NCBI RefSeq assembly: GCF_000331735.1
Contig: NC_020126.1
Location: forward strand, 1,426,001-1,490,000
Length of the DNA: 64,000 bases
Origin: Myxococcus stipitatus DSM 14675
Lineage (GTDB): Bacteria > Myxococcota > Myxococcia > Myxococcales > Myxococcaceae
Direction: 5' to 3'
Shown: in pieces, positions 1-64,000 of the stretch
Layout of the letters: each line of letters begins with the position of its first letter
Numbering within the stretch: the first letter of the stretch is position 1
Translations under genes and position numbers: made by a program
The notes under the pieces: generated by a model
What the model was told of the DNA's origin: nothing
Database searches by the model: none
Seen by the model: the letters and a program-made list of their open reading frames with translations, nothing else

Positions 1-68
1 CTGTCGATCAAGGCATCACCTCCTTTCTTGCGGCCGAAGAAGTAATCACCCACGGGATTGCGCGCCAC
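1..68 (-). CDS. 5' end of a gene cut by the window edge (unidentified)
   Basis: A minus-strand frame opens after an in-frame TAA and runs off the left edge. From the GTG at 68..66 it begins M-A-R-N-P-V-G-D-Y-F-F. The same stretch holds AGAAAGGAGGTGAT (27..14), complementary to the whole anti-SD tail of 16S rRNA, with a TTG at 11..9 about seven bases downstream. The real start could therefore be that TTG, with the upstream reading only leader. The codons AAA-GGA-GGT-GAT are non-preferred for this GC-rich genome, which favours the SD reading. It lies downstream of the ABC exporter on the same strand. Product unknown. Confidence 0.4.
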   Translation of the reverse strand, partial: MARNPVGDYFFGRKKGGDALID

Positions 69-85
69 TTTCCGGAAGCATTAGT

Positions 86-119
86 GCGGGCCTGAGTGGC
101 GAGCAGCCCTTCAGGCCGC
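86..119 (-). terminator. hairpin overlapping the ABC exporter stop codon
   Basis: GGCCTGA (89-95) pairs with TCAGGCC (111-117), and the stem extends by two pairs past a one-base bulge. The right arm contains the stop codon of the ABC exporter. No U-tract follows. It may be a terminator or an mRNA-stabilising structure. Confidence 0.35.
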
Positions 120-1877
120 GACGAACTGGCGCTCCACCAGCCTGCGGTACAGGCCCTCCTGGCCCATGAGGCTTGCGTGGGTGCCGCTCTGGACGATGCG
201 GCCTCCCTCCAGCACGAGCACGCGGTCCACGTTGGCCACCGTGGACAAGCGGTGCGCGATGATGAGCGTGGTGCGACCTTTCATCAGCCGCTCCAGCGCG
301 TCCTTCACCAGGTGCTCGCTCTCCGCGTCCAAGGCGCTGGTGGCCTCGTCGAGGATGAGCAGGCGAGGGTCCTTCAACACCGCGCGGGCGATGGCCACGC
401 GCTGCTTCTGTCCGCCGGACAGCTGCACTCCGCGCTCGCCGACGGGGGTGGCGTAGCCCTCCGGGAAGCGCTGGATGAAGTCGTGGGCGTTGGCGGCGCG
501 CGCGGCCTCCTCCACCTCCTCCTGCGTGGCGTCTGGCCGGGCATAGCGGATGTTGTCCGCGATGGAGCAGGAGAAGAGCTGGGGCTCCTGCGCGACCATT
601 CCGATGTTGCGCCGCAGCCACTCCGGCTCGAGCGAGGTGAGCGGCTGTCCGTCCAAGAGCACCGCGCCGCCCTGCGGGTCGTAGAAGCGCGACAGGAGCG
701 AGGCGAGCGTGGACTTGCCCGCGCCGGAGGGGCCGACGACGGCGACCACCTCGCCGGGCCTCATCTCCAGGTCCATTCCCTGGAGCACGGGAACGTCCGA
801 GCGGGTGGGGTAGGCGAAGCGCACCGCGCGGAACTCCACGTGGCCCTTCACCGCGGCCAGCGTCTGTCCGCCGGAGGGGATGGCGGGCTCGCGGTCCATC
901 AGCTCGAAGACGCGCTCGGCGGCGCCGCTGGCGCGCATGAAGTCCGCCCACACCTCCGCGACGGCGCTCAGGGAGAGCGCGACCAGCGACGTGTAGATGA
1001 GGAACGAGGTGAGGGCGCCCACGCTGAGCGCTCCGTCCACCACCAGCCGGCCGCCGTACCAGAGCATGGCCGCGGTGGAGCCGTACATGGCGATGGAGGC
1101 GATGCCCATGAACACCGCGGACTGGCGCGCGCGCGTCTTGGCGAGCTCGAGCGCCCGGTCCACCGCGGCGCTGTAGCGCTCCACCTCGTGACTCTCCGCG
1201 GCGAAGGAGCGCACGGTGCGGATGCCGGAGAGGTCCTCTTCGGCCACCTCGCTGGAGGCGGCGAGCGCGTCCTGCACCTGACGCGACAGGACGCGAACGC
1301 GCCGGCCATACACCACCGCGCCAATGGCGACGGCGGGGATGATGGCGAGCATCACCAGGGTGAGGCGCGGGGACGTGAAGAAGAGGAGCACCACGCCCCC
1401 CAGCGCCTGGAGGGTGTAGCGCAGCGTCATGGAGATGTTGGTGGTGACGGTGTTCTGCAGGACGCTGGTGTCGGAGGCCAGTCGACTGGTGAGCTCACCG
1501 GTGCGACGCTCGTCGAAGAACGCGACCTCTTGGGACAACAGGCTCTGGAACAGGCGCTTGCGCAGCCGCGTCACGACGCGCTCGCCGGCGGTGCTGAAAA
1601 GATAGACGCGCAGGGCCATGGCCACGCCCTGCACGACGAAGACGCAGAACATCACCAGGGCGATGGTGTCCAGGCGCTCGCGGCTCCGGGCACCGAGTGC
1701 CTCGTCGACGAGGTCGCCGATGGCTCGGGGAAAGGCGAGGGTGGCCACGCTGCTGATGAAGAGAAAGAGCGTGCCCACGACAAGCGTGGGAAGCTCGGGC
1801 CTCGCCAGCGTGAGCAGGCGACGCAACGTCAAGCGCGAGGGGGGGCGGGACTTGGAGGGAGACGGGGAGGCGGACAC
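111..1877 (-). CDS. ABC exporter, fused permease and ATPase (MsbA/BmrA-type half-transporter)
   Basis: 588-residue half-transporter expected to work as an inner-membrane homodimer exporting a lipid, drug or peptide. Residues about 20-310 form the six-helix type-1 exporter membrane domain. Residues about 345-580 are the nucleotide-binding domain, with Walker A GPSGAGKST near 381, signature LSGGQKQR near 485 and Walker B LLILDEATSALD near 504, followed by the H-loop IIAHR. All ATPase motifs are intact. Start is a GTG giving MSASPSPSK, with a weak SD. Divergent from the aldo/keto reductase. The family is certain, but the substrate cannot be read from sequence. Confidence 0.93.
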   Translation of the reverse strand: MSASPSPSKSRPPSRLTLRRLLTLARPELPTLVVGTLFLFISSVATLAFPRAIGDLVDEALGARSRERLDTIALVMFCVFVVQGVAMALRVYLFSTAGERVVTRLRKRLFQSLLSQEVAFFDERRTGELTSRLASDTSVLQNTVTTNISMTLRYTLQALGGVVLLFFTSPRLTLVMLAIIPAVAIGAVVYGRRVRVLSRQVQDALAASSEVAEEDLSGIRTVRSFAAESHEVERYSAAVDRALELAKTRARQSAVFMGIASIAMYGSTAAMLWYGGRLVVDGALSVGALTSFLIYTSLVALSLSAVAEVWADFMRASGAAERVFELMDREPAIPSGGQTLAAVKGHVEFRAVRFAYPTRSDVPVLQGMDLEMRPGEVVAVVGPSGAGKSTLASLLSRFYDPQGGAVLLDGQPLTSLEPEWLRRNIGMVAQEPQLFSCSIADNIRYARPDATQEEVEEAARAANAHDFIQRFPEGYATPVGERGVQLSGGQKQRVAIARAVLKDPRLLILDEATSALDAESEHLVKDALERLMKGRTTLIIAHRLSTVANVDRVLVLEGGRIVQSGTHASLMGQEGLYRRLVERQFVAA

Positions 1878-1971
1878 TCGCGGAGACTAGCGCGGAGTCC
1901 TTGGGTTCGCACGGCTACGCGCTGTCGGGGCGGGTGGGAGCAGCTCATCCTTTCGGACACGGAGGTAGGTC

Positions 1972-2820
1972 ATGGAGCAGCACATCTTCGGTGGTACCGG
2001 GAAGCATGTGCCCGTCCTGGGGCAAGGGACGTGGCAGATGGAGGGCGATGACCGCGCGGAGGCCATCCGTTCACTGCGCGCGGGGTTGGACCTGGGCCTC
2101 ACCCACGTGGACACCGCGGAGCTGTATGGCAGTGGCCGCGTCGAGGAGCTCATCGTGTCCGAGGCCATCGCGGGCCGCCGGGACGAAATCTTCCTCGTGT
2201 CGAAGGTGATGCCGTCGAATGCGTCCTACGCGGGCACGCTGGCCGCCTGCGAGAAGAGCCTGAAGAAGCTGCGCACCGACTGGCTGGATTGCTACCTGCT
2301 GCATTGGAGGGGCTCGCATCCGCTGGCGGAGACGGTGCGCGCCTTCGAGAAGCTGGTGGCGGATGGGAAGATTCGCTCGTGGGGGGTGAGCAACTTCGCG
2401 GTGTCGGACCTGGAGGAGCTCCTGTCCCTCACGAAGCCCCAGCGCATCGCCTGCAACCAGGTGCTCTACCACCTGGAAGAGCGCGCCATCGAACACTCCG
2501 TGTTGCCCTGGTGCGAGGCGCGCGGCATCGCGGTGGTGGGCTACAGCCCCTTCGGCAACGGGAACTTCCCCCCGCCCGACAGTGAGGGAGGCCGGGTGCT
2601 GGCGGACGTCGCTCGGGCGCATGGCGCCACGCCTCGACAGGTGGCGCTCCAGTTCCTCGTGCGGCGGCCGTCGCTGTTCGCCATCCCGAAGTCGAGCCGC
2701 CTGGCCCACCTGAAGGACAACGCGGCGGCGAGCATGGTGGAGCTCACGGCGGCGGATATCGCTCGCATCGACGCCGCGTTCCCGTTGGGGCCCCACACCG
2801 ACGACTTGCCGATGCTGTGA
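1972..2820 (+). CDS. aldo/keto reductase
   Basis: 282-residue NADPH-dependent TIM-barrel oxidoreductase of the bacterial AKR5-like group, reducing small aldehydes or ketones. The catalytic tetrad is complete: D47 and Y52 (HVDTAELYG), K78 (VSKVMPSN) and H111 (CYLLHW). The C-terminal cofactor segment IPKSSRLAHLKDN is present. The start ATG is preceded by GGAGGTAGGTC, a strong ribosome site. It is transcribed alone, divergent from the ABC exporter and convergent with kdsB. The natural substrate is unknown. Confidence 0.93.
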   Translation: MEQHIFGGTGKHVPVLGQGTWQMEGDDRAEAIRSLRAGLDLGLTHVDTAELYGSGRVEELIVSEAIAGRRDEIFLVSKVMPSNASYAGTLAACEKSLKKLRTDWLDCYLLHWRGSHPLAETVRAFEKLVADGKIRSWGVSNFAVSDLEELLSLTKPQRIACNQVLYHLEERAIEHSVLPWCEARGIAVVGYSPFGNGNFPPPDSEGGRVLADVARAHGATPRQVALQFLVRRPSLFAIPKSSRLAHLKDNAAASMVELTAADIARIDAAFPLGPHTDDLPML

Positions 2821-2831
2821 GGGAGGCGGCT

Positions 2832-2863
2832 TTCGCGGTGGGCGGAGGCGTGTCCACCGCGAA
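2832..2863. terminator. bidirectional terminator between convergent genes
   Basis: A perfect 10-bp inverted repeat, TTCGCGGTGG (2832-2841) and CCACCGCGAA (2854-2863), lies in the 57-bp gap between the aldo/keto reductase and kdsB, which converge here. No clear U-tract on either side. Confidence 0.6.
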
Positions 2864-2877
2864 GGCGGCGAGAGGGG

Positions 2878-3621
2878 TTACAGCAGGCCCTTCTGGCGCA
2901 TGACGGCTTCGACCTTCGCGACGTCCTCGGGGATGTCCACCGCCACCGTGCGCCAGGAGACGCGCGCGCAGCGGATGGCGATGCCGTTCTCCAGGGCCCG
3001 GAGTTGCTCCAGCTTCTCCGTCTCCTCGAGCGGCGTGGGCGCGAGCTCCGCGAGCTCGAGGAGCACCTCCCTGCGGTAGCCGTACAGGCCGATGTGGCCC
3101 CAGCGGGGGACTCGGGCCGCGGGCTCCCGGGCGTGAGGGACGAGGCTGCGGCTGAAGTAGAGGGCGTCGCTGTTGAGCGCGAGCACGGCCTTCACCACGT
3201 GCGGGCTCTCCGCTTCGTCGGTCTCGAGCGGCCGGACGAGAGTGCCCATGCGCACGGTGGGGTCCGCGAAGAGTCCGGCGAGGGCCTTGAGGGCCTCCGG
3301 GTCCACCAGGGGCTCGTCACCCTGGACGTTCACCCACACGTCCACGTCGGTTCGCGCGCGCGCCACTTCCGCCACGCGGTCCGTGCCCGTGGCGCAGTGG
3401 GGACTGGTCATCACCGCGCGGCCCCCGAAGCCCTCCACGGTGGCGCGGATGCGCTCGTCGTCCGTGGCCACGCAAATCTCGTCGAAGACTCCCGCCTCCT
3501 GACAGCGTCGCCAGACGTGCTCCACCATGGGGCGACCTGCGATGAGCGCGAGCGGCTTGCCCGGGAACCGGGTGCTGGCATGGCGGGCGGGGATGACGGC
3601 GACGGTTCGGGAGGAGGGCAT
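2878..3621 (-). CDS. kdsB: 3-deoxy-manno-octulosonate cytidylyltransferase (KdsB)
   Basis: Activates KDO as CMP-KDO from CTP in the cytoplasm, for the inner core of lipopolysaccharide. The 247-residue length is standard. The N-terminal nucleotide-binding motif IPARHASTRFPGKPL is intact, as are the CVATDDERI and VNVQGDEPL segments and a C-terminal KLEQLRALENG. Start is ATG (MPSSRTVAVIPA). Divergent from wecB, another sugar-nucleotide gene, with about 105 bp between them. Confidence 0.96.
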   Translation of the reverse strand: MPSSRTVAVIPARHASTRFPGKPLALIAGRPMVEHVWRRCQEAGVFDEICVATDDERIRATVEGFGGRAVMTSPHCATGTDRVAEVARARTDVDVWVNVQGDEPLVDPEALKALAGLFADPTVRMGTLVRPLETDEAESPHVVKAVLALNSDALYFSRSLVPHAREPAARVPRWGHIGLYGYRREVLLELAELAPTPLEETEKLEQLRALENGIAIRCARVSWRTVAVDIPEDVAKVEAVMRQKGLL

Positions 3622-3687
3622 GGCGCACTCCGTCTATCAGATTCAGGACGGACGCTGGTCGCTCGAAGGTGAGTCTCCCCGGGGCCA

Positions 3688-3713
3688 CTAGGCATCCGAC
3701 CCGCCGTGCCTAG
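3688..3713. promoter_or_regulatory. inverted repeat just upstream of wecB
   Basis: CTAGGCA (3688-3694) and TGCCTAG (3707-3713) form a perfect 7-bp inverted repeat with a 12-base spacer. It ends 13 bases before the wecB ATG, in the divergent kdsB/wecB interval. It could be an operator or a hairpin near the ribosome site. CTAG is rare in such GC-rich DNA, which makes the symmetry more notable. Confidence 0.4.
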
Positions 3714-3726
3714 CTTGGCTGGCGAC

Positions 3727-4860
3727 ATGAAGAAGGTCCTCCATATCGTCGGCGCGCGCCCGAACTTCATGAAGGTCGCGCCCATCTACCGTGCCATCGC
3801 CGCGCGGACGTCGCTCCAACAAGTGCTCATCCACACGGGGCAGCACTACGACGCGAAGATGAGTGATGTCTTCTTCTCGGACCTCGGATTGCCGAAGCCG
3901 GATGAGCACCTGGGCATCGGCTCGGGCAGCCATGCGCAGCAGACGGCCCGGATGATGGTGGAGCTGGAGACCGTCTTCCTGTCGCACCAGCCGGACATCG
4001 TCTCCGTCGTGGGCGACGTCAACAGCACCATCGCCGCCGCGCTGGTGGCGTCGAAGCTGGCGATTCCCCTGGCCCATGTCGAGGCGGGCCTGCGCAGCCA
4101 CTCCCAGCACCAGCCGGAGGAGATCAACCGCGTCGTCACCGACCGGCTGTCGGACCTCCTGCTCACGCCCTCGCGCGACGCGGATGCGAACCTGCTCAAG
4201 GAGGGCGTGGACGCGTCGCGCATCCACCTGGTGGGCAACGTGATGATCGACTCACTGCTCACGTCGAAGGAGAAGGCGGAGCAGTTGCCCGTGCTGAAGG
4301 GGCTGGGGGTGGAGCCGCGGGGTTATGCGGTGTGTACGCTGCATCGGCCGTCGAACGTGGACGACCCGAAGGTGCTGGGGGGGCTGCTCGCCGCGTTGGT
4401 CCATGTGGCCTCGAAGCTGCCGGTCATCTTCCCGGTGCACCCGCGCACGCGGAAGATGATGACCGAGCAGGGCCTGGGTGTCTGCTTCGAGCGCAGCCCG
4501 AACCTGCGCCCCGTGGACCCGATGGGGTATCTGGAGTTCCTCGCGCTGACGTCGCAGGCCCGGCTCGTCCTCACGGACTCGGGAGGGCTCCAGGAGGAGA
4601 CCACCGCGCTCGGCGTTCCCTGCCTCACCTTGCGCGAGCAGACCGAGCGTCCCATCACCGTGGAGCAAGGGACGAACGAAGTCGTGGGGACCGACCCGGA
4701 CCGCATCCGCGCCGTCGCGGACCGTGCGCTCTCGGGAGAGGGCAAGAAGGGGCGCGTTCCCGAGTTCTGGGATGGGCGCTCGGGGGAGCGCATCGCGGAC
4801 GTCTTCGCGCGCTTCCTCGAGGACTCGCGAGGCGCGGCTCGCATCGCCGTGTCCGCGTGA
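3727..4860 (+). CDS. wecB: UDP-N-acetylglucosamine 2-epimerase, non-hydrolysing (WecB)
   Basis: Interconverts UDP-GlcNAc and UDP-ManNAc in the cytoplasm, supplying ManNAc-type sugars for O-antigen, capsule or exopolysaccharide. The 377 residues begin MKKVLHIVGARPNFMK, the family's canonical start. HTGQHYD, HVEAGLRS, the PEEINR segment and LTDSGGLQEE are intact. An in-frame GTG 21 bases upstream would add seven residues that do not belong to the family, so the ATG is preferred. There is no strong SD, and an inverted repeat lies just upstream. Confidence 0.95.
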   Translation: MKKVLHIVGARPNFMKVAPIYRAIAARTSLQQVLIHTGQHYDAKMSDVFFSDLGLPKPDEHLGIGSGSHAQQTARMMVELETVFLSHQPDIVSVVGDVNSTIAAALVASKLAIPLAHVEAGLRSHSQHQPEEINRVVTDRLSDLLLTPSRDADANLLKEGVDASRIHLVGNVMIDSLLTSKEKAEQLPVLKGLGVEPRGYAVCTLHRPSNVDDPKVLGGLLAALVHVASKLPVIFPVHPRTRKMMTEQGLGVCFERSPNLRPVDPMGYLEFLALTSQARLVLTDSGGLQEETTALGVPCLTLREQTERPITVEQGTNEVVGTDPDRIRAVADRALSGEGKKGRVPEFWDGRSGERIADVFARFLEDSRGAARIAVSA

Positions 4861-4912
4861 GGGGCAGCGAGGCGTGTTCGCGAGGTGCGGGCGTGAGCGA
4901 ATTCGTTCCGTC

Positions 4913-4933
4913 GCGAGGCGCTGCGTGCCTCGC
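4913..4933 (+). terminator. possible terminator after wecB
   Basis: GCGAGGC (4913-4919) and GCCTCGC (4927-4933) form a perfect 7-bp stem with a 7-base loop, 53 bases past the wecB stop. No U-tract follows. Confidence 0.35.
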
Positions 4934-5092
4934 CGCGGCTGCCTGATGGTCGTGGCGGAGCTCGCCCTGGAACGGGTCGCGCTCGGGCCCTTGTCTCGTT
5001 GAGGCTGCTCGAGGGTCCTGGCGCAGCACCGCCCGTTCGTCCGAGGCTGTTCGGACTGTGTGGCGGCCTTCGCCGTGCTAGAGCGCGGAGTC

Positions 5093-6130
5093 ATGCGCGG
5101 CGAGAGGGAGTCATCGACGGAGGACGCGTCCTCCTCTGAGCAGGCGGCACCCGGCGCGAGTGCCTCCGTTCCCGAGGGCTTCGTCGACATCCCCTTCGTC
5201 GTCGAGCCCAACTACGCGGGCTGGCGCTTGGAGGACTACCTGGGCCAGAAGCTGCGCCGCATGCCTCGTGAGCGGCTGGCCGGCATCATCCTCCGCGGCG
5301 TGCACTGCGACGAGCGTCGGTTGAAGCCCTCCACGCCCGTGTACCCCGGCATGGCGTTCCGCTTGCGCCGCCCTGGCAGCGAGGAGCCGGAGACTCCCAC
5401 CGAGCTCCCCGTCGTGGCGCAGGACGACTGGCTGCTGGTGCTCGACAAGCCCGCGGGCCTGCCCATCCATCCGACCGCGCGGTACCACAAGGGGACGCTC
5501 GTCTCCATCCTGCGCGAGCGCTTCGGTGAACGCTTCGCCGAGCCCGCGCACCGCTTGGACCGGGAGACGAGCGGACTCGTCGTCTGCGGCCGCACCACCG
5601 AGGCGTGCCGAGTCCTGGGCCGCCTCTTCGTCTCCCGCGACGTCCACAAGGAGTACCTCGCGATTTGCGAAGGACATCCGCGTGAAGACTCCTTCGTCGT
5701 GGATGCGCCCATCGCGGAGGGCACCGAGCTCATCCGCATCGCCGTGCGCATCGACCCGGTGGAGGGCAAGCCCAGCCGCACCCGGTTCGAGGTGCTCCAG
5801 CGCTTCTCTCGCGAAGGTGCCCCCTTCGCGCTGCTGCGCTGCTTTCCGGAGACCGGGCGCCAGCACCAGATTCGCATCCACCTGCGCGAAGCGGGCTTTC
5901 CCCTCGTGGGCGACAAGATGTACGGCCCGGACCCCGGCTACTTCGACCGCTTCAGCAAGCACTCCCTGGAGCCCGAGGCCTGGGCCCGACTGCGGCTTCC
6001 CCGCCATGCGCTGCATGCCGCGCGCATCGTGTTCCCGCATCCGGGCACGGGCGTGGAGGTCTCGTTCGAGGCGCCTCTTCCTGCCGACCTCACGGACTTC
6101 ATCGCGGGGGCACTTCCGCCTTCGAATTAA
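5093..6130 (+). CDS. RluA-family RNA pseudouridine synthase with S4 domain
   Basis: 345-residue enzyme isomerising uridine to pseudouridine in rRNA or tRNA. After an acidic 40-residue leader there is an S4-like RNA-binding segment (about 45-105). The catalytic domain follows with HRLDRETSGLVV, in which D156 is the catalytic aspartate, and ETGRQHQIRIHL nearer the C-terminus. Start ATG at 5093 is chosen because GGAG lies five bases upstream. A GTG 33 bases earlier lacks this. Which RNA is modified (RluC-, RluD- or TruC-like) cannot be decided here. Confidence 0.9.
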   Translation: MRGERESSTEDASSSEQAAPGASASVPEGFVDIPFVVEPNYAGWRLEDYLGQKLRRMPRERLAGIILRGVHCDERRLKPSTPVYPGMAFRLRRPGSEEPETPTELPVVAQDDWLLVLDKPAGLPIHPTARYHKGTLVSILRERFGERFAEPAHRLDRETSGLVVCGRTTEACRVLGRLFVSRDVHKEYLAICEGHPREDSFVVDAPIAEGTELIRIAVRIDPVEGKPSRTRFEVLQRFSREGAPFALLRCFPETGRQHQIRIHLREAGFPLVGDKMYGPDPGYFDRFSKHSLEPEAWARLRLPRHALHAARIVFPHPGTGVEVSFEAPLPADLTDFIAGALPPSN

Positions 6131-6179
6131 CCTTCGGTCGGCTCCTGGGTTGGTGAGGGACACTGCTCAGGAGCCCTTG

Positions 6180-6416
6180 ATGCGCCGCATCGTCCTCGCC
6201 GCCGCTGTTGCCTTCTTCCTCGGTGGTTTCGCCCAGCAGGCCCACGCCGAACGCCAGCCCCGCATGCGGGATGCGGTGGTCCACCTGGAGAAGGCGCTCA
6301 GCGCCCTCCAGAACGCCTCCCCCGACAAGGGTGGGCACCGCGTGAAGGCCATCGCGCTGACGGAGCAAGCCCTCGGCGAGGTTCGCGAAGGCATCAAGCA
6401 CGACAACCGGAACTGA
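6180..6416 (+). CDS. small exported helical protein, unknown function
   Basis: 78 residues. A 23-residue signal peptide ends in AHA. A mature domain of about 55 residues follows, predicted as two helices: HLEKALSALQNA, then DKGGHRVKAIALTEQALGEVREGI. The His- and Lys-containing turn (PDKGGHR) resembles a family of short periplasmic proteins in many proteobacteria whose role I do not know. AGGAG is suitably placed before the ATG. It is the only gene between the pseudouridine synthase and the purF terminator. Confidence 0.75.
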   Translation: MRRIVLAAAVAFFLGGFAQQAHAERQPRMRDAVVHLEKALSALQNASPDKGGHRVKAIALTEQALGEVREGIKHDNRN

Positions 6417-6432
6417 CCCCCAAGAACGTCGA

Positions 6433-6464
6433 AGGCCCCCCACCCGGTGAAGGGCAGGGGGCCT
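6433..6464. terminator. bidirectional terminator before purF 3' end
   Basis: AGGCCCCC (6433-6440) and GGGGGCCT (6457-6464) form a GC-only 8-bp stem between convergent genes: the small exported protein and purF. Confidence 0.5.
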
Positions 6465-6491
6465 GGGTGCTTCATTCGCTCGACGCTCGCG

Positions 6492-7880
6492 TCAGGCGGT
6501 GAGCTTGCTCTGCTCCGGTGCTCCCGGCGCCATCTCGCCCAGCAGGTACTGGCCGGAGAAGCACGCCGTGCAGAAGCTGCCTCGATCGGCGTCTCCCACC
6601 GCTTCGCCCAGGCCCTCGATGGAGATGTAGCCCAGCGAGTCCGCCGTGACGTAGCGGGCGATTTCGTCCGTGGTGTGGCTCGCGGCGATGAGCTCCTGCC
6701 GGCTCGGCGTGTCGATGCCGTAGAAGCAGGGCCACTTCGTCGGTGGCGAAGAGATGCGCAGGTGCACCTCCGTCGCTCCCGCCGCCTTGAGCATCTTCAC
6801 GATCTTGCGGCTCGTGGTGCCTCGGACGATGGAGTCGTCCACCACCACCACGCGCTTGCCCTTGAGCACGTGCTTCACCGCCGACAGCTTCAGCTTCACG
6901 CCGAAGTGACGGATGGACTGCTGCGGCTCGATGAACGTGCGGCCCACGTAGTGGCTGCGGATGAGGCCCACGTCATACGGAATCCCGCTCTGCTGCGAGA
7001 AGCCGATGGCCGCCGCCACTCCCGAGTCCGGCACCGCGATGACCAGGTCCGCCGCGGGCACCGGCTGCTCTCGCGCCAGCTGCATGCCCATCCGCTTGCG
7101 CACCTCGTACACGCTGCTGCCGAACAACACCGAGTCCGGACGCGCGAAGTACACCTGCTCGAAGATGCAGCGCCCCAGCCGGGCGGGCTCCGCGAAGGGC
7201 TTGCTCGTGCGCAGCACGCCATTCTCGATGACGAGCACCTCGCCCGGCTCCAGCTCACGCACCAGCTCCGCCTCGATGAGGTCCAGCGCCGTCGTCTCGC
7301 TGGCGAGCACGTACGCGCCTTCCTTCATCCGCCCCAGCACCAGCGGCCGGATGCCCAGCGGGTCGCGCACCGCGACCAGCTTGTTCTCCGTCAGCACCAG
7401 CAGGCTGTAGGCGCCCTCCACCTTGCGCAGCGCCTCGACGAGCTTCTGCTCGAAGGTCGGCTGCTTGGAGCGCGCCAGCAGGTGCATGATGACTTCCGTG
7501 TCCGCGTCCGACTGGAAGATGGCTCCGTCGGCCTCCAGCTTCTCCTTCAACGCGGCCGCGTTGATGAGGTTGCCGTTGTGCGCGATGGCGCACTGCCCTC
7601 CCGCGTACTGCACGAAGAGCGGCTGTGCGTTCTTCAGCAGGCTGCCGCCCGCCGTCGAGTAACGGACGTGGCCGATGGCGGACTGACCTGGCAGGCCGGC
7701 GAGCACTGGCGCGTCGAAGATGTCCGCGACCAGTCCCATCTGGCGGTGAGCTCGGAGGCCGTGGCCATCCGAGGAGACGATACCCGCGGACTCCTGCCCG
7801 CGATGCTGCAGGGCGTGCAGCCCCAAGTACGTCAGGTTGGAGGCCTCAACGTGTCCCGTGATTCCGAAGATGCCGCACAT
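6492..7880 (-). CDS. purF: amidophosphoribosyltransferase (PurF), Fe-S type
   Basis: First committed step of purine synthesis: PRPP plus glutamine gives phosphoribosylamine. The N-terminal nucleophile Cys2 (MCGIFGI) fixes the start, although the frame stays open some 550 bases further upstream. The class II glutaminase domain (about 1-230, HRGQESAG) precedes the PRTase domain with [12 protein letters not shown]. Cysteines match the four [4Fe-4S] ligands of the Bacillus-type enzyme: [20 protein letters not shown] and the C-terminal CTAC. There is no propeptide. An AAAGGAG lies rather far upstream of the ATG. Divergent from the ceramidase-like gene. Confidence 0.96.
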
Positions 7881-8024
7881 GGCGCGCTGCCTTACTCCTT
7901 TCGGGCGGTGAGCGGAACAGGAACGCACGCCCCTTCGGTGGGTATTCCAGCCGACACCGAAGTCGGCCGATGTGGGCACACGAGCCTCGCGGGATGTGCA
8001 CTGGACCGTTAGTCTGCTCACTGC

Positions 8025-9335
8025 ATGGCATCTTCGCGACGAGCCTCCTGGCGTTCCGTGTTTCCCTTGGTCCTGCTCACCGTGGGTGCCGCTTATGCAT
8101 TGGGTTCCTGGAACTGGTGCGGCACCTGGGAAGAGCGCGCGCCCGTGTTGCTGTCGCAGGTGAAGGCGGCTGGCCCCTTGCGCGCTGGCGCCGCGAAGGT
8201 CGCGCTGAACCCTCCGTTCCCCGTGGTGGTCGCCGGCTACGCGCCCCCTCGCGCCGAGGCGAAGGAGGCCGACCCTCCGCTCCATGCTCGCGCGGTGGTG
8301 CTGGAGGTGAACGGCTCTCGCGTCGGCGTGGTGTCGCTGGAGCTGTTGTTCGTCACGGACTCCGTCACGGCGCGGGTGCGTGAGCTGGCTCGCTCCTCGG
8401 GGCTCGAGGATGTGCTGGTGCTGGCCACGCATAGCCACTCCTCGCTGGGAGGGTATGACCCTCGGCTGGTGTCGCAGTTGGTGGGGACGGGGCGCTTTCG
8501 CGAGGACTCGCTGGAGGCCATCGCCACCGCCGCGAGCAGCGCGCTGCAGCAGGCCACCGCCTCACTCACCGACGTGACGCTGGAGCTGGGCGAGACGAAG
8601 AAGCCCCAGTTCGTCTACGCGCGCAGCGGCGGCTCCGAGTCGGATGGCACGCTGCGGCGCCTGGTGCTGCGGGGGGCTGCGGCTCCCGTGGCGGAGCTGC
8701 TCTTCTTCGCCGCGCACCCGACGATGGTTCCTCGTCAGCGCACCTATGTGGACCCGGACTATCCCGGGCGGCTCAGCTCCCTTCGCGAGTCCGAGGGCAG
8801 CGGCGTGACGATGCTGCTGCAGGGCACCGTGGGCAATGTCTCGGTCGCGTTCTCCGAGGGGCAGGGGATGGAGCGCGTGTCCGCGTTCGCGCGCGCTCTC
8901 GCGACGGCCGCGGGGGAGGTGCCGCTGTCTCCCATGGGCTCCGACGTCCGCCTGTCGCTGGTGCGCACGGAGGTGTCGATGCCTCGGCCGGATGCGTCGC
9001 GGTTGGTGCCTTCGCTGACGCGCGCCGCGGGCGACAACCTGCTGTGTGGTTCCTCGGAGCGCGTGGCGGAAGTGGATGCGCTGGTGCTGGGGCCCCTCCA
9101 ACTGGTGACGGTGCCGGGCGAGCCCACCGTCGACGCGGGCGCGGAGTTGGTGCGGCGCACGGGCGCGTCGGGCGTGCTGGGCCTCGCGAGTGGGTACGTG
9201 GGCTACGTGGAGGCCCCCTCGTTGGTTCGCGCCGAGCGCGGTGAGTCCCGGCGGCAGTACTTCGGCCCCACGCTGCTGGAGCAGTTGGGCGCGGCGGCGG
9301 AGCTGGCCGCGAGCACCGCGGGCTTCACTCGCTGA
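8025..9335 (+). CDS. neutral/alkaline ceramidase-like N-terminal domain protein, exported or membrane-anchored
   Basis: 436 residues. One N-terminal hydrophobic helix (residues 9-27) acts as signal or anchor. The rest matches the catalytic half of neutral ceramidases: [30 protein letters not shown] as the zinc-site equivalent of THTHS, and [10 protein letters not shown]. Full ceramidases also carry a C-terminal immunoglobulin-like domain, absent here, so the protein is about 250 residues shorter. Likely hydrolyses an amide or ester bond of a lipid outside the cytoplasm. The true substrate is uncertain. Monocistronic, divergent from purF. Confidence 0.8.
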
Positions 9336-9460
9336 TTCCGGGCCGGGCGGGCTGGGGCACGCGGGCTTGAACGTCCTGCGTTGGACGGCGCGGTCTGCTC
9401 GAGGTCGTGTCCGGCTGCGCGTGACGGAGAATGAGGGCTCCTTCTCACCTGGGAGTGCTC

Positions 9461-10249
9461 ATGAGCTCGTCGGACCCTCGCATCAGCCTGGAAGCGCGCG
9501 GACACCTCGCGCTCATCGGCATCCATCGCCCGGAGAAGCGCAATGCCTTCGATGTCGGCATGCTGCGAGGGCTCTCGTCCGCGATGACGGAGGCGGACCG
9601 GAACCCCGACGTGCGCTGCATGGTCCTCTTCGCGGTGGGCGACCACTTCTCCGCGGGCCTGGACCTGGCCAGCGTGGCGCCCGTGTTCGCCAGCGGCGAG
9701 CCGCTCTACGCGGAGGGCTTCATCGACCCCTGGGGCATCACCGGCCCCGCGAGGACCAAGCCCCTCGTCATCGCGGCCCAGGGATTGTGCCTCACGCTGT
9801 CCATCGAGCTCATCCTCGCGGCCGACATCACCGTGGCCTCCGAGGACGCTCGCTTCGCGCAGATTGAAATCAAGCGCGGCATCTTCCCGTTCGGTGGCGC
9901 GACGCTGCGCTTCCCGCAACGCGTGGGGTGGGGCAACGCCATGCGCTGGCTGCTCACCGGCGACGAGTTCGACGCGCGCGAGGCACACCGCATGGGGCTG
10001 GTGCAGGAAGTCGTCGAGCGAGGGCGCCACCTCGAGCGGGCGCTGGCCCTGGCGGAGACGGTGGCGAAGCAGGCGCCGCTGGGCGTGCAGGCGACACTCG
10101 CGTCCGCGCGCCAGGCCCTGACGGAAGGACCCGACGCGGCGGCTCGCGCACTGCTGCCCCGGTTGCTGGCGCTCGTGGGGTCCGAGGATGCCGCCGAGGG
10201 CGTCCTGTCCTTCATCGAGCGACGCGAGGCCCGCTTCACCGGCAAGTGA
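9461..10249 (+). CDS. enoyl-CoA hydratase/isomerase (crotonase) family protein
   Basis: 262 residues of crotonase fold acting on acyl-CoA thioesters. The oxyanion-hole segment HFSAGLDL and the second one, ELILAADITVASEDARFAQIEIKRG, are intact, and the C-terminal helical trimerisation region is present. Start ATG at 9461 has GGGAG five bases upstream. An ATG 30 bases earlier lacks an SD. No other beta-oxidation gene is adjacent, so hydratase, isomerase or dehalogenase-like activity cannot be separated. Confidence 0.9.
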   Translation: MSSSDPRISLEARGHLALIGIHRPEKRNAFDVGMLRGLSSAMTEADRNPDVRCMVLFAVGDHFSAGLDLASVAPVFASGEPLYAEGFIDPWGITGPARTKPLVIAAQGLCLTLSIELILAADITVASEDARFAQIEIKRGIFPFGGATLRFPQRVGWGNAMRWLLTGDEFDAREAHRMGLVQEVVERGRHLERALALAETVAKQAPLGVQATLASARQALTEGPDAAARALLPRLLALVGSEDAAEGVLSFIERREARFTGK

Positions 10250-10270
10250 GCGCGGGGGCGGGCCTCCCGG

Positions 10271-10561
10271 TCAGAACTTCTCGAACTTCGACTTCTCCTT
10301 GCGCTTCTTGAAGTAGAGCGCGGTGCGGCCCAGCAATTGGGCCTGCTCCGCGCCCGTGCCCTCGGCGATGCGCGCGGAGGCTTCCTGGCGCGTCTCCGGG
10401 CCTTCGTTGATCTTGACCTTGATGAGCTCGTGGTCCTGCAGCGCCTGCTCGACGGCGGCGATGACGCCCTCGGTGACGCCGGATTGACCGACGATGACCA
10501 CCGGCTCCAGGTGGTGTCCGAGCGCGCGCAGATGGCGGCGTTGCTTCCCGGTGAGCGGCAC
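10271..10561 (-). CDS. yhbY: ribosome assembly RNA-binding protein YhbY (CRM domain)
   Basis: 96-residue single CRM-domain protein that binds pre-50S ribosomes. It shows the family pattern LTGKQRRHLRALGHHLEPVVIVGQSGVTEGV, with the GxxG-type loop, then HELIKVKI and a basic tail KKRKEKSKFEKF. The GTG start is preceded by AAGGAG at eight bases. Much longer in-frame readings upstream are shadows. It is downstream of, and on the same strand as, the large DUF4388/J-domain gene. Confidence 0.94.
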   Translation of the reverse strand: MPLTGKQRRHLRALGHHLEPVVIVGQSGVTEGVIAAVEQALQDHELIKVKINEGPETRQEASARIAEGTGAEQAQLLGRTALYFKKRKEKSKFEKF

Positions 10562-10623
10562 GATGCTGTCTCCTTCAATTCCTCCGGGGGGGCACCTGGC
10601 CCCTCCCGGACGGGGGGCGCACC

Positions 10624-13974
<3,351 letters not shown>

Positions 13975-13986
13975 TCATCCGGGGTA

Positions 13987-14799
13987 TCAGGGCGCCGTGC
14001 CGTCGAGCGTGGCCAACCCCAACACCGACAGACAGGCCGCATCCGCGGTCTGCTCCGCCGGAGGGTCGAAGCAGAACACCTCGCTGTCGAACACCTTGCA
14101 AAGCCCGGAAGGCGTCGCCGCACACGCCGCCTTCGTGAAAGCGGCCGTGCACCCATAGCCACACACCGGCCCCGACTCCGTGTTGCGACACTCCGGCGCC
14201 GGCAACGCCCGCTTCCACGCACACATCGCCGCCGGAGACGGGTCGAAACAGGTGATGCGCCCGCTCGACATCTTGCACACGCCCATCGGCGTCTTGCTGC
14301 AGCGCACACCCTCCGGCACCGTCAGACAGCCGTAACCACACGTCAGCTCCGCCCCGTTGGTCCGGCAGTCCGCCTTGGGCGTGTCCTTGCCGTACACCGC
14401 GAACACCACCGCCGGCGGGTCGAAGCACTCCACCTCGCCCCCTCGGCCTCGGCACACCCCCGCGGGCGACTTCGCGCACTTCACCCGGCCCGGCTGCGTC
14501 GCGCAGTTGTAGCCACACGCCACCACGCCATCGATGGCCTTGCACTCCGACTCCGGAAGCGCCGCGCCATACGCCTTCACCACGTACGCCGGCGGGTCGA
14601 AGCACACCGCCTGCCCATCCATCACCTGGCAGCGCCCCTGCGGCGTCTGCGCGCACCGCACCCGGTTCGAGTCCGACTTGCACCCATACCCGCACGACAC
14701 CTGGCTGTTCATCGACCGGCACGTCGGCGCGGTGGGGTCCTGCGAGGGCGGGACCGACGCCAGCGACAGCGCCAGCACGGTGACGAGGGAGGCGAACAT
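13987..14799 (-). CDS. exported protein with four six-cysteine 59-residue repeats
   Basis: 270 residues: a signal peptide (MFASLVTVLALSLASVPP) and then four tandem units, the first three exactly 59 residues long. Each has the spacing C-x8-C-x3-C-x8-C-x7-C-x8-C, with the core CGYGC, a TPxGxC segment and FDPP after the last Cys. Unit 2 has CGYNC, and unit 3 an extra Cys. Even cysteine number and export imply three disulfides per unit, making a chain of small disulfide-rich domains in the periplasm or outside. No catalytic motif is visible. Start has GAGGT four bases upstream. Divergent from the TauE/SafE permease. Function unknown. Confidence 0.85.
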   Translation of the reverse strand: MFASLVTVLALSLASVPPSQDPTAPTCRSMNSQVSCGYGCKSDSNRVRCAQTPQGRCQVMDGQAVCFDPPAYVVKAYGAALPESECKAIDGVVACGYNCATQPGRVKCAKSPAGVCRGRGGEVECFDPPAVVFAVYGKDTPKADCRTNGAELTCGYGCLTVPEGVRCSKTPMGVCKMSSGRITCFDPSPAAMCAWKRALPAPECRNTESGPVCGYGCTAAFTKAACAATPSGLCKVFDSEVFCFDPPAEQTADAACLSVLGLATLDGTAP

Positions 14800-14931
14800 G
14801 GTGACCTCGGAAGCAGGGAATCCTGAGGGCGCATTGAGGCCCAAGGAACGGGGTGACGCAAGAAGCAGGCAGGCGCGACGGCCCGCGCGGGGCGTGGTAC
14901 CCAGGCGCCGCTCGAGTCGAGGGAGCCCTCC

Positions 14932-15714
14932 GTGGACCTTCTGGTGGACGTCAGTGCGCAGCACCTTGTCCTGCTCTGCATCGCCGCGTTGATTGCCGGT
15001 GTCGTGGACGCCATCGCGGGAGGCGGCGGCCTCATCACCTTGCCCGCGCTGCTCGCGACGGGGCTTCCTCCTCACATCGCGCTGGGCACCAACAAGGGCC
15101 AGTCCGTCTTCGGCTCCTTCGCCGCGCTGGTCCGCTTCTCGCGCGCGGGGCTGGTGGACCGGCGGCTCGCGAAGGTGACGTTTCCGCTGAGCCTCGCGGG
15201 CGCGTTCGCTGGCGCCGCCCTGGTGATGCTCGTGAAGCCCGAGGTGCTCAAGCCGCTGGTGCTCGTGCTGCTCATCGCGGTGGCGGTGTTCCTGGCCTTC
15301 CGCCGCGCCCCGCCTCCCAGCGAGCGCCCCGAGCCCACGCCCGTGCCGCGCGCCCAGGCCATCGGCGGCTTCATCGCGCTGGCCATCGGCACCTACGACG
15401 GGTTCTTCGGCCCGGGGACGGGCACCTTCCTCATCGTCGCCTTCTCCACGCTGCTGGGGCACGGGCTGGCGCGCGCCTCCGCCGACGCGAAGGTGGTGAA
15501 CTTCGCCTCCAACCTGGCGTCCGTGTCCCTCTTCGCCCTCAAGGGCGTGGTCATCTGGAAGGTGGCGCTGCCCATGGCCGCGGCCCAGTTCACCGGCGCC
15601 TGGCTGGGCGCGCACCTGGCCGTGAAGGGCGGCGACAAGCTGGTGCGCAAGGTGGTGCTGCTGGTGGTCGTCGCCCTGGTGCTGAAGCTGGGGCGCGACG
15701 TGGTGATGGGCTGA
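14932..15714 (+). CDS. TauE/SafE-family (TSUP) membrane permease
   Basis: 260 residues with about eight hydrophobic helices. The two-fold pseudo-repeat typical of the TSUP family is visible: GVVDAIAGGGGLITLPALL in the first half and GTYDGFFGPGTGTFLIVAF in the second. Family members move sulfite, sulfoacetate, thiosulfate or other organosulfur anions across the inner membrane. The GTG start has GGGAG at about seven bases. It diverges from the cysteine-repeat protein and converges within seven bases on the DUF1877 gene. The substrate is not determined by sequence. Confidence 0.9.
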   Translation: MDLLVDVSAQHLVLLCIAALIAGVVDAIAGGGGLITLPALLATGLPPHIALGTNKGQSVFGSFAALVRFSRAGLVDRRLAKVTFPLSLAGAFAGAALVMLVKPEVLKPLVLVLLIAVAVFLAFRRAPPPSERPEPTPVPRAQAIGGFIALAIGTYDGFFGPGTGTFLIVAFSTLLGHGLARASADAKVVNFASNLASVSLFALKGVVIWKVALPMAAAQFTGAWLGAHLAVKGGDKLVRKVVLLVVVALVLKLGRDVVMG

Positions 15715-15721
15715 CCGCGCC

Positions 15722-16237
15722 TCAGCCGATGTGCACCAGCAGCGCGGCCCCGCGCCGGGTCACCTGGCCGACGAACTTCTGGAGCTCCTCGAAGTAGGAG
15801 ACGAGCTCCTCCAGCGGGTCCGTGTCGTCGAGCGGCTCCTCCCACGTGCCGGGGTAGATGTCCTGGGCCTGCATCTCCGCCGGGTCATAGCGGCGGCGCA
15901 GCGTGTCCTCGCTCACCTCTCGCAGCGCGACGGACAGTGCCTTCACCTGCGCGGGCTCGAGGATGCGCGCGGTGCCTTCGTCGGACGGGATGTCGCCCGC
16001 CTCGATGCCGCCGCGCACCAGGAAGTCCAGGGGCGCCTTGCCCTCCCACGGCGTGCCCGTGAGCAGGTACTGGAGCCCGTGCCAGGCCTCGCCGATGTCC
16101 AGCTCCAGGAAGGCGCCGCCCTTGGGGTCTCCAAAGTCCTCCTCGTCGTCGAGGAACTCCTCCAGGCGTTGAGGGGCCTGAAGCAGGGCGTCGCGCTGCG
16201 CTTCCGTGAGGCTGCGCAAGGTGCAGAGCATCTCCAT
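15722..16237 (-). CDS. DUF1877 (YfbM-family) protein
   Basis: 171 residues, cytoplasmic. It matches the YfbM/DUF1877 family: a helical N-terminus (LTEAQRDALLQAPQRLEEFLDDEED), a central ELDIGEAWHGLQYLLTG and the C-terminal YFEELQKFVGQVTRRGAALLVHIG. This family has a known fold (YfbM) but no agreed role. AGGT precedes the ATG. Convergent with the TauE gene, with a seven-base gap. Confidence 0.88.
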   Translation of the reverse strand: MEMLCTLRSLTEAQRDALLQAPQRLEEFLDDEEDFGDPKGGAFLELDIGEAWHGLQYLLTGTPWEGKAPLDFLVRGGIEAGDIPSDEGTARILEPAQVKALSVALREVSEDTLRRRYDPAEMQAQDIYPGTWEEPLDDTDPLEELVSYFEELQKFVGQVTRRGAALLVHIG

Positions 16238-16392
16238 CCGAGGGACCTCATGTGCCGCAGAAGCGGGGGGATACGTGAGCGGCGCCGGACCCTAGCAGTC
16301 CCCGATGGCGCCGCGAACTTCGATGCCGCCGCACCCACGTCCTGCGCTCAACGATGCGAGGACCGCCGTGCTGGAAGGCCAACCTTTCCGGC

Positions 16393-17034
16393 TCACTTCG
16401 AGCAGACGCGGCTCTTCATGAGGCAGGGGAGGTCGAAGCTGCCGGTGACGTGGACGTTGCGCATGACGGCCTTCGCCCGGTTCTCGGCGATGTTCGTCCG
16501 GGCGGTGAACTGGAACGTGCCCACCACGCCGCCGCCGTCGAACCGGGTGAGCACGAGCACGCCGGGCGCGGAGAGTTTGTAGTTGATGCCCTTGAGCCGC
16601 AGCGACACGCCGAGCTCCCCCGGCTTCTCCTCCAGCGAGACGAGCGGATAGGTGCCCGGCTTGAAGGGGACGGACTCCAGGCTGTTCTTCGGCCCGGCGA
16701 AGATGCTGAAGCTGGCCGCCATCGGTCCCGCGGCGGTGATGCAGTGCACGGTCAGCGGGCCGGACATGAGGCCATCGGGGCCCATCTGCTGCTCCACGCC
16801 GAGCTTGCGCCGGGCCGGGTCCTTCTCCGCGCGCGCATAGAGCTTCTCGAACATCTGGCGCCGCTCCTCGCGCGACATCCAGTGGTCCGACGCCGCCGCC
16901 TGGGTGCCTCCCTTGCCCGTGAAGGTGAGCTGCACGCCTCCCGTCACGCGCACCTCGCAGGTGCCCTCTCGCTTCGCCGCGAGCGCGGGCACCGAGACGA
17001 GCATTAGGAGGGCGACGAGGGTGGCGTGTCGCAT
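16393..17034 (-). CDS. exported protein, unknown function
   Basis: 213 residues. A clear signal peptide ends VPALAA. The mature part is mostly beta-strand in character (TCEVRVTGGVQLTFTG, SFSIFAGPKN, GVLVLTRFDGGGVVGTFQFTAR), with four cysteines, two of them at the very C-terminus (LPCLMKSRVCSK). No family recognised. Probably periplasmic or surface. It lies downstream of a lipoprotein gene on the same strand, with a strong hairpin between them, so it likely has its own promoter. Confidence 0.75.
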   Translation of the reverse strand: MRHATLVALLMLVSVPALAAKREGTCEVRVTGGVQLTFTGKGGTQAAASDHWMSREERRQMFEKLYARAEKDPARRKLGVEQQMGPDGLMSGPLTVHCITAAGPMAASFSIFAGPKNSLESVPFKPGTYPLVSLEEKPGELGVSLRLKGINYKLSAPGVLVLTRFDGGGVVGTFQFTARTNIAENRAKAVMRNVHVTGSFDLPCLMKSRVCSK

Positions 17035-17055
17035 GAGGTCAGGCCCTGGGCTGAG

Positions 17056-17084
17056 GGCCCCCCGGCCGTGGGGCGGGGGGGGCC
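17056..17084 (-). terminator. terminator after the 268-residue lipoprotein gene
   Basis: GGCCCCCC (17056-17063) and GGGGGGCC (17077-17084) form an 8-bp GC-only stem beginning 24 bases past the lipoprotein stop, reading on the minus strand. Confidence 0.5.
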
Positions 17085-17107
17085 AATGGTCCCAGGACTT
17101 TAGAACG

Positions 17108-17914
17108 TCAGGGCGTCGGCGCGGCGCTCTTCGGGGCCGAACCGTCCGGGGCCCGGTCGATTTCCTCGGCCGGGAAGCTCACCGCGGCCTCCAGGTAGCG
17201 CGGCGGCTTGATGCGGCGGCGGTCCTGCGGCTTGAGCCCCTCGGGCTCCACGAAGGCGGGCTCCGTCCCGGCGCGCTGCTCCACCCGCGAGCCGTCACAG
17301 AAGAACCACTCCGTGCCGCCGTCGAGCCCCTGGCGCGCGAAGTACACCGTGGCCTCGCCCACCTTGGGCGTCTCCGTGCACCACGTGCCCCGCGCGGTGG
17401 ACTCTCGCTGGAGCGAGTCGTCCTTCCACTTGCCCTGGGCCGCGCGCAGGGCCGCCTTGGCGAGGACGCCGTCCGCCTCCGCCAGCCGGCCGCGCGCCTC
17501 CTTCGTGAGCTCGCCGCCTCGGCGCGAAATCTCCGGGAAGGCGCCCTTGCTCTTGAAGCCACACGTCGCGAGTCCCCGCAGGTTGCTCTCGTGGACGTCC
17601 AGCACGGGGGGCAGCGTGCGCTGCGCTTCCTTCAGCAGCTCCACCTGCCGCGCATGGTCCACCGAGTTGGGGTTGCCCAGCTTGTCCGTGCCGTCGACGA
17701 AGCGCGCGAGCAGGCCGTTGACCGCCGTCAGCTCGTCCGACAGCCAGCGCTGCTCCGCGTCACAGGGGTTGGACTTCGCTCCCCCGTAGTCCCGGAAGTC
17801 CGCGCGGGACATTCCCAGGCTGTAGTGCTGGACCGGTGGCGCGGGCCGCGTGGCGCACGCCGAGAGGGTCGCGCCCAGGGCCATGAGCGCGAGTCTTCGA
17901 CGAATGACCTTCAT
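17108..17914 (-). CDS. lipoprotein, unknown function
   Basis: 268 residues from MKVIRRRLALMALG. The lipobox LSAC puts the lipidated cysteine at position 20, so the frame's upstream extension is rejected. The mature region is mixed: a helical middle (HARQVELLKEAQRTLPPVL, KEARGRLAEADGVLAKAALRAAQGKWKD) and a C-terminal strand-rich part with GTEWFFCDG. A Pro-rich tail closes it. The four further cysteines could form disulfides. No family recognised. Confidence 0.75.
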   Translation of the reverse strand: MKVIRRRLALMALGATLSACATRPAPPVQHYSLGMSRADFRDYGGAKSNPCDAEQRWLSDELTAVNGLLARFVDGTDKLGNPNSVDHARQVELLKEAQRTLPPVLDVHESNLRGLATCGFKSKGAFPEISRRGGELTKEARGRLAEADGVLAKAALRAAQGKWKDDSLQRESTARGTWCTETPKVGEATVYFARQGLDGGTEWFFCDGSRVEQRAGTEPAFVEPEGLKPQDRRRIKPPRYLEAAVSFPAEEIDRAPDGSAPKSAAPTP

Positions 17915-18002
17915 GGCGCGCGAGTCTGCCATGTGGTTTGCAGGCAAACAAACTAGGACCGCGTGCGGGAGCCTGGTGCGCACGTGGAGTGCGCGGAAGG
18001 TC

Positions 18003-18287
18003 CTAGAACGGACAGATGACCGGGCCGCCGTGGCGGCTGCAGACGTTCCGGTCGATGAACCAGGAGTTCATCGTCGGGCTCCAGTACGAGTACATGTTCA
18101 TGCCGCTGCTGCAGCGGACCGACGAGGTGCGCACGAGGCAGTGGAGGTTCTCGTCGTACTCGAGGGCCGACTGGGACTCGCCCAGCACGGCGGAGTCCTC
18201 TGGCGCGGTGGGGGCCTCGGTGCCGCCACAGCCCGCCAGCCACAGCGCGCCCGCCAGCCACAGCGACTTCTTCATTCCGCTTCGCAT
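18003..18287 (-). CDS. small cysteine-containing lipoprotein
   Basis: 94 residues. AGGAG six bases upstream selects the ATG giving MRSGMKKSLWLAGALWLAGC, with lipidation at Cys20. The mature region of about 75 residues has four more Cys (LHCLVRTSSVRC, RNVCSRHGG, VICPF), suggesting two disulfides. No homologous family recognised. An isolated gene between the carboxylase terminator hairpins and the next lipoprotein. Confidence 0.75.
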   Translation of the reverse strand: MRSGMKKSLWLAGALWLAGCGGTEAPTAPEDSAVLGESQSALEYDENLHCLVRTSSVRCSSGMNMYSYWSPTMNSWFIDRNVCSRHGGPVICPF

Positions 18288-18364
18288 GGTGCTCTCCTCG
18301 GTGAGACAGCTCGGGTTGGAGGAGTGCAATTGTAGCTGAGATGCAGTTTCAACGGGAGTCACAA

Positions 18365-18379
18365 CGGGAGATTCTCCCG
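18365..18379 (-). terminator. second hairpin downstream of the carboxylase operon
   Basis: CGGGAG (18365-18370), loop ATT and CTCCCG (18374-18379). It follows the larger hairpin at 18383-18413 on the minus strand, giving a tandem pair. Confidence 0.4.
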
Positions 18380-18382
18380 GTG

Positions 18383-18413
18383 CGGCGGCGCGCATGTGGG
18401 TGGCGCGCCGCCG
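18383..18413 (-). terminator. terminator of the acyl-CoA carboxylase operon
   Basis: A perfect 11-bp stem, CGGCGGCGCGC (18383-18393) and GCGCGCCGCCG (18403-18413), with a nine-base loop, starts 14 bases past the biotin-carrier stop. It is very stable and in the expected position, but lacks a U-tract. Confidence 0.65.
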
Positions 18414-18426
18414 ACGGCCGGGGGGG

Positions 18427-18936
18427 CTACTCGACGACGACGAGCTTCGCGTTGTTCTCGACGGCGGTGCCTTCCTTGGCGAACAGCTCCGTCACCTTGC
18501 CCGCCTTGGGGCTCTTGAGCTCGTTCTCCATCTTCATGGCCTCCACCACGACGAGGCCCTGGCCCTCCTTCACCTCGTCGCCCACCTTCACCAGCACCTT
18601 CACCACCTTGCCGGGCATGGGCGCGGTGATGAGCTGCTTGCCCTCCACGCTGAAGGCGGCGGTGCCCGCGCGCAGCCGCAGCCGGCGCTCGTCCGCGATG
18701 TCGAAGCGGTTCACCTGGCCGCGCAGGAGCACGCCGACCTCGTCGCCGTTCTCCTCGAACTCGGCGCTGTAGGACTGGCCGTCCACCAGCATGCTCATGG
18801 TGCCGTGCTCGAGCGCCAGCGCGTCCACCTGGTAGGTGACGCCGTTGACGGTCAGCTTGAACCGGTCACCGCCCAGCGGCTCCAGGTCCACCGGCACCGC
18901 TTCCTTCTGTCCCTGCTGCTTCGTGAAATAGCGCAT
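18427..18936 (-). CDS. biotin carboxyl carrier protein of an acyl-CoA carboxylase
   Basis: 169 residues. The C-terminal biotinyl domain (about 100-168) carries the biotinylation motif VEAMKMENEL with K135 as acceptor. The N-terminal 90 residues form a separate beta-rich module (FKLTVNGVTYQVDAL), perhaps contacting the carboxylase, as BT-type domains do in propionyl- and methylcrotonyl-CoA carboxylase alpha chains. Start ATG gives MRYFTKQQ. It follows accC by 25 bases, so the two are surely cotranscribed. The split of carrier and carboxylase into two chains differs from the single alpha chain of many acyl-CoA carboxylases. Confidence 0.9.
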   Translation of the reverse strand: MRYFTKQQGQKEAVPVDLEPLGGDRFKLTVNGVTYQVDALALEHGTMSMLVDGQSYSAEFEENGDEVGVLLRGQVNRFDIADERRLRLRAGTAAFSVEGKQLITAPMPGKVVKVLVKVGDEVKEGQGLVVVEAMKMENELKSPKAGKVTELFAKEGTAVENNAKLVVVE

Positions 18937-18961
18937 GGAAGTCTCGTGAGGTTCGCGGGGG

Positions 18962-20488
18962 TTAGCGGCGGCGCGAGCGCAGCGCCAGGCGCCACGGGCT
19001 GATGCGGCCCTGGTTCGCCGCGTCGGACGCGCCGGCCTTGGCTCCGGGCAGCGTCTTCGCGCGCTTCGCATCGCGCTGGTACGCGTGGACGGCGCCGGCC
19101 AGCAGGGCCATGTCCGTCAGCTTCGGGTCCTCCACGCCTTGCAGCGGCGTGTGCTCGCGGCCGAGGAAGCCCGTGTCGTAGTCGCCACCGACGAACTCCG
19201 GGTGGGCCAGAATCGCCTTCAGGTAGCGGATGTTGGTGGTGATGCCCTTCACCACGTACTCCCCCAGCGCGCGCTGGGCCCGGGCAATCGCCTCCTGCCG
19301 CGTGGGGGCCCACACGGACAGCTTGGAGATCATCGGGTCGTAGAAGTTGGGCACCGTGTACCCGGGGAACACGCCCGAGTCGTCGCGCACGTTGGGGCCG
19401 CCCGGCACGCGCAGGTAGGTGATCTTGCCGGGGCTGGGCATGAAGTTGCGCGACGGGTCCTCCGCGTACACGCGCACTTCGATGGAGTGGCCGTTGGGCG
19501 TGGGCGCCTGGAGCAGGGGGAGCTTCTCGCCCTCGGCGACCTTGATTTGCAGGGCGACCAGGTCCAGGCCCGTCACCCACTCCGTCACGGGGTGCTCCAC
19601 CTGGAGGCGGGTGTTCATCTCCAGGAAGTAGAAGTTGCGGTGCACGTCGACCAGGAACTCCACCGTGCCCGCGCCCACGTAGTTGACGGCCTTGGCCGCC
19701 TTCACGGCGACCTCGCCCATCTTCGCGCGCATCTCCGGCGTGAGGATGGGGCTGGGCGTCTCCTCCACCACCTTCTGGTGGCGGCGCTGCGCGGAGCACT
19801 CGCGCTCGTTCAGGTGGATGACGTTGCCGTGCGAGTCGGCGAACACCTGGATCTCCACGTGGTGCGGCTTCTCGAGATACTTCTCGATGTAGACGGCGTC
19901 GTTGCCGAAGGCGTTGAGGGCCTCGCTCTTGGCGGAGCGCCAGGCGGACTCGAAGTCGGCGAGTCCCTCGACGCGGCGCATGCCCTTGCCGCCGCCGCCG
20001 CCCGCGGCCTTGAGCATGACGGGGAAGCCAATCTTCTGGGCGTAGTCGCGGGCCTCGGCCTCGGTGGCGATGGGCTCGGTGGTGCCGGGGACGACGGGCA
20101 CGCCCGCCTTGATCATGTTGGCGCGCGCGCGGGTCTTCTCGCCCATGGCGTCCATGGCGGAGGCGGGCGGGCCGATGAAGGTGATGCCGGCGGCCTCGCA
20201 GGCGCGCACGAAGGAGGCGTTCTCGGAGAGGAAGCCGTAGCCGGGATGGATGGCATCCGCGCCGGACTGCTTCGCGGCCTCGAGGATGCGCTCCTGGACC
20301 AGGTAGCTCTCGCGGGAGGGCGGGGGCCCCACGAAGAAGGCCTGGTCCGCGGTGCGGACATGCAGCGCGGAGCGGTCCGCCTCCGAGTACACCGCCACGG
20401 TGGCGATGCCGAGCTCCTTGCAGGTGCGCATCACCCGGATGGCGATCTCGCCGCGGTTGGCGACGAGCACTTTGCGGATCTTGGGCAT
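18962..20488 (-). CDS. accC: biotin carboxylase subunit of acetyl/propionyl-CoA carboxylase
   Basis: 508 residues. ATP-dependent carboxylation of carrier-bound biotin. It shows the expected start KIRKVLVANRGEIAIRVMRTC, the glycine-rich ATP loop KAAGGGGGKGMR, HHVEIQVFAD, EFLVDVHRNFYFLEMNTRLQVEHPVTE and the C-terminal domain. It exceeds the 450-residue bacterial AccC by a tail of about 45 residues (HAYQRDAKRAKTLPGAKAG and a basic end), as in propionyl-CoA carboxylase alpha chains that lost their carrier domain. Operon: unknown gene upstream, carrier protein downstream. Confidence 0.94.
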   Translation of the reverse strand: MPKIRKVLVANRGEIAIRVMRTCKELGIATVAVYSEADRSALHVRTADQAFFVGPPPSRESYLVQERILEAAKQSGADAIHPGYGFLSENASFVRACEAAGITFIGPPASAMDAMGEKTRARANMIKAGVPVVPGTTEPIATEAEARDYAQKIGFPVMLKAAGGGGGKGMRRVEGLADFESAWRSAKSEALNAFGNDAVYIEKYLEKPHHVEIQVFADSHGNVIHLNERECSAQRRHQKVVEETPSPILTPEMRAKMGEVAVKAAKAVNYVGAGTVEFLVDVHRNFYFLEMNTRLQVEHPVTEWVTGLDLVALQIKVAEGEKLPLLQAPTPNGHSIEVRVYAEDPSRNFMPSPGKITYLRVPGGPNVRDDSGVFPGYTVPNFYDPMISKLSVWAPTRQEAIARAQRALGEYVVKGITTNIRYLKAILAHPEFVGGDYDTGFLGREHTPLQGVEDPKLTDMALLAGAVHAYQRDAKRAKTLPGAKAGASDAANQGRISPWRLALRSRRR

Positions 20489-20567
20489 GGGCGCCCGTCT
20501 ACCACGGGCCGCACCGGTTTGCCTGGGTTGATACGGGCCCCCACGCCTTCGCGGGAACGCGGGCCCG

Positions 20568-21176
20568 CTACTTCCGCGCGCTCAAGTACTGCTGCATGTA
20601 GACCCGGGCCTGCGCGAGCTTGGCCTCCACGAAGCGGTCATCCTCGTCCGGCTCCGGCGGGCGCGCGGGGGCCGCCGCCTCCCCCCCGAAGTCCACCGCC
20701 GCGGCCAGGAGGTTGCGCGCGGTGTCGCCTCCGCCCAGCATCCGGGCCAACAGGCCCGTTTCCACGTCCAGCCACCGAGCGGCCTGGCGCACGACGTCCA
20801 GCACCTCGCCCTCCACGGCCTTGGCGGGCTTGCCCGGGCCGCTGGTGCACGTGCGCGCGTAGCTGTGCTCGCGGTCCACGAAGACCCCCAGCGCGCGCTC
20901 CTGGAAGTCCTGTGCGAGCGCCTGCGTCATCGCGTCCAGCTGCTCCTCCAGGAAGGGCTGCTGGGACTTGCGGGACTTGCGTCCGGGGGCGGGGGGCAGG
21001 GCGAGCTCGGCGGCGTGCCAGCCCCCGTCGCTCAGGCCCTCCGGGGGAGACTCCACCCACTTCACCTCGGGCGTGGGCAACGCCGCGGACTCGCAGACGC
21101 GCTGGAGCGTCTGGCGCACGGCGGTGAGGTTTCCTTCGACGTCGGCGATGAACAGGAGAAGTCGGCGGTGGGGCAA
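20568..21176 (-). CDS. unknown protein encoded inside the acyl-CoA carboxylase locus
   Basis: 202 residues, soluble, no signal. TTG start (LPHRRLLLFIADVEGNL) is supported by AAAGGA at seven bases. Predicted helical, with a Pro/Lys-rich hinge (PPAPGRKSRKSQQ), a middle ALGVFVDREHSYARTC and an acidic C-terminal third ending ARVYMQQYLSARK. I recognise no family. It sits between the carboxyltransferase and biotin carboxylase genes, 79 bases before accC, so it may be an accessory or regulatory factor of this enzyme. That is inference from position only. Confidence 0.7.
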   Translation of the reverse strand: MPHRRLLLFIADVEGNLTAVRQTLQRVCESAALPTPEVKWVESPPEGLSDGGWHAAELALPPAPGRKSRKSQQPFLEEQLDAMTQALAQDFQERALGVFVDREHSYARTCTSGPGKPAKAVEGEVLDVVRQAARWLDVETGLLARMLGGGDTARNLLAAAVDFGGEAAAPARPPEPDEDDRFVEAKLAQARVYMQQYLSARK

Positions 21177-21209
21177 GAGGGGTTCCTTTCCTGGTCCCCA
21201 GAAAGCCCG

Positions 21210-21240
21210 CGCGCCGCACGAGAATTTCCCGTGCGGCGCG
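21210..21240 (-). terminator. strong hairpin between the carboxyltransferase gene and the unknown gene
   Basis: A perfect 11-bp stem, CGCGCCGCACG (21210-21220) and CGTGCGGCGCG (21230-21240), with the A/T-rich loop AGAATTTCC. It lies 57 bases past the carboxyltransferase stop. If it terminates, the locus is two transcription units. Confidence 0.6.
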
Positions 21241-21296
21241 AGCCTGCCCGCCCTCCAGCCCAGGGAGTGCGGTGTCGAACGGATGAGGTGCGACGG

Positions 21297-22859
<1,563 letters not shown>

Positions 22860-22909
22860 GGGGCGCCCGTCTAGCATGATTGGGGCGCCCGCGCGCTGTC
22901 CGGCTTGAG

Positions 22910-23620
22910 TCACGCCGCGACGCGGCGAGCGGCGTGTGTCCGCACCGGGGGCGCGAGTGCCGGGAGCACGGCGTCCACCGCGTCCAGGTCCAGGCCGAAG
23001 CGCTGGCGGACCTCCTCCAGGGGGTGTTCCCACATGTCGCGCCACGGGGCGCCGAACACGGGCAGGGCCATGTGGCCCAGCACCCAGCCTCGGGTGATGG
23101 CCTGCATGCGCACGTCGCGCTCGGCGAAGGCGTAGAGCAGGGTGTTCGTCAGGCCCCCGGCGAGGATGCCCAGCGCGAAGGGGCTGCCGACCTGGGCCAG
23201 GCTGAAGGCCTGGATGCCCAGCTCCCCGGCCACGTCGGAGCGGAAGCCGGTGAGCACATGCCAGATGTCATGGGACTCCAGCAGGTGGGCCCGGACGTAG
23301 TCCTCGTGGGTGTGGGCCTGGAGGTTGGGGAGCTTGGAGGGGTCCAGGCCGTTGTCCTTCAGGTGGTCGGCGAAGGCGCGGCCGAGCGTTCCTTCCGGCA
23401 ATGACTGGAGCGTGTCGAGCGCCAGCTTCCCCACGCGAGGCCGTTCCACGAAGGCCTGCGCGGTGGTGGGCGATTGCATCAGCCGGTCCACCAGCTTGCG
23501 CATGGTGGATGGGGGCGCGAGCAGCCGGGCCACGTCGAGGATGTCCTGGAGACGGTAGGGGTCCCGCAGCGCGCGGGCCACCTTCCAGGCCTCGCGGACG
23601 TAGCTGAACGGGGTACGCAT
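22910..23620 (-). CDS. COQ4-like protein
   Basis: 236 residues. It carries the COQ4 signature HDxxHx11[18 protein letters not shown] near residue 118, the metal site of the family, with YVRAHLLES just before and [12 protein letters not shown] after. In eukaryotes and some bacteria COQ4 acts in ubiquinone head-group maturation. GGAGG precedes the ATG at the right distance, and the frame's longer N-terminus is rejected. It ends 50 bases before the carboxyltransferase start on the same strand. Myxobacteria are known for menaquinone, so the role here is open. Confidence 0.85.
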
Positions 23621-23838
23621 GGAGCCTCCGGTAGAGGGGGAACCGGCCGGTGACCGGGCGGGGGTACGGTAGCCGCGGAAGGGTGGGGCGCGCGTGGTGG
23701 AGCGGCGGGGTGCTCGGGGGTGGACAGCTGGATGGCTCGGGAGCGGACACTCAGGGGCCGGGCGGACGAACGCGTCGACCCTGGCACCGTGCACCGAGGG
23801 GAGGTGGGACGGAGGTTGGACGAAGGCGGGAGGCGACG

Positions 23839-24999
23839 ATGCGCGAGACGCGAGGTGCGTGGAAGGTGGGCTCGCTGCGCGGCATTCCCATCCGGGTGCA
23901 TGTTTCGCTGCTGCTGGTATTGCCGTTGCTGGCGTATCTCTTCAGCGGCGCGTTCCGGAGGGCGGCGGAGGTGGCGAACATTCCCACCGCGCAGCTGACG
24001 GGCATGGCGCCGGTGCTGTGGGGGCTGGGTGTGGCGGTGGTGCTGTTCGTGTCGATTCTCGTCCATGAGCTGGCGCACACGCTGTACGCGCTGAGCCGGG
24101 GCGGGAAGGTGCGGTCGATCACGCTGATGATGGTGGGCGGTGTGTCGGAGTTGTCGGAGCCGCCGCCTCGGCCTCGGGATGAAGCGCTGATGGCGTTGGT
24201 GGGGCCGCTGGCGAGTCTGGCGTTGGCGGGAGTCTTCGGGCTCATGGCGATGGCCGCGGCGGGCACGCGCTCGTTCCATCTCCAGTTCGCGTGTTTCTAT
24301 CTGGCGGGTCTGAATCTCTTCCTGGGCTTGTTCAATCTGCTGCCCGCGTTCCCGATGGATGGGGGGCGGATTCTGCGGGCGCTGCTGGTGGGGAGGCTGG
24401 GCGTCGTGCGCGCGACGCGCGTGGCGTCACTGGTGGGAAGAGGCTTCGCGGTGCTGTTCGCCGTGTGGGGACTGGTGACGCTCAATCCCTTCCTGCTGGT
24501 GATTGCGTTCTTCATCTTCATGGGCGCGGAGGGCGAGGCGCGGCAGGCGCGGATGAAGGCGGTGCTGGAGCGGGTGAGGGTGGTGGAGTTGATGACGCCG
24601 CGAATCTCGGGCGTGGAGGTGCAGGCGTCGCTGGAGCAGGCGCTGTGGGACTTGCGTCGCGAGCGGCGCGTGGCGCTGCCGGTGACGGACGAGGGGAGGC
24701 CGGTGGGGTGGGTGGGCGTGGAGGAGGTGCGCGGGGTGCCGGACGCGGAGCGACTGTCGAGGACGGCGCGCGAGGTGATGCATCCGCTGTCTGTGGTGTC
24801 GACGGAGGAGAACGGCTGGCGCGCGCTTCAGCACATGGGGGAGAGCGCGGTGCCGTTGCTCGCGGTGGTCGACATGGAGGGACGTCTGGCGGGGACGCTG
24901 GATGCCGATGACGTGCAGCGCGGGATGGCGCTGCTCCAGACGCGTGAGGAGCGCGCCGAGCGCGAGGCCCGGCGCTGGCGGCAGGAGCGTCCCGCTTAG
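23839..24999 (+). CDS. site-2 protease (M50B) with C-terminal CBS pair
   Basis: 386 residues. Intramembrane zinc protease: HELAH at 76-80 supplies two zinc ligands and NLLPAFPMDGGR the third (D174). About six hydrophobic helices fill residues 20-250. The C-terminus (about 255-365) is a pair of CBS modules (VVELMTPRISGVEV, AREVMHPLSVVSTEE) that could sense nucleotides, as in the SpoIVFB/Rv2869-like CBS subgroup. Start follows GGGAGGCGACG. Divergent from the COQ4-like gene. Likely cleaves a membrane-bound anti-sigma or regulator. Target unknown. Confidence 0.92.
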   Translation: MRETRGAWKVGSLRGIPIRVHVSLLLVLPLLAYLFSGAFRRAAEVANIPTAQLTGMAPVLWGLGVAVVLFVSILVHELAHTLYALSRGGKVRSITLMMVGGVSELSEPPPRPRDEALMALVGPLASLALAGVFGLMAMAAAGTRSFHLQFACFYLAGLNLFLGLFNLLPAFPMDGGRILRALLVGRLGVVRATRVASLVGRGFAVLFAVWGLVTLNPFLLVIAFFIFMGAEGEARQARMKAVLERVRVVELMTPRISGVEVQASLEQALWDLRRERRVALPVTDEGRPVGWVGVEEVRGVPDAERLSRTAREVMHPLSVVSTEENGWRALQHMGESAVPLLAVVDMEGRLAGTLDADDVQRGMALLQTREERAEREARRWRQERPA

Positions 25000-25074
25000 T
25001 CTCCTCCGCGAGACCTGGCGAGCCGCGGGCAGCGTTCAGTCGATGTGGCCCTGTCGGGCTCGGCTCGCGCAGCG

Positions 25075-26463
25075 CTACCGCGAAGCGGGCAGCGTCCAGT
25101 CGAGGAAGAAGCGATGTGCCCCGCCGGGCACGCTCTCCATCCAGCCGGTGATGCGCTCACTGCGCGAGAGCAGCGGGCCCAGCTCGGAGCTGACCGCGAA
25201 CATCGCGGCGAGCTGCTCGTCCGACAGCACATCCGTCAGCGACACCTGGGACAGGCCTCGCGCCAGCAGCTTCGGGTCCAGCGTGAAGTCCACCGCGCGC
25301 TCGAGCTTCGCCTGTGCTTCCGGCAGCGCGGCCATCGTCGTCCGCGTCACCGCCTCGTCGTTGCCCACCACCAGGTGCTTGCCCTTCAACTTCACCAGCA
25401 CGCTCCCGCCCTTCACCGTCAACGCCCAGCCATCCTCCAGCACCTTCGCCCCCGGCAGCGTGCCCAGCGGCGCCAGCGCCTGCTTCATCGCCGCCGCGTC
25501 CTTCACCTCCGCCACCAGCGCCTGCTTCACCGCGAAGAAGCGCGCCTCCGGTGCCTTCAGCGAGCCACGCACCTGCACGTTGCTCATGTTCACCAACATG
25601 TTCCCCGTGAGCTGCTTCGTCACGGCGTCCGCCGTCGTGCGCACCTGCTCCTTGGGACACGCGGGGCACAGCGCCTGGATGTTCGCGCGCAGCGACGCCA
25701 CGGCCTGCGGCAGCCCCGCGGGCGCCACCGCCACGCGTGAGAACAACAGGCCCTCCGGCTTCATGGAGGCATAAGGACTGGCCGCCTGGGTCTGGAACGG
25801 AGGCAGCGGCAGCTTCGTCGCCGTCCCATCCGCCTTCAGCGCCGACGCCGTTCCATCCAGCCCCACCACCGTGCCACCCGTGGTGATGAACGCCACGCCC
25901 GCCACCTTGCTCAGCCGCGCATCCGGCGCGGGCGTCTTACCCACCAGCTTCACCGCCTCCTTCAGCAGCGCGGGCCCGCCTCCCTCCGTCGCCCCATACG
26001 CGCAGACCTCCTTGCCCTTCAGCGCGTAGCCCATCGCCCCGCCCGCCGAGCGCTCCGAGCTCACCGTCGTCACACCCTTCGACGTGGCGGGCTTGAAGGC
26101 TTCACCTCCCGCCGCACTGATGGCCTCGGCCGCCTGGGCCTGGAACACCTGGGCATCCGCCACGCGCATGCAGGACACACGGCCATCCGCGCGCAGCGAC
26201 ACCGTGGCGGGCCCCGTGGGGTCCAGGCCGACCGCGCTCAAGGTCTCCGGCTTCGTCGGGTCGATGGTGAGGAACGGGTGCAGCTCCGCGCGCCACGCGG
26301 TGGGCCGCAGCAAGGGCGCATGGGCACCGGCGCGCTCCAGGAAGGCGGTGAGCCCCGCCAGCGCATCCAGCTTGGGGACATGCACGACGGTCTGCGCGGA
26401 GGCGGCGGCGCGGGGCGCCGGAGCAGCGGCCAGCGCGGCGGCGAGAACGAGCGAGGGAACCAT
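25075..26463 (-). CDS. exported protein, unknown function
   Basis: 462 residues. A signal peptide (MVPSLVLAAALAAAPAPRAAA) precedes a long domain of alternating strands and helices (VHVPKLDALAGLTAFLERAG, FFAVKQALVAEVKDAAAMKQALAPLG, KLKGKHLVVGNDEAVTRTTMAAL), reminiscent of DUF3352-like periplasmic proteins. I could not confirm that family. GGGGGG immediately upstream may serve as SD. Convergent with the site-2 protease, whose stop is 75 bases away. No catalytic motif seen. Confidence 0.7.
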   Translation of the reverse strand: MVPSLVLAAALAAAPAPRAAASAQTVVHVPKLDALAGLTAFLERAGAHAPLLRPTAWRAELHPFLTIDPTKPETLSAVGLDPTGPATVSLRADGRVSCMRVADAQVFQAQAAEAISAAGGEAFKPATSKGVTTVSSERSAGGAMGYALKGKEVCAYGATEGGGPALLKEAVKLVGKTPAPDARLSKVAGVAFITTGGTVVGLDGTASALKADGTATKLPLPPFQTQAASPYASMKPEGLLFSRVAVAPAGLPQAVASLRANIQALCPACPKEQVRTTADAVTKQLTGNMLVNMSNVQVRGSLKAPEARFFAVKQALVAEVKDAAAMKQALAPLGTLPGAKVLEDGWALTVKGGSVLVKLKGKHLVVGNDEAVTRTTMAALPEAQAKLERAVDFTLDPKLLARGLSQVSLTDVLSDEQLAAMFAVSSELGPLLSRSERITGWMESVPGGAHRFFLDWTLPASR

Positions 26464-26795
26464 CCCCCCGTGAGAGCAGCGCCCCTCCACCCCTGTCAAG
26501 GCGCTCGCGCGCACCGTGTGGGGTGTTCCCCGTGTCTTGGTGGAACAGGCGCGGGGCCTTCCAGGAGGAGCCCGCTCACGCCGTCAGGTGCTTCCCCGGT
26601 GGAGCAGCGAGGCGAAGCCAGTCCGCCTGCCGCCACCCCACCGGTCCCCCCCTTGCTATCGGTTCGACGACTCCATCACCTCGGCCCCGGCGCGCATGGG
26701 GCGCGGGGACTTCAAGCCCCTGCCCCCATGTGTGTCCGCCCTCGCGACCCGGCGTGTCGAGCCCGACAAGACTGTCGACTGGTCAACCGCCGGCG
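26464..26795. other. 332-bp intergenic region
   Basis: Between the start of the 462-residue exported protein and the end of the 155-residue gene, both on the minus strand. Open frames here have atypical composition and no SD. I see no RNA gene, no strong inverted repeat and no convincing promoter. Confidence 0.5.
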
Positions 26796-27263
26796 CTAGA
26801 GCCGGTCCTTGTTGGTCCACTCAATCATTCGCTCCGCCAGGTCCTCGGTGTTGCGCCGCAGGTGCCCGAGTTGGAGCATCTGGTCATCCGACTCGGCCAG
26901 ATGCATGCGCCGCGTCAACAGGTCCGCGAAGCGCAGCACCTGGAGGATGGTGAGGTGCTCCGGGTCCTCCGCGGCACCGGCGAAGCGCGCCACCTCGGCG
27001 TCCACGTCCAGGTTCTCCGCGAGGAGCATGGCCACCAGTTGAGCGCGCGACACCCGCGCCTCGAATCCGTCCGGATTGCGAAGCTGACGGCGCCACGGCT
27101 GCGACTCCCAACGAACACGCGCGGGGTCCCGAACGACTCGGCTCCGAATGGGAACCGTGCTCATCCTGCCCTGCATGCCGGAGCTGCCCGGCGACCAGAA
27201 GCTGAGTTCCATCAGTGCCCCCTCTCCACCACGGGGTCTATCCACGAGCGTGACCGACTTCAT
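26796..27263 (-). CDS. hypothetical protein
   Basis: 155 residues, soluble. The N-terminal 50 residues are basic and irregular. Residues about 70-150 look helical (VSRAQLVAMLLAENLDVDAEVARF, LTILQVLRFADLLTRRMHLAESDDQML). The only clue is this helical repeat-like C-terminus, possibly a protein-interaction module. No family recognised. It is divergent from the methionine S-methyltransferase gene. The start could also be one of the internal Met codons at residue 18 or 30. Confidence 0.55.
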   Translation of the reverse strand: MKSVTLVDRPRGGEGALMELSFWSPGSSGMQGRMSTVPIRSRVVRDPARVRWESQPWRRQLRNPDGFEARVSRAQLVAMLLAENLDVDAEVARFAGAAEDPEHLTILQVLRFADLLTRRMHLAESDDQMLQLGHLRRNTEDLAERMIEWTNKDRL

Positions 27264-27321
27264 CGTTTCCAGCCGTCCCTTCCGTTACTGCCCACCCAAC
27301 ACACCCCCCTATTACGGCCGA

Positions 27322-27344
27322 GGCTCCGATTCTTGATTGGAGCC
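27322..27344. promoter_or_regulatory. 9-bp hairpin or operator upstream of the methionine S-methyltransferase gene
   Basis: GGCTCCGAT (27322-27330), loop TCTTG, ATTGGAGCC (27336-27344), with one G-T pair. It lies in the 158-bp divergent interval, 78 bases before the methyltransferase ATG. No gene ends here, so a terminator of a neighbour is unlikely. An operator or leader structure fits better. Confidence 0.4.
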
Positions 27345-27421
27345 ATGGCGCCAAAGGGTTGCGTCCGTGCGCCACGTCCGCGTTGACACCCGGCGATGGG
27401 CCCGGGACAGTCCCGCGCGCC

Positions 27422-30400
27422 ATGCCGACCTATCCGTCGTCTCCTCGAGAGGCCTTTCATCTCCTGCGCGCGTTGTCGGAGGATTTGACCCACCCGGAGC
27501 GCAGGGCCCGCGCGAAGGGGGAGCTGCGCGAGCTGGCGGAGCTGGCCCGGGAGCAGCCCGAGTCCGCGCCGCTGCGGCTGGTGACGGTGACGGTGGCGGT
27601 GGGCGCCTCGCAGGAGCGGCTGGAGCTGTTCCTGTTGCCCTCCATCTTCGCGCCGGAGTCCTGGGCCTATACCTTCCTGGAGGGATTGCTCAGCGTTCCG
27701 TTGGATGAGTACGCCGGCAAGCGACTGGTGGAGGTGGGCGCGGGCTCGGGGTGGATCTGCATCGCGCTGGCGAAGTTCACGCGCCTGTCACAGGTCCATG
27801 GCGCGGACCTCAATCCGCACTCGCCCGTGGTGGCCCGCTGCAACGCGTGGCTCAACGGGGACGAGAGCCTCGTCTCCCGGCTGTCCTTCGGTGAGAGCGA
27901 CCTCTTGCGCGGCGTGCCCGCGGAGCCCGGCTGGGACTTCGTGGTGGGGTGCATTCCCCAGGTGCTGCGCACGGAGGAGCTTCCCGAGGAGCTGTCCCAG
28001 GCGGATGAGCAGGAGCTGTATGACCTGTCCAACTACTGCACGCTCCAGAACGTCTACGAGGACCACTTCGGTCTCGGCCTCATCGCGCGACTGCTCGACG
28101 AGGCCCCCGAGCGGCTCTCGCCCTCCGGCCGACTGCTGCTCAACCTGGCCGGACGCCCGGGGCGCCCCATCATCGACCGCATGTTCACCCGCCGCGGCTT
28201 CTCCACGCGGGTGCGCGTGGCGAGGCGCGTGCGTCAGGCGGCGGACACGGACATCCGCCCGTTGGTGGCGCTGGAGCAGCGCACGGGGCGCGAGTTCGAG
28301 TTCTTCATGGAGGCGCGCAGCCCGGAGCCCTTGCGCGCGGCCACCGCGCTGGGCTGGCTCCAGGCGGGGCACGCGGTGTGGCACGAGGTGGCGGTCTGGG
28401 AAGCTCACCTGACGCGCCCGCGCGAGACGCTGGCCCTGCGCCAGTCGCTGCGTGAGCTGGGCATCGCCTCGCTCCAGGAGGAGCTGGACCTGGGCGCCGC
28501 GTCGCCCGAGCAGCTGGGCTTCGTCGCGGCGCTCGCGAAGCGGCTGGCGAGTGGGCCCTTGCTGCCGTACGCGCACGAGGCGGGGGATGCCTCCTTCCGT
28601 CGGCAACTGGTCCGCTACCTGGAGCGCTACTTCGGCCTGCGGCTGGGCCAGGACGAGCTGTTCGTCGCGCCCGAGCGGGAGCAGGCGGTGTACTCGCTGC
28701 TGATGGCCACGTGCGACGTGGGCGACGAGGTGCTCGTCTCCCGCAACCTGCAGCCGCTGTACGCGCGGGCCTTGGAGAAGGCGGGCGTGCGCGCCACGGT
28801 GACGCACACGACGCTGGAGGAGATTCGCCGGCTGCTGTCCGCGTTCGACGTGAAGATGGTGCTGCTCACGGTGGAGAAGGGCGAGCGCACCAACCTCTCC
28901 GTGCTGCGCGACATCATCGCGGAGGCGGGGCGGCGCGGCATCTGGGTGGTGCTGGACGAGAGCGCCTTCTTCAACATCACCGGCGAGGTGGAGCCGCTCA
29001 CGCTGTTCGAGTTCCTGGCGCGCGAGCCCTATGCGCCCAACCTGGTCGTGCTCTACGGCCTGGTGAAGAACGCGGTGTGGCCGGACCTGGAGCTGACGCT
29101 GCTGTTGCCCGTGCCGGAGCCGCTGCGCGCGGACCTGGAGGTCGCCGCGGAGGTGACGTACTCGCGCATCAGCACGCTGGCGCAGTGGTTCTACGAGCGC
29201 ACGTTCTCGGACCTGCTGTCCTTCCGCATCTCCTTCGCGGAGCCGGAGCCTCCCGGGCCTCGGCGCTCGCCGGTGTCGCCGCTGCCGCGCTCGTCCCGCA
29301 TCCGCGCGCTGTCGGGCTTCCCCGCCTTCGCGCCCAAGGTGTTCCGCGAGGACGACGCGGAGCTGGTGCGGCTGGACTACGGCGAGAATGAAGGGCCGCT
29401 GCCGCAGTCGCTGGTGGAGGGCCTCATCGCCGCCGCCGCCGCGCCGCGCGAGGACAAGGCCCAGACGGGCCTAACGGAGACGGTGGCCGCCTATCTCCTG
29501 GAGACGCGCGCCGCGCGGTACTCGCCGGAGGAGCTGGTGGTGGCGCCGGGCGTGTGGCCGCTCATCCACCACTTCGGCGTGGCGCTGCGCAGGCGCCTGG
29601 GCCGCGTGCCTCGCGTCTTCGTGGTGACGCCTTGCTACGGCGTGCTGCCGCCGACGTTCGTCTCCGCGGGATGTCAGGTGGAGCAGGGGACGCTGGCGGA
29701 GCTGCTGGGGCGCAGAGGGCAGGGCGCGCCGGACGCGGTCGTCATCTCCCAGCCGTCGAACCCCACGGGCGTCTACGTGGCGCGCGAGGAGCTGGTGGCG
29801 CTGGCCAACTACGTCGTGGAGCAGCGGTGCCTGCTGGTGTCCGATGAAATCTTCGGACTGGTGAACCTCACCAGCCCCACGGCGGAGACGGTGCACAGCC
29901 CGGTGACGCTGGAGGGCGCGGTGCCGGGCGTGGGGGCCCGCACCGTGGTGCTGGGCGGACTGTCGAAGGAGTTCGCCGCGGGGGGCCTGCGCGTGGGCTG
30001 GTTGGCCTCACGCGACAGGGCGCTGGCGGCGGCGGTGCGAGAGGCGGGGCCTGGCGTGCTGCACCTGGTCACCGCGCGCGCGGCGGCGTACCTGTACGCG
30101 GCCTATGTGCGCAGCCCGGAGGGACAGTTGCTCTACGGGGCGAGGCACCGCTCCCTGCGCACCTTCCTGACGAAGATGCGCCGCGAGCTGGCGGAGAAGC
30201 GGGAACTGCTCGCCCAGGCCCTGTCCGCGGATGGGCGCTCCTCGGACGCGGGGGATGCGGGAGGACTCTTCCTGGCACCCCGCATGACGTCCTGGCTGGG
30301 CCGCGTGGTGGAGGGGGTGCGGCTCACGCCGGAGAACCTGCCGCGCGTCGTCTACGAGCACACGCACGTGGTGCTCAACGGAGGGCCGTGGTGCTCGGAC

Positions 30401-30502
30401 CCCGAGCGGGTGCGCGCCGTCTTCTCCATTCCCCAGGAGAAGCTGGCGAAGGCGTGCGAGCGCCTGAAGGCGTTCGGCGCGAAGCTTCAGCAGGGCTCCT
30501 GA
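27422..30502 (+). CDS. methionine S-methyltransferase, plant-type three-domain fusion
   Basis: 1026 residues, close to plant MMT (about 1070-1090). The N-terminal SAM domain has LVEVGAGSGW near 100 and, in place of NPPY, GCIPQVL near 176. Then come LSNYCTLQN and EDHFGLGLIARLL, segments I recall as nearly invariant in plant MMT. The enzyme makes S-methylmethionine from Met and SAM. Two aminotransferase-like domains follow: a divergent one (about 330-640, GLVKNAVWPD) and a complete PLP-type one (about 660-1020) with QPSNPTG (N780), SDEIFGL and LSKEFAAGGLR, whose K849 would bind PLP. Start ATG gives MPTYPSSP. A strong terminator follows. Confidence 0.88.
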   Translation: MPTYPSSPREAFHLLRALSEDLTHPERRARAKGELRELAELAREQPESAPLRLVTVTVAVGASQERLELFLLPSIFAPESWAYTFLEGLLSVPLDEYAGKRLVEVGAGSGWICIALAKFTRLSQVHGADLNPHSPVVARCNAWLNGDESLVSRLSFGESDLLRGVPAEPGWDFVVGCIPQVLRTEELPEELSQADEQELYDLSNYCTLQNVYEDHFGLGLIARLLDEAPERLSPSGRLLLNLAGRPGRPIIDRMFTRRGFSTRVRVARRVRQAADTDIRPLVALEQRTGREFEFFMEARSPEPLRAATALGWLQAGHAVWHEVAVWEAHLTRPRETLALRQSLRELGIASLQEELDLGAASPEQLGFVAALAKRLASGPLLPYAHEAGDASFRRQLVRYLERYFGLRLGQDELFVAPEREQAVYSLLMATCDVGDEVLVSRNLQPLYARALEKAGVRATVTHTTLEEIRRLLSAFDVKMVLLTVEKGERTNLSVLRDIIAEAGRRGIWVVLDESAFFNITGEVEPLTLFEFLAREPYAPNLVVLYGLVKNAVWPDLELTLLLPVPEPLRADLEVAAEVTYSRISTLAQWFYERTFSDLLSFRISFAEPEPPGPRRSPVSPLPRSSRIRALSGFPAFAPKVFREDDAELVRLDYGENEGPLPQSLVEGLIAAAAAPREDKAQTGLTETVAAYLLETRAARYSPEELVVAPGVWPLIHHFGVALRRRLGRVPRVFVVTPCYGVLPPTFVSAGCQVEQGTLAELLGRRGQGAPDAVVISQPSNPTGVYVAREELVALANYVVEQRCLLVSDEIFGLVNLTSPTAETVHSPVTLEGAVPGVGARTVVLGGLSKEFAAGGLRVGWLASRDRALAAAVREAGPGVLHLVTARAAAYLYAAYVRSPEGQLLYGARHRSLRTFLTKMRRELAEKRELLAQALSADGRSSDAGDAGGLFLAPRMTSWLGRVVEGVRLTPENLPRVVYEHTHVVLNGGPWCSDPERVRAVFSIPQEKLAKACERLKAFGAKLQQGS

Positions 30503-30510
30503 GCGCGCCC

Positions 30511-30538
30511 CGCTCCCCGCTGTGTTGAGCGGGGAGCG
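30511..30538 (+). terminator. terminator after the methionine S-methyltransferase gene
   Basis: A perfect 11-bp stem, CGCTCCCCGCT (30511-30521) and AGCGGGGAGCG (30528-30538), with a six-base loop, nine bases past the stop. It separates this gene from the MlaF-like ATPase. Confidence 0.65.
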
Positions 30539-30611
30539 AGGACCTGGGACTGGAAGGGGGCTCGCGGCGGTGGATGCGCGCGGCGACACTGCCGGCGTCC
30601 AGGGGCGAGTC

Positions 30612-31415
30612 ATGAGCAAGCCTGAGCCGCGCGCGGTCATCGAGCTGGTGGGCGTGCACAAGTCGTTCGGCGAGCAGCCGGTGCTTCGCGGCGTGGACCT
30701 GGTGGTGCGTGAGGGCTCCACCTGCGTGCTGCTGGGGGTGTCCGGCTCCGGCAAGACGGTGTTGATGAAGCACGTGGACGGGCTGCTGACGCCGGACCAG
30801 GGGCAGGTGCGCGTGGAGGGAGAGGACCTCTCACGCCTGGACGCGGTGGGACTGGCGCGCGTGCGCCGCAAGCTGGGCATCCTGTTCCAGGGTGGGGCCC
30901 TGTTCGACTCGCTCAGCGTCGAGGACAACGTGGCCTTCCCGCTGCGAGAGCGGCTGGGGCTCCCCGAGCGGGAGGTGCGCTCGCGCGTGCGGCGCGTGCT
31001 GGCCTGGGTGGGCCTGGAGGAGTCCGCGTCGCTGCTCCCCGCCGCGCTGTCCGGAGGCATGCTCAAGCGCGCGGCGTTCGCTCGCGCCATCGTCATGGAG
31101 CCGCGCATCCTCCTCTACGACGACCCCACGGCGGGGCTGGACCCCCTCAAGACGCAGTCCGTCGTGGAGGTCATCCTCACGGGCAAGCAACAGTTGAATG
31201 CCTCATCTCTCGTCATCACCCCGGATGTGGCCACCGCGTTCCAGGTCGGCGACTCCCTGGCGCTGCTGCACGAGGGGCGCATCGTCGAACACTCCGCCCC
31301 GTCGGTGTTCCGCGAATCCCAGCACCCCGCCGTGCGTGCCTTTCTCCATGATTGGCTGACGCGCCGCGCCCGCCATGCGGGGCACCCCGACTCCGCCGCG
31401 CCCGCTCCCCACTGA
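30612..31415 (+). CDS. ABC transporter ATP-binding protein, MlaF/Mkl type
   Basis: 267 residues. Walker A GVSGSGKT (K48), the LFQGGALFDSLSV Q-loop typical of MlaF/Mkl, signature LSGGMLKRAAFARAI and Walker B ILLYDDPTAGLDP are intact. MlaF-type ATPases power retrograde phospholipid or steroid transport with an MlaE permease and an MCE protein. None is adjacent, so partners must lie elsewhere. The usual H-loop His is replaced in SLVITPDVATAF, which may lower activity. Start ATG follows AGGGGCGAGTC. Confidence 0.88.
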   Translation: MSKPEPRAVIELVGVHKSFGEQPVLRGVDLVVREGSTCVLLGVSGSGKTVLMKHVDGLLTPDQGQVRVEGEDLSRLDAVGLARVRRKLGILFQGGALFDSLSVEDNVAFPLRERLGLPEREVRSRVRRVLAWVGLEESASLLPAALSGGMLKRAAFARAIVMEPRILLYDDPTAGLDPLKTQSVVEVILTGKQQLNASSLVITPDVATAFQVGDSLALLHEGRIVEHSAPSVFRESQHPAVRAFLHDWLTRRARHAGHPDSAAPAPH

Positions 31416-31578
31416 TGTGTTGTGTTTGATGTTGGACCCGGACCCTGTTCAAGCGGGGACACATACCCTACCCCTTCGCTGGATGGGGACTTAGTCTGTA
31501 ATTCCAGCATCATGTGCATTCCCTGTTCGGAGCGCGCGCCGGAGCGCGGACCTCCGACTCACCCCTCCAGGGGAAGTC

Positions 31579-32577
31579 ATGCCCAATCTGCTCGACCTGC
31601 CGCGGCAGGCATTGATGGACCTGCGTTCTCGTTTGAGCCACCTCCCCCTGGTCTCGCAGCTTCCCTTGCGCAACGTGGTGCCGGACAGTCTGTCATTGTC
31701 GAGCCCCATGCCCCAGGACACCGCGCTGGCGGACCCCGCCCGGGTGCTGGCGTGGCAGAAGGCGTGTGAGCGTTATGTGACGCCGGGGCACGTGGTGATG
31801 GATGTGTGCTCGGGGACGGGGCTGCGCACCTTCCTGGCCGCCTCCCGTCGCCCTCGGCACCTGTACGCGGTGGATGGCTCACGCCTCCTCGACACGACGC
31901 GCTGGGTCGCGCGACGCAATGGGTTGGAAGACATTGACTTCGTGCGTGCGCACCCCTGGAACTTCCAGGCACCGGAGAAGGTGGACGTGCTGCTGCACGA
32001 GCTGCTGGGGGAGGCGCTGTTCGACGCGGGGCTGGTGCCTCGGATGTTGGACTTGCGCTCGCGGCTGCTCAAGCCCGGAGGCCGCATCCTGCCCAACCGC
32101 TTCGAGGTCTTCGTGGAGCCGGTGCAGCTTCGCGACGAGGCGTGCATCCCGTTCATCTGGAGCCAGCGCTTCCCCAGCGTGGACTACAGCTGCCTGCAGA
32201 CGCTGCGCGAGGCGATGAACCCGTCGTACTTCACCCGCGTGGTGCGCTCGTACGAGGTGGACCACCTGCTGTGCGAGCCGGAGCCCGTCTTCGCCTTCGA
32301 CCTGGAGACGATGACGGCGGACGGCCTGCCGCACCGCGTCCGCTTCGAGCGGCCGGTGACGGAGGAGGGGCGCGTGGACGGCTTCTGCCTCTTCTACAAG
32401 GTGGCCTTCGACGCGGAGCTGTCCTTCACGGTGTCGCCGCTGCGCGGTCAGAACCACGCGGGCATGACGCTCCTGCGCGTGGACTCGCGGGAGTTCGAGC
32501 GCTACGACACGCTGGGCTTCGAGCTGGAGATGGCGAACCCCGCCGACGTGCGCACGTGGCGTTGGAACTTCTTCTGA
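31579..32577 (+). CDS. SAM-dependent methyltransferase resembling protein arginine methyltransferases
   Basis: 332 residues. Motif I VMDVCSGTGLR (about 72) is followed by an acidic loop LYAVDGS. HELLGEALFDAGL (about 139) sits where PRMTs have the double-E loop, then LKPGGRILPNRFEVFVEPV matches the PRMT L-PGG-I-P segment. The C-terminal half is beta-rich, as in the PRMT barrel. In place of the catalytic SExxG...E pattern it has HExxGEA, so substrate and chemistry are uncertain. SD AGGGGAAGTC. It lies 51 bp upstream of the WS/DGAT gene and is probably cotranscribed. Confidence 0.75.
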   Translation: MPNLLDLPRQALMDLRSRLSHLPLVSQLPLRNVVPDSLSLSSPMPQDTALADPARVLAWQKACERYVTPGHVVMDVCSGTGLRTFLAASRRPRHLYAVDGSRLLDTTRWVARRNGLEDIDFVRAHPWNFQAPEKVDVLLHELLGEALFDAGLVPRMLDLRSRLLKPGGRILPNRFEVFVEPVQLRDEACIPFIWSQRFPSVDYSCLQTLREAMNPSYFTRVVRSYEVDHLLCEPEPVFAFDLETMTADGLPHRVRFERPVTEEGRVDGFCLFYKVAFDAELSFTVSPLRGQNHAGMTLLRVDSREFERYDTLGFELEMANPADVRTWRWNFF

Positions 32578-32628
32578 GCCCCTCCTTGCGCCATCATCGG
32601 GTGGGCGCGACGGGAGGGACTCGAGGCG

Positions 32629-34020
32629 ATGGCGACGCAGGAGCGGATGGCGAGCGTGGACGCGCTCTGGTTCCACATGGAGACGCCCGCCAACCTGATG
32701 ATGATCACCGTCGTGCTGGGCTTCGAGGGCACGCTCGACTTCGAGCGTCTGCGCGGCCTGGTCATCACGCGCCTGCTGGAGCGCTATCCGCGCTTCCGTC
32801 AGCGGGTGGTGCTGGGGCGGCTGGGGGCACCGTCCTGGGAGGACGCGGAGGACTTCGACCTCGACGCGCACCTGGTCCGTCTGCGCGTTCCCGCTCCGGG
32901 AGACCGCGGCGCGCAGGAGGCGCTGGTGAGCGAGTGGATGAGCACTCCGCTGGAGCGCTCGCGTCCGCTGTGGCAGGTCCACGTGCTCGAGGGCGCCGAG
33001 GGCGGGGACGTGCTGCTGGCGCGGCTGCACCACTGCATCTCCGACGGCATCGCCCTGGCGCGGGTGCTGCTCACGCTCACCGATGGGGACGGCGTCCAGG
33101 CCGCGGCGCCAGAGCCCGCGTGGGAGCGCCCGAGGACCTCGGAGGCGGGGCTGGGGCGGTGGATGCGCGGGGCCCTCGCGGTGGCGGGCACGGCGCGGAC
33201 GGTGCTTCGCAAGGGCGCGGAGCTCGCGGCCGAGCCCATCCTGGCCGGAGACCTGATGCGGCAGGGCGCGCTGGGCGCGGCGGCGTTGGGGAAGTTGATG
33301 GTGATTCCGCCGGACCCTCGCACGCCGCTGCGTGGAGCGCTGGGGCCGCGGAAGCGCGCCGCGTGGTCCACGCCCATCCCGCTGGAGCGGGTGAAGGTGG
33401 CGGGGCAGGCGCTGGGTGGGACGGTGAACGACGTGCTGCTCGCGGTGCTCTCGGGGGCGCTGCGGCGCTACCTGACGGCTCGCAACGTGCCTCCCGAGGA
33501 CATGCACGCGCTGGTGCCGGTGAACCTCCGTCCCCTCGACGAGCCCGTGCCGCGGGAGCTGGGCAACCGGTTCGGGGTGGTGTTCCTGCGGCTGCCGCTG
33601 CACGCGGAGACGCCTCGGCGGCGGCTGCGTGAGGTGGCTCGGCGCATGGCGGCGGTGAAGAAATCACCCGAGGCCGTGGTGACGTTCAGCGCGCTGGAGC
33701 TGCTGGGGTACACGCCCGCGCCGCTCGAGCGGATGGTCGTGGATGTCGTGGGCTCGAAGGCGTCCCTGGTGGCGACGAATGTACCGGGGCCTCGTCAGCC
33801 GGTGTCCCTGGCGGGAGTGCGGCTGCGCGAGCTCACCTTCTGGGTGCCCCAGGCGGCGCAGCTGGGCGTGGGGGTGAGCCTCTTCAGCTACGCGGGACAG
33901 GTGACGGTGGGGGTGGCCGCGGATGTCCTCCGCGTGCCGGACCCTCGCGTGCTCATCCAGGACTTCCACGACGAGCTGGAGGCCCTGATGGGCGAGGCGG
34001 CGACCGCCATGGGGGCGTGA
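32629..34020 (+). CDS. wax ester synthase / diacylglycerol acyltransferase (WS/DGAT)
   Basis: 463 residues. Condenses acyl-CoA with a fatty alcohol or diacylglycerol to make storage neutral lipid at the inner membrane. The active-site motif HHCISDG (H134, H135, D139) is intact. The N-terminal SVDALWFHMETPANLMMI and the C-terminal TVNDVLLAVLSGALRRYL and TNVPGPRQP segments are family hallmarks. Myxobacteria accumulate triacylglycerol lipid bodies in development, consistent with the call. Convergent with the NtrC-type regulator. Confidence 0.93.
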   Translation: MATQERMASVDALWFHMETPANLMMITVVLGFEGTLDFERLRGLVITRLLERYPRFRQRVVLGRLGAPSWEDAEDFDLDAHLVRLRVPAPGDRGAQEALVSEWMSTPLERSRPLWQVHVLEGAEGGDVLLARLHHCISDGIALARVLLTLTDGDGVQAAAPEPAWERPRTSEAGLGRWMRGALAVAGTARTVLRKGAELAAEPILAGDLMRQGALGAAALGKLMVIPPDPRTPLRGALGPRKRAAWSTPIPLERVKVAGQALGGTVNDVLLAVLSGALRRYLTARNVPPEDMHALVPVNLRPLDEPVPRELGNRFGVVFLRLPLHAETPRRRLREVARRMAAVKKSPEAVVTFSALELLGYTPAPLERMVVDVVGSKASLVATNVPGPRQPVSLAGVRLRELTFWVPQAAQLGVGVSLFSYAGQVTVGVAADVLRVPDPRVLIQDFHDELEALMGEAATAMGA

Positions 34021-34039
34021 CGCCGCGCTCGCACGGGCG

Positions 34040-35446
34040 CTACAGCAGGCCGTGCTCCTCCAGCTTGTTGTAGAGCGTGCGGCGGCTGATGCCGAGCAGG
34101 CGCGCGGCGAGCGTGCGGTTGTCCCCCGCGCGCTTCAAGGCGTCCACCATGGCCTGCCGCTCCATGTCCTTGCGCTGGGACTCCAGCGTGCGCCCTGACT
34201 CGGAGCTGGGCGCGTGGGCTCCGGGCTCCGGGGTCACGGGGGCGGCGTGGGACGCGGGAGGGACGGGGCTCGTGAGTCCTGGCTGGCGGGCCAGTTCGCG
34301 CATCACGTCCTCGCCCGTCAGCGTCTGTCCATCCGCGAGCACGACCAGGCGCTCCAGGAAGTTCTGGAGCTGGCGCACGTTGCCGGGCCAGGGCTGGGCC
34401 TGGAGCACCGCGAGGCCGTCGTCGGTGAGGGTGAAGGGCGGCTTGGCGTTGGTCTTCGCGTGGACGTCCAGGAAGTGCCGCGCCAGGGGCTCGATGTCCT
34501 CCGGCCGCTCGCGCAGGGAGGGCAGCCACAGCGGCACCACGTTGAGGCGGTAGAAGAGGTCCTCGCGGAAGCGGCCCTGCTTCACCAGGTCCTCGAGGGG
34601 CTGGTGGGTCGCCGCGACGAAGCGCACGTCCACCTTCAGCGTCTGGGTGCCGCCGAGCCGCTCCAGCTCTCGCTCCTGGATGACTCGCAGCAGCTTCACC
34701 TGGACGGTGGGGGAGATGTCGCCGATTTCATCGAGGAACAGCGTGCCCCCGTGCGCCAGCTCCACCCGGCCGGGCTTGCGCGTGGCCGCTCCCGTGAAGG
34801 CGCCCTTCTCGTAGCCGAACAGCTCGCTCTCCAGCAGCGTGTCCGGCAGCGCCGCGCAGTGCAGCTTCACGAAGGGCCCGGCGCGACGAGGACTGCCGTC
34901 GTGGACCGCCTTCGCCGCCAGCTCCTTGCCCGTGCCGGACTCGCCGCGCAGCAGCACGGTGGCCATGCCCGTGGCGGCCTTCGCCAGCAGCGCCTGCACG
35001 TCCTGCATCCGGCGGCTGCCCCCCACGAAGGCGCTGGGGGTGCGCAGGGGCTCGTTCGCCTCGTCGCCGTGGGCTCGCAGCAGGGCCTTGCGGATGGTGA
35101 AGAGAATCTCCTCCCGGTCGAAGGGCTTGAGCACGAAGTCCGCGGCGCCCGCCTTCATCGCCTCCACGGCCAGCGGCACGGTGCCATGCGCGGTGAGCAG
35201 GATGACGGGGACGTCGGGCCAGTTCCGGGCGATCTCCGTCAAGAGCCGCATGCCGTCCATGCCGGGCATGCGCACGTCACTCACCACGACGTCGACGGGC
35301 TTTCGCTCCAGGTGCGCGAGCGCCTCCTGGCCATCCTTGGCGGCGTAGGTCGTCAACCCGGCCTGGGCCAGCAGCGCGCCCAGCACCTTGGCCACGGCCG
35401 GGTCGTCGTCCACCAGCAGCACGGTCCCCTTCAACGCCTCGCTCAC
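34040..35446 (-). CDS. NtrC-family sigma-54 response regulator
   Basis: 468 residues: receiver (1-120) with D13/D14, phospho-acceptor D57, T85 and K107 all present. AAA+ sigma-54 interaction domain (about 135-375) with Walker A GESGTGKE and the intact GAFTGA loop (YEKGAFTGAA). Linker of Pro/Ser. Fis-type HTH at the C-terminus (LGISRRTLYNKLEEHGLL). Expected to activate sigma-54 promoters when phosphorylated. Its GTG start overlaps the kinase stop (GTGA) with GGGGAGG upstream, so the two are translationally coupled. Confidence 0.95.
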   Translation of the reverse strand: MSEALKGTVLLVDDDPAVAKVLGALLAQAGLTTYAAKDGQEALAHLERKPVDVVVSDVRMPGMDGMRLLTEIARNWPDVPVILLTAHGTVPLAVEAMKAGAADFVLKPFDREEILFTIRKALLRAHGDEANEPLRTPSAFVGGSRRMQDVQALLAKAATGMATVLLRGESGTGKELAAKAVHDGSPRRAGPFVKLHCAALPDTLLESELFGYEKGAFTGAATRKPGRVELAHGGTLFLDEIGDISPTVQVKLLRVIQERELERLGGTQTLKVDVRFVAATHQPLEDLVKQGRFREDLFYRLNVVPLWLPSLRERPEDIEPLARHFLDVHAKTNAKPPFTLTDDGLAVLQAQPWPGNVRQLQNFLERLVVLADGQTLTGEDVMRELARQPGLTSPVPPASHAAPVTPEPGAHAPSSESGRTLESQRKDMERQAMVDALKRAGDNRTLAARLLGISRRTLYNKLEEHGLL

Positions 35447-36984
35447 GCAGCCTCCCCTTCGATTCCACTGCCGGCGTGCGGGACGGCTTCCGGCAGGCGC
35501 AGGCGCACCACCGTACCGTGTCCCTCCCGGCTTGTCAGACGCACCGTGCCTCCGTGGGCCTCCACCACCCGGCGAACGAATGCCAACCCCAGGCCACTCC
35601 CGGAGGCCTTGGTGGTGAAGAAGTCGTCGAAGGCCCGCTCCTTCGTGCGCGCGTCCATGCCCTCGCCGGTGTCCTCCACCTCCACCACCAGGGCCTTGCC
35701 GTCGCGCAGCGTGCGCACGGTGAGGGTGCCGCCCCGAGGCATGGCCTCGATGCCGTTGAGCACCAGGTTCTCCACGGCGTTGGACAAGAGGTCCGCGTCC
35801 GCGGCGCACGGAGGGAGGCCCGGCTCCAGGTCGCGGAGGATGGTCGTCTGGCCGGGGCTCGCGAAGGCCTGGAGTGACAGGACCCCTTCGACGAGTCCGC
35901 CCAGGTCCACGGCGTGGAGGCGGGGCTCCACGCGCGCCATCCGCTGGTAGGTGTCGACCACGCGCCCGAGCCGGTCCACCTGCTCCAGCATGAGGTCCAG
36001 GAACTCGCCCTGGTGGTCCCAGGACTGGCCGCGCGCGTGCTCTTCCTTGAGGTACTGCGCGGCGCCCTTCAGCGCGGCGATGGGGTTCTTCAGGTCGTGC
36101 GCCATCTGCGCGGAGAAGCGGCCCAGGGTGGCCAGGCGGTTCATCCGCTCGTCGCGGGTGACGAAGGCGGTGACGCCTCGGCGCGCGGCGGCGAGCAGCG
36201 CGAAGGTGATGGCCGTGGTGAGCACCACGAGCACGCTGACCTGCGCGGCGAAGAGGCGGAAGACGGCGAGGTAGGCCAGCACGCCCACGCCCGCCAGGGG
36301 CACGGCGAGCAGGGCCATCCAGGGGGCCTCGGCGCCCACGTCGCGCTCGAAGAGGCCGATGCGCAGCGCGGCCAGCGTCATCATGGGGAGGCCCAGCAGC
36401 GTCCCCACGTTGCCCAGCCGAGGCACCTGCGACAGGTCCAGCTCCCCCGCGAACTCCGTCAACATCATCCCCACGAGCAGGCCCAGCCCTACGACGACGA
36501 GCCCCGCGCGGGCTCGCTCATCGGGGTGCTTGGCGTCTCGCAGGTGCAGGCCCAGCAGCGCGAAGCCTCCGCACAGGGGCGGCGCGATGAGCACGGTGGA
36601 GATGAGGCCGATGTGCCAGGTGGACAGCCGGGCGGTCAGGGTGGGGGCCCCGAGCGCGGCGAGCAGCACCAGGGAGAGCGCGCCCATGACGCCGTAGGTG
36701 CCGTACATGGCCCAGGCCGAGCGCCTGCGTCGTCCCACGAAGGTGAGGATGAAGTGCAGGGTGCTGGGGAGGGTCATCACCATGGCGGCGAAGCTGACCA
36801 GCCTCCAGCCGGGCTCTCCCGAGCGCTCGATTTCGAAGTTGGTGATGTTCCAGGTGGAGAGGGTGATGGACAGGAGCGACAGCGGCAGCGCGAGCGGGTT
36901 GCGCCCGACGCGCGCGAGCACCAGGCCCGCGAGCGCGAGCAGCCCGGCGCAGGCGATGAGGTTGAGCCACATCCCGCTCGTCAT
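35443..36984 (-). CDS. membrane histidine kinase, cognate partner of the NtrC-type regulator
   Basis: 513 residues. Residues 1-275 contain about eight hydrophobic helices in place of a periplasmic sensor, a 7TM-like input module with no ligand motif I can name. Then a HisKA helix with H296 (SAQMAHDLKNPIAALKG) and an HATPase domain with N box NAVENLVLNGIEAM, G1 EDTGEGMD, F box DDFFTTKASGSGLGLAF and G2. Autokinase should be active. Architecture resembles PrsK-like kinases. Overlaps the regulator gene by four bases. Confidence 0.93.
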   Translation of the reverse strand: MTSGMWLNLIACAGLLALAGLVLARVGRNPLALPLSLLSITLSTWNITNFEIERSGEPGWRLVSFAAMVMTLPSTLHFILTFVGRRRRSAWAMYGTYGVMGALSLVLLAALGAPTLTARLSTWHIGLISTVLIAPPLCGGFALLGLHLRDAKHPDERARAGLVVVGLGLLVGMMLTEFAGELDLSQVPRLGNVGTLLGLPMMTLAALRIGLFERDVGAEAPWMALLAVPLAGVGVLAYLAVFRLFAAQVSVLVVLTTAITFALLAAARRGVTAFVTRDERMNRLATLGRFSAQMAHDLKNPIAALKGAAQYLKEEHARGQSWDHQGEFLDLMLEQVDRLGRVVDTYQRMARVEPRLHAVDLGGLVEGVLSLQAFASPGQTTILRDLEPGLPPCAADADLLSNAVENLVLNGIEAMPRGGTLTVRTLRDGKALVVEVEDTGEGMDARTKERAFDDFFTTKASGSGLGLAFVRRVVEAHGGTVRLTSREGHGTVVRLRLPEAVPHAGSGIEGEAA

Positions 36985-37174
36985 GGTGTCGCGTCTCGTG
37001 CCGGAGTCACTGGGGCCAGCATAGTCCGGGTGGGTGGACCGCTGACGCGGTCATCCGACGACCGTGAGAACCGCGGGCGGTCGAAGTCCCTCCGTGTGCT
37101 GAGACAGTGGGCAGGCTCAGGCGGCGAGCGTCGGGCCGGGTCCTGACCGCGTCGCGCCGTGACTTCGTGCGCTG

Positions 37175-37209
37175 TCTCGGGCGTGTCCTTGTTGTCGACG
37201 CGCCCGAGA
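37175..37209 (-). terminator. terminator of the GspE-N/HEAT protein gene
   Basis: A 13-bp stem, TCTCGGGCGTGTC (37175-37187) and GACGCGCCCGAGA (37197-37209), with one T-G pair and a nine-base loop. It begins 22 bases past the stop on the minus strand. The loop contains CTTGTTGTC. Confidence 0.65.
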
Positions 37210-37230
37210 GTGCCGGTTGGATGCTCGTGG

Positions 37231-40200
37231 CTAGAGCAGGCCCAGGCGACGCGCGTTGGCCGGAGCCACCGCGGCGGCCTCCCAGCGGCGCACCGCGCCT
37301 TCGCGCTCGGACTCCGGCGCGTCCGCGTAGTAGCCGAGGGTGTCGTTGAGCGCGCGGCTCAGCTCCTCGATGGCGGCGAGCCGCACGTCGAGCTCGCGAT
37401 GGCGCAGCGCCGTGATGAGCCAGTCCGCGCGACGGCGGCTGCGGTTCTCCGCCCACCAGGCCGCCCACTGCTTGGGACTGAGGCCCAGCGGCATGCGCGT
37501 CACCTCACGCAGCGCCTCCGCCGCGGCCTGGGCGCACATCTCGTCCTCGCTGCGCGTGAGCTGGATGAGGCCCTCGACGGCGTCGCGGTCGTGCAGGGTG
37601 CCCAGGGCTCGCGCGGCGAGCGCTCGGCGCATCATGTCCCTGCTGTTGAGCTCCTGCCGCAGCTCCCTCATCGCGGAGTCCAGACGCGGCAACTGCTTGA
37701 GCGCGGCGGAGGCCACTCGCGCGGCGCTGGAGATGTCCGGTTCCAGGTCGAACAGGCCGCGCAGCACGCCGTCCACCAGCTCCACGTAGGGCAGGTTGCC
37801 CGCGGTGAGCAGCGCGAAGTAGCGCGTGTCCGCGTCGTGCGAGTCCAGCAGCGGCGACAGGGCTTGCGCCGCGGGCCGGCCCAGCCGCGACATCGCGGCG
37901 GGAATCGGGCCGAGCTCGTCCGCCTCCGGCAGCTCGACGACGGGCAGGCGGCTCCACGCGGTGGGGCCTGGGAAGTGTTGCGCGAGGACCCGGGCGCTGG
38001 CCTCGGGTGAACGGGCCAGCTCCACCATGGCGCTGGAGCGCTGCGCCGCATCCGGGCCCGTGAGCCGACGCAGGAGCGGGGCGAAGTCCGGCGGCGGGCG
38101 CTCTTCCTGCGACTGCGCACGAGGAGGCAGCGCGGCGGCTCGGCCCACGGTGCCTGAGCCGCCTCGGCCGAAGAAGGGACTCCAGCCCAGGCCCGCCACC
38201 ACCGCGGGTGCAGGCGCGGGCGCGGTGGCGACCGGCACGTCCACGTCGATGGAGATGTCCTCCTCGGGACTGCGCGGCGCGGAGAGGCGCTGCTTGCGGA
38301 AGAGGATGAGCTCCTGGAAGGCGGAGGCCAGGTCCTGGCAGAACAGGATGTAGTCCGACAGTCGGCGCTGGCTCATGGGCTTCTGCCCACAGTCGCCGTA
38401 GAGGATGGCCACCAGCCGGCCCTTCACCTCCACCGGGTACAGGAAGACGGTGCGCGGCGTCTGACGGCCGAACAGTTCCAGGTAGTGCCGCGTGAGGGCA
38501 TCCGGGGACAGCGGTCCCGCATAGCTTCCTCGCGTCACGGCCACCGTGCGGAAGACGCTGCTCGCGTCGAGCGGCACGGACACCTGGGCGAGCTGCTCAC
38601 CCGACATGCCGTCGCCACGGGCTTCCCAGCCCACTGCCGCGCCTCGCAGGACCGCGAAGGCCGCGACGTAGTCGAACGTGCGGCGGCCGAAGCGCAGCGC
38701 CACGTCCATCAGCTTGTCGCGGTCCTTGGTGGACTCCTTGAGGGCCGCGCGCGCCTGCGCCAGCGTCCAGTCCGGCACGTCCTGGTTCGTGGACGACGGA
38801 GGAGGGCGGGCTTCCGGCTCGGTGGAGCGCGCTCGCCCCGGCGCTGGCGTGTTCGCCTTGCCGGGGTTGGGGAAGACGATGAAGGCGGGCTCGTTCGAGC
38901 GCTGCGGAGCGTTCGTGGTGCCCGAGGTTCCGAAGCGGAGCGTGGAGGGCGTCGGTGCTTCGTGGGTGGCCGACGCGGACGGAGGACCCGGAGGCCAGAT
39001 TTGCGGAGGGAGCCCCGGCTGCGCGGGCGACGCCGGCGGCCACACGGACGGCGCGGGACTGGTGTCCTGTGCGCCTGGGCGAGGAGCCGATGCGGAGGGC
39101 TGAGGGCTCGTGCGCTGTGCGGGGCTCGTTGCTGGCTGCGTACCGTGGGCGGTGTTGGCCGCCACGGTGCGAGATGCGGATGCGCTCGCGGAGCCCATGG
39201 CTCCGTGCTGTGCGGCGCCCGTCATCCCGGGCTGCTGTGTCGTGCCTGCGGCCCCGTGCTGAGCTGCTCCTGTGGCACCGGTGTGCTGCGCTTGCGGTGC
39301 TGCACCGGCTGTCCCGTGAGGGGGCTGCGGTGCGGAACCCGTGGCCGCGTGGGAGGGCGGCTGCGAGGAACCTGTGGTCCCGCGAGGGGCGTGCTGCGCG
39401 GAACCCGTGGCTCCGTGAGAGCCCGGTTGTGCGGAACCCGTGGCTCCGTAGGGCGCGGACTGCGCGGAACCTGTGGCCCCGTGAGAGGCTGGCTGCGCGG
39501 AACCCGTGGCCCCGTAGGGCGCGGACTGCGTGGAGCCTGTGGCCCCGTGGGACGACGGCTGTGCAGAGCCCGTTGTGCCGTAGGGCGCGGACTGTGCGGA
39601 ACCGGTGGCCCCATGGGAGGACGGCTGCGCGGAACCCGTGGCCCCGTGAGAGCCCGGCTGCGCGGAACCCGTGGCTCCGTAGGGGGAGTGCTGCGCGGAG
39701 CCGGTTGCTCCGTGAAGGGGCTGCTGTCCAGTGCCCGTGGCCCCGTGACCGGACGGCTGTGCACCGCCCGTCGCCCCCGGGGTCCTTTGCTGCGTGGAGC
39801 TCGTCGCACCGGGCTGCGTGGCACTCGTGGCCGCGGAATGGGCCGGAGGCTGAGCGGCACCCGTGGCTGCCACACGCGCGGCTCCGGACGGAGGCGCTTG
39901 GGTGGTCGACGCAGCTCCCTGCGCGGAACCCGTGCCGACCGCGCGGGACGCTGACTGCGCGGTCTCCGCCGAAGCTCCCGGCATCGACGCGTGCGCGGGC
40001 GTGGCGGTGAGCACGGGCGGCTGCGCCGGGCGGGACGTGTCGGGCCGGGACGGCTGTGAGCCCCCCGGCATGTTCAGGCGCAGCGGCGCTCGGACGAAGG
40101 CGGGAGGCGGCGCGGCCGCCGTATCAGGGGGCGGAGGCGGCGGCGGGCGCTGAGGGTCTCGCTGCTCGGGCCGAGCGGCGGAACGGACCTCCGAGGCCAC

Positions 40201-40770
40201 CGGCTCCTTGGCCACCGACTGGGCCAGCCGCTCCACCATCTCCACCGTGAGGGACTCCTCGGGGGGAGGCGGGGGCGGAGGCGTGACGGGGAGCTGCTGC
40301 TCCGGGTCCAGCGCCGCGACCAGCTGAATGAAGCGCGGAGCCAGGGGCTGGCGGTAGATGGTGGAGATCCACTCGCGGATGCGGATCTCCGTGGCCACCC
40401 ACAGCTCCAGCGGCTTGCCGAGCAGGAACCCGACCTCGTCGAGCTCCTTCTTGGGCACCGGATACGCGCAGGCGACGTGCAGCGTCTGGCCGTCCAAGGA
40501 GAGCGGCACCACGCAGAGCCGCTCGGCGATCTTGGGCGGGATGAAGGAGGCGACCTCCGCGTTGGGCTCGAAGTCGACCAGGTTCACCGGACGGAAACCC
40601 GACACGTCTCCGAGCAGCGAGAGCACATCCGCCTCGCTCGAGAGCCCCTGTTCCAAGAGGACCGTGTCCAGGTGCCCGCCCTGGGCCTGCTGGTGACGCA
40701 ACAACTCTCCCGCCTTCTCCTGGGAAAGGAGTGTGCGGGAGACGAGAAGCTGAGCAAGGCGGGCGGGCAT
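37231..40770 (-). CDS. GspE-N (MshEN) / repeat linker / GAF-like / HEAT protein
   Basis: 1179 residues, no signal peptide. Residues 1-140 match the N-domain of type II secretion and type IV pilus ATPases, which binds c-di-GMP in MshE (LLVSRTLLSQEKAGELLRHQQ, EVASFIPPKIAERLCVVPLSLDG). No ATPase domain follows. Instead there is a 500-residue linker with 11-residue repeats, a GAF-like region (about 663-840, VFLYPVEVKGRLVAILYGDCGQKP) and C-terminal HEAT repeats (about 893-1179). It looks like a c-di-GMP-responsive or pilus-associated scaffold, by inference. It is 51 bases downstream of the RDD gene and likely in its operon. Confidence 0.82.
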   Translation of the reverse strand: MPARLAQLLVSRTLLSQEKAGELLRHQQAQGGHLDTVLLEQGLSSEADVLSLLGDVSGFRPVNLVDFEPNAEVASFIPPKIAERLCVVPLSLDGQTLHVACAYPVPKKELDEVGFLLGKPLELWVATEIRIREWISTIYRQPLAPRFIQLVAALDPEQQLPVTPPPPPPPEESLTVEMVERLAQSVAKEPVASEVRSAARPEQRDPQRPPPPPPPDTAAAPPPAFVRAPLRLNMPGGSQPSRPDTSRPAQPPVLTATPAHASMPGASAETAQSASRAVGTGSAQGAASTTQAPPSGAARVAATGAAQPPAHSAATSATQPGATSSTQQRTPGATGGAQPSGHGATGTGQQPLHGATGSAQHSPYGATGSAQPGSHGATGSAQPSSHGATGSAQSAPYGTTGSAQPSSHGATGSTQSAPYGATGSAQPASHGATGSAQSAPYGATGSAQPGSHGATGSAQHAPRGTTGSSQPPSHAATGSAPQPPHGTAGAAPQAQHTGATGAAQHGAAGTTQQPGMTGAAQHGAMGSASASASRTVAANTAHGTQPATSPAQRTSPQPSASAPRPGAQDTSPAPSVWPPASPAQPGLPPQIWPPGPPSASATHEAPTPSTLRFGTSGTTNAPQRSNEPAFIVFPNPGKANTPAPGRARSTEPEARPPPSSTNQDVPDWTLAQARAALKESTKDRDKLMDVALRFGRRTFDYVAAFAVLRGAAVGWEARGDGMSGEQLAQVSVPLDASSVFRTVAVTRGSYAGPLSPDALTRHYLELFGRQTPRTVFLYPVEVKGRLVAILYGDCGQKPMSQRRLSDYILFCQDLASAFQELILFRKQRLSAPRSPEEDISIDVDVPVATAPAPAPAVVAGLGWSPFFGRGGSGTVGRAAALPPRAQSQEERPPPDFAPLLRRLTGPDAAQRSSAMVELARSPEASARVLAQHFPGPTAWSRLPVVELPEADELGPIPAAMSRLGRPAAQALSPLLDSHDADTRYFALLTAGNLPYVELVDGVLRGLFDLEPDISSAARVASAALKQLPRLDSAMRELRQELNSRDMMRRALAARALGTLHDRDAVEGLIQLTRSEDEMCAQAAAEALREVTRMPLGLSPKQWAAWWAENRSRRRADWLITALRHRELDVRLAAIEELSRALNDTLGYYADAPESEREGAVRRWEAAAVAPANARRLGLL
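39190..39790 (-). repeat. coding tandem repeat of 33 bp
   Basis: In-frame units of 11 codons (GATGSAQPSSH with variants QSAPY, QPGSH, QHAPR), about 15 tandem copies plus degenerate edges, in the linker of the GspE-N/HEAT protein. Copies alternate two spellings (QP..SH and QSAPY), which suggests a former 66-bp duplication. Confidence 0.8.
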
Positions 40771-40821
40771 GGAGACGCGGCATCTTACGGCCGCGGCCGC
40801 AAGGCACAATGAAGCGGTGGG

Positions 40822-42735
40822 TCAGCTCGGTTGAACGACGAAAGTGGACGTCAGCTTGTCATGGAGCGTCTGTCCACGGCGATCAAAGAGCGCCATCCAG
40901 AATCCGCCCAGGAAGAGGACGAAGGAGACACTCGAGAGCATCGCCCGGACGATGGCGCGCCCCGGGGCGGGGGCCAGCCCGTGTGTGTCCACCAGGCGCA
41001 GGCCCAACAGGAGCCGTCCGAGTGTGCGTCCGTTCCAGAGGAAGGCCGCCACCGCGCAGTACACGAGCGCCAGGAGCAGCACGAGGAAGAAGCCCGGCAG
41101 CAGCACTGTGTGCAGAGCCCGCAGCCAGGCGACGAAGCCGTCCAGACCGGACAGGCCGGCTTCCGGGGACTTCACGCCCGTCACGGAGGACGCGAGGGTG
41201 ATGTACAGCGCCGCGACGCCGCCGATGGCCGCCGTGTCGATGGAGAAGGAGAGCAGCCGCCGCCACAGGGAGGCCGGGCGCGCGTGGACCTCCGCGACAC
41301 CGGGCTGGGAGCGGGACGGCGCCGCCTGCGGGCGAGGCTTCTCGGCGCGGGGCGTGGCCTGCTCCATCACCGGCAGCCCCGGGGCGGGAGCCACGGACTG
41401 GAGCGGGGGGAGGCTGAAGGAGGCCGGGTCCAAGGGCTCCATCGGGGGCAGACCCGAAGAATCCGCCTCCAGGTGGAGGTGACTCGAGGGGGCCTGCGCC
41501 ATCTGGGGCAGACCCGACGCGGCCGACTCCGTGCGAGCCACCCCTGGCAAGGCGGCCGACAGCGGCGCCTGGCCCGGAGCCGCCGCCATGGGGGGCTGGC
41601 CCGACGCGGGGGCCATGCGAGGCAGGCCCGTCGAGGACGCCGCGGGGTGCTGCCCCTCGGAGGCCGCCAGGTGCGACGGTCCGGAGGAGGGCATGTGCGG
41701 CAGGCCCGAAGTCGCCGCGTGAGGCTGTGCCGAGGTCGGCATCTGAGGCTGCGCCGGAGTCCCCATGCGCTGCTGACCCGAGGCCGCCGCGTGCGGCAGG
41801 CCCGAGCCCCCCACATGCTGCTGACCCGAGGCCGCCATGCGCTGCTGACCCGAGGCCGCCGCGTGCTGCTGCGCCGAACCCGCGGCCTGCGGCAGACCCG
41901 AAGCCGCGTGAGGCTGAGAACCCACGGCCTGCGGCAGACCCGAAGTCGCGCGAGGCTGAGAACCCACGGCCTGCGGCAGACCCGAAGCCGCGTGAGGCTG
42001 AGAACCCGCCGCGTGCGGCAGCCCTGCCGCTGCGTGAGACGGCGCCGAACCCGCCGCGTGCGGCAGACCCGAAGCGGCGTGCTGCTGCGCCGAACCCGCC
42101 GCGTGCGGCAGACCCGAAGCCGCCGCCTGGAGGTGCCCCGCGGGCCCCATCCGGGGCAGGCCCGACGGCGCCGGAGCCTTGGGCTCGGTGAAGGGTGTGC
42201 CCGGGAGGGTGTCCGCGACGGGGCTCACCGACTCCGGCCCCACGACGGGAAGCGCCGGACCCGCCGCTGCCCGAGCACGCGCGGCACTCGGCGTCCCGTA
42301 GGCGGGCGTCATCGGCGACAGGGACGGCTGCACCGAGGCCGGCGGGGGCGGAACATTCAGGGGGAACCCACTCCCCCCCGGCGCCTGGGGCTGTGCCTGG
42401 GCCCAGGCGGGCTGACCGGAGGCGGGCCGGGCCGCGGGCGTCATGCCCGGGGGCGTGGGCCTCGCGATTCCGGGCGCGTTTCGCGGCGTGGCCACTCGCG
42501 GCTCGGCGGGCGGCGGAAGGGGACCGGCGAGCGGGGCCACGGCGGGCGGCGGCGCGGGGCTGCGCTCAGCGAAGGCGGGGCCCTCGGCGCGGCCGGGGGC
42601 CCGGCGGTCGATCATGAGGTCCCGGTCGAGGAAGCTCGGCACGCCCGGCAGAGTGGTCTGGGCGGCGGCCTTGGCGCAGGCGGGGCAGTCTCCGACGGGC
42701 GGCAACAGCGCTCCGCACTTCATGCACTTGGACAA
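40822..42735 (-). CDS. zinc-ribbon / repeat linker / RDD membrane protein
   Basis: 637 residues. The TTG start with GGAGGAG four bases upstream gives LSKCMKCGALLPPVGDCPAC. Starting at the internal ATG would lose the first Cys of this CxxC...CxxC zinc ribbon. A linker of about 430 residues, rich in Ala/Gly/Pro/His/Gln with recurring SGLPHA and SGQQRM units, leads to a C-terminal RDD domain (about 490-637, SLWRRLLSFSIDTAAIGGVAAL and GRTLGRLLLGLRLVD) with three to four membrane helices. The RDD role is unclear (ion or solute channel or sensor). Operon with the GspE-N/HEAT gene downstream. Confidence 0.85.
   Translation of the reverse strand: MSKCMKCGALLPPVGDCPACAKAAAQTTLPGVPSFLDRDLMIDRRAPGRAEGPAFAERSPAPPPAVAPLAGPLPPPAEPRVATPRNAPGIARPTPPGMTPAARPASGQPAWAQAQPQAPGGSGFPLNVPPPPASVQPSLSPMTPAYGTPSAARARAAAGPALPVVGPESVSPVADTLPGTPFTEPKAPAPSGLPRMGPAGHLQAAASGLPHAAGSAQQHAASGLPHAAGSAPSHAAAGLPHAAGSQPHAASGLPQAVGSQPRATSGLPQAVGSQPHAASGLPQAAGSAQQHAAASGQQRMAASGQQHVGGSGLPHAAASGQQRMGTPAQPQMPTSAQPHAATSGLPHMPSSGPSHLAASEGQHPAASSTGLPRMAPASGQPPMAAAPGQAPLSAALPGVARTESAASGLPQMAQAPSSHLHLEADSSGLPPMEPLDPASFSLPPLQSVAPAPGLPVMEQATPRAEKPRPQAAPSRSQPGVAEVHARPASLWRRLLSFSIDTAAIGGVAALYITLASSVTGVKSPEAGLSGLDGFVAWLRALHTVLLPGFFLVLLLALVYCAVAAFLWNGRTLGRLLLGLRLVDTHGLAPAPGRAIVRAMLSSVSFVLFLGGFWMALFDRRGQTLHDKLTSTFVVQPS
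41400..42160 (-). repeat. coding repeat, SGLPHAAGS/SGQQRM units
   Basis: Degenerate in-frame repeats of about 12-15 codons (AASGLPHAAGSAQQH, AASGLPQAVGSQPH, AASGQQRM) in the linker of the RDD protein. SGLP recurs at least ten times, often followed by H, Q, R or P and then A or M. Confidence 0.7.
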
Positions 42736-42856
42736 CGGGCTCCTCCGGGCTGACGACGGCTTGCGCCATGAAAAAACGTCCGCACCGAAGGAGCAAGAAA
42801 AGTGGCGTCCCCCCATGGTCCCTCGGTCGAGGAACCGTCAGGGGCTCGTCACCGAA

Positions 42857-42900
42857 AGGCGTCCCCGTGTCCCCTGGGGGACAACCCGCGTGGGACGCCT
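42857..42900 (-). terminator. nested hairpin terminator after the GlsB-type gene
   Basis: The outer stem AGGCGTCCC (42857-42865) and GGGACGCCT (42892-42900) encloses an inner stem GTCCCC (42869-42874) and GGGGAC (42877-42882). It starts four bases past the stop on the minus strand. Confidence 0.6.
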
Positions 42901-42904
42901 CACG

Positions 42905-43171
42905 CTAGGCGTGGACCCGGCGCCGTCCCACCGCGCCCACGATGAGCAGCACGACGATGGCGCCCACGACGGACATGATGAGTCCCGCTGGCCGCAACTC
43001 GAAGAGGCGCCCGTCGCGCGAGAACAGGGACCCCACCAAGCCACCGAGCAGCGAGCCGACCATGCCCAGAAGCGTCGTCGCCATCAGTCCCATGCTCTGC
43101 TTGCCCGGGAGAATGGCACGCGCGATGAGCCCCGCGATGAAGCCAACGATGATGAACGCGATGATCCCCAT
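42905..43171 (-). CDS. GlsB/YeaQ/YmgE-family small membrane protein
   Basis: 88 residues with three hydrophobic helices. MGIIAFIIVGFIAGLIARAILPGKQSMG is the family signature, followed by LLGMVGSLLGGLVGSL and a last helix before VGRRRVHA. Often annotated as transglycosylase-associated. Members are general-stress inner-membrane proteins of unknown mechanism. AGGAG lies nine bases before the ATG, with a hairpin directly upstream of it. Flanked by rsmE and the RDD gene on the same strand. Confidence 0.9.
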   Translation of the reverse strand: MGIIAFIIVGFIAGLIARAILPGKQSMGLMATTLLGMVGSLLGGLVGSLFSRDGRLFELRPAGLIMSVVGAIVVLLIVGAVGRRRVHA

Positions 43172-43184
43172 GAACCTTTCTCCT

Positions 43185-43221
43185 GTTTGTGGGGACCCCA
43201 GAGGTCCCTGACGGCACAAAC
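43185..43221 (-). promoter_or_regulatory. two-tier hairpin in the leader of the GlsB-type gene
   Basis: The outer stem GTTTGTG (43185-43191) and CACAAAC (43215-43221) and the inner stem GGGACC (43192-43197) and GGTCCC (43203-43208) enclose loop CCAGA, with a six-base bulge on one side. It abuts the ribosome site of the GlsB-type gene. It could be the rsmE terminator or a leader control element. Confidence 0.4.
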
Positions 43222-43281
43222 GTAGGAATCGCCCTGGGAACGTGGGAACCCGGGGGGAACGAGCGCTCGGCTCCCCTCCTG

Positions 43282-44016
43282 CTAACCGAGGTCCCCATCG
43301 AGATGCATCATCACCGCGAGGGCCGCCAGCGCCGCCGTCTCGGTGCGCAGGATGCGAGCCCCCAGCGTCACGGCGCGAGCCCCCAGCGCCTTGAGCGCCT
43401 CCACCTCCTCTCGCGCCAGTCCTCCCTCGGGGCCCACCACCAGCGCCACGGGCGTGCCCGCGCCCGCCGCGCGGAAGGCCTCCCCCAGCGGCACCGCGGA
43501 CTCCTCCTCGTCCAGCACCAGCACCACCGTGCCAGGGGCCAGTCCGCGCGCGGCCGCGGTCAGCGGCAGCGGGCTCTCCACGCGGGGCACGTCGTCTCGG
43601 CGGCACTGCCGCGCCGCCTCCTCCACGATTTTCGTCCACCGCGCGGTGCGCTCCTGGGCGCGGCGGGGCTCCAGCTTCACCACGCTGCGCACCGTGTCCA
43701 CGGGGAGGAAGGCGGCGGCGCCCAGTTCGGTGCCCTTCTGCAGCACCCACTCCAGCTTGTCGCCCTTGGGCAGCCCCTGGAGCACGCTCACGGCGCGGCG
43801 CGCGGGGGCCTGTCGCACGGGGCCCAGCTCCACACGCACCGTCTGCGGGTCCACGCCCACCACCCGGCTGACGAAGGAGCGGCCCTGGCCATCGAAGACC
43901 TCCAGCGCGTCGCCTTCGCCCAGGCGCAGGACGTGGATGACGTAGTGGCGACGGTCGCCCGTCAGCGCCACCTCGGCGGGAGCGGGGTCCGGAATGGGGA
44001 CGAAGAGGCGAACCAC
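43282..44016 (-). CDS. rsmE: 16S rRNA m3U1498 methyltransferase (RsmE)
   Basis: 244 residues. Methylates U1498 of 16S rRNA using SAM. It has the PUA-like N-domain (RRHYVIHVLRLGEGDALEVFDGQG) and a SPOUT domain with the knot motifs ALVVGPEGGLAREEVE and LGARILRTETAALAAL, both intact. The GTG start (VVRLFVPIP) has GGAG eight bases upstream. The frame continues upstream, but without family similarity. On the same strand as the Mpo1-like pair, 109 bases downstream. Confidence 0.95.
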   Translation of the reverse strand: MVRLFVPIPDPAPAEVALTGDRRHYVIHVLRLGEGDALEVFDGQGRSFVSRVVGVDPQTVRVELGPVRQAPARRAVSVLQGLPKGDKLEWVLQKGTELGAAAFLPVDTVRSVVKLEPRRAQERTARWTKIVEEAARQCRRDDVPRVESPLPLTAAARGLAPGTVVLVLDEEESAVPLGEAFRAAGAGTPVALVVGPEGGLAREEVEALKALGARAVTLGARILRTETAALAALAVMMHLDGDLG

Positions 44017-44125
44017 GAGGCGTTCTCCAGCAGGGCGGGCTGGAAGGACCAGGACCCGCGTCGGGGCGGCGACTTCAACAGCAAGCCGCCGTCCGACGCC
44101 AGGGTTCGCTGGAGCCCGGTGCCGC

Positions 44126-44641
44126 TCAGGTCGCCAGGGGCGCCGCCGGAGGACCCCCGGCCATGACTCGCGCGTGCAGCTCGCGCTTGAGCCCCATCCC
44201 GAAGAGGAGGACGGTGAGCAGGTAGACGGGCTCGATGAAGAAGAGCAGCGGCCCGCCGAGCGACAGGCCATGCGTCTTCTTCTCGAGGACGACGTGCGCG
44301 CCGACAACGAGCGCGAAGCGCGCCACCATGACCCCCACGGCGATGAAGGCGATGGTGGGGCCCGGCAGGTGTCCCAGGGACAGGGCCGCGTTCAGCGTGG
44401 GGATGAGCGGAAGGCTCATCAAGAGCCCCGCCGTCCATTCCAAGGAGAACGCGTAGAGCGCCACCGCCAGGACCAGGACATGCGCCGCGGAGAGCGTCAG
44501 GTCCCCCATCGGGACGCGCAGCAAGCCGAGCGGTACGAGCAGGGCGAAGATGAACATGTAGGCGCCCACGAAGTGCACGGCGCGGCTCGCGCGGTTCTCG
44601 TGCAGGGGCATCCAGGCGCGCAGCTTGTCAGCGAAGCTCAT
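44126..44641 (-). CDS. Mpo1-like (DUF962) membrane protein, diverged copy
   Basis: 171 residues with four to five hydrophobic helices. It keeps N-terminal HENRASRAVHFVG and GAHVVLEKKTHGLSLGGPLLFFIEP, positions equivalent to the iron-binding histidines and the EKK-P segment of Mpo1/YGL010w, a 2-hydroxy fatty-acid dioxygenase of yeast. The HxxxxN spacing is shortened. It follows the typical copy by four bases, so the two are coupled. Could be a dioxygenase partner or a paralogue of altered specificity. Confidence 0.75.
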   Translation of the reverse strand: MSFADKLRAWMPLHENRASRAVHFVGAYMFIFALLVPLGLLRVPMGDLTLSAAHVLVLAVALYAFSLEWTAGLLMSLPLIPTLNAALSLGHLPGPTIAFIAVGVMVARFALVVGAHVVLEKKTHGLSLGGPLLFFIEPVYLLTVLLFGMGLKRELHARVMAGGPPAAPLAT

Positions 44642-44645
44642 GGGT

Positions 44646-45134
44646 TCAGGCGCGGGCCGGCGTCGCGTTCTGGGGCTGCGGCTTGAGGACGTAGTCGCCG
44701 AAGAGGACCGCGACGAAGAACAGCGGGCCCACCAGCGCGTGCACCAGGTTGGTGAGGAAGGACGGCGACTTCTTCTCCCAGACGGAGTGCCCCGCCAGCT
44801 GGATGAGCCAGCCGAACGCGGCGATGGCCACCACGCTCCAGACGGGCATCATCCGGCCCAGGGGGAAGCACGCCGCCATGAAGGCGACGACGACGAGGCC
44901 CAGCTTGACGTCCGCGCGCAGGTACCAGATGGCTGCCAGGGCCCACACCACCATGCCCAGCGTCAGCACGCCCCCGGGCAGCACGGGGAGGGCCACCAGC
45001 TTCACCCAGTCGAGCATCGTGACGATGTGCAGGACGATGACCGGAATCGCCACCTTGTGCGTCAGCCGGTTGATGGGGTGCTGGTGCGACGAGTAGTACT
45101 CATCGAAGAGGGCGGTGATGGGAGCCTTGAGCAT
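44646..45134 (-). CDS. Mpo1-like (DUF962) 2-hydroxy fatty-acid dioxygenase-type membrane protein
   Basis: 162 residues with about four membrane helices. It shows the family's HQHPINRLTHKVAIP (HxxxxN...H) and LIQLAGHSVWEKKSPSFLTNLVHALVGPLFF (QxxGH then EKK-P) motifs complete. Yeast Mpo1 removes one carbon from 2-hydroxy fatty acids by alpha-oxidation, using Fe2+ held by such histidines. Myxobacteria contain 2-hydroxy acids and odd-chain acids, which would suit. GGAGG five bases before the ATG. First gene of the pair. Confidence 0.85.
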   Translation of the reverse strand: MLKAPITALFDEYYSSHQHPINRLTHKVAIPVIVLHIVTMLDWVKLVALPVLPGGVLTLGMVVWALAAIWYLRADVKLGLVVVAFMAACFPLGRMMPVWSVVAIAAFGWLIQLAGHSVWEKKSPSFLTNLVHALVGPLFFVAVLFGDYVLKPQPQNATPARA

Positions 45135-45182
45135 GGCGTCCTCCGAACGGACAGCGGGGCATGGGGAAGTTAGGTGATGTCG

Positions 45183-45199
45183 CGCCAGGTGTCCTGGCG
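45183..45199 (-). terminator. possible terminator after the AraC gene
   Basis: CGCCAGG (45183-45189), loop TGT, CCTGGCG (45193-45199): a perfect 7-bp stem, 53 bases past the AraC stop on the minus strand. Confidence 0.4.
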
Positions 45200-45252
45200 G
45201 CACGCGCCAATCTCCTGACCTGGGACGCCACCTTGCCCCCGCACGTCGAGGC

Positions 45253-46311
45253 TCAGGGCCGCTCGGCGCTCTCCCGCCAGACGCGCGGCGTCATCCCCGT
45301 CCAGCGCTTGAAGGCCCGGTCGAACGTGCTCAGCTCCGAGTAGCCCAGGAGGAAGGCCACCTGGCTGACGCCCAGGCTGGCGTCGCGCAGGTACTGGAAG
45401 GCGAGCTCCCGCCGCACCGCGTCGACCTCGTCCTGGAAGGACGTGCCCAGCTCGGTGAGCCGGCGCTGGAGGGTGCGCGGGCTGACGTGGAGTCCCTTGG
45501 CCACCGTGCCCACGGGGGGCGGACCTTCCTGGAGCGACGCGCGGATGCCCGTCCTCACGGCCCGCACGAACTCCGGCGCGTCGTCGGGCGGAGTCTGAGG
45601 CGAGGAGACACCGCCGCGCGCCGCATGCTCCAGCACGGAGAGGAGCGCGGGGTCCGCGCCCACCACGCGCAAGTCCAACGTGGTCGCCTCCAGCGTGAGC
45701 GCGTTGCGTCCGCCGCCGAAGGTCGGTGTGACTCCGAAGTGCTCCACCAGCGGGGTGATGTCCGGAGGCGCGGGGTGGGCGAAGGCCACGGCGCGCGGAT
45801 TCCAGGCGCGCTCGGTGAGCTGCCGGCCCACGTGGGTGAAGAGGGCCAGCCCGTACTCACTCGCGTGGCGGCCGTACGCGAGAGGCTCGCCGGGGATGCC
45901 GTAGGCGAACGTCCCGCCGCCCTCCGCGTCGTCGGTGAAGGACGCGCGCCACGCGGGCTCGAGCAGGGCCATGTACCGCGCGAGGGCTCGGAAGGTATCG
46001 CGCACCGTGGGCGACGCGCGGGCGATGTACTCGACGAGCCCGTAGTTGCCGCGAGGCACGCGCTGGGCCACGTGCAGGCCCAGGAAGGCATCCCCCGAGA
46101 GGGCTTCCGCCGCGTCCAGGAAGGCATGCAGCGTGGAGAGCGGGAGGCTCACTTCCGGGAGCGAGCCCGCGTCGCTCGGCAGGCCGAAGCGCTCCACCAG
46201 GGACGCCGGCTCCCGGCCCGTCGCGCGCAGGTACGCGAGGAGCGGACCCACGAGCTGGGAGCGGACCTCGTCCGGGGGCTTGAGCGGGGGTTGAGAGGGC
46301 GGGGGCGCCAC
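45253..46311 (-). CDS. AraC-family transcriptional regulator (OruR/ArgR-like)
   Basis: 352 residues. An N-terminal arabinose-binding-like domain of the PF12625 type (RATGREPASLVERFGLP, DAFLGLHVAQRVPRGNYGLVEYIARASPT) and a C-terminal double HTH (about 260-345: VAKGLHVSPRTLQRRLTELG and VAFLLGYSELSTFDRAFKRWTGMTPRVWR). GTG start. Probably a homodimeric regulator of amino-acid or lipid-related genes. The target is not evident, though the Mpo1-like pair is next downstream on the same strand. Confidence 0.92.
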   Translation of the reverse strand: MAPPPSQPPLKPPDEVRSQLVGPLLAYLRATGREPASLVERFGLPSDAGSLPEVSLPLSTLHAFLDAAEALSGDAFLGLHVAQRVPRGNYGLVEYIARASPTVRDTFRALARYMALLEPAWRASFTDDAEGGGTFAYGIPGEPLAYGRHASEYGLALFTHVGRQLTERAWNPRAVAFAHPAPPDITPLVEHFGVTPTFGGGRNALTLEATTLDLRVVGADPALLSVLEHAARGGVSSPQTPPDDAPEFVRAVRTGIRASLQEGPPPVGTVAKGLHVSPRTLQRRLTELGTSFQDEVDAVRRELAFQYLRDASLGVSQVAFLLGYSELSTFDRAFKRWTGMTPRVWRESAERP

Positions 46312-46357
46312 GCGCGGGCGACGCTAGCGCGTTCGGCACGTGGCACCCAAGGGACGT

Positions 46358-46891
46358 TCAGGCCCCGACCGCCAGGCGCTTCCCGATGACGCCGAGGAAG
46401 TCCCTCTTGCCCACCTGGACGCCTCGGTGGCGAAGGATGTCGTACGCCGTGGTGACGTGGAAATAGAAGTTCGGCAGGCCGAAGCTGAGCAGGTAGTCAT
46501 CGCCCTGGAACTCCAGCCTGGTGTCGCCGCCGACCGGCAGCAGCACGGTGCGCGTCTCGCTGCCTTCGAAGCGGGCGGGGTCGAGGCTCTCGAGATAGTC
46601 GACCGTCTTCGCGACGCGCTGGGAGAGCTCCTCGAAGGTCTTCTCGGTATCGGGCATGCGCGGGGCGGGCACGCCGCTGAGCCGCTCCGCGGAGCCCTTG
46701 GAGGTATCGCTGGCGCGCTGCACCTGCTCCACCAGGTTGAACATGTCCGGGGCCAGCCGGGCCTCGAGCAGCGACTCCGGAGGGAGACCCTGCTCCTTCG
46801 CGTGCTGGGCACCCTTCTGGAGCAGGGTGGTGAGCACGTTGAGGGCTCGGATGAAGACGGGGATGGATGCCTGGTACATGGACAGCGACAT
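46358..46891 (-). CDS. DUF1993 protein
   Basis: 177 residues. It matches the DUF1993 family: MYQASIPVFIRALNVLTTLLQKG, LAPDMFNLVEQVQRASD, FEELSQRVAKTVDYLESL and PNFYFHVTTAYDILRHRGVQVGKRDFLG. The four-helix pattern with the conserved FHVTTAYDILRH resembles the DinB-like metal-binding fold. Cytoplasmic, role unknown. AGGAG lies before the ATG. Follows a divergent boundary with the YdjM-like gene. Confidence 0.9.
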   Translation of the reverse strand: MSLSMYQASIPVFIRALNVLTTLLQKGAQHAKEQGLPPESLLEARLAPDMFNLVEQVQRASDTSKGSAERLSGVPAPRMPDTEKTFEELSQRVAKTVDYLESLDPARFEGSETRTVLLPVGGDTRLEFQGDDYLLSFGLPNFYFHVTTAYDILRHRGVQVGKRDFLGVIGKRLAVGA

Positions 46892-47002
46892 GGCGGGCTC
46901 CTGGTGAACGGGGGACTTCGAGGCGCGATGCTCTAACGCAGGCGCGAAAACCGCGCATGGTGCAATGAGCGCCTGTCCCGGTGAAGTACGCTCGGCGACA
47001 CG

Positions 47003-48139
47003 ATGGACAATCTCGCCCACTCGCTCGTCGGCGCCTGGATGGCGGAGGCGGGGCTGAAGCGGTACACGCCGCTGGCCACCGCGACGCTCGTCATCGGCGC
47101 CAACCTCCCGGACGTGGATGGACTCGTCACGTTCGCGGGCTCGGATGCCTCGCTGTACTGGCGCCGGGGCTGGACTCACGGAGTGCTCGCGCTGGCCCTG
47201 TGGCCCTTCGTGCTCACGGGGTTGATGCTGCTGTGGGACCGCCACGTGCGAAGACGTCGAGACCCGACGCTGGCCCCCGCGCGGGCGGGCCCGTTGCTCG
47301 GGCTGTCCACGCTCGCGATCCTGAGCCATCCGGCGCTGGACTGGCTCAACACCTATGGCGTGCGGCTGCTCATGCCGTTCGACGGGACGTGGTTCTACGG
47401 GGACACGCTCTTCATCGTCGACCCGTGGGTGTGGCTGCTCGCGGGCGCCGCCGTGGTGATGGCGGATGCGCGCACACGCAAGTCGATGGCGGGCTGGTGG
47501 GTGTTGGGCCTCGCGACCACCGCGCTCGTCACCATTCCTCCCTTTGTCCCCTGGCCCGCGAAGGTGCTCTGGGGCGTGGGCCTGGCGGCCGTGCTGTGGC
47601 TGCGCTGGAAGGGGACGCGGGTGTTGTCCACGCAGCGCGTGGCGACCGTGTGTGGCGTGGGGCTCGTGCTCTATCTGGGGGCCATCCTGCTGGGCTCACA
47701 AGTGGCGGCGCCTCGCGCGAAGGCGTGGCTGACGGCCCAGGGGTATCCCGTGGAGCGGGTCATCGCCGGGCCCGTGCCCGCGAATCCCTTCGTGCGAGAC
47801 CTCATCGCCGTGGGGCCGGACCGCTACCACTTCGTGCGCGCGGACTTCCTGCGCGGCGGCGAGGCCCATCTCCAGCGGAGTGACCCCAGCCTCCCTCGCG
47901 AGCCGAACCCCGGCCCCGTCATCCAGGCGGCGCTCGCGGCCCCGCATCTGCGAGGGCTCGCCCACTGGCTGCGCCTGCCCACGTACGAGGTGACGGAGAC
48001 GGAAGCCGGGTGGCGCGTCGCCATCAACGACGTGCGCTACTCCCGCTCGCTCAGCGGGGGCCTGGGCTTCGCGGTGGTGGAGCTGGACAAGTCGCTCCGC
48101 CTGCTGCCGCCGAGGCGAGGCTCCGACCACGAACACTGA
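47003..48139 (+). CDS. YdjM-type membrane-bound metal-dependent hydrolase (DUF457)
   Basis: 378 residues. The N-terminal half is the DUF457/YdjM domain with metal-ligand motifs MDNLAHSLVGAWMAEAG, ANLPDVDG, RRGWTHGVLALAL and LSHPALDWLNTYGVRLLMPF, and about five hydrophobic helices. A C-terminal soluble region of about 150 residues (GPDRYHFVRADFLRGGEAHLQ) faces one side. Family members are presumed hydrolases. The substrate is unknown. Convergent with prmA across a strong hairpin. Confidence 0.87.
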   Translation: MDNLAHSLVGAWMAEAGLKRYTPLATATLVIGANLPDVDGLVTFAGSDASLYWRRGWTHGVLALALWPFVLTGLMLLWDRHVRRRRDPTLAPARAGPLLGLSTLAILSHPALDWLNTYGVRLLMPFDGTWFYGDTLFIVDPWVWLLAGAAVVMADARTRKSMAGWWVLGLATTALVTIPPFVPWPAKVLWGVGLAAVLWLRWKGTRVLSTQRVATVCGVGLVLYLGAILLGSQVAAPRAKAWLTAQGYPVERVIAGPVPANPFVRDLIAVGPDRYHFVRADFLRGGEAHLQRSDPSLPREPNPGPVIQAALAAPHLRGLAHWLRLPTYEVTETEAGWRVAINDVRYSRSLSGGLGFAVVELDKSLRLLPPRRGSDHEH

Positions 48140-48147
48140 GGCCCGCG

Positions 48148-48182
48148 GGCTCGCGCGTCTGTGCCGCCACCGCGCGCGAGCC
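48148..48182. terminator. bidirectional terminator between the YdjM-like gene and prmA
   Basis: A perfect 10-bp stem, GGCTCGCGCG (48148-48157) and CGCGCGAGCC (48173-48182), fills most of the 58-bp convergent gap. Confidence 0.6.
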
Positions 48183-48197
48183 TCGAGCGTCCGCGCC

Positions 48198-49064
48198 TCA
48201 GCGCTTCAAATCGATGCGAACCCACTCGCCCTGGGTGGCGCCGGCCAGCACGGTGAAGCCGAGGTTGCGGTAAGCCGCCTCCACGTCCGCGCGCTGGTGC
48301 GACAGCACGCCCGCGAGCACCAGCCGGTCCTTCGCCTTGGGGGCGATGAGCGGCGCGAGCTCGATGAGCGTGTTGGCCAGGATGTTGGCGAGCACCAGGT
48401 CGAAGGTGCCCTCCACCGCGGTCAGCTCCTTGTCGGACACGTCGATATCCGGGGTGCCGTTGTCCGTCAGGTTCTCCTGCGCCAGCTCCACGGAGGTCGG
48501 GTCGTTGTCCGTGGCGACGACGCGCCCCGCGCCCAGCTTCTTCGCCGCGATGGCCAACACGCCCGTGCCGGTGCCCACGTCCAGGACGCTCGCGCCCGGG
48601 TGGTCCACCATGTACGCGTCCACCGCCGCCAGGCACAGGGACGTCGTCGGATGATCGCCCGTGCCGAAGGCCATCTTGGGCTCAATCACCAGCCGCACGG
48701 CACCTTCCGGCGCGTTGACCACATCCCACGGCGGCCCCACCCACAGCCGGCCCACGTGCACCGACTTGATGAGCGACTTCCACTCATTGCTCCAGTCCTG
48801 CTGGGGCTGCTCGTCCAGGCTCAGCCGGGCGGTGGGGAAGGTCTCGGCCACCTCTTCACGGGCGGCCTCGGCCGTCTCGCGGTCCTCGAAATAGCCAATG
48901 ACAATGGACTCACCCGCGTTCGGGGGGCGCACACCGGGCATGGTGGGGGTTTCCCGGTCGCGCAGCTCGAGCCCGAGTGCTCCCGCCTCGTGGAGGAGGT
49001 CCTGTACGGCCTCGGACGCTTCTTCGGGCAACTCCACGGTGAGTGACAAATAGGTCTGTGACAT
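48198..49064 (-). CDS. prmA: ribosomal protein L11 methyltransferase (PrmA)
   Basis: 288 residues. Trimethylates L11. The N-terminal L11-recognition domain (YLSLTVELPEEASEAVQDLL) precedes the SAM domain with the PrmA-specific MAFGTGDHPTT, motif I VLDVGTGTGVLAIAA and the catalytic-loop LANILANTLIELAP. Start MSQTYLSLTV is chosen from family length. The frame is open about 60 bases further. Divergent from a small lipoprotein gene, with only 40 bases between the starts. Confidence 0.95.
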   Translation of the reverse strand: MSQTYLSLTVELPEEASEAVQDLLHEAGALGLELRDRETPTMPGVRPPNAGESIVIGYFEDRETAEAAREEVAETFPTARLSLDEQPQQDWSNEWKSLIKSVHVGRLWVGPPWDVVNAPEGAVRLVIEPKMAFGTGDHPTTSLCLAAVDAYMVDHPGASVLDVGTGTGVLAIAAKKLGAGRVVATDNDPTSVELAQENLTDNGTPDIDVSDKELTAVEGTFDLVLANILANTLIELAPLIAPKAKDRLVLAGVLSHQRADVEAAYRNLGFTVLAGATQGEWVRIDLKR

Positions 49065-49104
49065 GTGGGCCCTTTTACCGCGCTGTGAGTAGCGTGGGAG
49101 CGCC

Positions 49105-49476
49105 ATGAGAAGATACGTGTTCGTCATGGGGACCCTGGCCTGGCTGACCGCTTGCTCCGGCTCGGGAGCAACGGACTCGGCGGTCTGCCAGGACGTCGTC
49201 TCCCGCTACTGTGAGTCGGAGGAGTGTCCGCAGGTGGCGGACAAGCTCCTCCCCGGCGAGGGCTGCGCGGCCTCCCTGCTGGAGCGCACCGGCTGCGGCG
49301 CGGAGGACTTCGCCTTCTCCACACCCACGCGGGAGCGGATGCTCGAGTGCCGCACCCCCTTCGTCCAGGCGACCACCTCCACGGGGCGCCCTCCGTCGTG
49401 CGCGGACGCGGCCGGCTTCATCGAGGCCTGTCCGGACGTCGCGGCGTTCTTCCGGGGCGAGCCCCCGCCGCCGTGA
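49105..49476 (+). CDS. small cysteine-rich lipoprotein
   Basis: 123 residues. The lipobox LTAC gives lipidated Cys17. The mature part of about 106 residues has eight further cysteines (AVCQDVVSRYCESEECPQVAD, EGCAASLLERTGCGAED, LECRTPF, PSCADAAGFIEACPD), which suggests up to four disulfides and a helical, cysteine-stabilised fold common in myxobacterial surface lipoproteins. Start follows GTGGGAG. Function unknown. Confidence 0.8.
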   Translation: MRRYVFVMGTLAWLTACSGSGATDSAVCQDVVSRYCESEECPQVADKLLPGEGCAASLLERTGCGAEDFAFSTPTRERMLECRTPFVQATTSTGRPPSCADAAGFIEACPDVAAFFRGEPPPP

Positions 49477-49510
49477 CGTGTGTGACGCGGGGCCTCGCGG
49501 GCCGAGGAGC

Positions 49511-50347
49511 CTAGGGCGCCGGGCGTGGGTCTCCCCACGACGCGGCGGAGATCCTCCACTGCCCTCCGGCGCGCACCAGTAGCAGGTGGTCGATGTAGCG
49601 GACGCCTCGGACGGTGACGTCGAGCTTCGCGGCGGCCACGCTGCCTCGGACCTCCACCTTCAGGATGTTCCAGGGGCTGTCGGGGTCCTGGTGGCCCGCG
49701 TCCTCGTGTGCCGCGTAGCGCGACGCGGCCATCGAGAGGGTCTCCCAGGCGAAGGGCACGCCCTCCACGTTCGCGCGGTAGTAGCGACAGTCCGGCGTGT
49801 GCGTCTGGAACAGCAGCGTCGGGCTGTAGAGGGCGTGGGCGCGAATCTTCCCCTCCAGCACGGCGCGAATCTCCTGCTCCGCGGAGGGGAACCGAGGCAG
49901 CTCCTCGCCCGGCGCCAGCCGATGGAACACCTTGCCCACGATGCGCCATCCCGCCGGCGTGTCCACCGCGAGCAGCAGGTCCACGAAGGAGTGGCTCGGC
50001 CAGTGGGAGACGGCCTCCATCAGCGCGAAGGAGCCCTCGCGGTCCAGGGTCGTCTGTCGGCGCGAGCCCGCCTGTGTCGGCGTCTTCTCCACGGCGTCCA
50101 GTCGCTGCCACCACTCCAGCTGGGTGAGCGCGCGGAGGGTCCCCTCACCGTCCGCCCAGTGCATGAGCATGTCCGGGTGGAACGCGGAGCGCATGACCCG
50201 GCTGGTGCCTTCATCCGAGGCGCGGAAGTAGGCCTGGACGGCCTCCTCGGGGCTCGCGGGGAGGTGGGGGGAGGCTTCGGGAGAGGGCAGGGCATGGGTA
50301 CACGCCGAGAGCAGCGCGAACGTCACCCACGGGAGCGATTTCGGCAT
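49511..50347 (-). CDS. lipoprotein with two NTF2-like (lumazine-binding-like) domains
   Basis: 278 residues. Lipobox LLSAC gives Cys16, and the longer frame start is rejected. Two SnoaL/Lumazine_bd_2-like halves are visible: SPEEAVQAYFRASDEGTSRVMRSAFHPDMLMHWAD...GWRIVGKVFHRL, and EQEIRAVLEGKIRAHALYSPTLLFQTH...YIDHLLLVRAGGQWRISAASWG. Such cone-shaped folds bind small hydrophobic ligands or act as immunity or carrier modules. Divergent from the LysR gene across a LysR-type box, so possibly its target. Confidence 0.78.
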   Translation of the reverse strand: MPKSLPWVTFALLSACTHALPSPEASPHLPASPEEAVQAYFRASDEGTSRVMRSAFHPDMLMHWADGEGTLRALTQLEWWQRLDAVEKTPTQAGSRRQTTLDREGSFALMEAVSHWPSHSFVDLLLAVDTPAGWRIVGKVFHRLAPGEELPRFPSAEQEIRAVLEGKIRAHALYSPTLLFQTHTPDCRYYRANVEGVPFAWETLSMAASRYAAHEDAGHQDPDSPWNILKVEVRGSVAAAKLDVTVRGVRYIDHLLLVRAGGQWRISAASWGDPRPAP

Positions 50348-50376
50348 GCCGGCAAGGTGCGCCGACGGGCCCCTGA

Positions 50377-50389
50377 TATCCAATTGATA
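50377..50389. promoter_or_regulatory. LysR-type operator (T-N11-A) in the divergent interval
   Basis: TATCCAATTGATA: the half-sites TATC and GATA are perfectly dyad-symmetric and fit the T-N11-A consensus of LysR regulators. It lies in the 71-bp space between the NTF2-like lipoprotein start and the LysR start, and is A/T-rich against a GC-rich background. Confidence 0.6.
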
Positions 50390-50418
50390 GGAGGACCGTG
50401 CTTCCATAGAAACCTTCG

Positions 50419-51288
50419 ATGGACTTCCCAGACCTCCCCTTCCTGCGCACCTTCGTGGCCGTCTACGAAGCCCGAGGCGTCACGGAGGCCGCGTCGCGGC
50501 TGCACCGCACCCAGCCCACGGTGAGCTACCAGCTCCGTCGCCTGGAGGAGACGCTGGGCGCGCCGCTGTTCGAGCGCCGCTCGGCGAGGCTCGTCCCCAC
50601 GCCGCTGGCGGACCGGCTCTTCCGCTTCCTCGGGGGCTTCGCCCGGGACGTGCAGGCGGTGTTGCAGGGCGTGGAGGAGGACCGGCCGCTGGAGGTGGCC
50701 TCGGTCTCCGGCTTCGGCCGCTACGTGCTCTTCCCCCTGCTCTCGGAGATGGAGTCGCTGCACCGCTCGCTGACCTTGCGCTACCCGCCCGCGGACGAGG
50801 TCTTCCGCCAGGTGCTGGAGGGACGCGTCGACGTGGGCTTCTCGTTCCGAGGCACCGTGCATCCCCGCCTGACGCTGACGCCGGTGTACGAGGAGAAGCT
50901 GGTGCTCGTCGCGGGCCCCACGTGGGCCCGGCGCCTGCGAGCCCAGAAGGACTTCCGCGACGTGCCGCTGGTGACCTACGACGAGGGGGACTACGTGGTG
51001 GGCCGGTGGCTGGGACACCACTTCGGCCGGCGCCATCCGCACTGGTACAGCACCGCCCACTTCGAGGAGCTGGAGGAGGTGCTGGACTGGGTGGCGCGAG
51101 GCCGAGGCACCGCCGTGGTCCCCGACTTCTGCATCCCCGAGGGGCGCGGCCTGCGCGTGGTGGGCTGGGGCAAGCCCGCGCTGGTGAACATGGTGCACGC
51201 CGTGCAGCGAGGCCACGCGCCCGTGCGCCCGGTCGTCACGGAGCTGCTCGCCCGGCTGCGGAAGCCAGCGCGACGAGCGCCGCGCTGA
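50419..51288 (+). CDS. LysR-family transcriptional regulator
   Basis: 289 residues. N-terminal winged HTH (PFLRTFVAVYEARGVTEAASRLHRTQPTVSYQLRRLEETLGAPLFERR) and a periplasmic-binding-like effector domain (about 90-285: VASVSGFGRYVLFPLLSEM, YEEKLVLVAGPTW). Start MDFPDLPFLRTF. A T-N11-A box lies 30 bases upstream, consistent with autoregulation and control of the divergent lipoprotein. The effector is unknown. Confidence 0.93.
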   Translation: MDFPDLPFLRTFVAVYEARGVTEAASRLHRTQPTVSYQLRRLEETLGAPLFERRSARLVPTPLADRLFRFLGGFARDVQAVLQGVEEDRPLEVASVSGFGRYVLFPLLSEMESLHRSLTLRYPPADEVFRQVLEGRVDVGFSFRGTVHPRLTLTPVYEEKLVLVAGPTWARRLRAQKDFRDVPLVTYDEGDYVVGRWLGHHFGRRHPHWYSTAHFEELEEVLDWVARGRGTAVVPDFCIPEGRGLRVVGWGKPALVNMVHAVQRGHAPVRPVVTELLARLRKPARRAPR

Positions 51289-51305
51289 CCTCCAGGGGTG
51301 TGCCG

Positions 51306-53906
51306 CTACGGCCCGACGATGGTGAGCGCGCTCCGGTCGAAGTCGATGACCTCGCGCGCCACCTCGAGGACCTGGTCCGGCGTCACCGCGGCGATGTGCT
51401 CCGCGTAGTGGAGGAAGTTGTCCATGTTCAGCCCGTAGAGGGTGTCCATGGCCATCATCCCCGCGCGGGCGCCGTTGCGCTGGAGCCCGATTTCATGCGT
51501 CCCGATGAGGTTCTGCTTGGAGCGCTCCAGCTCCGCCTCGGGGATGCGCTCCTCGCGCACGCGCCGCAGCTCCGCGCGGATGCCGTCCAGCGCGGCGTCC
51601 ACCTTCTCGGGGCTGGTGCCCATGTACGCGGCGAAGTAGCCCGGCTCCACGCCCTCCACCGCGAAGCTGCTCACGCTGTAGGCCATGGAGCGCTTGTCGC
51701 GCAGCTCCACGAAGAGCCGCCCGCCCTGGCCGGACAACACACCCGTCAGCGCCTCCAGCGCGTGGCGCCTCGGGTCGTTGATGGTGAGGCCCCGGAAGCC
51801 CATGACCAGGTGGGTCTGCGCCTTGGCCAGCACGCGCTTCTCCACGCGCGCCGACTCCAGCCCCGCCTCCGTGGCGATGACCGGCGCGGGCGCGGCCTGG
51901 CCCTTCGGCTTGCCGAAGTACTCCCGCGCGAGCGCGAGCACCTCGTCCACCTTCACGTCGCCCACGACGGTGAGCACCAGCTGCGACGGGTCCATGTAGC
52001 GTGCGTGGTACGCGCGCAGCGCCTCGGGCCCCAGGGCCTCCACGGACTCCTTCTCGCCCAGCGACGGCATCCGGTACGGGTGCGTGCGGTACAGCGTCCG
52101 GTTGAACAGGTCGAACGCCACGCTGGAGGGCTTGTCCTCGCGCGTGAGGATGTCCTGGAGCATCAGCGTGCGCTCGCGGGCCACCTCCGCCTCCGGGAAG
52201 GACGGGTGCAGCACGCTGTCCGCGAAGAGGCGGAAGGCGGACTCGAAGTGCCGCGAGAGGAACTCGCCGCGCAGGTTCATCGAGTTGCGCCCGGCCATGC
52301 CGCCCATGCTGCCGGCGTAGATGTCCACGAGCTGCGAGATCTCCTCGGCGTCGCGCGTGGGCGTGCCTCGCGTGAGGCTGCGGGAGAGCAGGGTGGTGAT
52401 GCCGTTGTCCGCGGCCGTCTCGTAGCGCAGGCCGCCCATGAAGGCGGCGCGCACCGCGAACAGCGGCACGGCGGGCTCCACGCGCACCAGCACCGTCGCG
52501 CCCGAGGGCAGCTTCTCCGTGACGATGTCGCTGGGGCCCTTGCCCTTGGCGCCCAGCCGCAGCGAGGGCTCTCCCTGGGACACCTTGCTCGCCTTGCGCT
52601 CCGGCGGCGGGGCGGCGGGCTCGCGCTCCACCTTGTCCAGGACGGCGTTGACCTGCGCCTCCGTGAGGCTGGCCCCTTCGGGCAGGAGCGCGGTGACGAT
52701 GGCGTGGTCCAGGCGGAAGTACTTCTGGGCCGCCGCGCGCACCTGCTCGGGCGTCAGGGCGCGGATGGCCTCGTAGTAGCGGGCCTCCTCGTCCAGGCTG
52801 CCCATGCCGGACTGGTAGTAGCCCATCTTCCGCGCGACGCCCTGCACCGTCTCGCGCTGGTAGACGGCCTCCGACTCCAGGAGCGCCTTGGCCGTGGACA
52901 GCTCATCCGCCGTCACGGCCGTCGCGCGCAGCGTGGCCAGGCCCCGCGCCGTCTCCTCCAGCGCGCGCTCGCAGTTGCCGGGCTGGAGCGTCATCGCCAC
53001 GGAGAACAGGCCCGGGTCCTGCGGCGTGTACGCGAAGGCGTGGATGTCATTGACCAGGTTGTGGCGGCGCTTCACCTCGCGCGCCAGCCGGGACGCGTCG
53101 CCCTGGCCCACCATCAGCGCGAGCACGTCCAGCGCGGGCACGTCCGGGTGCCCCACCTGGGGGACGGGGAAGGCGAGGTGCAGCCACGCCTCCTTCACGT
53201 CGTCCGGGCGCAGGAGGATGCGGCGGCCGGTGAAGGCGGGCTCGTCCACGCGCTTCGCCATCCCCTCGAAGGGCCGGCCCCAGTCCCCGCCGAAGATCTC
53301 ATCGACCCAGGCGCGCAGCTCCTGCTCGTCCAGGTCACCGGAGACGGAGAGGACCAGGTTCTTGGGCGTGTAGTAGCGGTGGTAGAACTCCAGCACCTTC
53401 TCGCGCGTGAAGCTGCGCACGCTCTCCGCGGTGCCGATGACGGGCAGGCGGTAGGGGTGGCGCGCGTAGGAGGTGGAGAACAAGTCCCGGGAGGCGCGCC
53501 GCGAGGGGGTGTCCTGGCTGCGTTTGATCTCCTCGCACACCACCTCGATTTCGCGCGCCAGCTCCTCCGCGTCGAACGCGGAGCGGCGGACGGCATCACC
53601 CAGGATGTCCAGGCCCATCTTGGCGAACTGGCTGGCGATGACGATGTGGTAGACGGTCTGGTCGTACGAGGTCCAGGCGTTGATTTCACCGCCGTGGGCC
53701 TCCACGTCCCGCGCGATCTCCCCGGGGCCACGGCGCTCGGTGCCCTTGAAGAGCATGTGCTCGTGGAGGTGGGCCAGGCCCGCCTGGTCGGGGCGCTCGT
53801 CGGCGCTGCCGACCTTGACCCAGACCTGGAAGGCCGCGACCTTGGCGGCGTGCTGTTCCTCGAAGACGACGGTGAGCCCGTTGGGCAGCGCGTAGCGGAT
53901 GGCCAT
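51306..53906 (-). CDS. M16-family zinc peptidase, two-module fusion
   Basis: 866 residues, so both M16 halves are in one chain. N-half: inverted zinc motif HLHEH (H46, E49, H50) and distal ligand E126 (VVCEEIKRS), an intact active site. C-half (about 450-860): the same fold with no HxxEH (GLRYETAADNGITTLLSRSL), the usual non-catalytic partner with R/Y substrate contacts. No signal peptide is visible from MAIRYALPNGL, so it is cytoplasmic unless the start is upstream. No SD is seen at this ATG. Degrades peptides or matures a small precursor. Confidence 0.88.
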   Translation of the reverse strand: MAIRYALPNGLTVVFEEQHAAKVAAFQVWVKVGSADERPDQAGLAHLHEHMLFKGTERRGPGEIARDVEAHGGEINAWTSYDQTVYHIVIASQFAKMGLDILGDAVRRSAFDAEELAREIEVVCEEIKRSQDTPSRRASRDLFSTSYARHPYRLPVIGTAESVRSFTREKVLEFYHRYYTPKNLVLSVSGDLDEQELRAWVDEIFGGDWGRPFEGMAKRVDEPAFTGRRILLRPDDVKEAWLHLAFPVPQVGHPDVPALDVLALMVGQGDASRLAREVKRRHNLVNDIHAFAYTPQDPGLFSVAMTLQPGNCERALEETARGLATLRATAVTADELSTAKALLESEAVYQRETVQGVARKMGYYQSGMGSLDEEARYYEAIRALTPEQVRAAAQKYFRLDHAIVTALLPEGASLTEAQVNAVLDKVEREPAAPPPERKASKVSQGEPSLRLGAKGKGPSDIVTEKLPSGATVLVRVEPAVPLFAVRAAFMGGLRYETAADNGITTLLSRSLTRGTPTRDAEEISQLVDIYAGSMGGMAGRNSMNLRGEFLSRHFESAFRLFADSVLHPSFPEAEVARERTLMLQDILTREDKPSSVAFDLFNRTLYRTHPYRMPSLGEKESVEALGPEALRAYHARYMDPSQLVLTVVGDVKVDEVLALAREYFGKPKGQAAPAPVIATEAGLESARVEKRVLAKAQTHLVMGFRGLTINDPRRHALEALTGVLSGQGGRLFVELRDKRSMAYSVSSFAVEGVEPGYFAAYMGTSPEKVDAALDGIRAELRRVREERIPEAELERSKQNLIGTHEIGLQRNGARAGMMAMDTLYGLNMDNFLHYAEHIAAVTPDQVLEVAREVIDFDRSALTIVGP

Positions 53907-54100
53907 AAGGAGGGTCCCAAGCTGGCACTCGTCTCCCAGGAGGGCAAGGCGAGGTGTGATGTTTCCCTCACTGGCTAACGTCCCGAGGCCCTGGCGTCGA
54001 GCGGACTGTGGTCCTTCCAGCGTCTGGAGGCCGTCAAGCGCCGCTTCTCGAAACGCGTCCCTGGCAGGCCGCGCGTCCGGGCGGTAACCTGCGCTGGCCC

Positions 54101-56842
54101 ATGCCGTCACCTCCGGAAGAGGTGGATCCGCTCGCGGACCTGCGCGACAGCCTGGACCTGGAGGACACTGGCGTTCAAGCGGCCCCCCCCGCCCCCCCCG
54201 CCGCTGCCCTCCCCAGGCCTCAGCCCAAGCCCCCGCCCGCGGCGACACCACTCGCTGCTCCGCCCCCTCTGCCCCCGCGCCGTCCGGCCGCATCCCCGGT
54301 CTCCGCGTCGGTCGGCACCGGCACACCCAAGGCTCCGGCGACGACGCCGGCTCCCGTCCCCCTCGCCTCCGCGGCTGCGCGGGGCGTGAGGGTGCCCGGC
54401 AATGACCCGTTCAACGAAGCCCCCGAGCCCCGCATGCCCATGGGGGCATCGCCGGAGGAGAAGCTCGAGTACTTCCGGACGGTGATTCGCCAGAAGACGG
54501 AGACGCTCGCGCGGGCGCGCACGCTCTATGCGGAGCGCGACGGCGAGGTGACGGGCCTGAAGCAGTCGCTGACCCAGGCGCGCAAGGAGGCCGCGGAGTC
54601 GAAGGCCCAGCTGGGGGCGGTGAAGGACGCGCCCGCGAGGCTGGCGCAGACGACGGAGGCGCTGGCGGCGGCGGAGGCTCGGGCGGCGGAGGCCGAGTCG
54701 AAGCTGGCCGGGGTCGAAGCGGAGCTGGCCGGGGTGGAGGCGGACCGCAAGGACTTGTCGCGGGCGCTCGCGGAGGTGGAGTCGGAGGTTCCCCGGCTGA
54801 CGGCGGAGCTCCAGGAGGAGCGCGAGTCGCGGGGCGCGGTGGCCGAGGAGCTGGTGGGCGCCAAGGAGGCGCTGTCGCTGGCGCAGGACCGCGTGGCGGA
54901 GCTGGCCGCGGAGAAGTCGGAGTCGCAGGGCGCGCTGGAGGCCGTCCAGGAGCAGTACCAGCAGGTCGTCGCGGACGTGGAGCGGGTGGGCGGCGAGCTG
55001 GAGGCGATGACGGCGGAGCGCGACTCGCAGAGCCTTCGCGCGGAGCAGGTCGAGGCGGCGCTCGCGGAGGCGCAGACGGCGCTGAGCGCGGTGGAGAGCG
55101 AGAGCGACTGGTCGAAGAGCTCGCTGGAGGAGGCGCAGGGCCGGGCGCGGACGTTGGAGGAGGAGCGCGACGAGGCGCGGCGGCGGCTCGCGGAGGTGGA
55201 GGAGGGGCTGCGCGCGGCGCGGGCGCAGGGGGCGGAGCTGGAGAAGGGGCTGGCGCTGAAGGACGCCGAAATCGTGGGGCTGCGCGCGGGGCTGTCGGCG
55301 CGCACCACGGAGGCGGCGGAGGTGCCTGTGTTGCGGCAGGCACTGGAGGAGCGTGCGGCGGAGCTGGCGCGACTGACGTCGAAGCTGGAGGCGGACGAGG
55401 CTCGGACGGCGGAGCGGACGCAGGCGCTGGAGGAGGGGCTGGCGCAGGCGGGTGAGCGGGCGCAGGTGGCGGAAGGGGAGGCCGCGGCGCTGAAGGAGGC
55501 GCTGGAGGCGTTGGAGGTGGAGCAGGTGGCGCTGCGGGACCGCATGGAGGCGGACGCGGCGGCGCTGGGCGAGGCGGCGCAGCAGGCCGAGGCGAAGGTG
55601 GGCGAGGTGACGGCGGCGCTGGAGGCGGCGCAGGTCGAGCGGGAGGACATCAAGAAGCAGGTCACCGCGGCGGAGATGAAGGCGGCGACGACGGACGCCG
55701 AGCGCGTGGGGTTGGCCGCGCGGGTGTCGATGTTGGAGGCCGCGTCGGGGCAGCGCGAGGTGGAGCTGGCGCGGGTGCAGGCGCTGCTGGCGCAGGCGCG
55801 GGAGGATGGGGCGCTGGAGCAGGTGCGGCGCGAGGCGGTGGAGACGGAGCGCGCGGACCTGAAGGTCCAGGTGGCGGAGCTGGAGGCGCGGGCGGACGCG
55901 CTGATGGCGGGGCAGGGTGGCACCGAAGCGGAGATGGCGGAGCTCCGAGAGGAGCTGGAGGCCACGCGCGCGGAGGCGGACAAGGCGGAGCGGTTCCAGC
56001 AGCGGTTGAAGATGCTGGAGGGCGCGCTGGAGGCGGCGAAGGCGGAGGCCGCGCGGACGGTGCAGGCCGCGCAGGCGGCGCAGGCAAACGCGAAGAAGGA
56101 CGCGGAGGAGCAGCAGGCCCGCGCCGAGGCCGCGCACGCCGACAAGTTGCGAGAGGTCGAGGCGAAGCTTGCGCAGGTCGAGGCCGGCTACGAGGACAAG
56201 CTGAAGGATGTCGAAGCGAAGCTGGCGCAAGCCGAGTCCTCGAGCGCGAACAAGCTGAAGGACGCCGAAGCGAAGCTTGCGCAGTCGGAGTCTGCGAGCG
56301 CGAACAAGCTGAAGGACGTCGAAGCGAAGCTTGCGCAGTCGGAGTCTGCGAGCGCGAACAAGCTGAAGGACGCCGAAGCAAAGCTGGCGCAAGCCGAGTC
56401 CGCGAGTGCAAGCAAGGCCAAGGACGGGGACTCGAAGCTGGCCCAATCCGAAGCCGCGAGCGCGAGCAAGCTCAAGGACCTCGAAGCGAAGCTGGCCCAG
56501 GCCGAAGCCACTCACGCGGGCAAGCTCAAGGACCTCGAAGCGAAGCTCGCCAAGGCCGAGGCCGCGAGCAAGTCGTCGAAGCCCTCTTCGAGCGACGCGA
56601 GCAAGCTCCAGGACCTCGAAGCGAAGCTGGCCCAGGCCGAGGCGGCCCTGACGGAGGCCCGGAGCGCGAGCACGGGCGCAGGCGGTCCTCCGTCCGACTG
56701 GGAAGCCGAGCGCGACGGACTCAAGGCGGACGCGGCCAACCTGAAGCGGAAGCTGGTGGCGGCCGAGACAGCGCTCGAAGCCGCGGCTGGCTACAAGTCG
56801 AAGATCGCCAAACTGGAAGCGCAATTGAAGGGCCGGAAGTAA
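54101..56842 (+). CDS. large coiled-coil protein with 18-residue repeats
   Basis: 913 residues. The N-terminal 110 are Pro/Ala-rich and disordered (DPLADLRDSLDLEDTG, then poly-Pro). Residues about 115-905 are almost uninterrupted charged helix (Glu/Ala/Lys/Arg) with coiled-coil character. Residues about 680-853 carry repeats of KLKDAEAKLAQSESASAN. No signal peptide, membrane helix or enzymatic motif. Likely a filament-forming or spacer scaffold, like the coiled-coil proteins of myxobacterial motility or cytoskeleton, but I cannot name it. Start MPSPPEEVDPL. It ends 13 bases before hemW. Confidence 0.82.
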   Translation: MPSPPEEVDPLADLRDSLDLEDTGVQAAPPAPPAAALPRPQPKPPPAATPLAAPPPLPPRRPAASPVSASVGTGTPKAPATTPAPVPLASAAARGVRVPGNDPFNEAPEPRMPMGASPEEKLEYFRTVIRQKTETLARARTLYAERDGEVTGLKQSLTQARKEAAESKAQLGAVKDAPARLAQTTEALAAAEARAAEAESKLAGVEAELAGVEADRKDLSRALAEVESEVPRLTAELQEERESRGAVAEELVGAKEALSLAQDRVAELAAEKSESQGALEAVQEQYQQVVADVERVGGELEAMTAERDSQSLRAEQVEAALAEAQTALSAVESESDWSKSSLEEAQGRARTLEEERDEARRRLAEVEEGLRAARAQGAELEKGLALKDAEIVGLRAGLSARTTEAAEVPVLRQALEERAAELARLTSKLEADEARTAERTQALEEGLAQAGERAQVAEGEAAALKEALEALEVEQVALRDRMEADAAALGEAAQQAEAKVGEVTAALEAAQVEREDIKKQVTAAEMKAATTDAERVGLAARVSMLEAASGQREVELARVQALLAQAREDGALEQVRREAVETERADLKVQVAELEARADALMAGQGGTEAEMAELREELEATRAEADKAERFQQRLKMLEGALEAAKAEAARTVQAAQAAQANAKKDAEEQQARAEAAHADKLREVEAKLAQVEAGYEDKLKDVEAKLAQAESSSANKLKDAEAKLAQSESASANKLKDVEAKLAQSESASANKLKDAEAKLAQAESASASKAKDGDSKLAQSEAASASKLKDLEAKLAQAEATHAGKLKDLEAKLAKAEAASKSSKPSSSDASKLQDLEAKLAQAEAALTEARSASTGAGGPPSDWEAERDGLKADAANLKRKLVAAETALEAAAGYKSKIAKLEAQLKGRK
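56140..56660 (+). repeat. coding tandem repeat of 54 bp
   Basis: In-frame units of 18 codons (KLKDVEAKLAQSESASAN type), about eight copies, followed by a 24-codon variant. Copies 3 to 5 (about 56245-56400) are nearly identical at base level, differing at a handful of positions, so amplification is recent. Confidence 0.85.
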
Positions 56843-56855
56843 AGGTTTGCCCCTC

Positions 56856-58061
56856 ATGCCGTTCGACGCACCAGTGGACCCACTCACGGGGATGCCGGCG
56901 GCCCGCTTCGGGCTGTACCTGCACTTCCCCTACTGCCTCGCGAAGTGCCCGTACTGCGACTTCGCCGTGGCCGTCGCGCGCCAGGTCCCCGAGGAGCGCT
57001 ACGCCCAGGCCGTCCTCGCGGAGCTCGACGCCCGGCTCGCCGCCTCCCCCGAGCTGCGCACGAAGCCCCTGGAGTCCATCTTCCTGGGCGGCGGCACCCC
57101 CTCCCTCTGGCATCCCCGCTACGTCGCCCAGGTGCTCGACGGCATCGCCGCGAGGATGTCCGTCTCCCCCGGCGCGGAAATCTCCCTGGAGGGCAACCCG
57201 GAGCGAGCGGACGCGGAGCGCTTCGCGGGCTACCGCGCCTCGGGCATCAACCGGCTGTCCCTCGGCGTGCAGTCCTTCCAGCCGCGAACCCTCAAGGCCC
57301 TCGGGCGCGCGCACGACGCGGCGCAGGTCGAGCTCGCCGTCTCCCTGGCCCGCCGCGCGGACTTCCCCGTGGTGTCCATGGACTTCATCTACGGCGTCCA
57401 CGGACAGCGCGTCGCCGAGGTCGAGGAGGACGCGAAGCGCGCCGTCGCACTCTCCCCGGAGCACCTGTCCACCTACGCGCTGACCGTGGAGCGAGAGGTG
57501 CTGGCCGTGGACACGCCCCTCTCGAAGCAGCTCAAGCGCGGCGAGCTGGAGCTCCCCCCCGACGACGACGTGGTGTCCATGGCGAAGGTGGTGCGAGACG
57601 TCTACGGCGCCGCGGGCCTGCGCCGCTACGAGGTCTCCAACCACGCGCGAGCCGGCTTCAGCTCCAGACACAACGCCCTCTACTGGACCGGGGGCGAGTA
57701 CCTGGCGCTCGGCGTGGGAGCCACGGGCATGCTGCTGACGCCTTCCCCGTCCCGCTACGTCAACGTGCGCAGCCCGGAGAAGTACCTGACGGAGGTGGAG
57801 TCGGGCCGGCTGCCGGAGGAGGGGCGTGAGGCGCTGGGGGCCGAGGAGCTGTTCGCGGAGCGGCTGGCGATGGGACTGCGCCTGGTCTCCGGCGTGGACT
57901 GGGAAGCCGTGTGCGAGCGATACGGGCAGCCGGTGGAGCCCCGGCGAGCGGAGGTGGCGAGGCTGGTGGAGCACGGCTTCGCGACGCTGACGGGCGGACG
58001 GTTGGCCTTGACGGAGAAGGGCGCGGATGTGCACAGCGCCGTCTGTGCGCGGCTGCTGTAG
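56856..58061 (+). CDS. hemW: heme chaperone HemW (coproporphyrinogen oxidase-like radical SAM protein)
   Basis: 401 residues. Radical-SAM cluster motif CLAKCPYCDF (C27, C31, C34), followed by Phe where true HemN has a fourth Cys, which places it with HemW. FLGGGTPSLW, SLEGNPERAD, GVQSFQPRTLKALGR and MDFIYGV are family segments, and a C-terminal winged domain closes it. HemW binds heme and hands it to membrane acceptors. ATG at 56856 chosen. A TTG nine bases upstream is an alternative. Probably cotranscribed with the coiled-coil gene. Confidence 0.92.
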   Translation: MPFDAPVDPLTGMPAARFGLYLHFPYCLAKCPYCDFAVAVARQVPEERYAQAVLAELDARLAASPELRTKPLESIFLGGGTPSLWHPRYVAQVLDGIAARMSVSPGAEISLEGNPERADAERFAGYRASGINRLSLGVQSFQPRTLKALGRAHDAAQVELAVSLARRADFPVVSMDFIYGVHGQRVAEVEEDAKRAVALSPEHLSTYALTVEREVLAVDTPLSKQLKRGELELPPDDDVVSMAKVVRDVYGAAGLRRYEVSNHARAGFSSRHNALYWTGGEYLALGVGATGMLLTPSPSRYVNVRSPEKYLTEVESGRLPEEGREALGAEELFAERLAMGLRLVSGVDWEAVCERYGQPVEPRRAEVARLVEHGFATLTGGRLALTEKGADVHSAVCARLL

Positions 58062-58097
58062 TCCCGCGGCGCGCGTGCGAAGGACTTCGAGGAAGCT

Positions 58098-58910
58098 ATG
58101 AGCAAGTGGATGTTGTGGATGTTCCTGACCCTGCTGACGGGCAGTCCGCTGGTGTCCTTGGTTCTGGTCATCGTCATCATCTTCGTGGCGGACCGCTTCA
58201 CGTGGCGGCTGTTGCCCAGCCCGGTGCGCCTGTTCAAGCGCTTCCAGCGCGCGGGGGAGCTGGCGGGAACCATCCTCACCAACCCGCACGAGCGTCGCGC
58301 GCGCCATGAGCTGGCGGACATCCGCGTGGAGCAGAAGCGCTACGCGGAGGCGGTGGACATCCTCAAGCCCAACCTCGAGGCGGGCGACGACGACGTGGAC
58401 ACGCTGTACCTCCTGGGCGTGGCGTACCTGGGCTCCGGAGACTCCCGGCGCGGAGAGCTGCTGCTGGACGAGGCCGCGAAGCTGGACGCCGATTTCAAGC
58501 AGGGCGCCATCGACCTGGAGCGAGGCCGCTTCCGGCTGAAGCGCGGAGAAGTGAAGGGCGCCATCGAGTCGCTGGAGCGCTTCTGCGCCACGCGGCTGGG
58601 GACGGTGGAGGGGCGCTACCTGCTCGCCAAGGCCCTCGCGAAGGACGGGCGCGGCGCGGACGCGAAGCGCGTGCGCGACCTGGCCTGGAACGAGTACGTG
58701 GCGGCCCCGGGCTTCCAGCGTCGCCGCGAGCGCCGGTGGGCCTGGCTGTCTCGCCCCAGCCGTCCGCTCACCTACGCGGCGGTGCTCGCGGTGGTGCTGG
58801 GAACGGGCGCGGCGGTGGCGAACTCGATGGGGCTGTTCTCACCGCGCCCGAGTCACCACGCCCCCTACGACGGCCGAGGCGGCCAGCCCACCGTCTCCGA
58901 GTGGGAGTGA
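58098..58910 (+). CDS. membrane-anchored TPR protein
   Basis: 270 residues. An N-terminal membrane helix (residues about 5-32), then TPR-like repeats (about 60-195: RHELADIRVEQKRYAEAVDILKPNLE, TLYLLGVAYLGSGDSRRGELLLDEA, RGRFRLKRGEVKGAIESLERF), then a second membrane helix (about 222-240) and a short polar tail. This places the repeats on one face of the membrane as a docking module. SD AGGAAGC precedes the ATG. 36 bases after hemW. A strong hairpin follows. Confidence 0.82.
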   Translation: MSKWMLWMFLTLLTGSPLVSLVLVIVIIFVADRFTWRLLPSPVRLFKRFQRAGELAGTILTNPHERRARHELADIRVEQKRYAEAVDILKPNLEAGDDDVDTLYLLGVAYLGSGDSRRGELLLDEAAKLDADFKQGAIDLERGRFRLKRGEVKGAIESLERFCATRLGTVEGRYLLAKALAKDGRGADAKRVRDLAWNEYVAAPGFQRRRERRWAWLSRPSRPLTYAAVLAVVLGTGAAVANSMGLFSPRPSHHAPYDGRGGQPTVSEWE

Positions 58911-58922
58911 GAGGGGATTCCA

Positions 58923-58965
58923 GGGGCCCGGCCGCCAGATGTCTGGTTTGACGCGGCCAGGCCCC
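58923..58965 (+). terminator. terminator after the TPR gene
   Basis: GGGGCC (58923-58928) and GGCCGC (58930-58935) pair with GCGGCC (58953-58958) and GGCCCC (58960-58965), giving 12 pairs with one mismatch. Inside, CCAGA and TCTGG can also pair. It starts 13 bases past the stop. Confidence 0.6.
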
Positions 58966-59186
58966 AAGCCCTTGTCTCAGTCGGAACAAGCGATGCCGCG
59001 GTACGGCTTGCTCGGATTGCCATTGGGCGCGGTGTCGCCAGGACAGCGGTGAGACGAAACATCCCCAGACCCAAGGGACGCGAGGGTGTCTCACCCGGCT
59101 GGGACGGGGTGACTGGACAGCGGGTGTGAGTGAGGGCGTAGGCTCCGGAGGTCGTTCTCCCCGCGGACACAGCCGAGGCACGCACC

Positions 59187-60731
59187 ATGTTCCCCTCTCC
59201 GTCGCAGGTTCTCCGACAGCGTGAGGGATTGCTCGCGGACACACCGTTTCCCCTGCTGTTGCACGCGCTGATGGTGGAGGAGCGCACGTGCACGCTGGAG
59301 CTGAAGGTGCGTCAGCGCGAGAAGCGCATCCTCATCGAGGAAGGCTCTCCGGTGGCGTGCCAGTCCAACCTGCTGCACGAGACCCTGGGAAAGTTCTTGG
59401 TGGAGAAGGGACGGCTGACGGAGGCGGACTACCAGAAGTCGCTGTCGGAGAGCGTGTCCTCGGGCATGCAGATGGGGAGCCTGCTCGTGCAGAAGGGGCT
59501 CATCAGCCCGTTCGACTTGTACAAGCAGCTCCAGGCGAACCTGGGGCACAAGCTGCTGGACTGCTTCCGGTGGGTGGACGCGAAGTACCGCCTCATCGCG
59601 GACGCGGAGACCCCCGACGCGAGCGTGCGCACCAACACCGCGCAGCTCATCCTCACGGGCGTGGAGGGCGTGATGCCCTTCGATGCGGTGGCGACGCACT
59701 TCACCTTCACGGATGAACGAAGGTTCGGACAGATGCCCGGCGTGGAGGCCGGGCCCAAGCTGTCCTCCAAGGACGCGCGCCTGTTGCAGCAGCTCCGCCA
59801 GCGCCCCACGTTCAACGAACTTCTGGAGCGCACGGGCTTCGACATGGAGACGGTGCTGCGGCGCCTCTACGCGCTCTGTCTCCTGGGCGTGGCGGGCTTC
59901 GTCGAGGACGTGGACGCGAGGGCGGCGGAGGTGGCCTCGCGAGCCGTGGCCTCCGCGCCCGCGCCCGTCGTCACCGAGCCACCCCCCGTCGAGCCCCTCA
60001 CCGCCAAGGGCACGCCCTTCTCCGACGAGGACGTGAGCGCGCGAGACGCCCTCGTGTCGGCCTTCCTCGCGCACCGGAGCAAGGACCCGTTCGCGCTGCT
60101 GGAGGTCCCCGAGGACGTGCAGCCCCTGCCGCTGCGCCGGGCCTTCCTCGCGTGGGCGGAGCGCTTCTCGCCCCTGCGCTTCCAGACGCCCGACCTGAAG
60201 GAGAAGGCGGAGGCGCTGCTGGCCGCCTACGCGAAGGCGTATGGGAGCCTGTCGGATGCGGAACAGAACCTCCTCTGGCGCAAGCGCCGCGCGGCGCACC
60301 GCGAGAAGGAGCGGGCCGCGACCGGACGCCCCAGCACCGCCGAGCAGTTCCGCATCCGGACAGACCTCCTGGACGCGGCCACCCAGTTCGAGGAGGCCCG
60401 TCGTCGCCTCGCCGCCGGCAACCCCGCGGGCGCGTTCGAGTACCTCGAGTACGCCTGCGACATCGAGCCCAAGCCCCTGCACCACGCCTACCGAGCCTGG
60501 GCGCGCTACCTCATGAAGCCCGAGGCGCACGGCCGGCTGGCCCTCCAGGAACTCCAGGAGGTCGTCCGCCAGGAGCCCGCGCTGGAGGAGGGCTGGGCCT
60601 TCCTGGGCGAGGTGGCCCAGGGGGAGGGGCAGGCGAGCCTGGCCGAGGAGTCCTTCCGCAAGGCCTTCAAGCTCAACCCCAAGAACCGCCGCTACGTGGA
60701 CCTCATCCAGCAGCTCGCCCGGCGCCGCTGA
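59187..60731 (+). CDS. DUF4388 / degenerate J-like / TPR protein
   Basis: 514 residues, soluble. Residues about 15-240 form a DUF4388-like region (PFPLLLHALMVEERTCTLELKVRQ, LGKFLVEKGRLTEADYQKSL). A Pro linker follows. Residues about 305-365 have J-domain-like helices (DPFALLEVPEDVQPLPLRRAFLAWAERFSPLRF, AYAKAYGSLSDAEQNLLWRKR) but no HPD. C-terminal TPRs (about 400-514) end in EESFRKAFKLNPKNRRYVDLIQQL. Same order as the giant gene at 10.6 kb, minus GYF and repeats. Loss of HPD implies no DnaK stimulation. Confidence 0.82.
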   Translation: MFPSPSQVLRQREGLLADTPFPLLLHALMVEERTCTLELKVRQREKRILIEEGSPVACQSNLLHETLGKFLVEKGRLTEADYQKSLSESVSSGMQMGSLLVQKGLISPFDLYKQLQANLGHKLLDCFRWVDAKYRLIADAETPDASVRTNTAQLILTGVEGVMPFDAVATHFTFTDERRFGQMPGVEAGPKLSSKDARLLQQLRQRPTFNELLERTGFDMETVLRRLYALCLLGVAGFVEDVDARAAEVASRAVASAPAPVVTEPPPVEPLTAKGTPFSDEDVSARDALVSAFLAHRSKDPFALLEVPEDVQPLPLRRAFLAWAERFSPLRFQTPDLKEKAEALLAAYAKAYGSLSDAEQNLLWRKRRAAHREKERAATGRPSTAEQFRIRTDLLDAATQFEEARRRLAAGNPAGAFEYLEYACDIEPKPLHHAYRAWARYLMKPEAHGRLALQELQEVVRQEPALEEGWAFLGEVAQGEGQASLAEESFRKAFKLNPKNRRYVDLIQQLARRR

Positions 60732-61008
60732 CCCGCTCCCAGTCCCGCTGCGGGGTGGCCCTGTGCGTCAGCTGTTTTTTCAGCGCGTGAGAGTTGACCC
60801 ATGTCCTTATCGGTCATGTGGCCGACGGGGGCGTTTCTCGCGCGGATTCTTGCTTAAGAGAGGGGATGCTTCATGCCAGGGACAACGGTTCTGGCTGATT
60901 TCACCCCGGGAGGAGAAACCCGGAGGTGGTGATCCGCGAGACTGGATTGTCAGTGTAACTTCGTTGGCGCTCAGGGGGTATTACTTGCTGTCCCTCATGC
61001 GAGGCCGG

Positions 61009-61800
61009 ATGAACTCCCGCACCACAGCGACCCAGTCAGGGCAGGCCGCGGTGGAGTCCGCCATTGTCCTGCCGCTCTTCGTCTTCCTCATCCTGGGCAC
61101 GCTCCAGATCGGGCTGATGCACCAGGCGCGGCTGTTGACCAAGTACGCCGCCTACAAGGCCGTGCGAGCGGGCTCGCTCCACAACGCCAACGTGAAGACG
61201 ATGGAGGCCGCCGCGCTCGCGGTGCTCCTGCCCATCCTGGGCACCCGGGCCTCCGGGGCGGGCGGCATCGAGTACGTCCGGCCCGTGGGCAGCGCCAGCG
61301 AGTTCGAGACCAAGTTCAACGAGCTGAAGTCCAACGAGATGCCCGGGGTGAACCTCAAGTACGCCGAAGTCACCGTCTGCGGCCCCACGCAGGAGGAGAT
61401 CTCCGGGAGCAGCGGCGAGCTCGACTTCGACGACCCGAAGAACACCACGCCGAGCGGCTGGAAGGAGAACCACAAGACCAAGCTCCGCATCCAGGTGACG
61501 CTCAACTACCGGCTGGTCATCCCCTTCGCGGACTGGGTCATCTACCAGGCGGCGCGCGGCCGGGAGATTCCGATGCAGCTGCGCATGGGCAAGATCAAGG
61601 CCCAGGAGCAGGCCAAGACGTCCGGCCGCCGCTTCGGTGGCGCCGCCACGGGCGAGGGCCCCTACGAGAGCGCCGCCGGCCAGGGCGTCTACATCATGCC
61701 CATCCGCGCCACGTACACCATGCGGATGCAGTCCAACTTCTACCTGGGCACCAACGCCCTTCCTGGGAGCAACGCATGCGTCTTCCCGTTCTCCTACTGA
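61009..61800 (+). CDS. TadE-like pilus assembly protein
   Basis: 263 residues. The N-terminal hydrophobic helix with the TadE pattern GQAAVESAIVLPLFVFLILGTLQIGLM places Glu five residues after Gly, as in pseudopilins processed by TadV-type peptidases. The rest is periplasmic (VTVCGPTQEEISG, RIQVTLNYRLVIPFADW). GAGG four bases before the ATG at 61009 favours it over an ATG 12 bases upstream. It overlaps the next gene by 25 bases. Probably a minor pilin or assembly factor of a Flp/Tad pilus. Confidence 0.87.
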   Translation: MNSRTTATQSGQAAVESAIVLPLFVFLILGTLQIGLMHQARLLTKYAAYKAVRAGSLHNANVKTMEAAALAVLLPILGTRASGAGGIEYVRPVGSASEFETKFNELKSNEMPGVNLKYAEVTVCGPTQEEISGSSGELDFDDPKNTTPSGWKENHKTKLRIQVTLNYRLVIPFADWVIYQAARGREIPMQLRMGKIKAQEQAKTSGRRFGGAATGEGPYESAAGQGVYIMPIRATYTMRMQSNFYLGTNALPGSNACVFPFSY

Positions 61801-63344
61801 GCCGGTCGCGCCGCCGCCGCACCCAGCGAGGGCAGGCCATCGTCCTCGGGTCGCTGTCCTTCCTGGTGCTCGCGTTGATGGTGACGCTGAGCTTCAACCT
61901 GAGCCACGCGCTCCGTCAGAAGATGACGCTGCAGCAGCACAGCGACACGCTGTCGTACTCCATGGCCGTCCTGGAGGCGCGCGCGCTCAACTACTACGCG
62001 GTCAGCAACCGGGCCATCGCCAGCTCCTACGTGGCGATGAACAGCCTGCACGCGTACATGTCCGCGGCCAGCATCACCGGCCAGATGATGCGGGCGTCGT
62101 CGAAGAACTTCCAGATGATCGCCATCCAGGAGATGGCGCTGTGCATCGCCTGCTATTTCATGTGCGACCACTGCGAGCACGCCGCGGAGGCGTTCAAGAT
62201 CAGCCAGGACTTCAACAAGTCCGGCAAGGACTACGACGACAAGGTCCAGGGCTTCGAGTCGAACTTCAACTCGGCCATGGAGGGCCTGGACCTGATGGTG
62301 GACAACATCCACACGGCCCAGAAGGAGGTCCACGAGAAGACCCTCCAGGCCGTGAAGGATGGCCGCAGCCACGGCCTGGCCCAGCTGAAGGCATACACCG
62401 CGCCCAACGCCAGCGAGCTCGTGGCCGCCGTGGGCTCCATCAACGCCAACGAGTTCAACTGCGCGGTGGACGGGATGGAGTGCCAGGGGAGCGTGGGCAA
62501 CAGCTCTCCGGAGGCGCGCGCGAAGGTGATGACGGAGGTCGCCAACGCGACGCGCGCCAAGTGGGCGGCCAACCGGGAGACCGGCGGCATGGGCTCCCCC
62601 ACGAACCTCCCCAAGTACCTCAACTCCCAGTTCTTCCAGGAGCTGGATGACATCCCGGGCAACGAGGGCCAGCGCCTGGTCAGCGGCGTCCGCGGCACGG
62701 CCAAGACGGTGAAGGACGAAGGGTCCGTCTCCGGAGGCCAGTCGTCCGACAACACGGGCGCCAAGGTGGCGGCGCAGGACGAGGGGCGCATCTTCCACCA
62801 GTGGAAGGACGGCGCGTGGCTGTCCTCGTTCAAGTCCCGGGTGTGGAGCGACGACGGCGGCGGCGGGCACGAGGGGGACGGCGCGCACTCCGGCCAGCAC
62901 CGCTTCGAGGGCGTCAACGTGCGGGCGCTCACCGGCTGCGCGGGCTCCGGCAACTGCTTCATGAAGTTCCGCGCCAACCCGGACCCGAAGCGGGACTGGG
63001 GACAGCCGCGCGTCTACAGCTACCTGTCGATGACCTTCCGCGTGGGCGACACGAAGCGGGCGCCCTGGGAGCTCAACTCGTCGGCGCAGGTGCGCTTCAC
63101 CCACGGCCAGCAGGGCGAGGGCAATCTCACCGTCGCGGCGACGGAAGGCGCGGCCATGTCCAAGTCGCTCGTCTACTACCATCGCTTCGGCAACCTCGGC
63201 TGGAAGGAGGCCCCCAACCTCTTCGCGCCGTACTGGCGCGCGAAGCTGCATCCCTTCACGAAGGGAGATGCCCAGGAGGTGTTGGATGCCGCGGGCAACT
63301 CCGAAGGCTCCCAGATGTCCCAGGTGGATGGGGTGGCGCTGTGA
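61776..63344 (+). CDS. TadG/TadE-like protein with large exported domain
   Basis: 522 residues. An N-terminal TadE/G-like helix (RRRTQRGQAIVLGSLSFLVLALMVTLSFNLSHALRQ) followed by the expected helical stretch (DTLSYSMAVLEARALNYYAVSNRAIASSYVAMNSLHAYM). A long soluble domain carries a Cys cluster (MALCIACYFMCDHCEHA) and Gly/Asp-rich loops. Longer than typical TadE, as are TadG proteins, but no von Willebrand MIDAS motif (DxSxS) is visible. GGGAG precedes the ATG. Its stop overlaps the next start (GTGA). Confidence 0.85.
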   Translation: MRLPVLLLSRSRRRRTQRGQAIVLGSLSFLVLALMVTLSFNLSHALRQKMTLQQHSDTLSYSMAVLEARALNYYAVSNRAIASSYVAMNSLHAYMSAASITGQMMRASSKNFQMIAIQEMALCIACYFMCDHCEHAAEAFKISQDFNKSGKDYDDKVQGFESNFNSAMEGLDLMVDNIHTAQKEVHEKTLQAVKDGRSHGLAQLKAYTAPNASELVAAVGSINANEFNCAVDGMECQGSVGNSSPEARAKVMTEVANATRAKWAANRETGGMGSPTNLPKYLNSQFFQELDDIPGNEGQRLVSGVRGTAKTVKDEGSVSGGQSSDNTGAKVAAQDEGRIFHQWKDGAWLSSFKSRVWSDDGGGGHEGDGAHSGQHRFEGVNVRALTGCAGSGNCFMKFRANPDPKRDWGQPRVYSYLSMTFRVGDTKRAPWELNSSAQVRFTHGQQGEGNLTVAATEGAAMSKSLVYYHRFGNLGWKEAPNLFAPYWRAKLHPFTKGDAQEVLDAAGNSEGSQMSQVDGVAL

Positions 63345-64000
63345 AGACTTCCAGACAACGCGCTCAGCGCGGCGCCGCGGCGGTGGAGACGGCGCTGTGC
63401 ATGTTGGTCATCATCCCCGTCTTCATGTACGCGCTCTTCCTGGATGACCTCCTCCGGCATGCCTTGGATGGTCAGGAGACGGCGCTCTCCACCGCGTGGG
63501 ACTTCGCCGTCCAGGACTACGCCAAGAAGGCGAGCGGCCAGTCCTTCAGCGGCTTCAGCGAGGCCCAGCACTACGCCCGCCTCATGTACTGCGACCACGA
63601 GTCGGGACTGGACAGCTTCGGCCCTGGCAACGGGCCCGAGTGTGAGAACGACGAAGGCCACCACCAGGAGCTGTCCGCGCACGCGTGCTGGCTCAACCCA
63701 GGCGCGCAGCAGGTGCAGTGCACGCTGAACCAGGGCGACCCCAACGCGGGCGGCGGCGGTGGCCCCGTCGGCGCCTACAACGTGACGCTGCACCAGTCGT
63801 ACATGGACCAGTTCAGCAAGGGCGGCATCATCCGCTGCTCGGCGCGGCTGGGGGTGCAGAACTACTTGCTGCCCAAGAGCTTCCTCCAGGACTTCAGCCA
63901 GGTGGGGCTCGCGCGGCAGACGATGCGCCGCGCGGATGGCGTCCACAACAACGCGCAGGGCAGCGGAGACTTGCAGGACGACCCGCGCGGCCTCGAGGGC
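63341..64000 (+). CDS. TadE-like protein, truncated by the window edge
   Basis: The GTG start overlaps the upstream TGA (GTGA), giving at least 220 residues with the frame still open at the edge. The N-terminus has the same class of signal: basic KTSRQRAQRGAAAVETALCMLVIIPVFMYALFL, with Glu six residues after Gly. The exported part has several cysteines (LMYCDHESG, GPECENDEG, HACWLNPGAQQVQCTLN). Translationally coupled third member of the pilin-like operon. Confidence 0.82.
   Translation, partial: MKTSRQRAQRGAAAVETALCMLVIIPVFMYALFLDDLLRHALDGQETALSTAWDFAVQDYAKKASGQSFSGFSEAQHYARLMYCDHESGLDSFGPGNGPECENDEGHHQELSAHACWLNPGAQQVQCTLNQGDPNAGGGGGPVGAYNVTLHQSYMDQFSKGGIIRCSARLGVQNYLLPKSFLQDFSQVGLARQTMRRADGVHNNAQGSGDLQDDPRGLEG

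Follow-up and report, generated by a model that had tools for sequence, protein, structure and literature searches.

This locus raises the question of whether a probable bacterial methionine S-methyltransferase (MMT) of the plant type uses, or once used, the aminotransferase half of its chain as an enzyme. The window, i.e., the whole stretch of 64,000 nucleotides of Myxococcus stipitatus DSM 14675 DNA that was analysed, contains the 1026-residue open reading frame named in the initial annotation, running from ATG to stop. The motifs listed there were all found in the translation: GCIPQVL (residues 176–182), LSNYCTLQN (202–210), EDHFGLGLIAR (213–223), NPTG (780–783) and the lysine K849. Of 63 related loci, 61 have an ATG at or close to the equivalent start (taking the closest start codon up to 25 codons away), the exceptions being a locus interrupted by a contig end (L028) and one without an ATG there (L063). 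The genome, a single contig of 10,350,586 bases, holds one full-length copy of the gene; six other matches, at E 3.4e-8 or weaker, each cover fewer than 190 residues, all in the aminotransferase regions. With homologues at 42–99% identity in 59 other genomes, the frame and its relatives are far beyond chance. The features discussed below are collected in Table 1.

Table 1. Coordinates of the MMT-like gene, its domains and selected residues, and adjacent genes in the window
Feature	Position	Strand	Description
Full-length MMT-like gene	27422..30502	+	1026 aa plus stop; ATG at 27422
SAM methyltransferase domain	27422..28396	+	residues 1–325; GxGxG 106–110, D129, C177 in GCIPQV; MmtN match
GCIPQV	27947..27964	+	residues 176–181; aligned to GCLPQV of MmtN, including SAM-binding C121
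AT1	28397..29257	+	residues 326–612; large domain only of a fold-type I aminotransferase; K549, D512 kept
K549 codon	29066..29068	+	aligned with the PLP lysine position; kept in 47/49 distinct proteins
AT2	29258..30499	+	residues 613–1026; complete class I aminotransferase; N780, D808, K849, R857, R998
K849 codon	29966..29968	+	expected PLP Schiff-base lysine; kept in 49/49 distinct proteins
Neighbour gene	25075-26514	-	upstream; no Pfam match at E 0.001
Neighbour gene	26796-27263	-	upstream; no Pfam match at E 0.001
ABC ATPase	30609-31415	+	adjoins the MMT-like gene
PRMT-like protein	31579-32577	+	PRMT oligomerisation subdomain PF22528, E 1.2e-7

The sole Pfam family matched by the protein is Aminotran_1_2, residues 1–325 having no Pfam match at E 0.001, and the 25 NCBIfam families listed, of 51, are families of PLP enzymes or a MocR-like regulator, none of the 25 at its cut-off. 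Automatic annotation would therefore probably see only an aminotransferase. When solved structures were searched with phmmer, the first match for the SAM domain was MmtN (7vvv, E 8.4e-10), and a profile of nine SAM domains found MmtN (7vvv, 7vvw and 7vvx) at E 8.9e-20, the next chains following at 1.8e-5. In hhalign, the SAM domain and MmtN aligned over 240 columns with 98.8% probability. The same nine-domain profile detected only the MMT-like gene at E <=0.001 among 67 candidates in its own genome, and the reverse search of that genome with MmtN residues 22–290 returned the MMT-like gene as the best match (8.5e-9), the next match being at 2.7e-3. Because MmtN is the closest solved relative of the SAM domain and a reciprocal best match, MMT is the best reading of the protein, a family call that, judged from sequence, is well supported though not proven. 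The kinship with MMT and MmtN proposed at the outset is thus upheld, as is the description of MmtN as a short single-domain enzyme: PMC9135737 gives its length as 305 aa, and this Group I enzyme of Roseovarius indicus lacks the aminotransferase part present in the 1026-residue protein here. In a search for an MmtN outgroup in 198 genomes from the family to which a Sulfitobacter record belongs, four weak matches were obtained (L074 to L077), the best at 2.2e-7; the search had no positive control, and its negative outcome carries no weight. Three of the four (L074, L075 and L077) were rejected, since each adjoins what looks like prfA and is hence probably prmC.

Residue comparisons were made for 49 distinct proteins from 64 loci, several of which are the same genome from two collections; one of the 49 (L028) is incomplete. 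The nine MmtN residues named by Peng et al. are all found in the MmtN fragment under the numbers given in the paper. At the SAM site, D69 and C121 of MmtN are D129 and C177 here, L102 is L162 (MAFFT) or L161 (hhalign), and S101 is without a match, falling opposite a gap (MAFFT) or D160 (hhalign). The glycines G106, G108 and G110 of the GxGxG motif are present, the GC[IL]PQV and GLGL blocks are shared with MmtN, and D129 is found in 48 of the 48 distinct proteins covering the position and C177 in 47 of 49. Four other MmtN residues, in contrast, have no equivalent: of the Met-binding residues E127 is aligned to an arginine, R183 of our protein, and R132 to a gap, and the columns of P169 and R183, which form the phosphate pocket of the MmtN trimer, hold Y212 and D226. 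E250 of MmtN is aligned to E291 by hhalign and to a gap by MAFFT. The Met-gating stretch is shorter than in MmtN, and residues 182–212, the region of E127 and R132 of MmtN, make up the largest low-confidence segment of the predicted model. According to PMC9135737, the MmtN variants E127A, R132A and E250A keep more than 50% activity with a Km for Met ~8–13-fold higher, so that the residue differences weaken the MMT assignment but do not refute it.

That a full-length MMT is unusual or undescribed in a bacterium, as the initial annotation implied, is not supported. Peng et al. (2022; PMC9135737), citing Williams et al. (2019), describe a plant-like dual-domain MMT in some Deltaproteobacteria and Oligoflexia, and place plant and bacterial MMT in one methionine S-methyltransferase group, Group III; further, the gene was found in all 27 genomes searched of its own genus, its own genome included. 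The novelty of a full-length bacterial MMT is out of date, and the PLP site is the remaining point of interest. The same paper reports DMSP production in just one of the four Group III bacteria examined, and calls the role of S-methylmethionine production in bacteria with a Group III MMT difficult to predict. Five myxobacterial name stems were looked for in its main text and not found, but this very clade may be in its tree. Our protein is like Group III MMT in having an MmtN-like SAM domain with a GxGxG motif followed by an aminotransferase-like part, and in that no Met-cycle gene was recognised among the four window neighbours with a Pfam match, as is reported for Group III. No difference from Group III has been established; the text seen speaks of one C-terminal aminotransferase domain and does not mention the PLP residues, the truncated and complete aminotransferase parts, or the role of that half. 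A literature search covering titles and the starts of abstracts, with most subscription papers outside it, found no paper treating the PLP site of bacterial MMT, and the available portions of PMC8004995 and PMC13360808 hold nothing on bacterial full-length MMT. In plants MMT is ubiquitous, and one of two Spartina MMTs is active, comparably to those of Arabidopsis and barley (PMC11464771).

Both aminotransferase-like domains proposed initially are real, with the refinement that the first (AT1) is a large domain only and the second (AT2) is complete. AT2 matches Pfam PF00155 at E 4.1e-30. In the full-length predicted model (pLDDT 84.7, pTM 0.84), its best fold match (VIA-align 2) is the prephenate aminotransferase 5wmk, with Z 38.6, rmsd 2.5 and 372 residues aligned; the best 50 fold matches for the full-length model are filled by one domain, 7vvv being absent from them, and are uninformative on the SAM domain. 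By sequence, the best solved relative of AT2 is ACC synthase 1m4n (E 1.1e-11), whose N202, D230, K273, R281 and R407, which we take to be its PLP and carboxylate site, align with N780, D808, K849, R857 and R998; the residue letters at those numbers agree. The alignment to 1m4n, together with conservation, bears out the PLP lysine and NPTG assigned earlier to the last domain. AT2 is thus like the class I fold-type I aminotransferases (prephenate and aspartate aminotransferases and ACC synthase) in fold and in five PLP-site residues, but differs in following a methyltransferase and a truncated sister domain in the same chain, and in having F811 at the position of Y233 of ACC synthase, presumably the tyrosine that hydrogen-bonds PLP O3'. 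F811 is found in 48 of 49 distinct proteins, the exception being an alanine in L064, and G846 lies at S270 of 1m4n. AT1, folded alone as residues 326–615 (pLDDT 78.7, pTM 0.72), matches only the large domain of aminotransferases, at Z 18.5–20.3 among the best 50 matches listed. It is without the NPxG motif and without the C-terminal small domain, for which there is no room because the AT2 alignment begins at ~620. D512 of AT1 is present in 48 of 49 distinct proteins.

Among the AT2 residues, D808 and R857 are, like K849, invariant in the 49 distinct proteins, and N780 and R998 are each kept in 48. As these proteins are for the most part closely related, the weight of the conservation counts falls on two divergent ones. 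The first of them, L063 (41% identical), keeps all five AT2 residues and has lost K549; the second, L064 (43% identical), keeps K849, D808 and R857 and carries N780D and R998H along with F811A. The SAM domain of L064 is gutted, being without the block from GCIPQV to GLGLIAR and without the first glycine of GxGxG, and this protein may be a decaying copy or may be a sign, from one genome, that the aminotransferase half persists after the methyltransferase is lost. The L064 homologue is encoded at L064:4070-6991 (-) in a genome of 2.7 Mb from the same order.

An approximate plant MMT sequence, which serves as a lead only, aligned end to end with residues 11–1022 (24.9% identity, E 1.3e-84). Conserved in it are the GxGxG glycines, D129, C177, D512, K549, D808, F811 and R998; L, S and K take the places of K849, N780 and R857, and R that of E291. 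Should plant sequences from databases bear this out, plants would have lost an AT2 lysine retained in these bacteria. Since the main PLP residues are kept here and not in the approximate plant sequence, the myxobacterial proteins are a natural place to ask whether the aminotransferase half has, or once had, enzymatic activity. They are also a place to ask if there is an S-methylmethionine route in bacteria without homocysteine methyltransferase. The homocysteine-methyltransferase family PF02574 occurs once in the M. stipitatus genome, in an open frame of 1192 codons that we read as MetH, and all 27 genomes of the genus have it in open frames of 1187–1410 codons. A second, smaller PF02574 frame (353–411 codons) was found in only three of the 27, the other 24 yielding no gene of this family other than the MetH-sized one. 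A sink for S-methylmethionine is thus not evident, nor, in those 24 genomes, is the plant cycle of MMT and homocysteine methyltransferase. Of 12 matches to PF01053, which includes other PLP enzymes that are possible users of S-methylmethionine, four are strong and lie elsewhere in the genome.

The best explanation, and one we think fairly probable, is that the protein is a Group III MMT that methylates methionine and has a PLP-competent AT2 site in use. By homology, the N-terminal domain would most likely transfer the methyl group of SAM to the methionine sulfur, with S-methylmethionine as the product, and would do so by holding SAM and methionine close together, as proposed for MmtN. AT1 would pack against AT2 in the place that a partner subunit takes in an ordinary aminotransferase dimer, and the chain would carry one PLP-competent site, in AT2, presumably with PLP bound. 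The residues of that site are conserved as though it were in use. The likeliest use would be the binding, and probably the turnover, of methionine or S-methylmethionine as amino acids. It is distinctly possible, though short of probable, that the aminotransferase half is instead a non-catalytic scaffold or regulatory domain, with any PLP structural or sensory and methionine S-methylation the only reaction. Plant MMT, according to PMC9135737, has an aminotransferase-like half and a described reaction that is methylation, and the approximate plant sequence, again as a lead only, retains that half without the AT2 lysine. The truncation of AT1 and the phenylalanine in place of the usual tyrosine would also suit a scaffold, as would the overall conservation of AT2, which is lower than that of the other two domains in six of seven pairwise comparisons (e.g., 63% versus 69–70% with L065). 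A scaffold, however, fits poorly with K849, D808 and R857 being unchanged throughout, even in the two proteins that are only 41–43% identical, and with residues 849–857 forming, across 20 aligned sequences, the longest stretch free of variation. In that alignment AT2 has the highest share of invariant columns (73/414), the SAM domain having 52/325, a count lowered by the presence of the gutted L064, and AT1 37/287.

That the SAM domain methylates another thioether or sulfur amino acid, making the protein MMT-like but not a methionine S-methyltransferase, we judge unlikely. Such a substrate would be consistent with the changes at E127 and R132, the shorter Met-gating stretch, the 24 genomes with only a MetH-sized PF02574 frame, and window neighbours that include no recognised Met-cycle gene; but the activity left in the MmtN variants indicates that those residues are not essential (PMC9135737), and the protein retains the SAM-site residues and the GC[IL]PQV block. 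Quite unlikely, in our estimate, is a reading in which one chain carries out two reactions: methionine would be methylated, and the PLP site, with AT1 completing it in cis, would then act on the sulfonium amino acid, by transamination, decarboxylation or an elimination releasing dimethyl sulfide. Myxobacteria would thereby have a new way to consume S-methylmethionine, standing in for the homocysteine methyltransferase that they lack, and plants would have lost the second site. Recent transfer from a plant, or contamination, was already disfavoured and is very improbable. Nothing beyond the plant-like architecture speaks for it, whereas the G+C content of the gene, 70–72%, is like that of the rest of the window, the neighbour genes are common to Myxococcus and close relatives, and the gene was found (E <=1e-20) in 60 of the 195 genomes searched in the phylum, in 12 of 90 genera, at 42–100% identity, its own genome included.

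Eleven loci are 85–92% identical to the M. stipitatus gene, ten of them titled Myxococcus or Pyxidicoccus and one Comamonas; the orthologue of M. xanthus AM003 is L014. The record titled Comamonas sp. KCTC 72670 (BNCN01000002.1, L016) has a myxobacterial MMT locus, 85% identical and with several common neighbours, so the organism given in the title is probably wrong. Among plasmids, 38 records match, all at less than 60% identity and with coverage of the query below 80% in every case, and the matches in the 15 of 38 listed are confined to residues 631–1024. No RNA element was found in the window at Rfam thresholds, and thus no SAM riboswitch upstream at that threshold, and the window has no tRNA.

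Six neighbouring genes were scanned, and the four with a Pfam match encode a PRMT-like methyltransferase, an ABC ATPase, a WS/DGAT acyltransferase and an M50/CBS protease. When the neighbour genes were looked for in 27 related loci, some of them were found in the Myxococcus, Pyxidicoccus, Citreicoccus and 'Comamonas' loci; the seven Corallococcus-labelled loci examined, one of which has a shortened flank, had none. Of the other loci, some have one or two neighbours and some none, two of the latter being contigs or stretches of ~5 kb. The two upstream genes on the opposite strand adjoin the MMT-like gene in the Myxococcus, Pyxidicoccus and Citreicoccus loci examined. The ABC ATPase gene is present in L013, L014, L016 and L019 and absent from L009, L010, L011, L015, L024 and L025, although these six have the PRMT-like and WS/DGAT neighbours. 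The PRMT-like gene itself encodes an arginine-methyltransferase-like protein in a bacterium.
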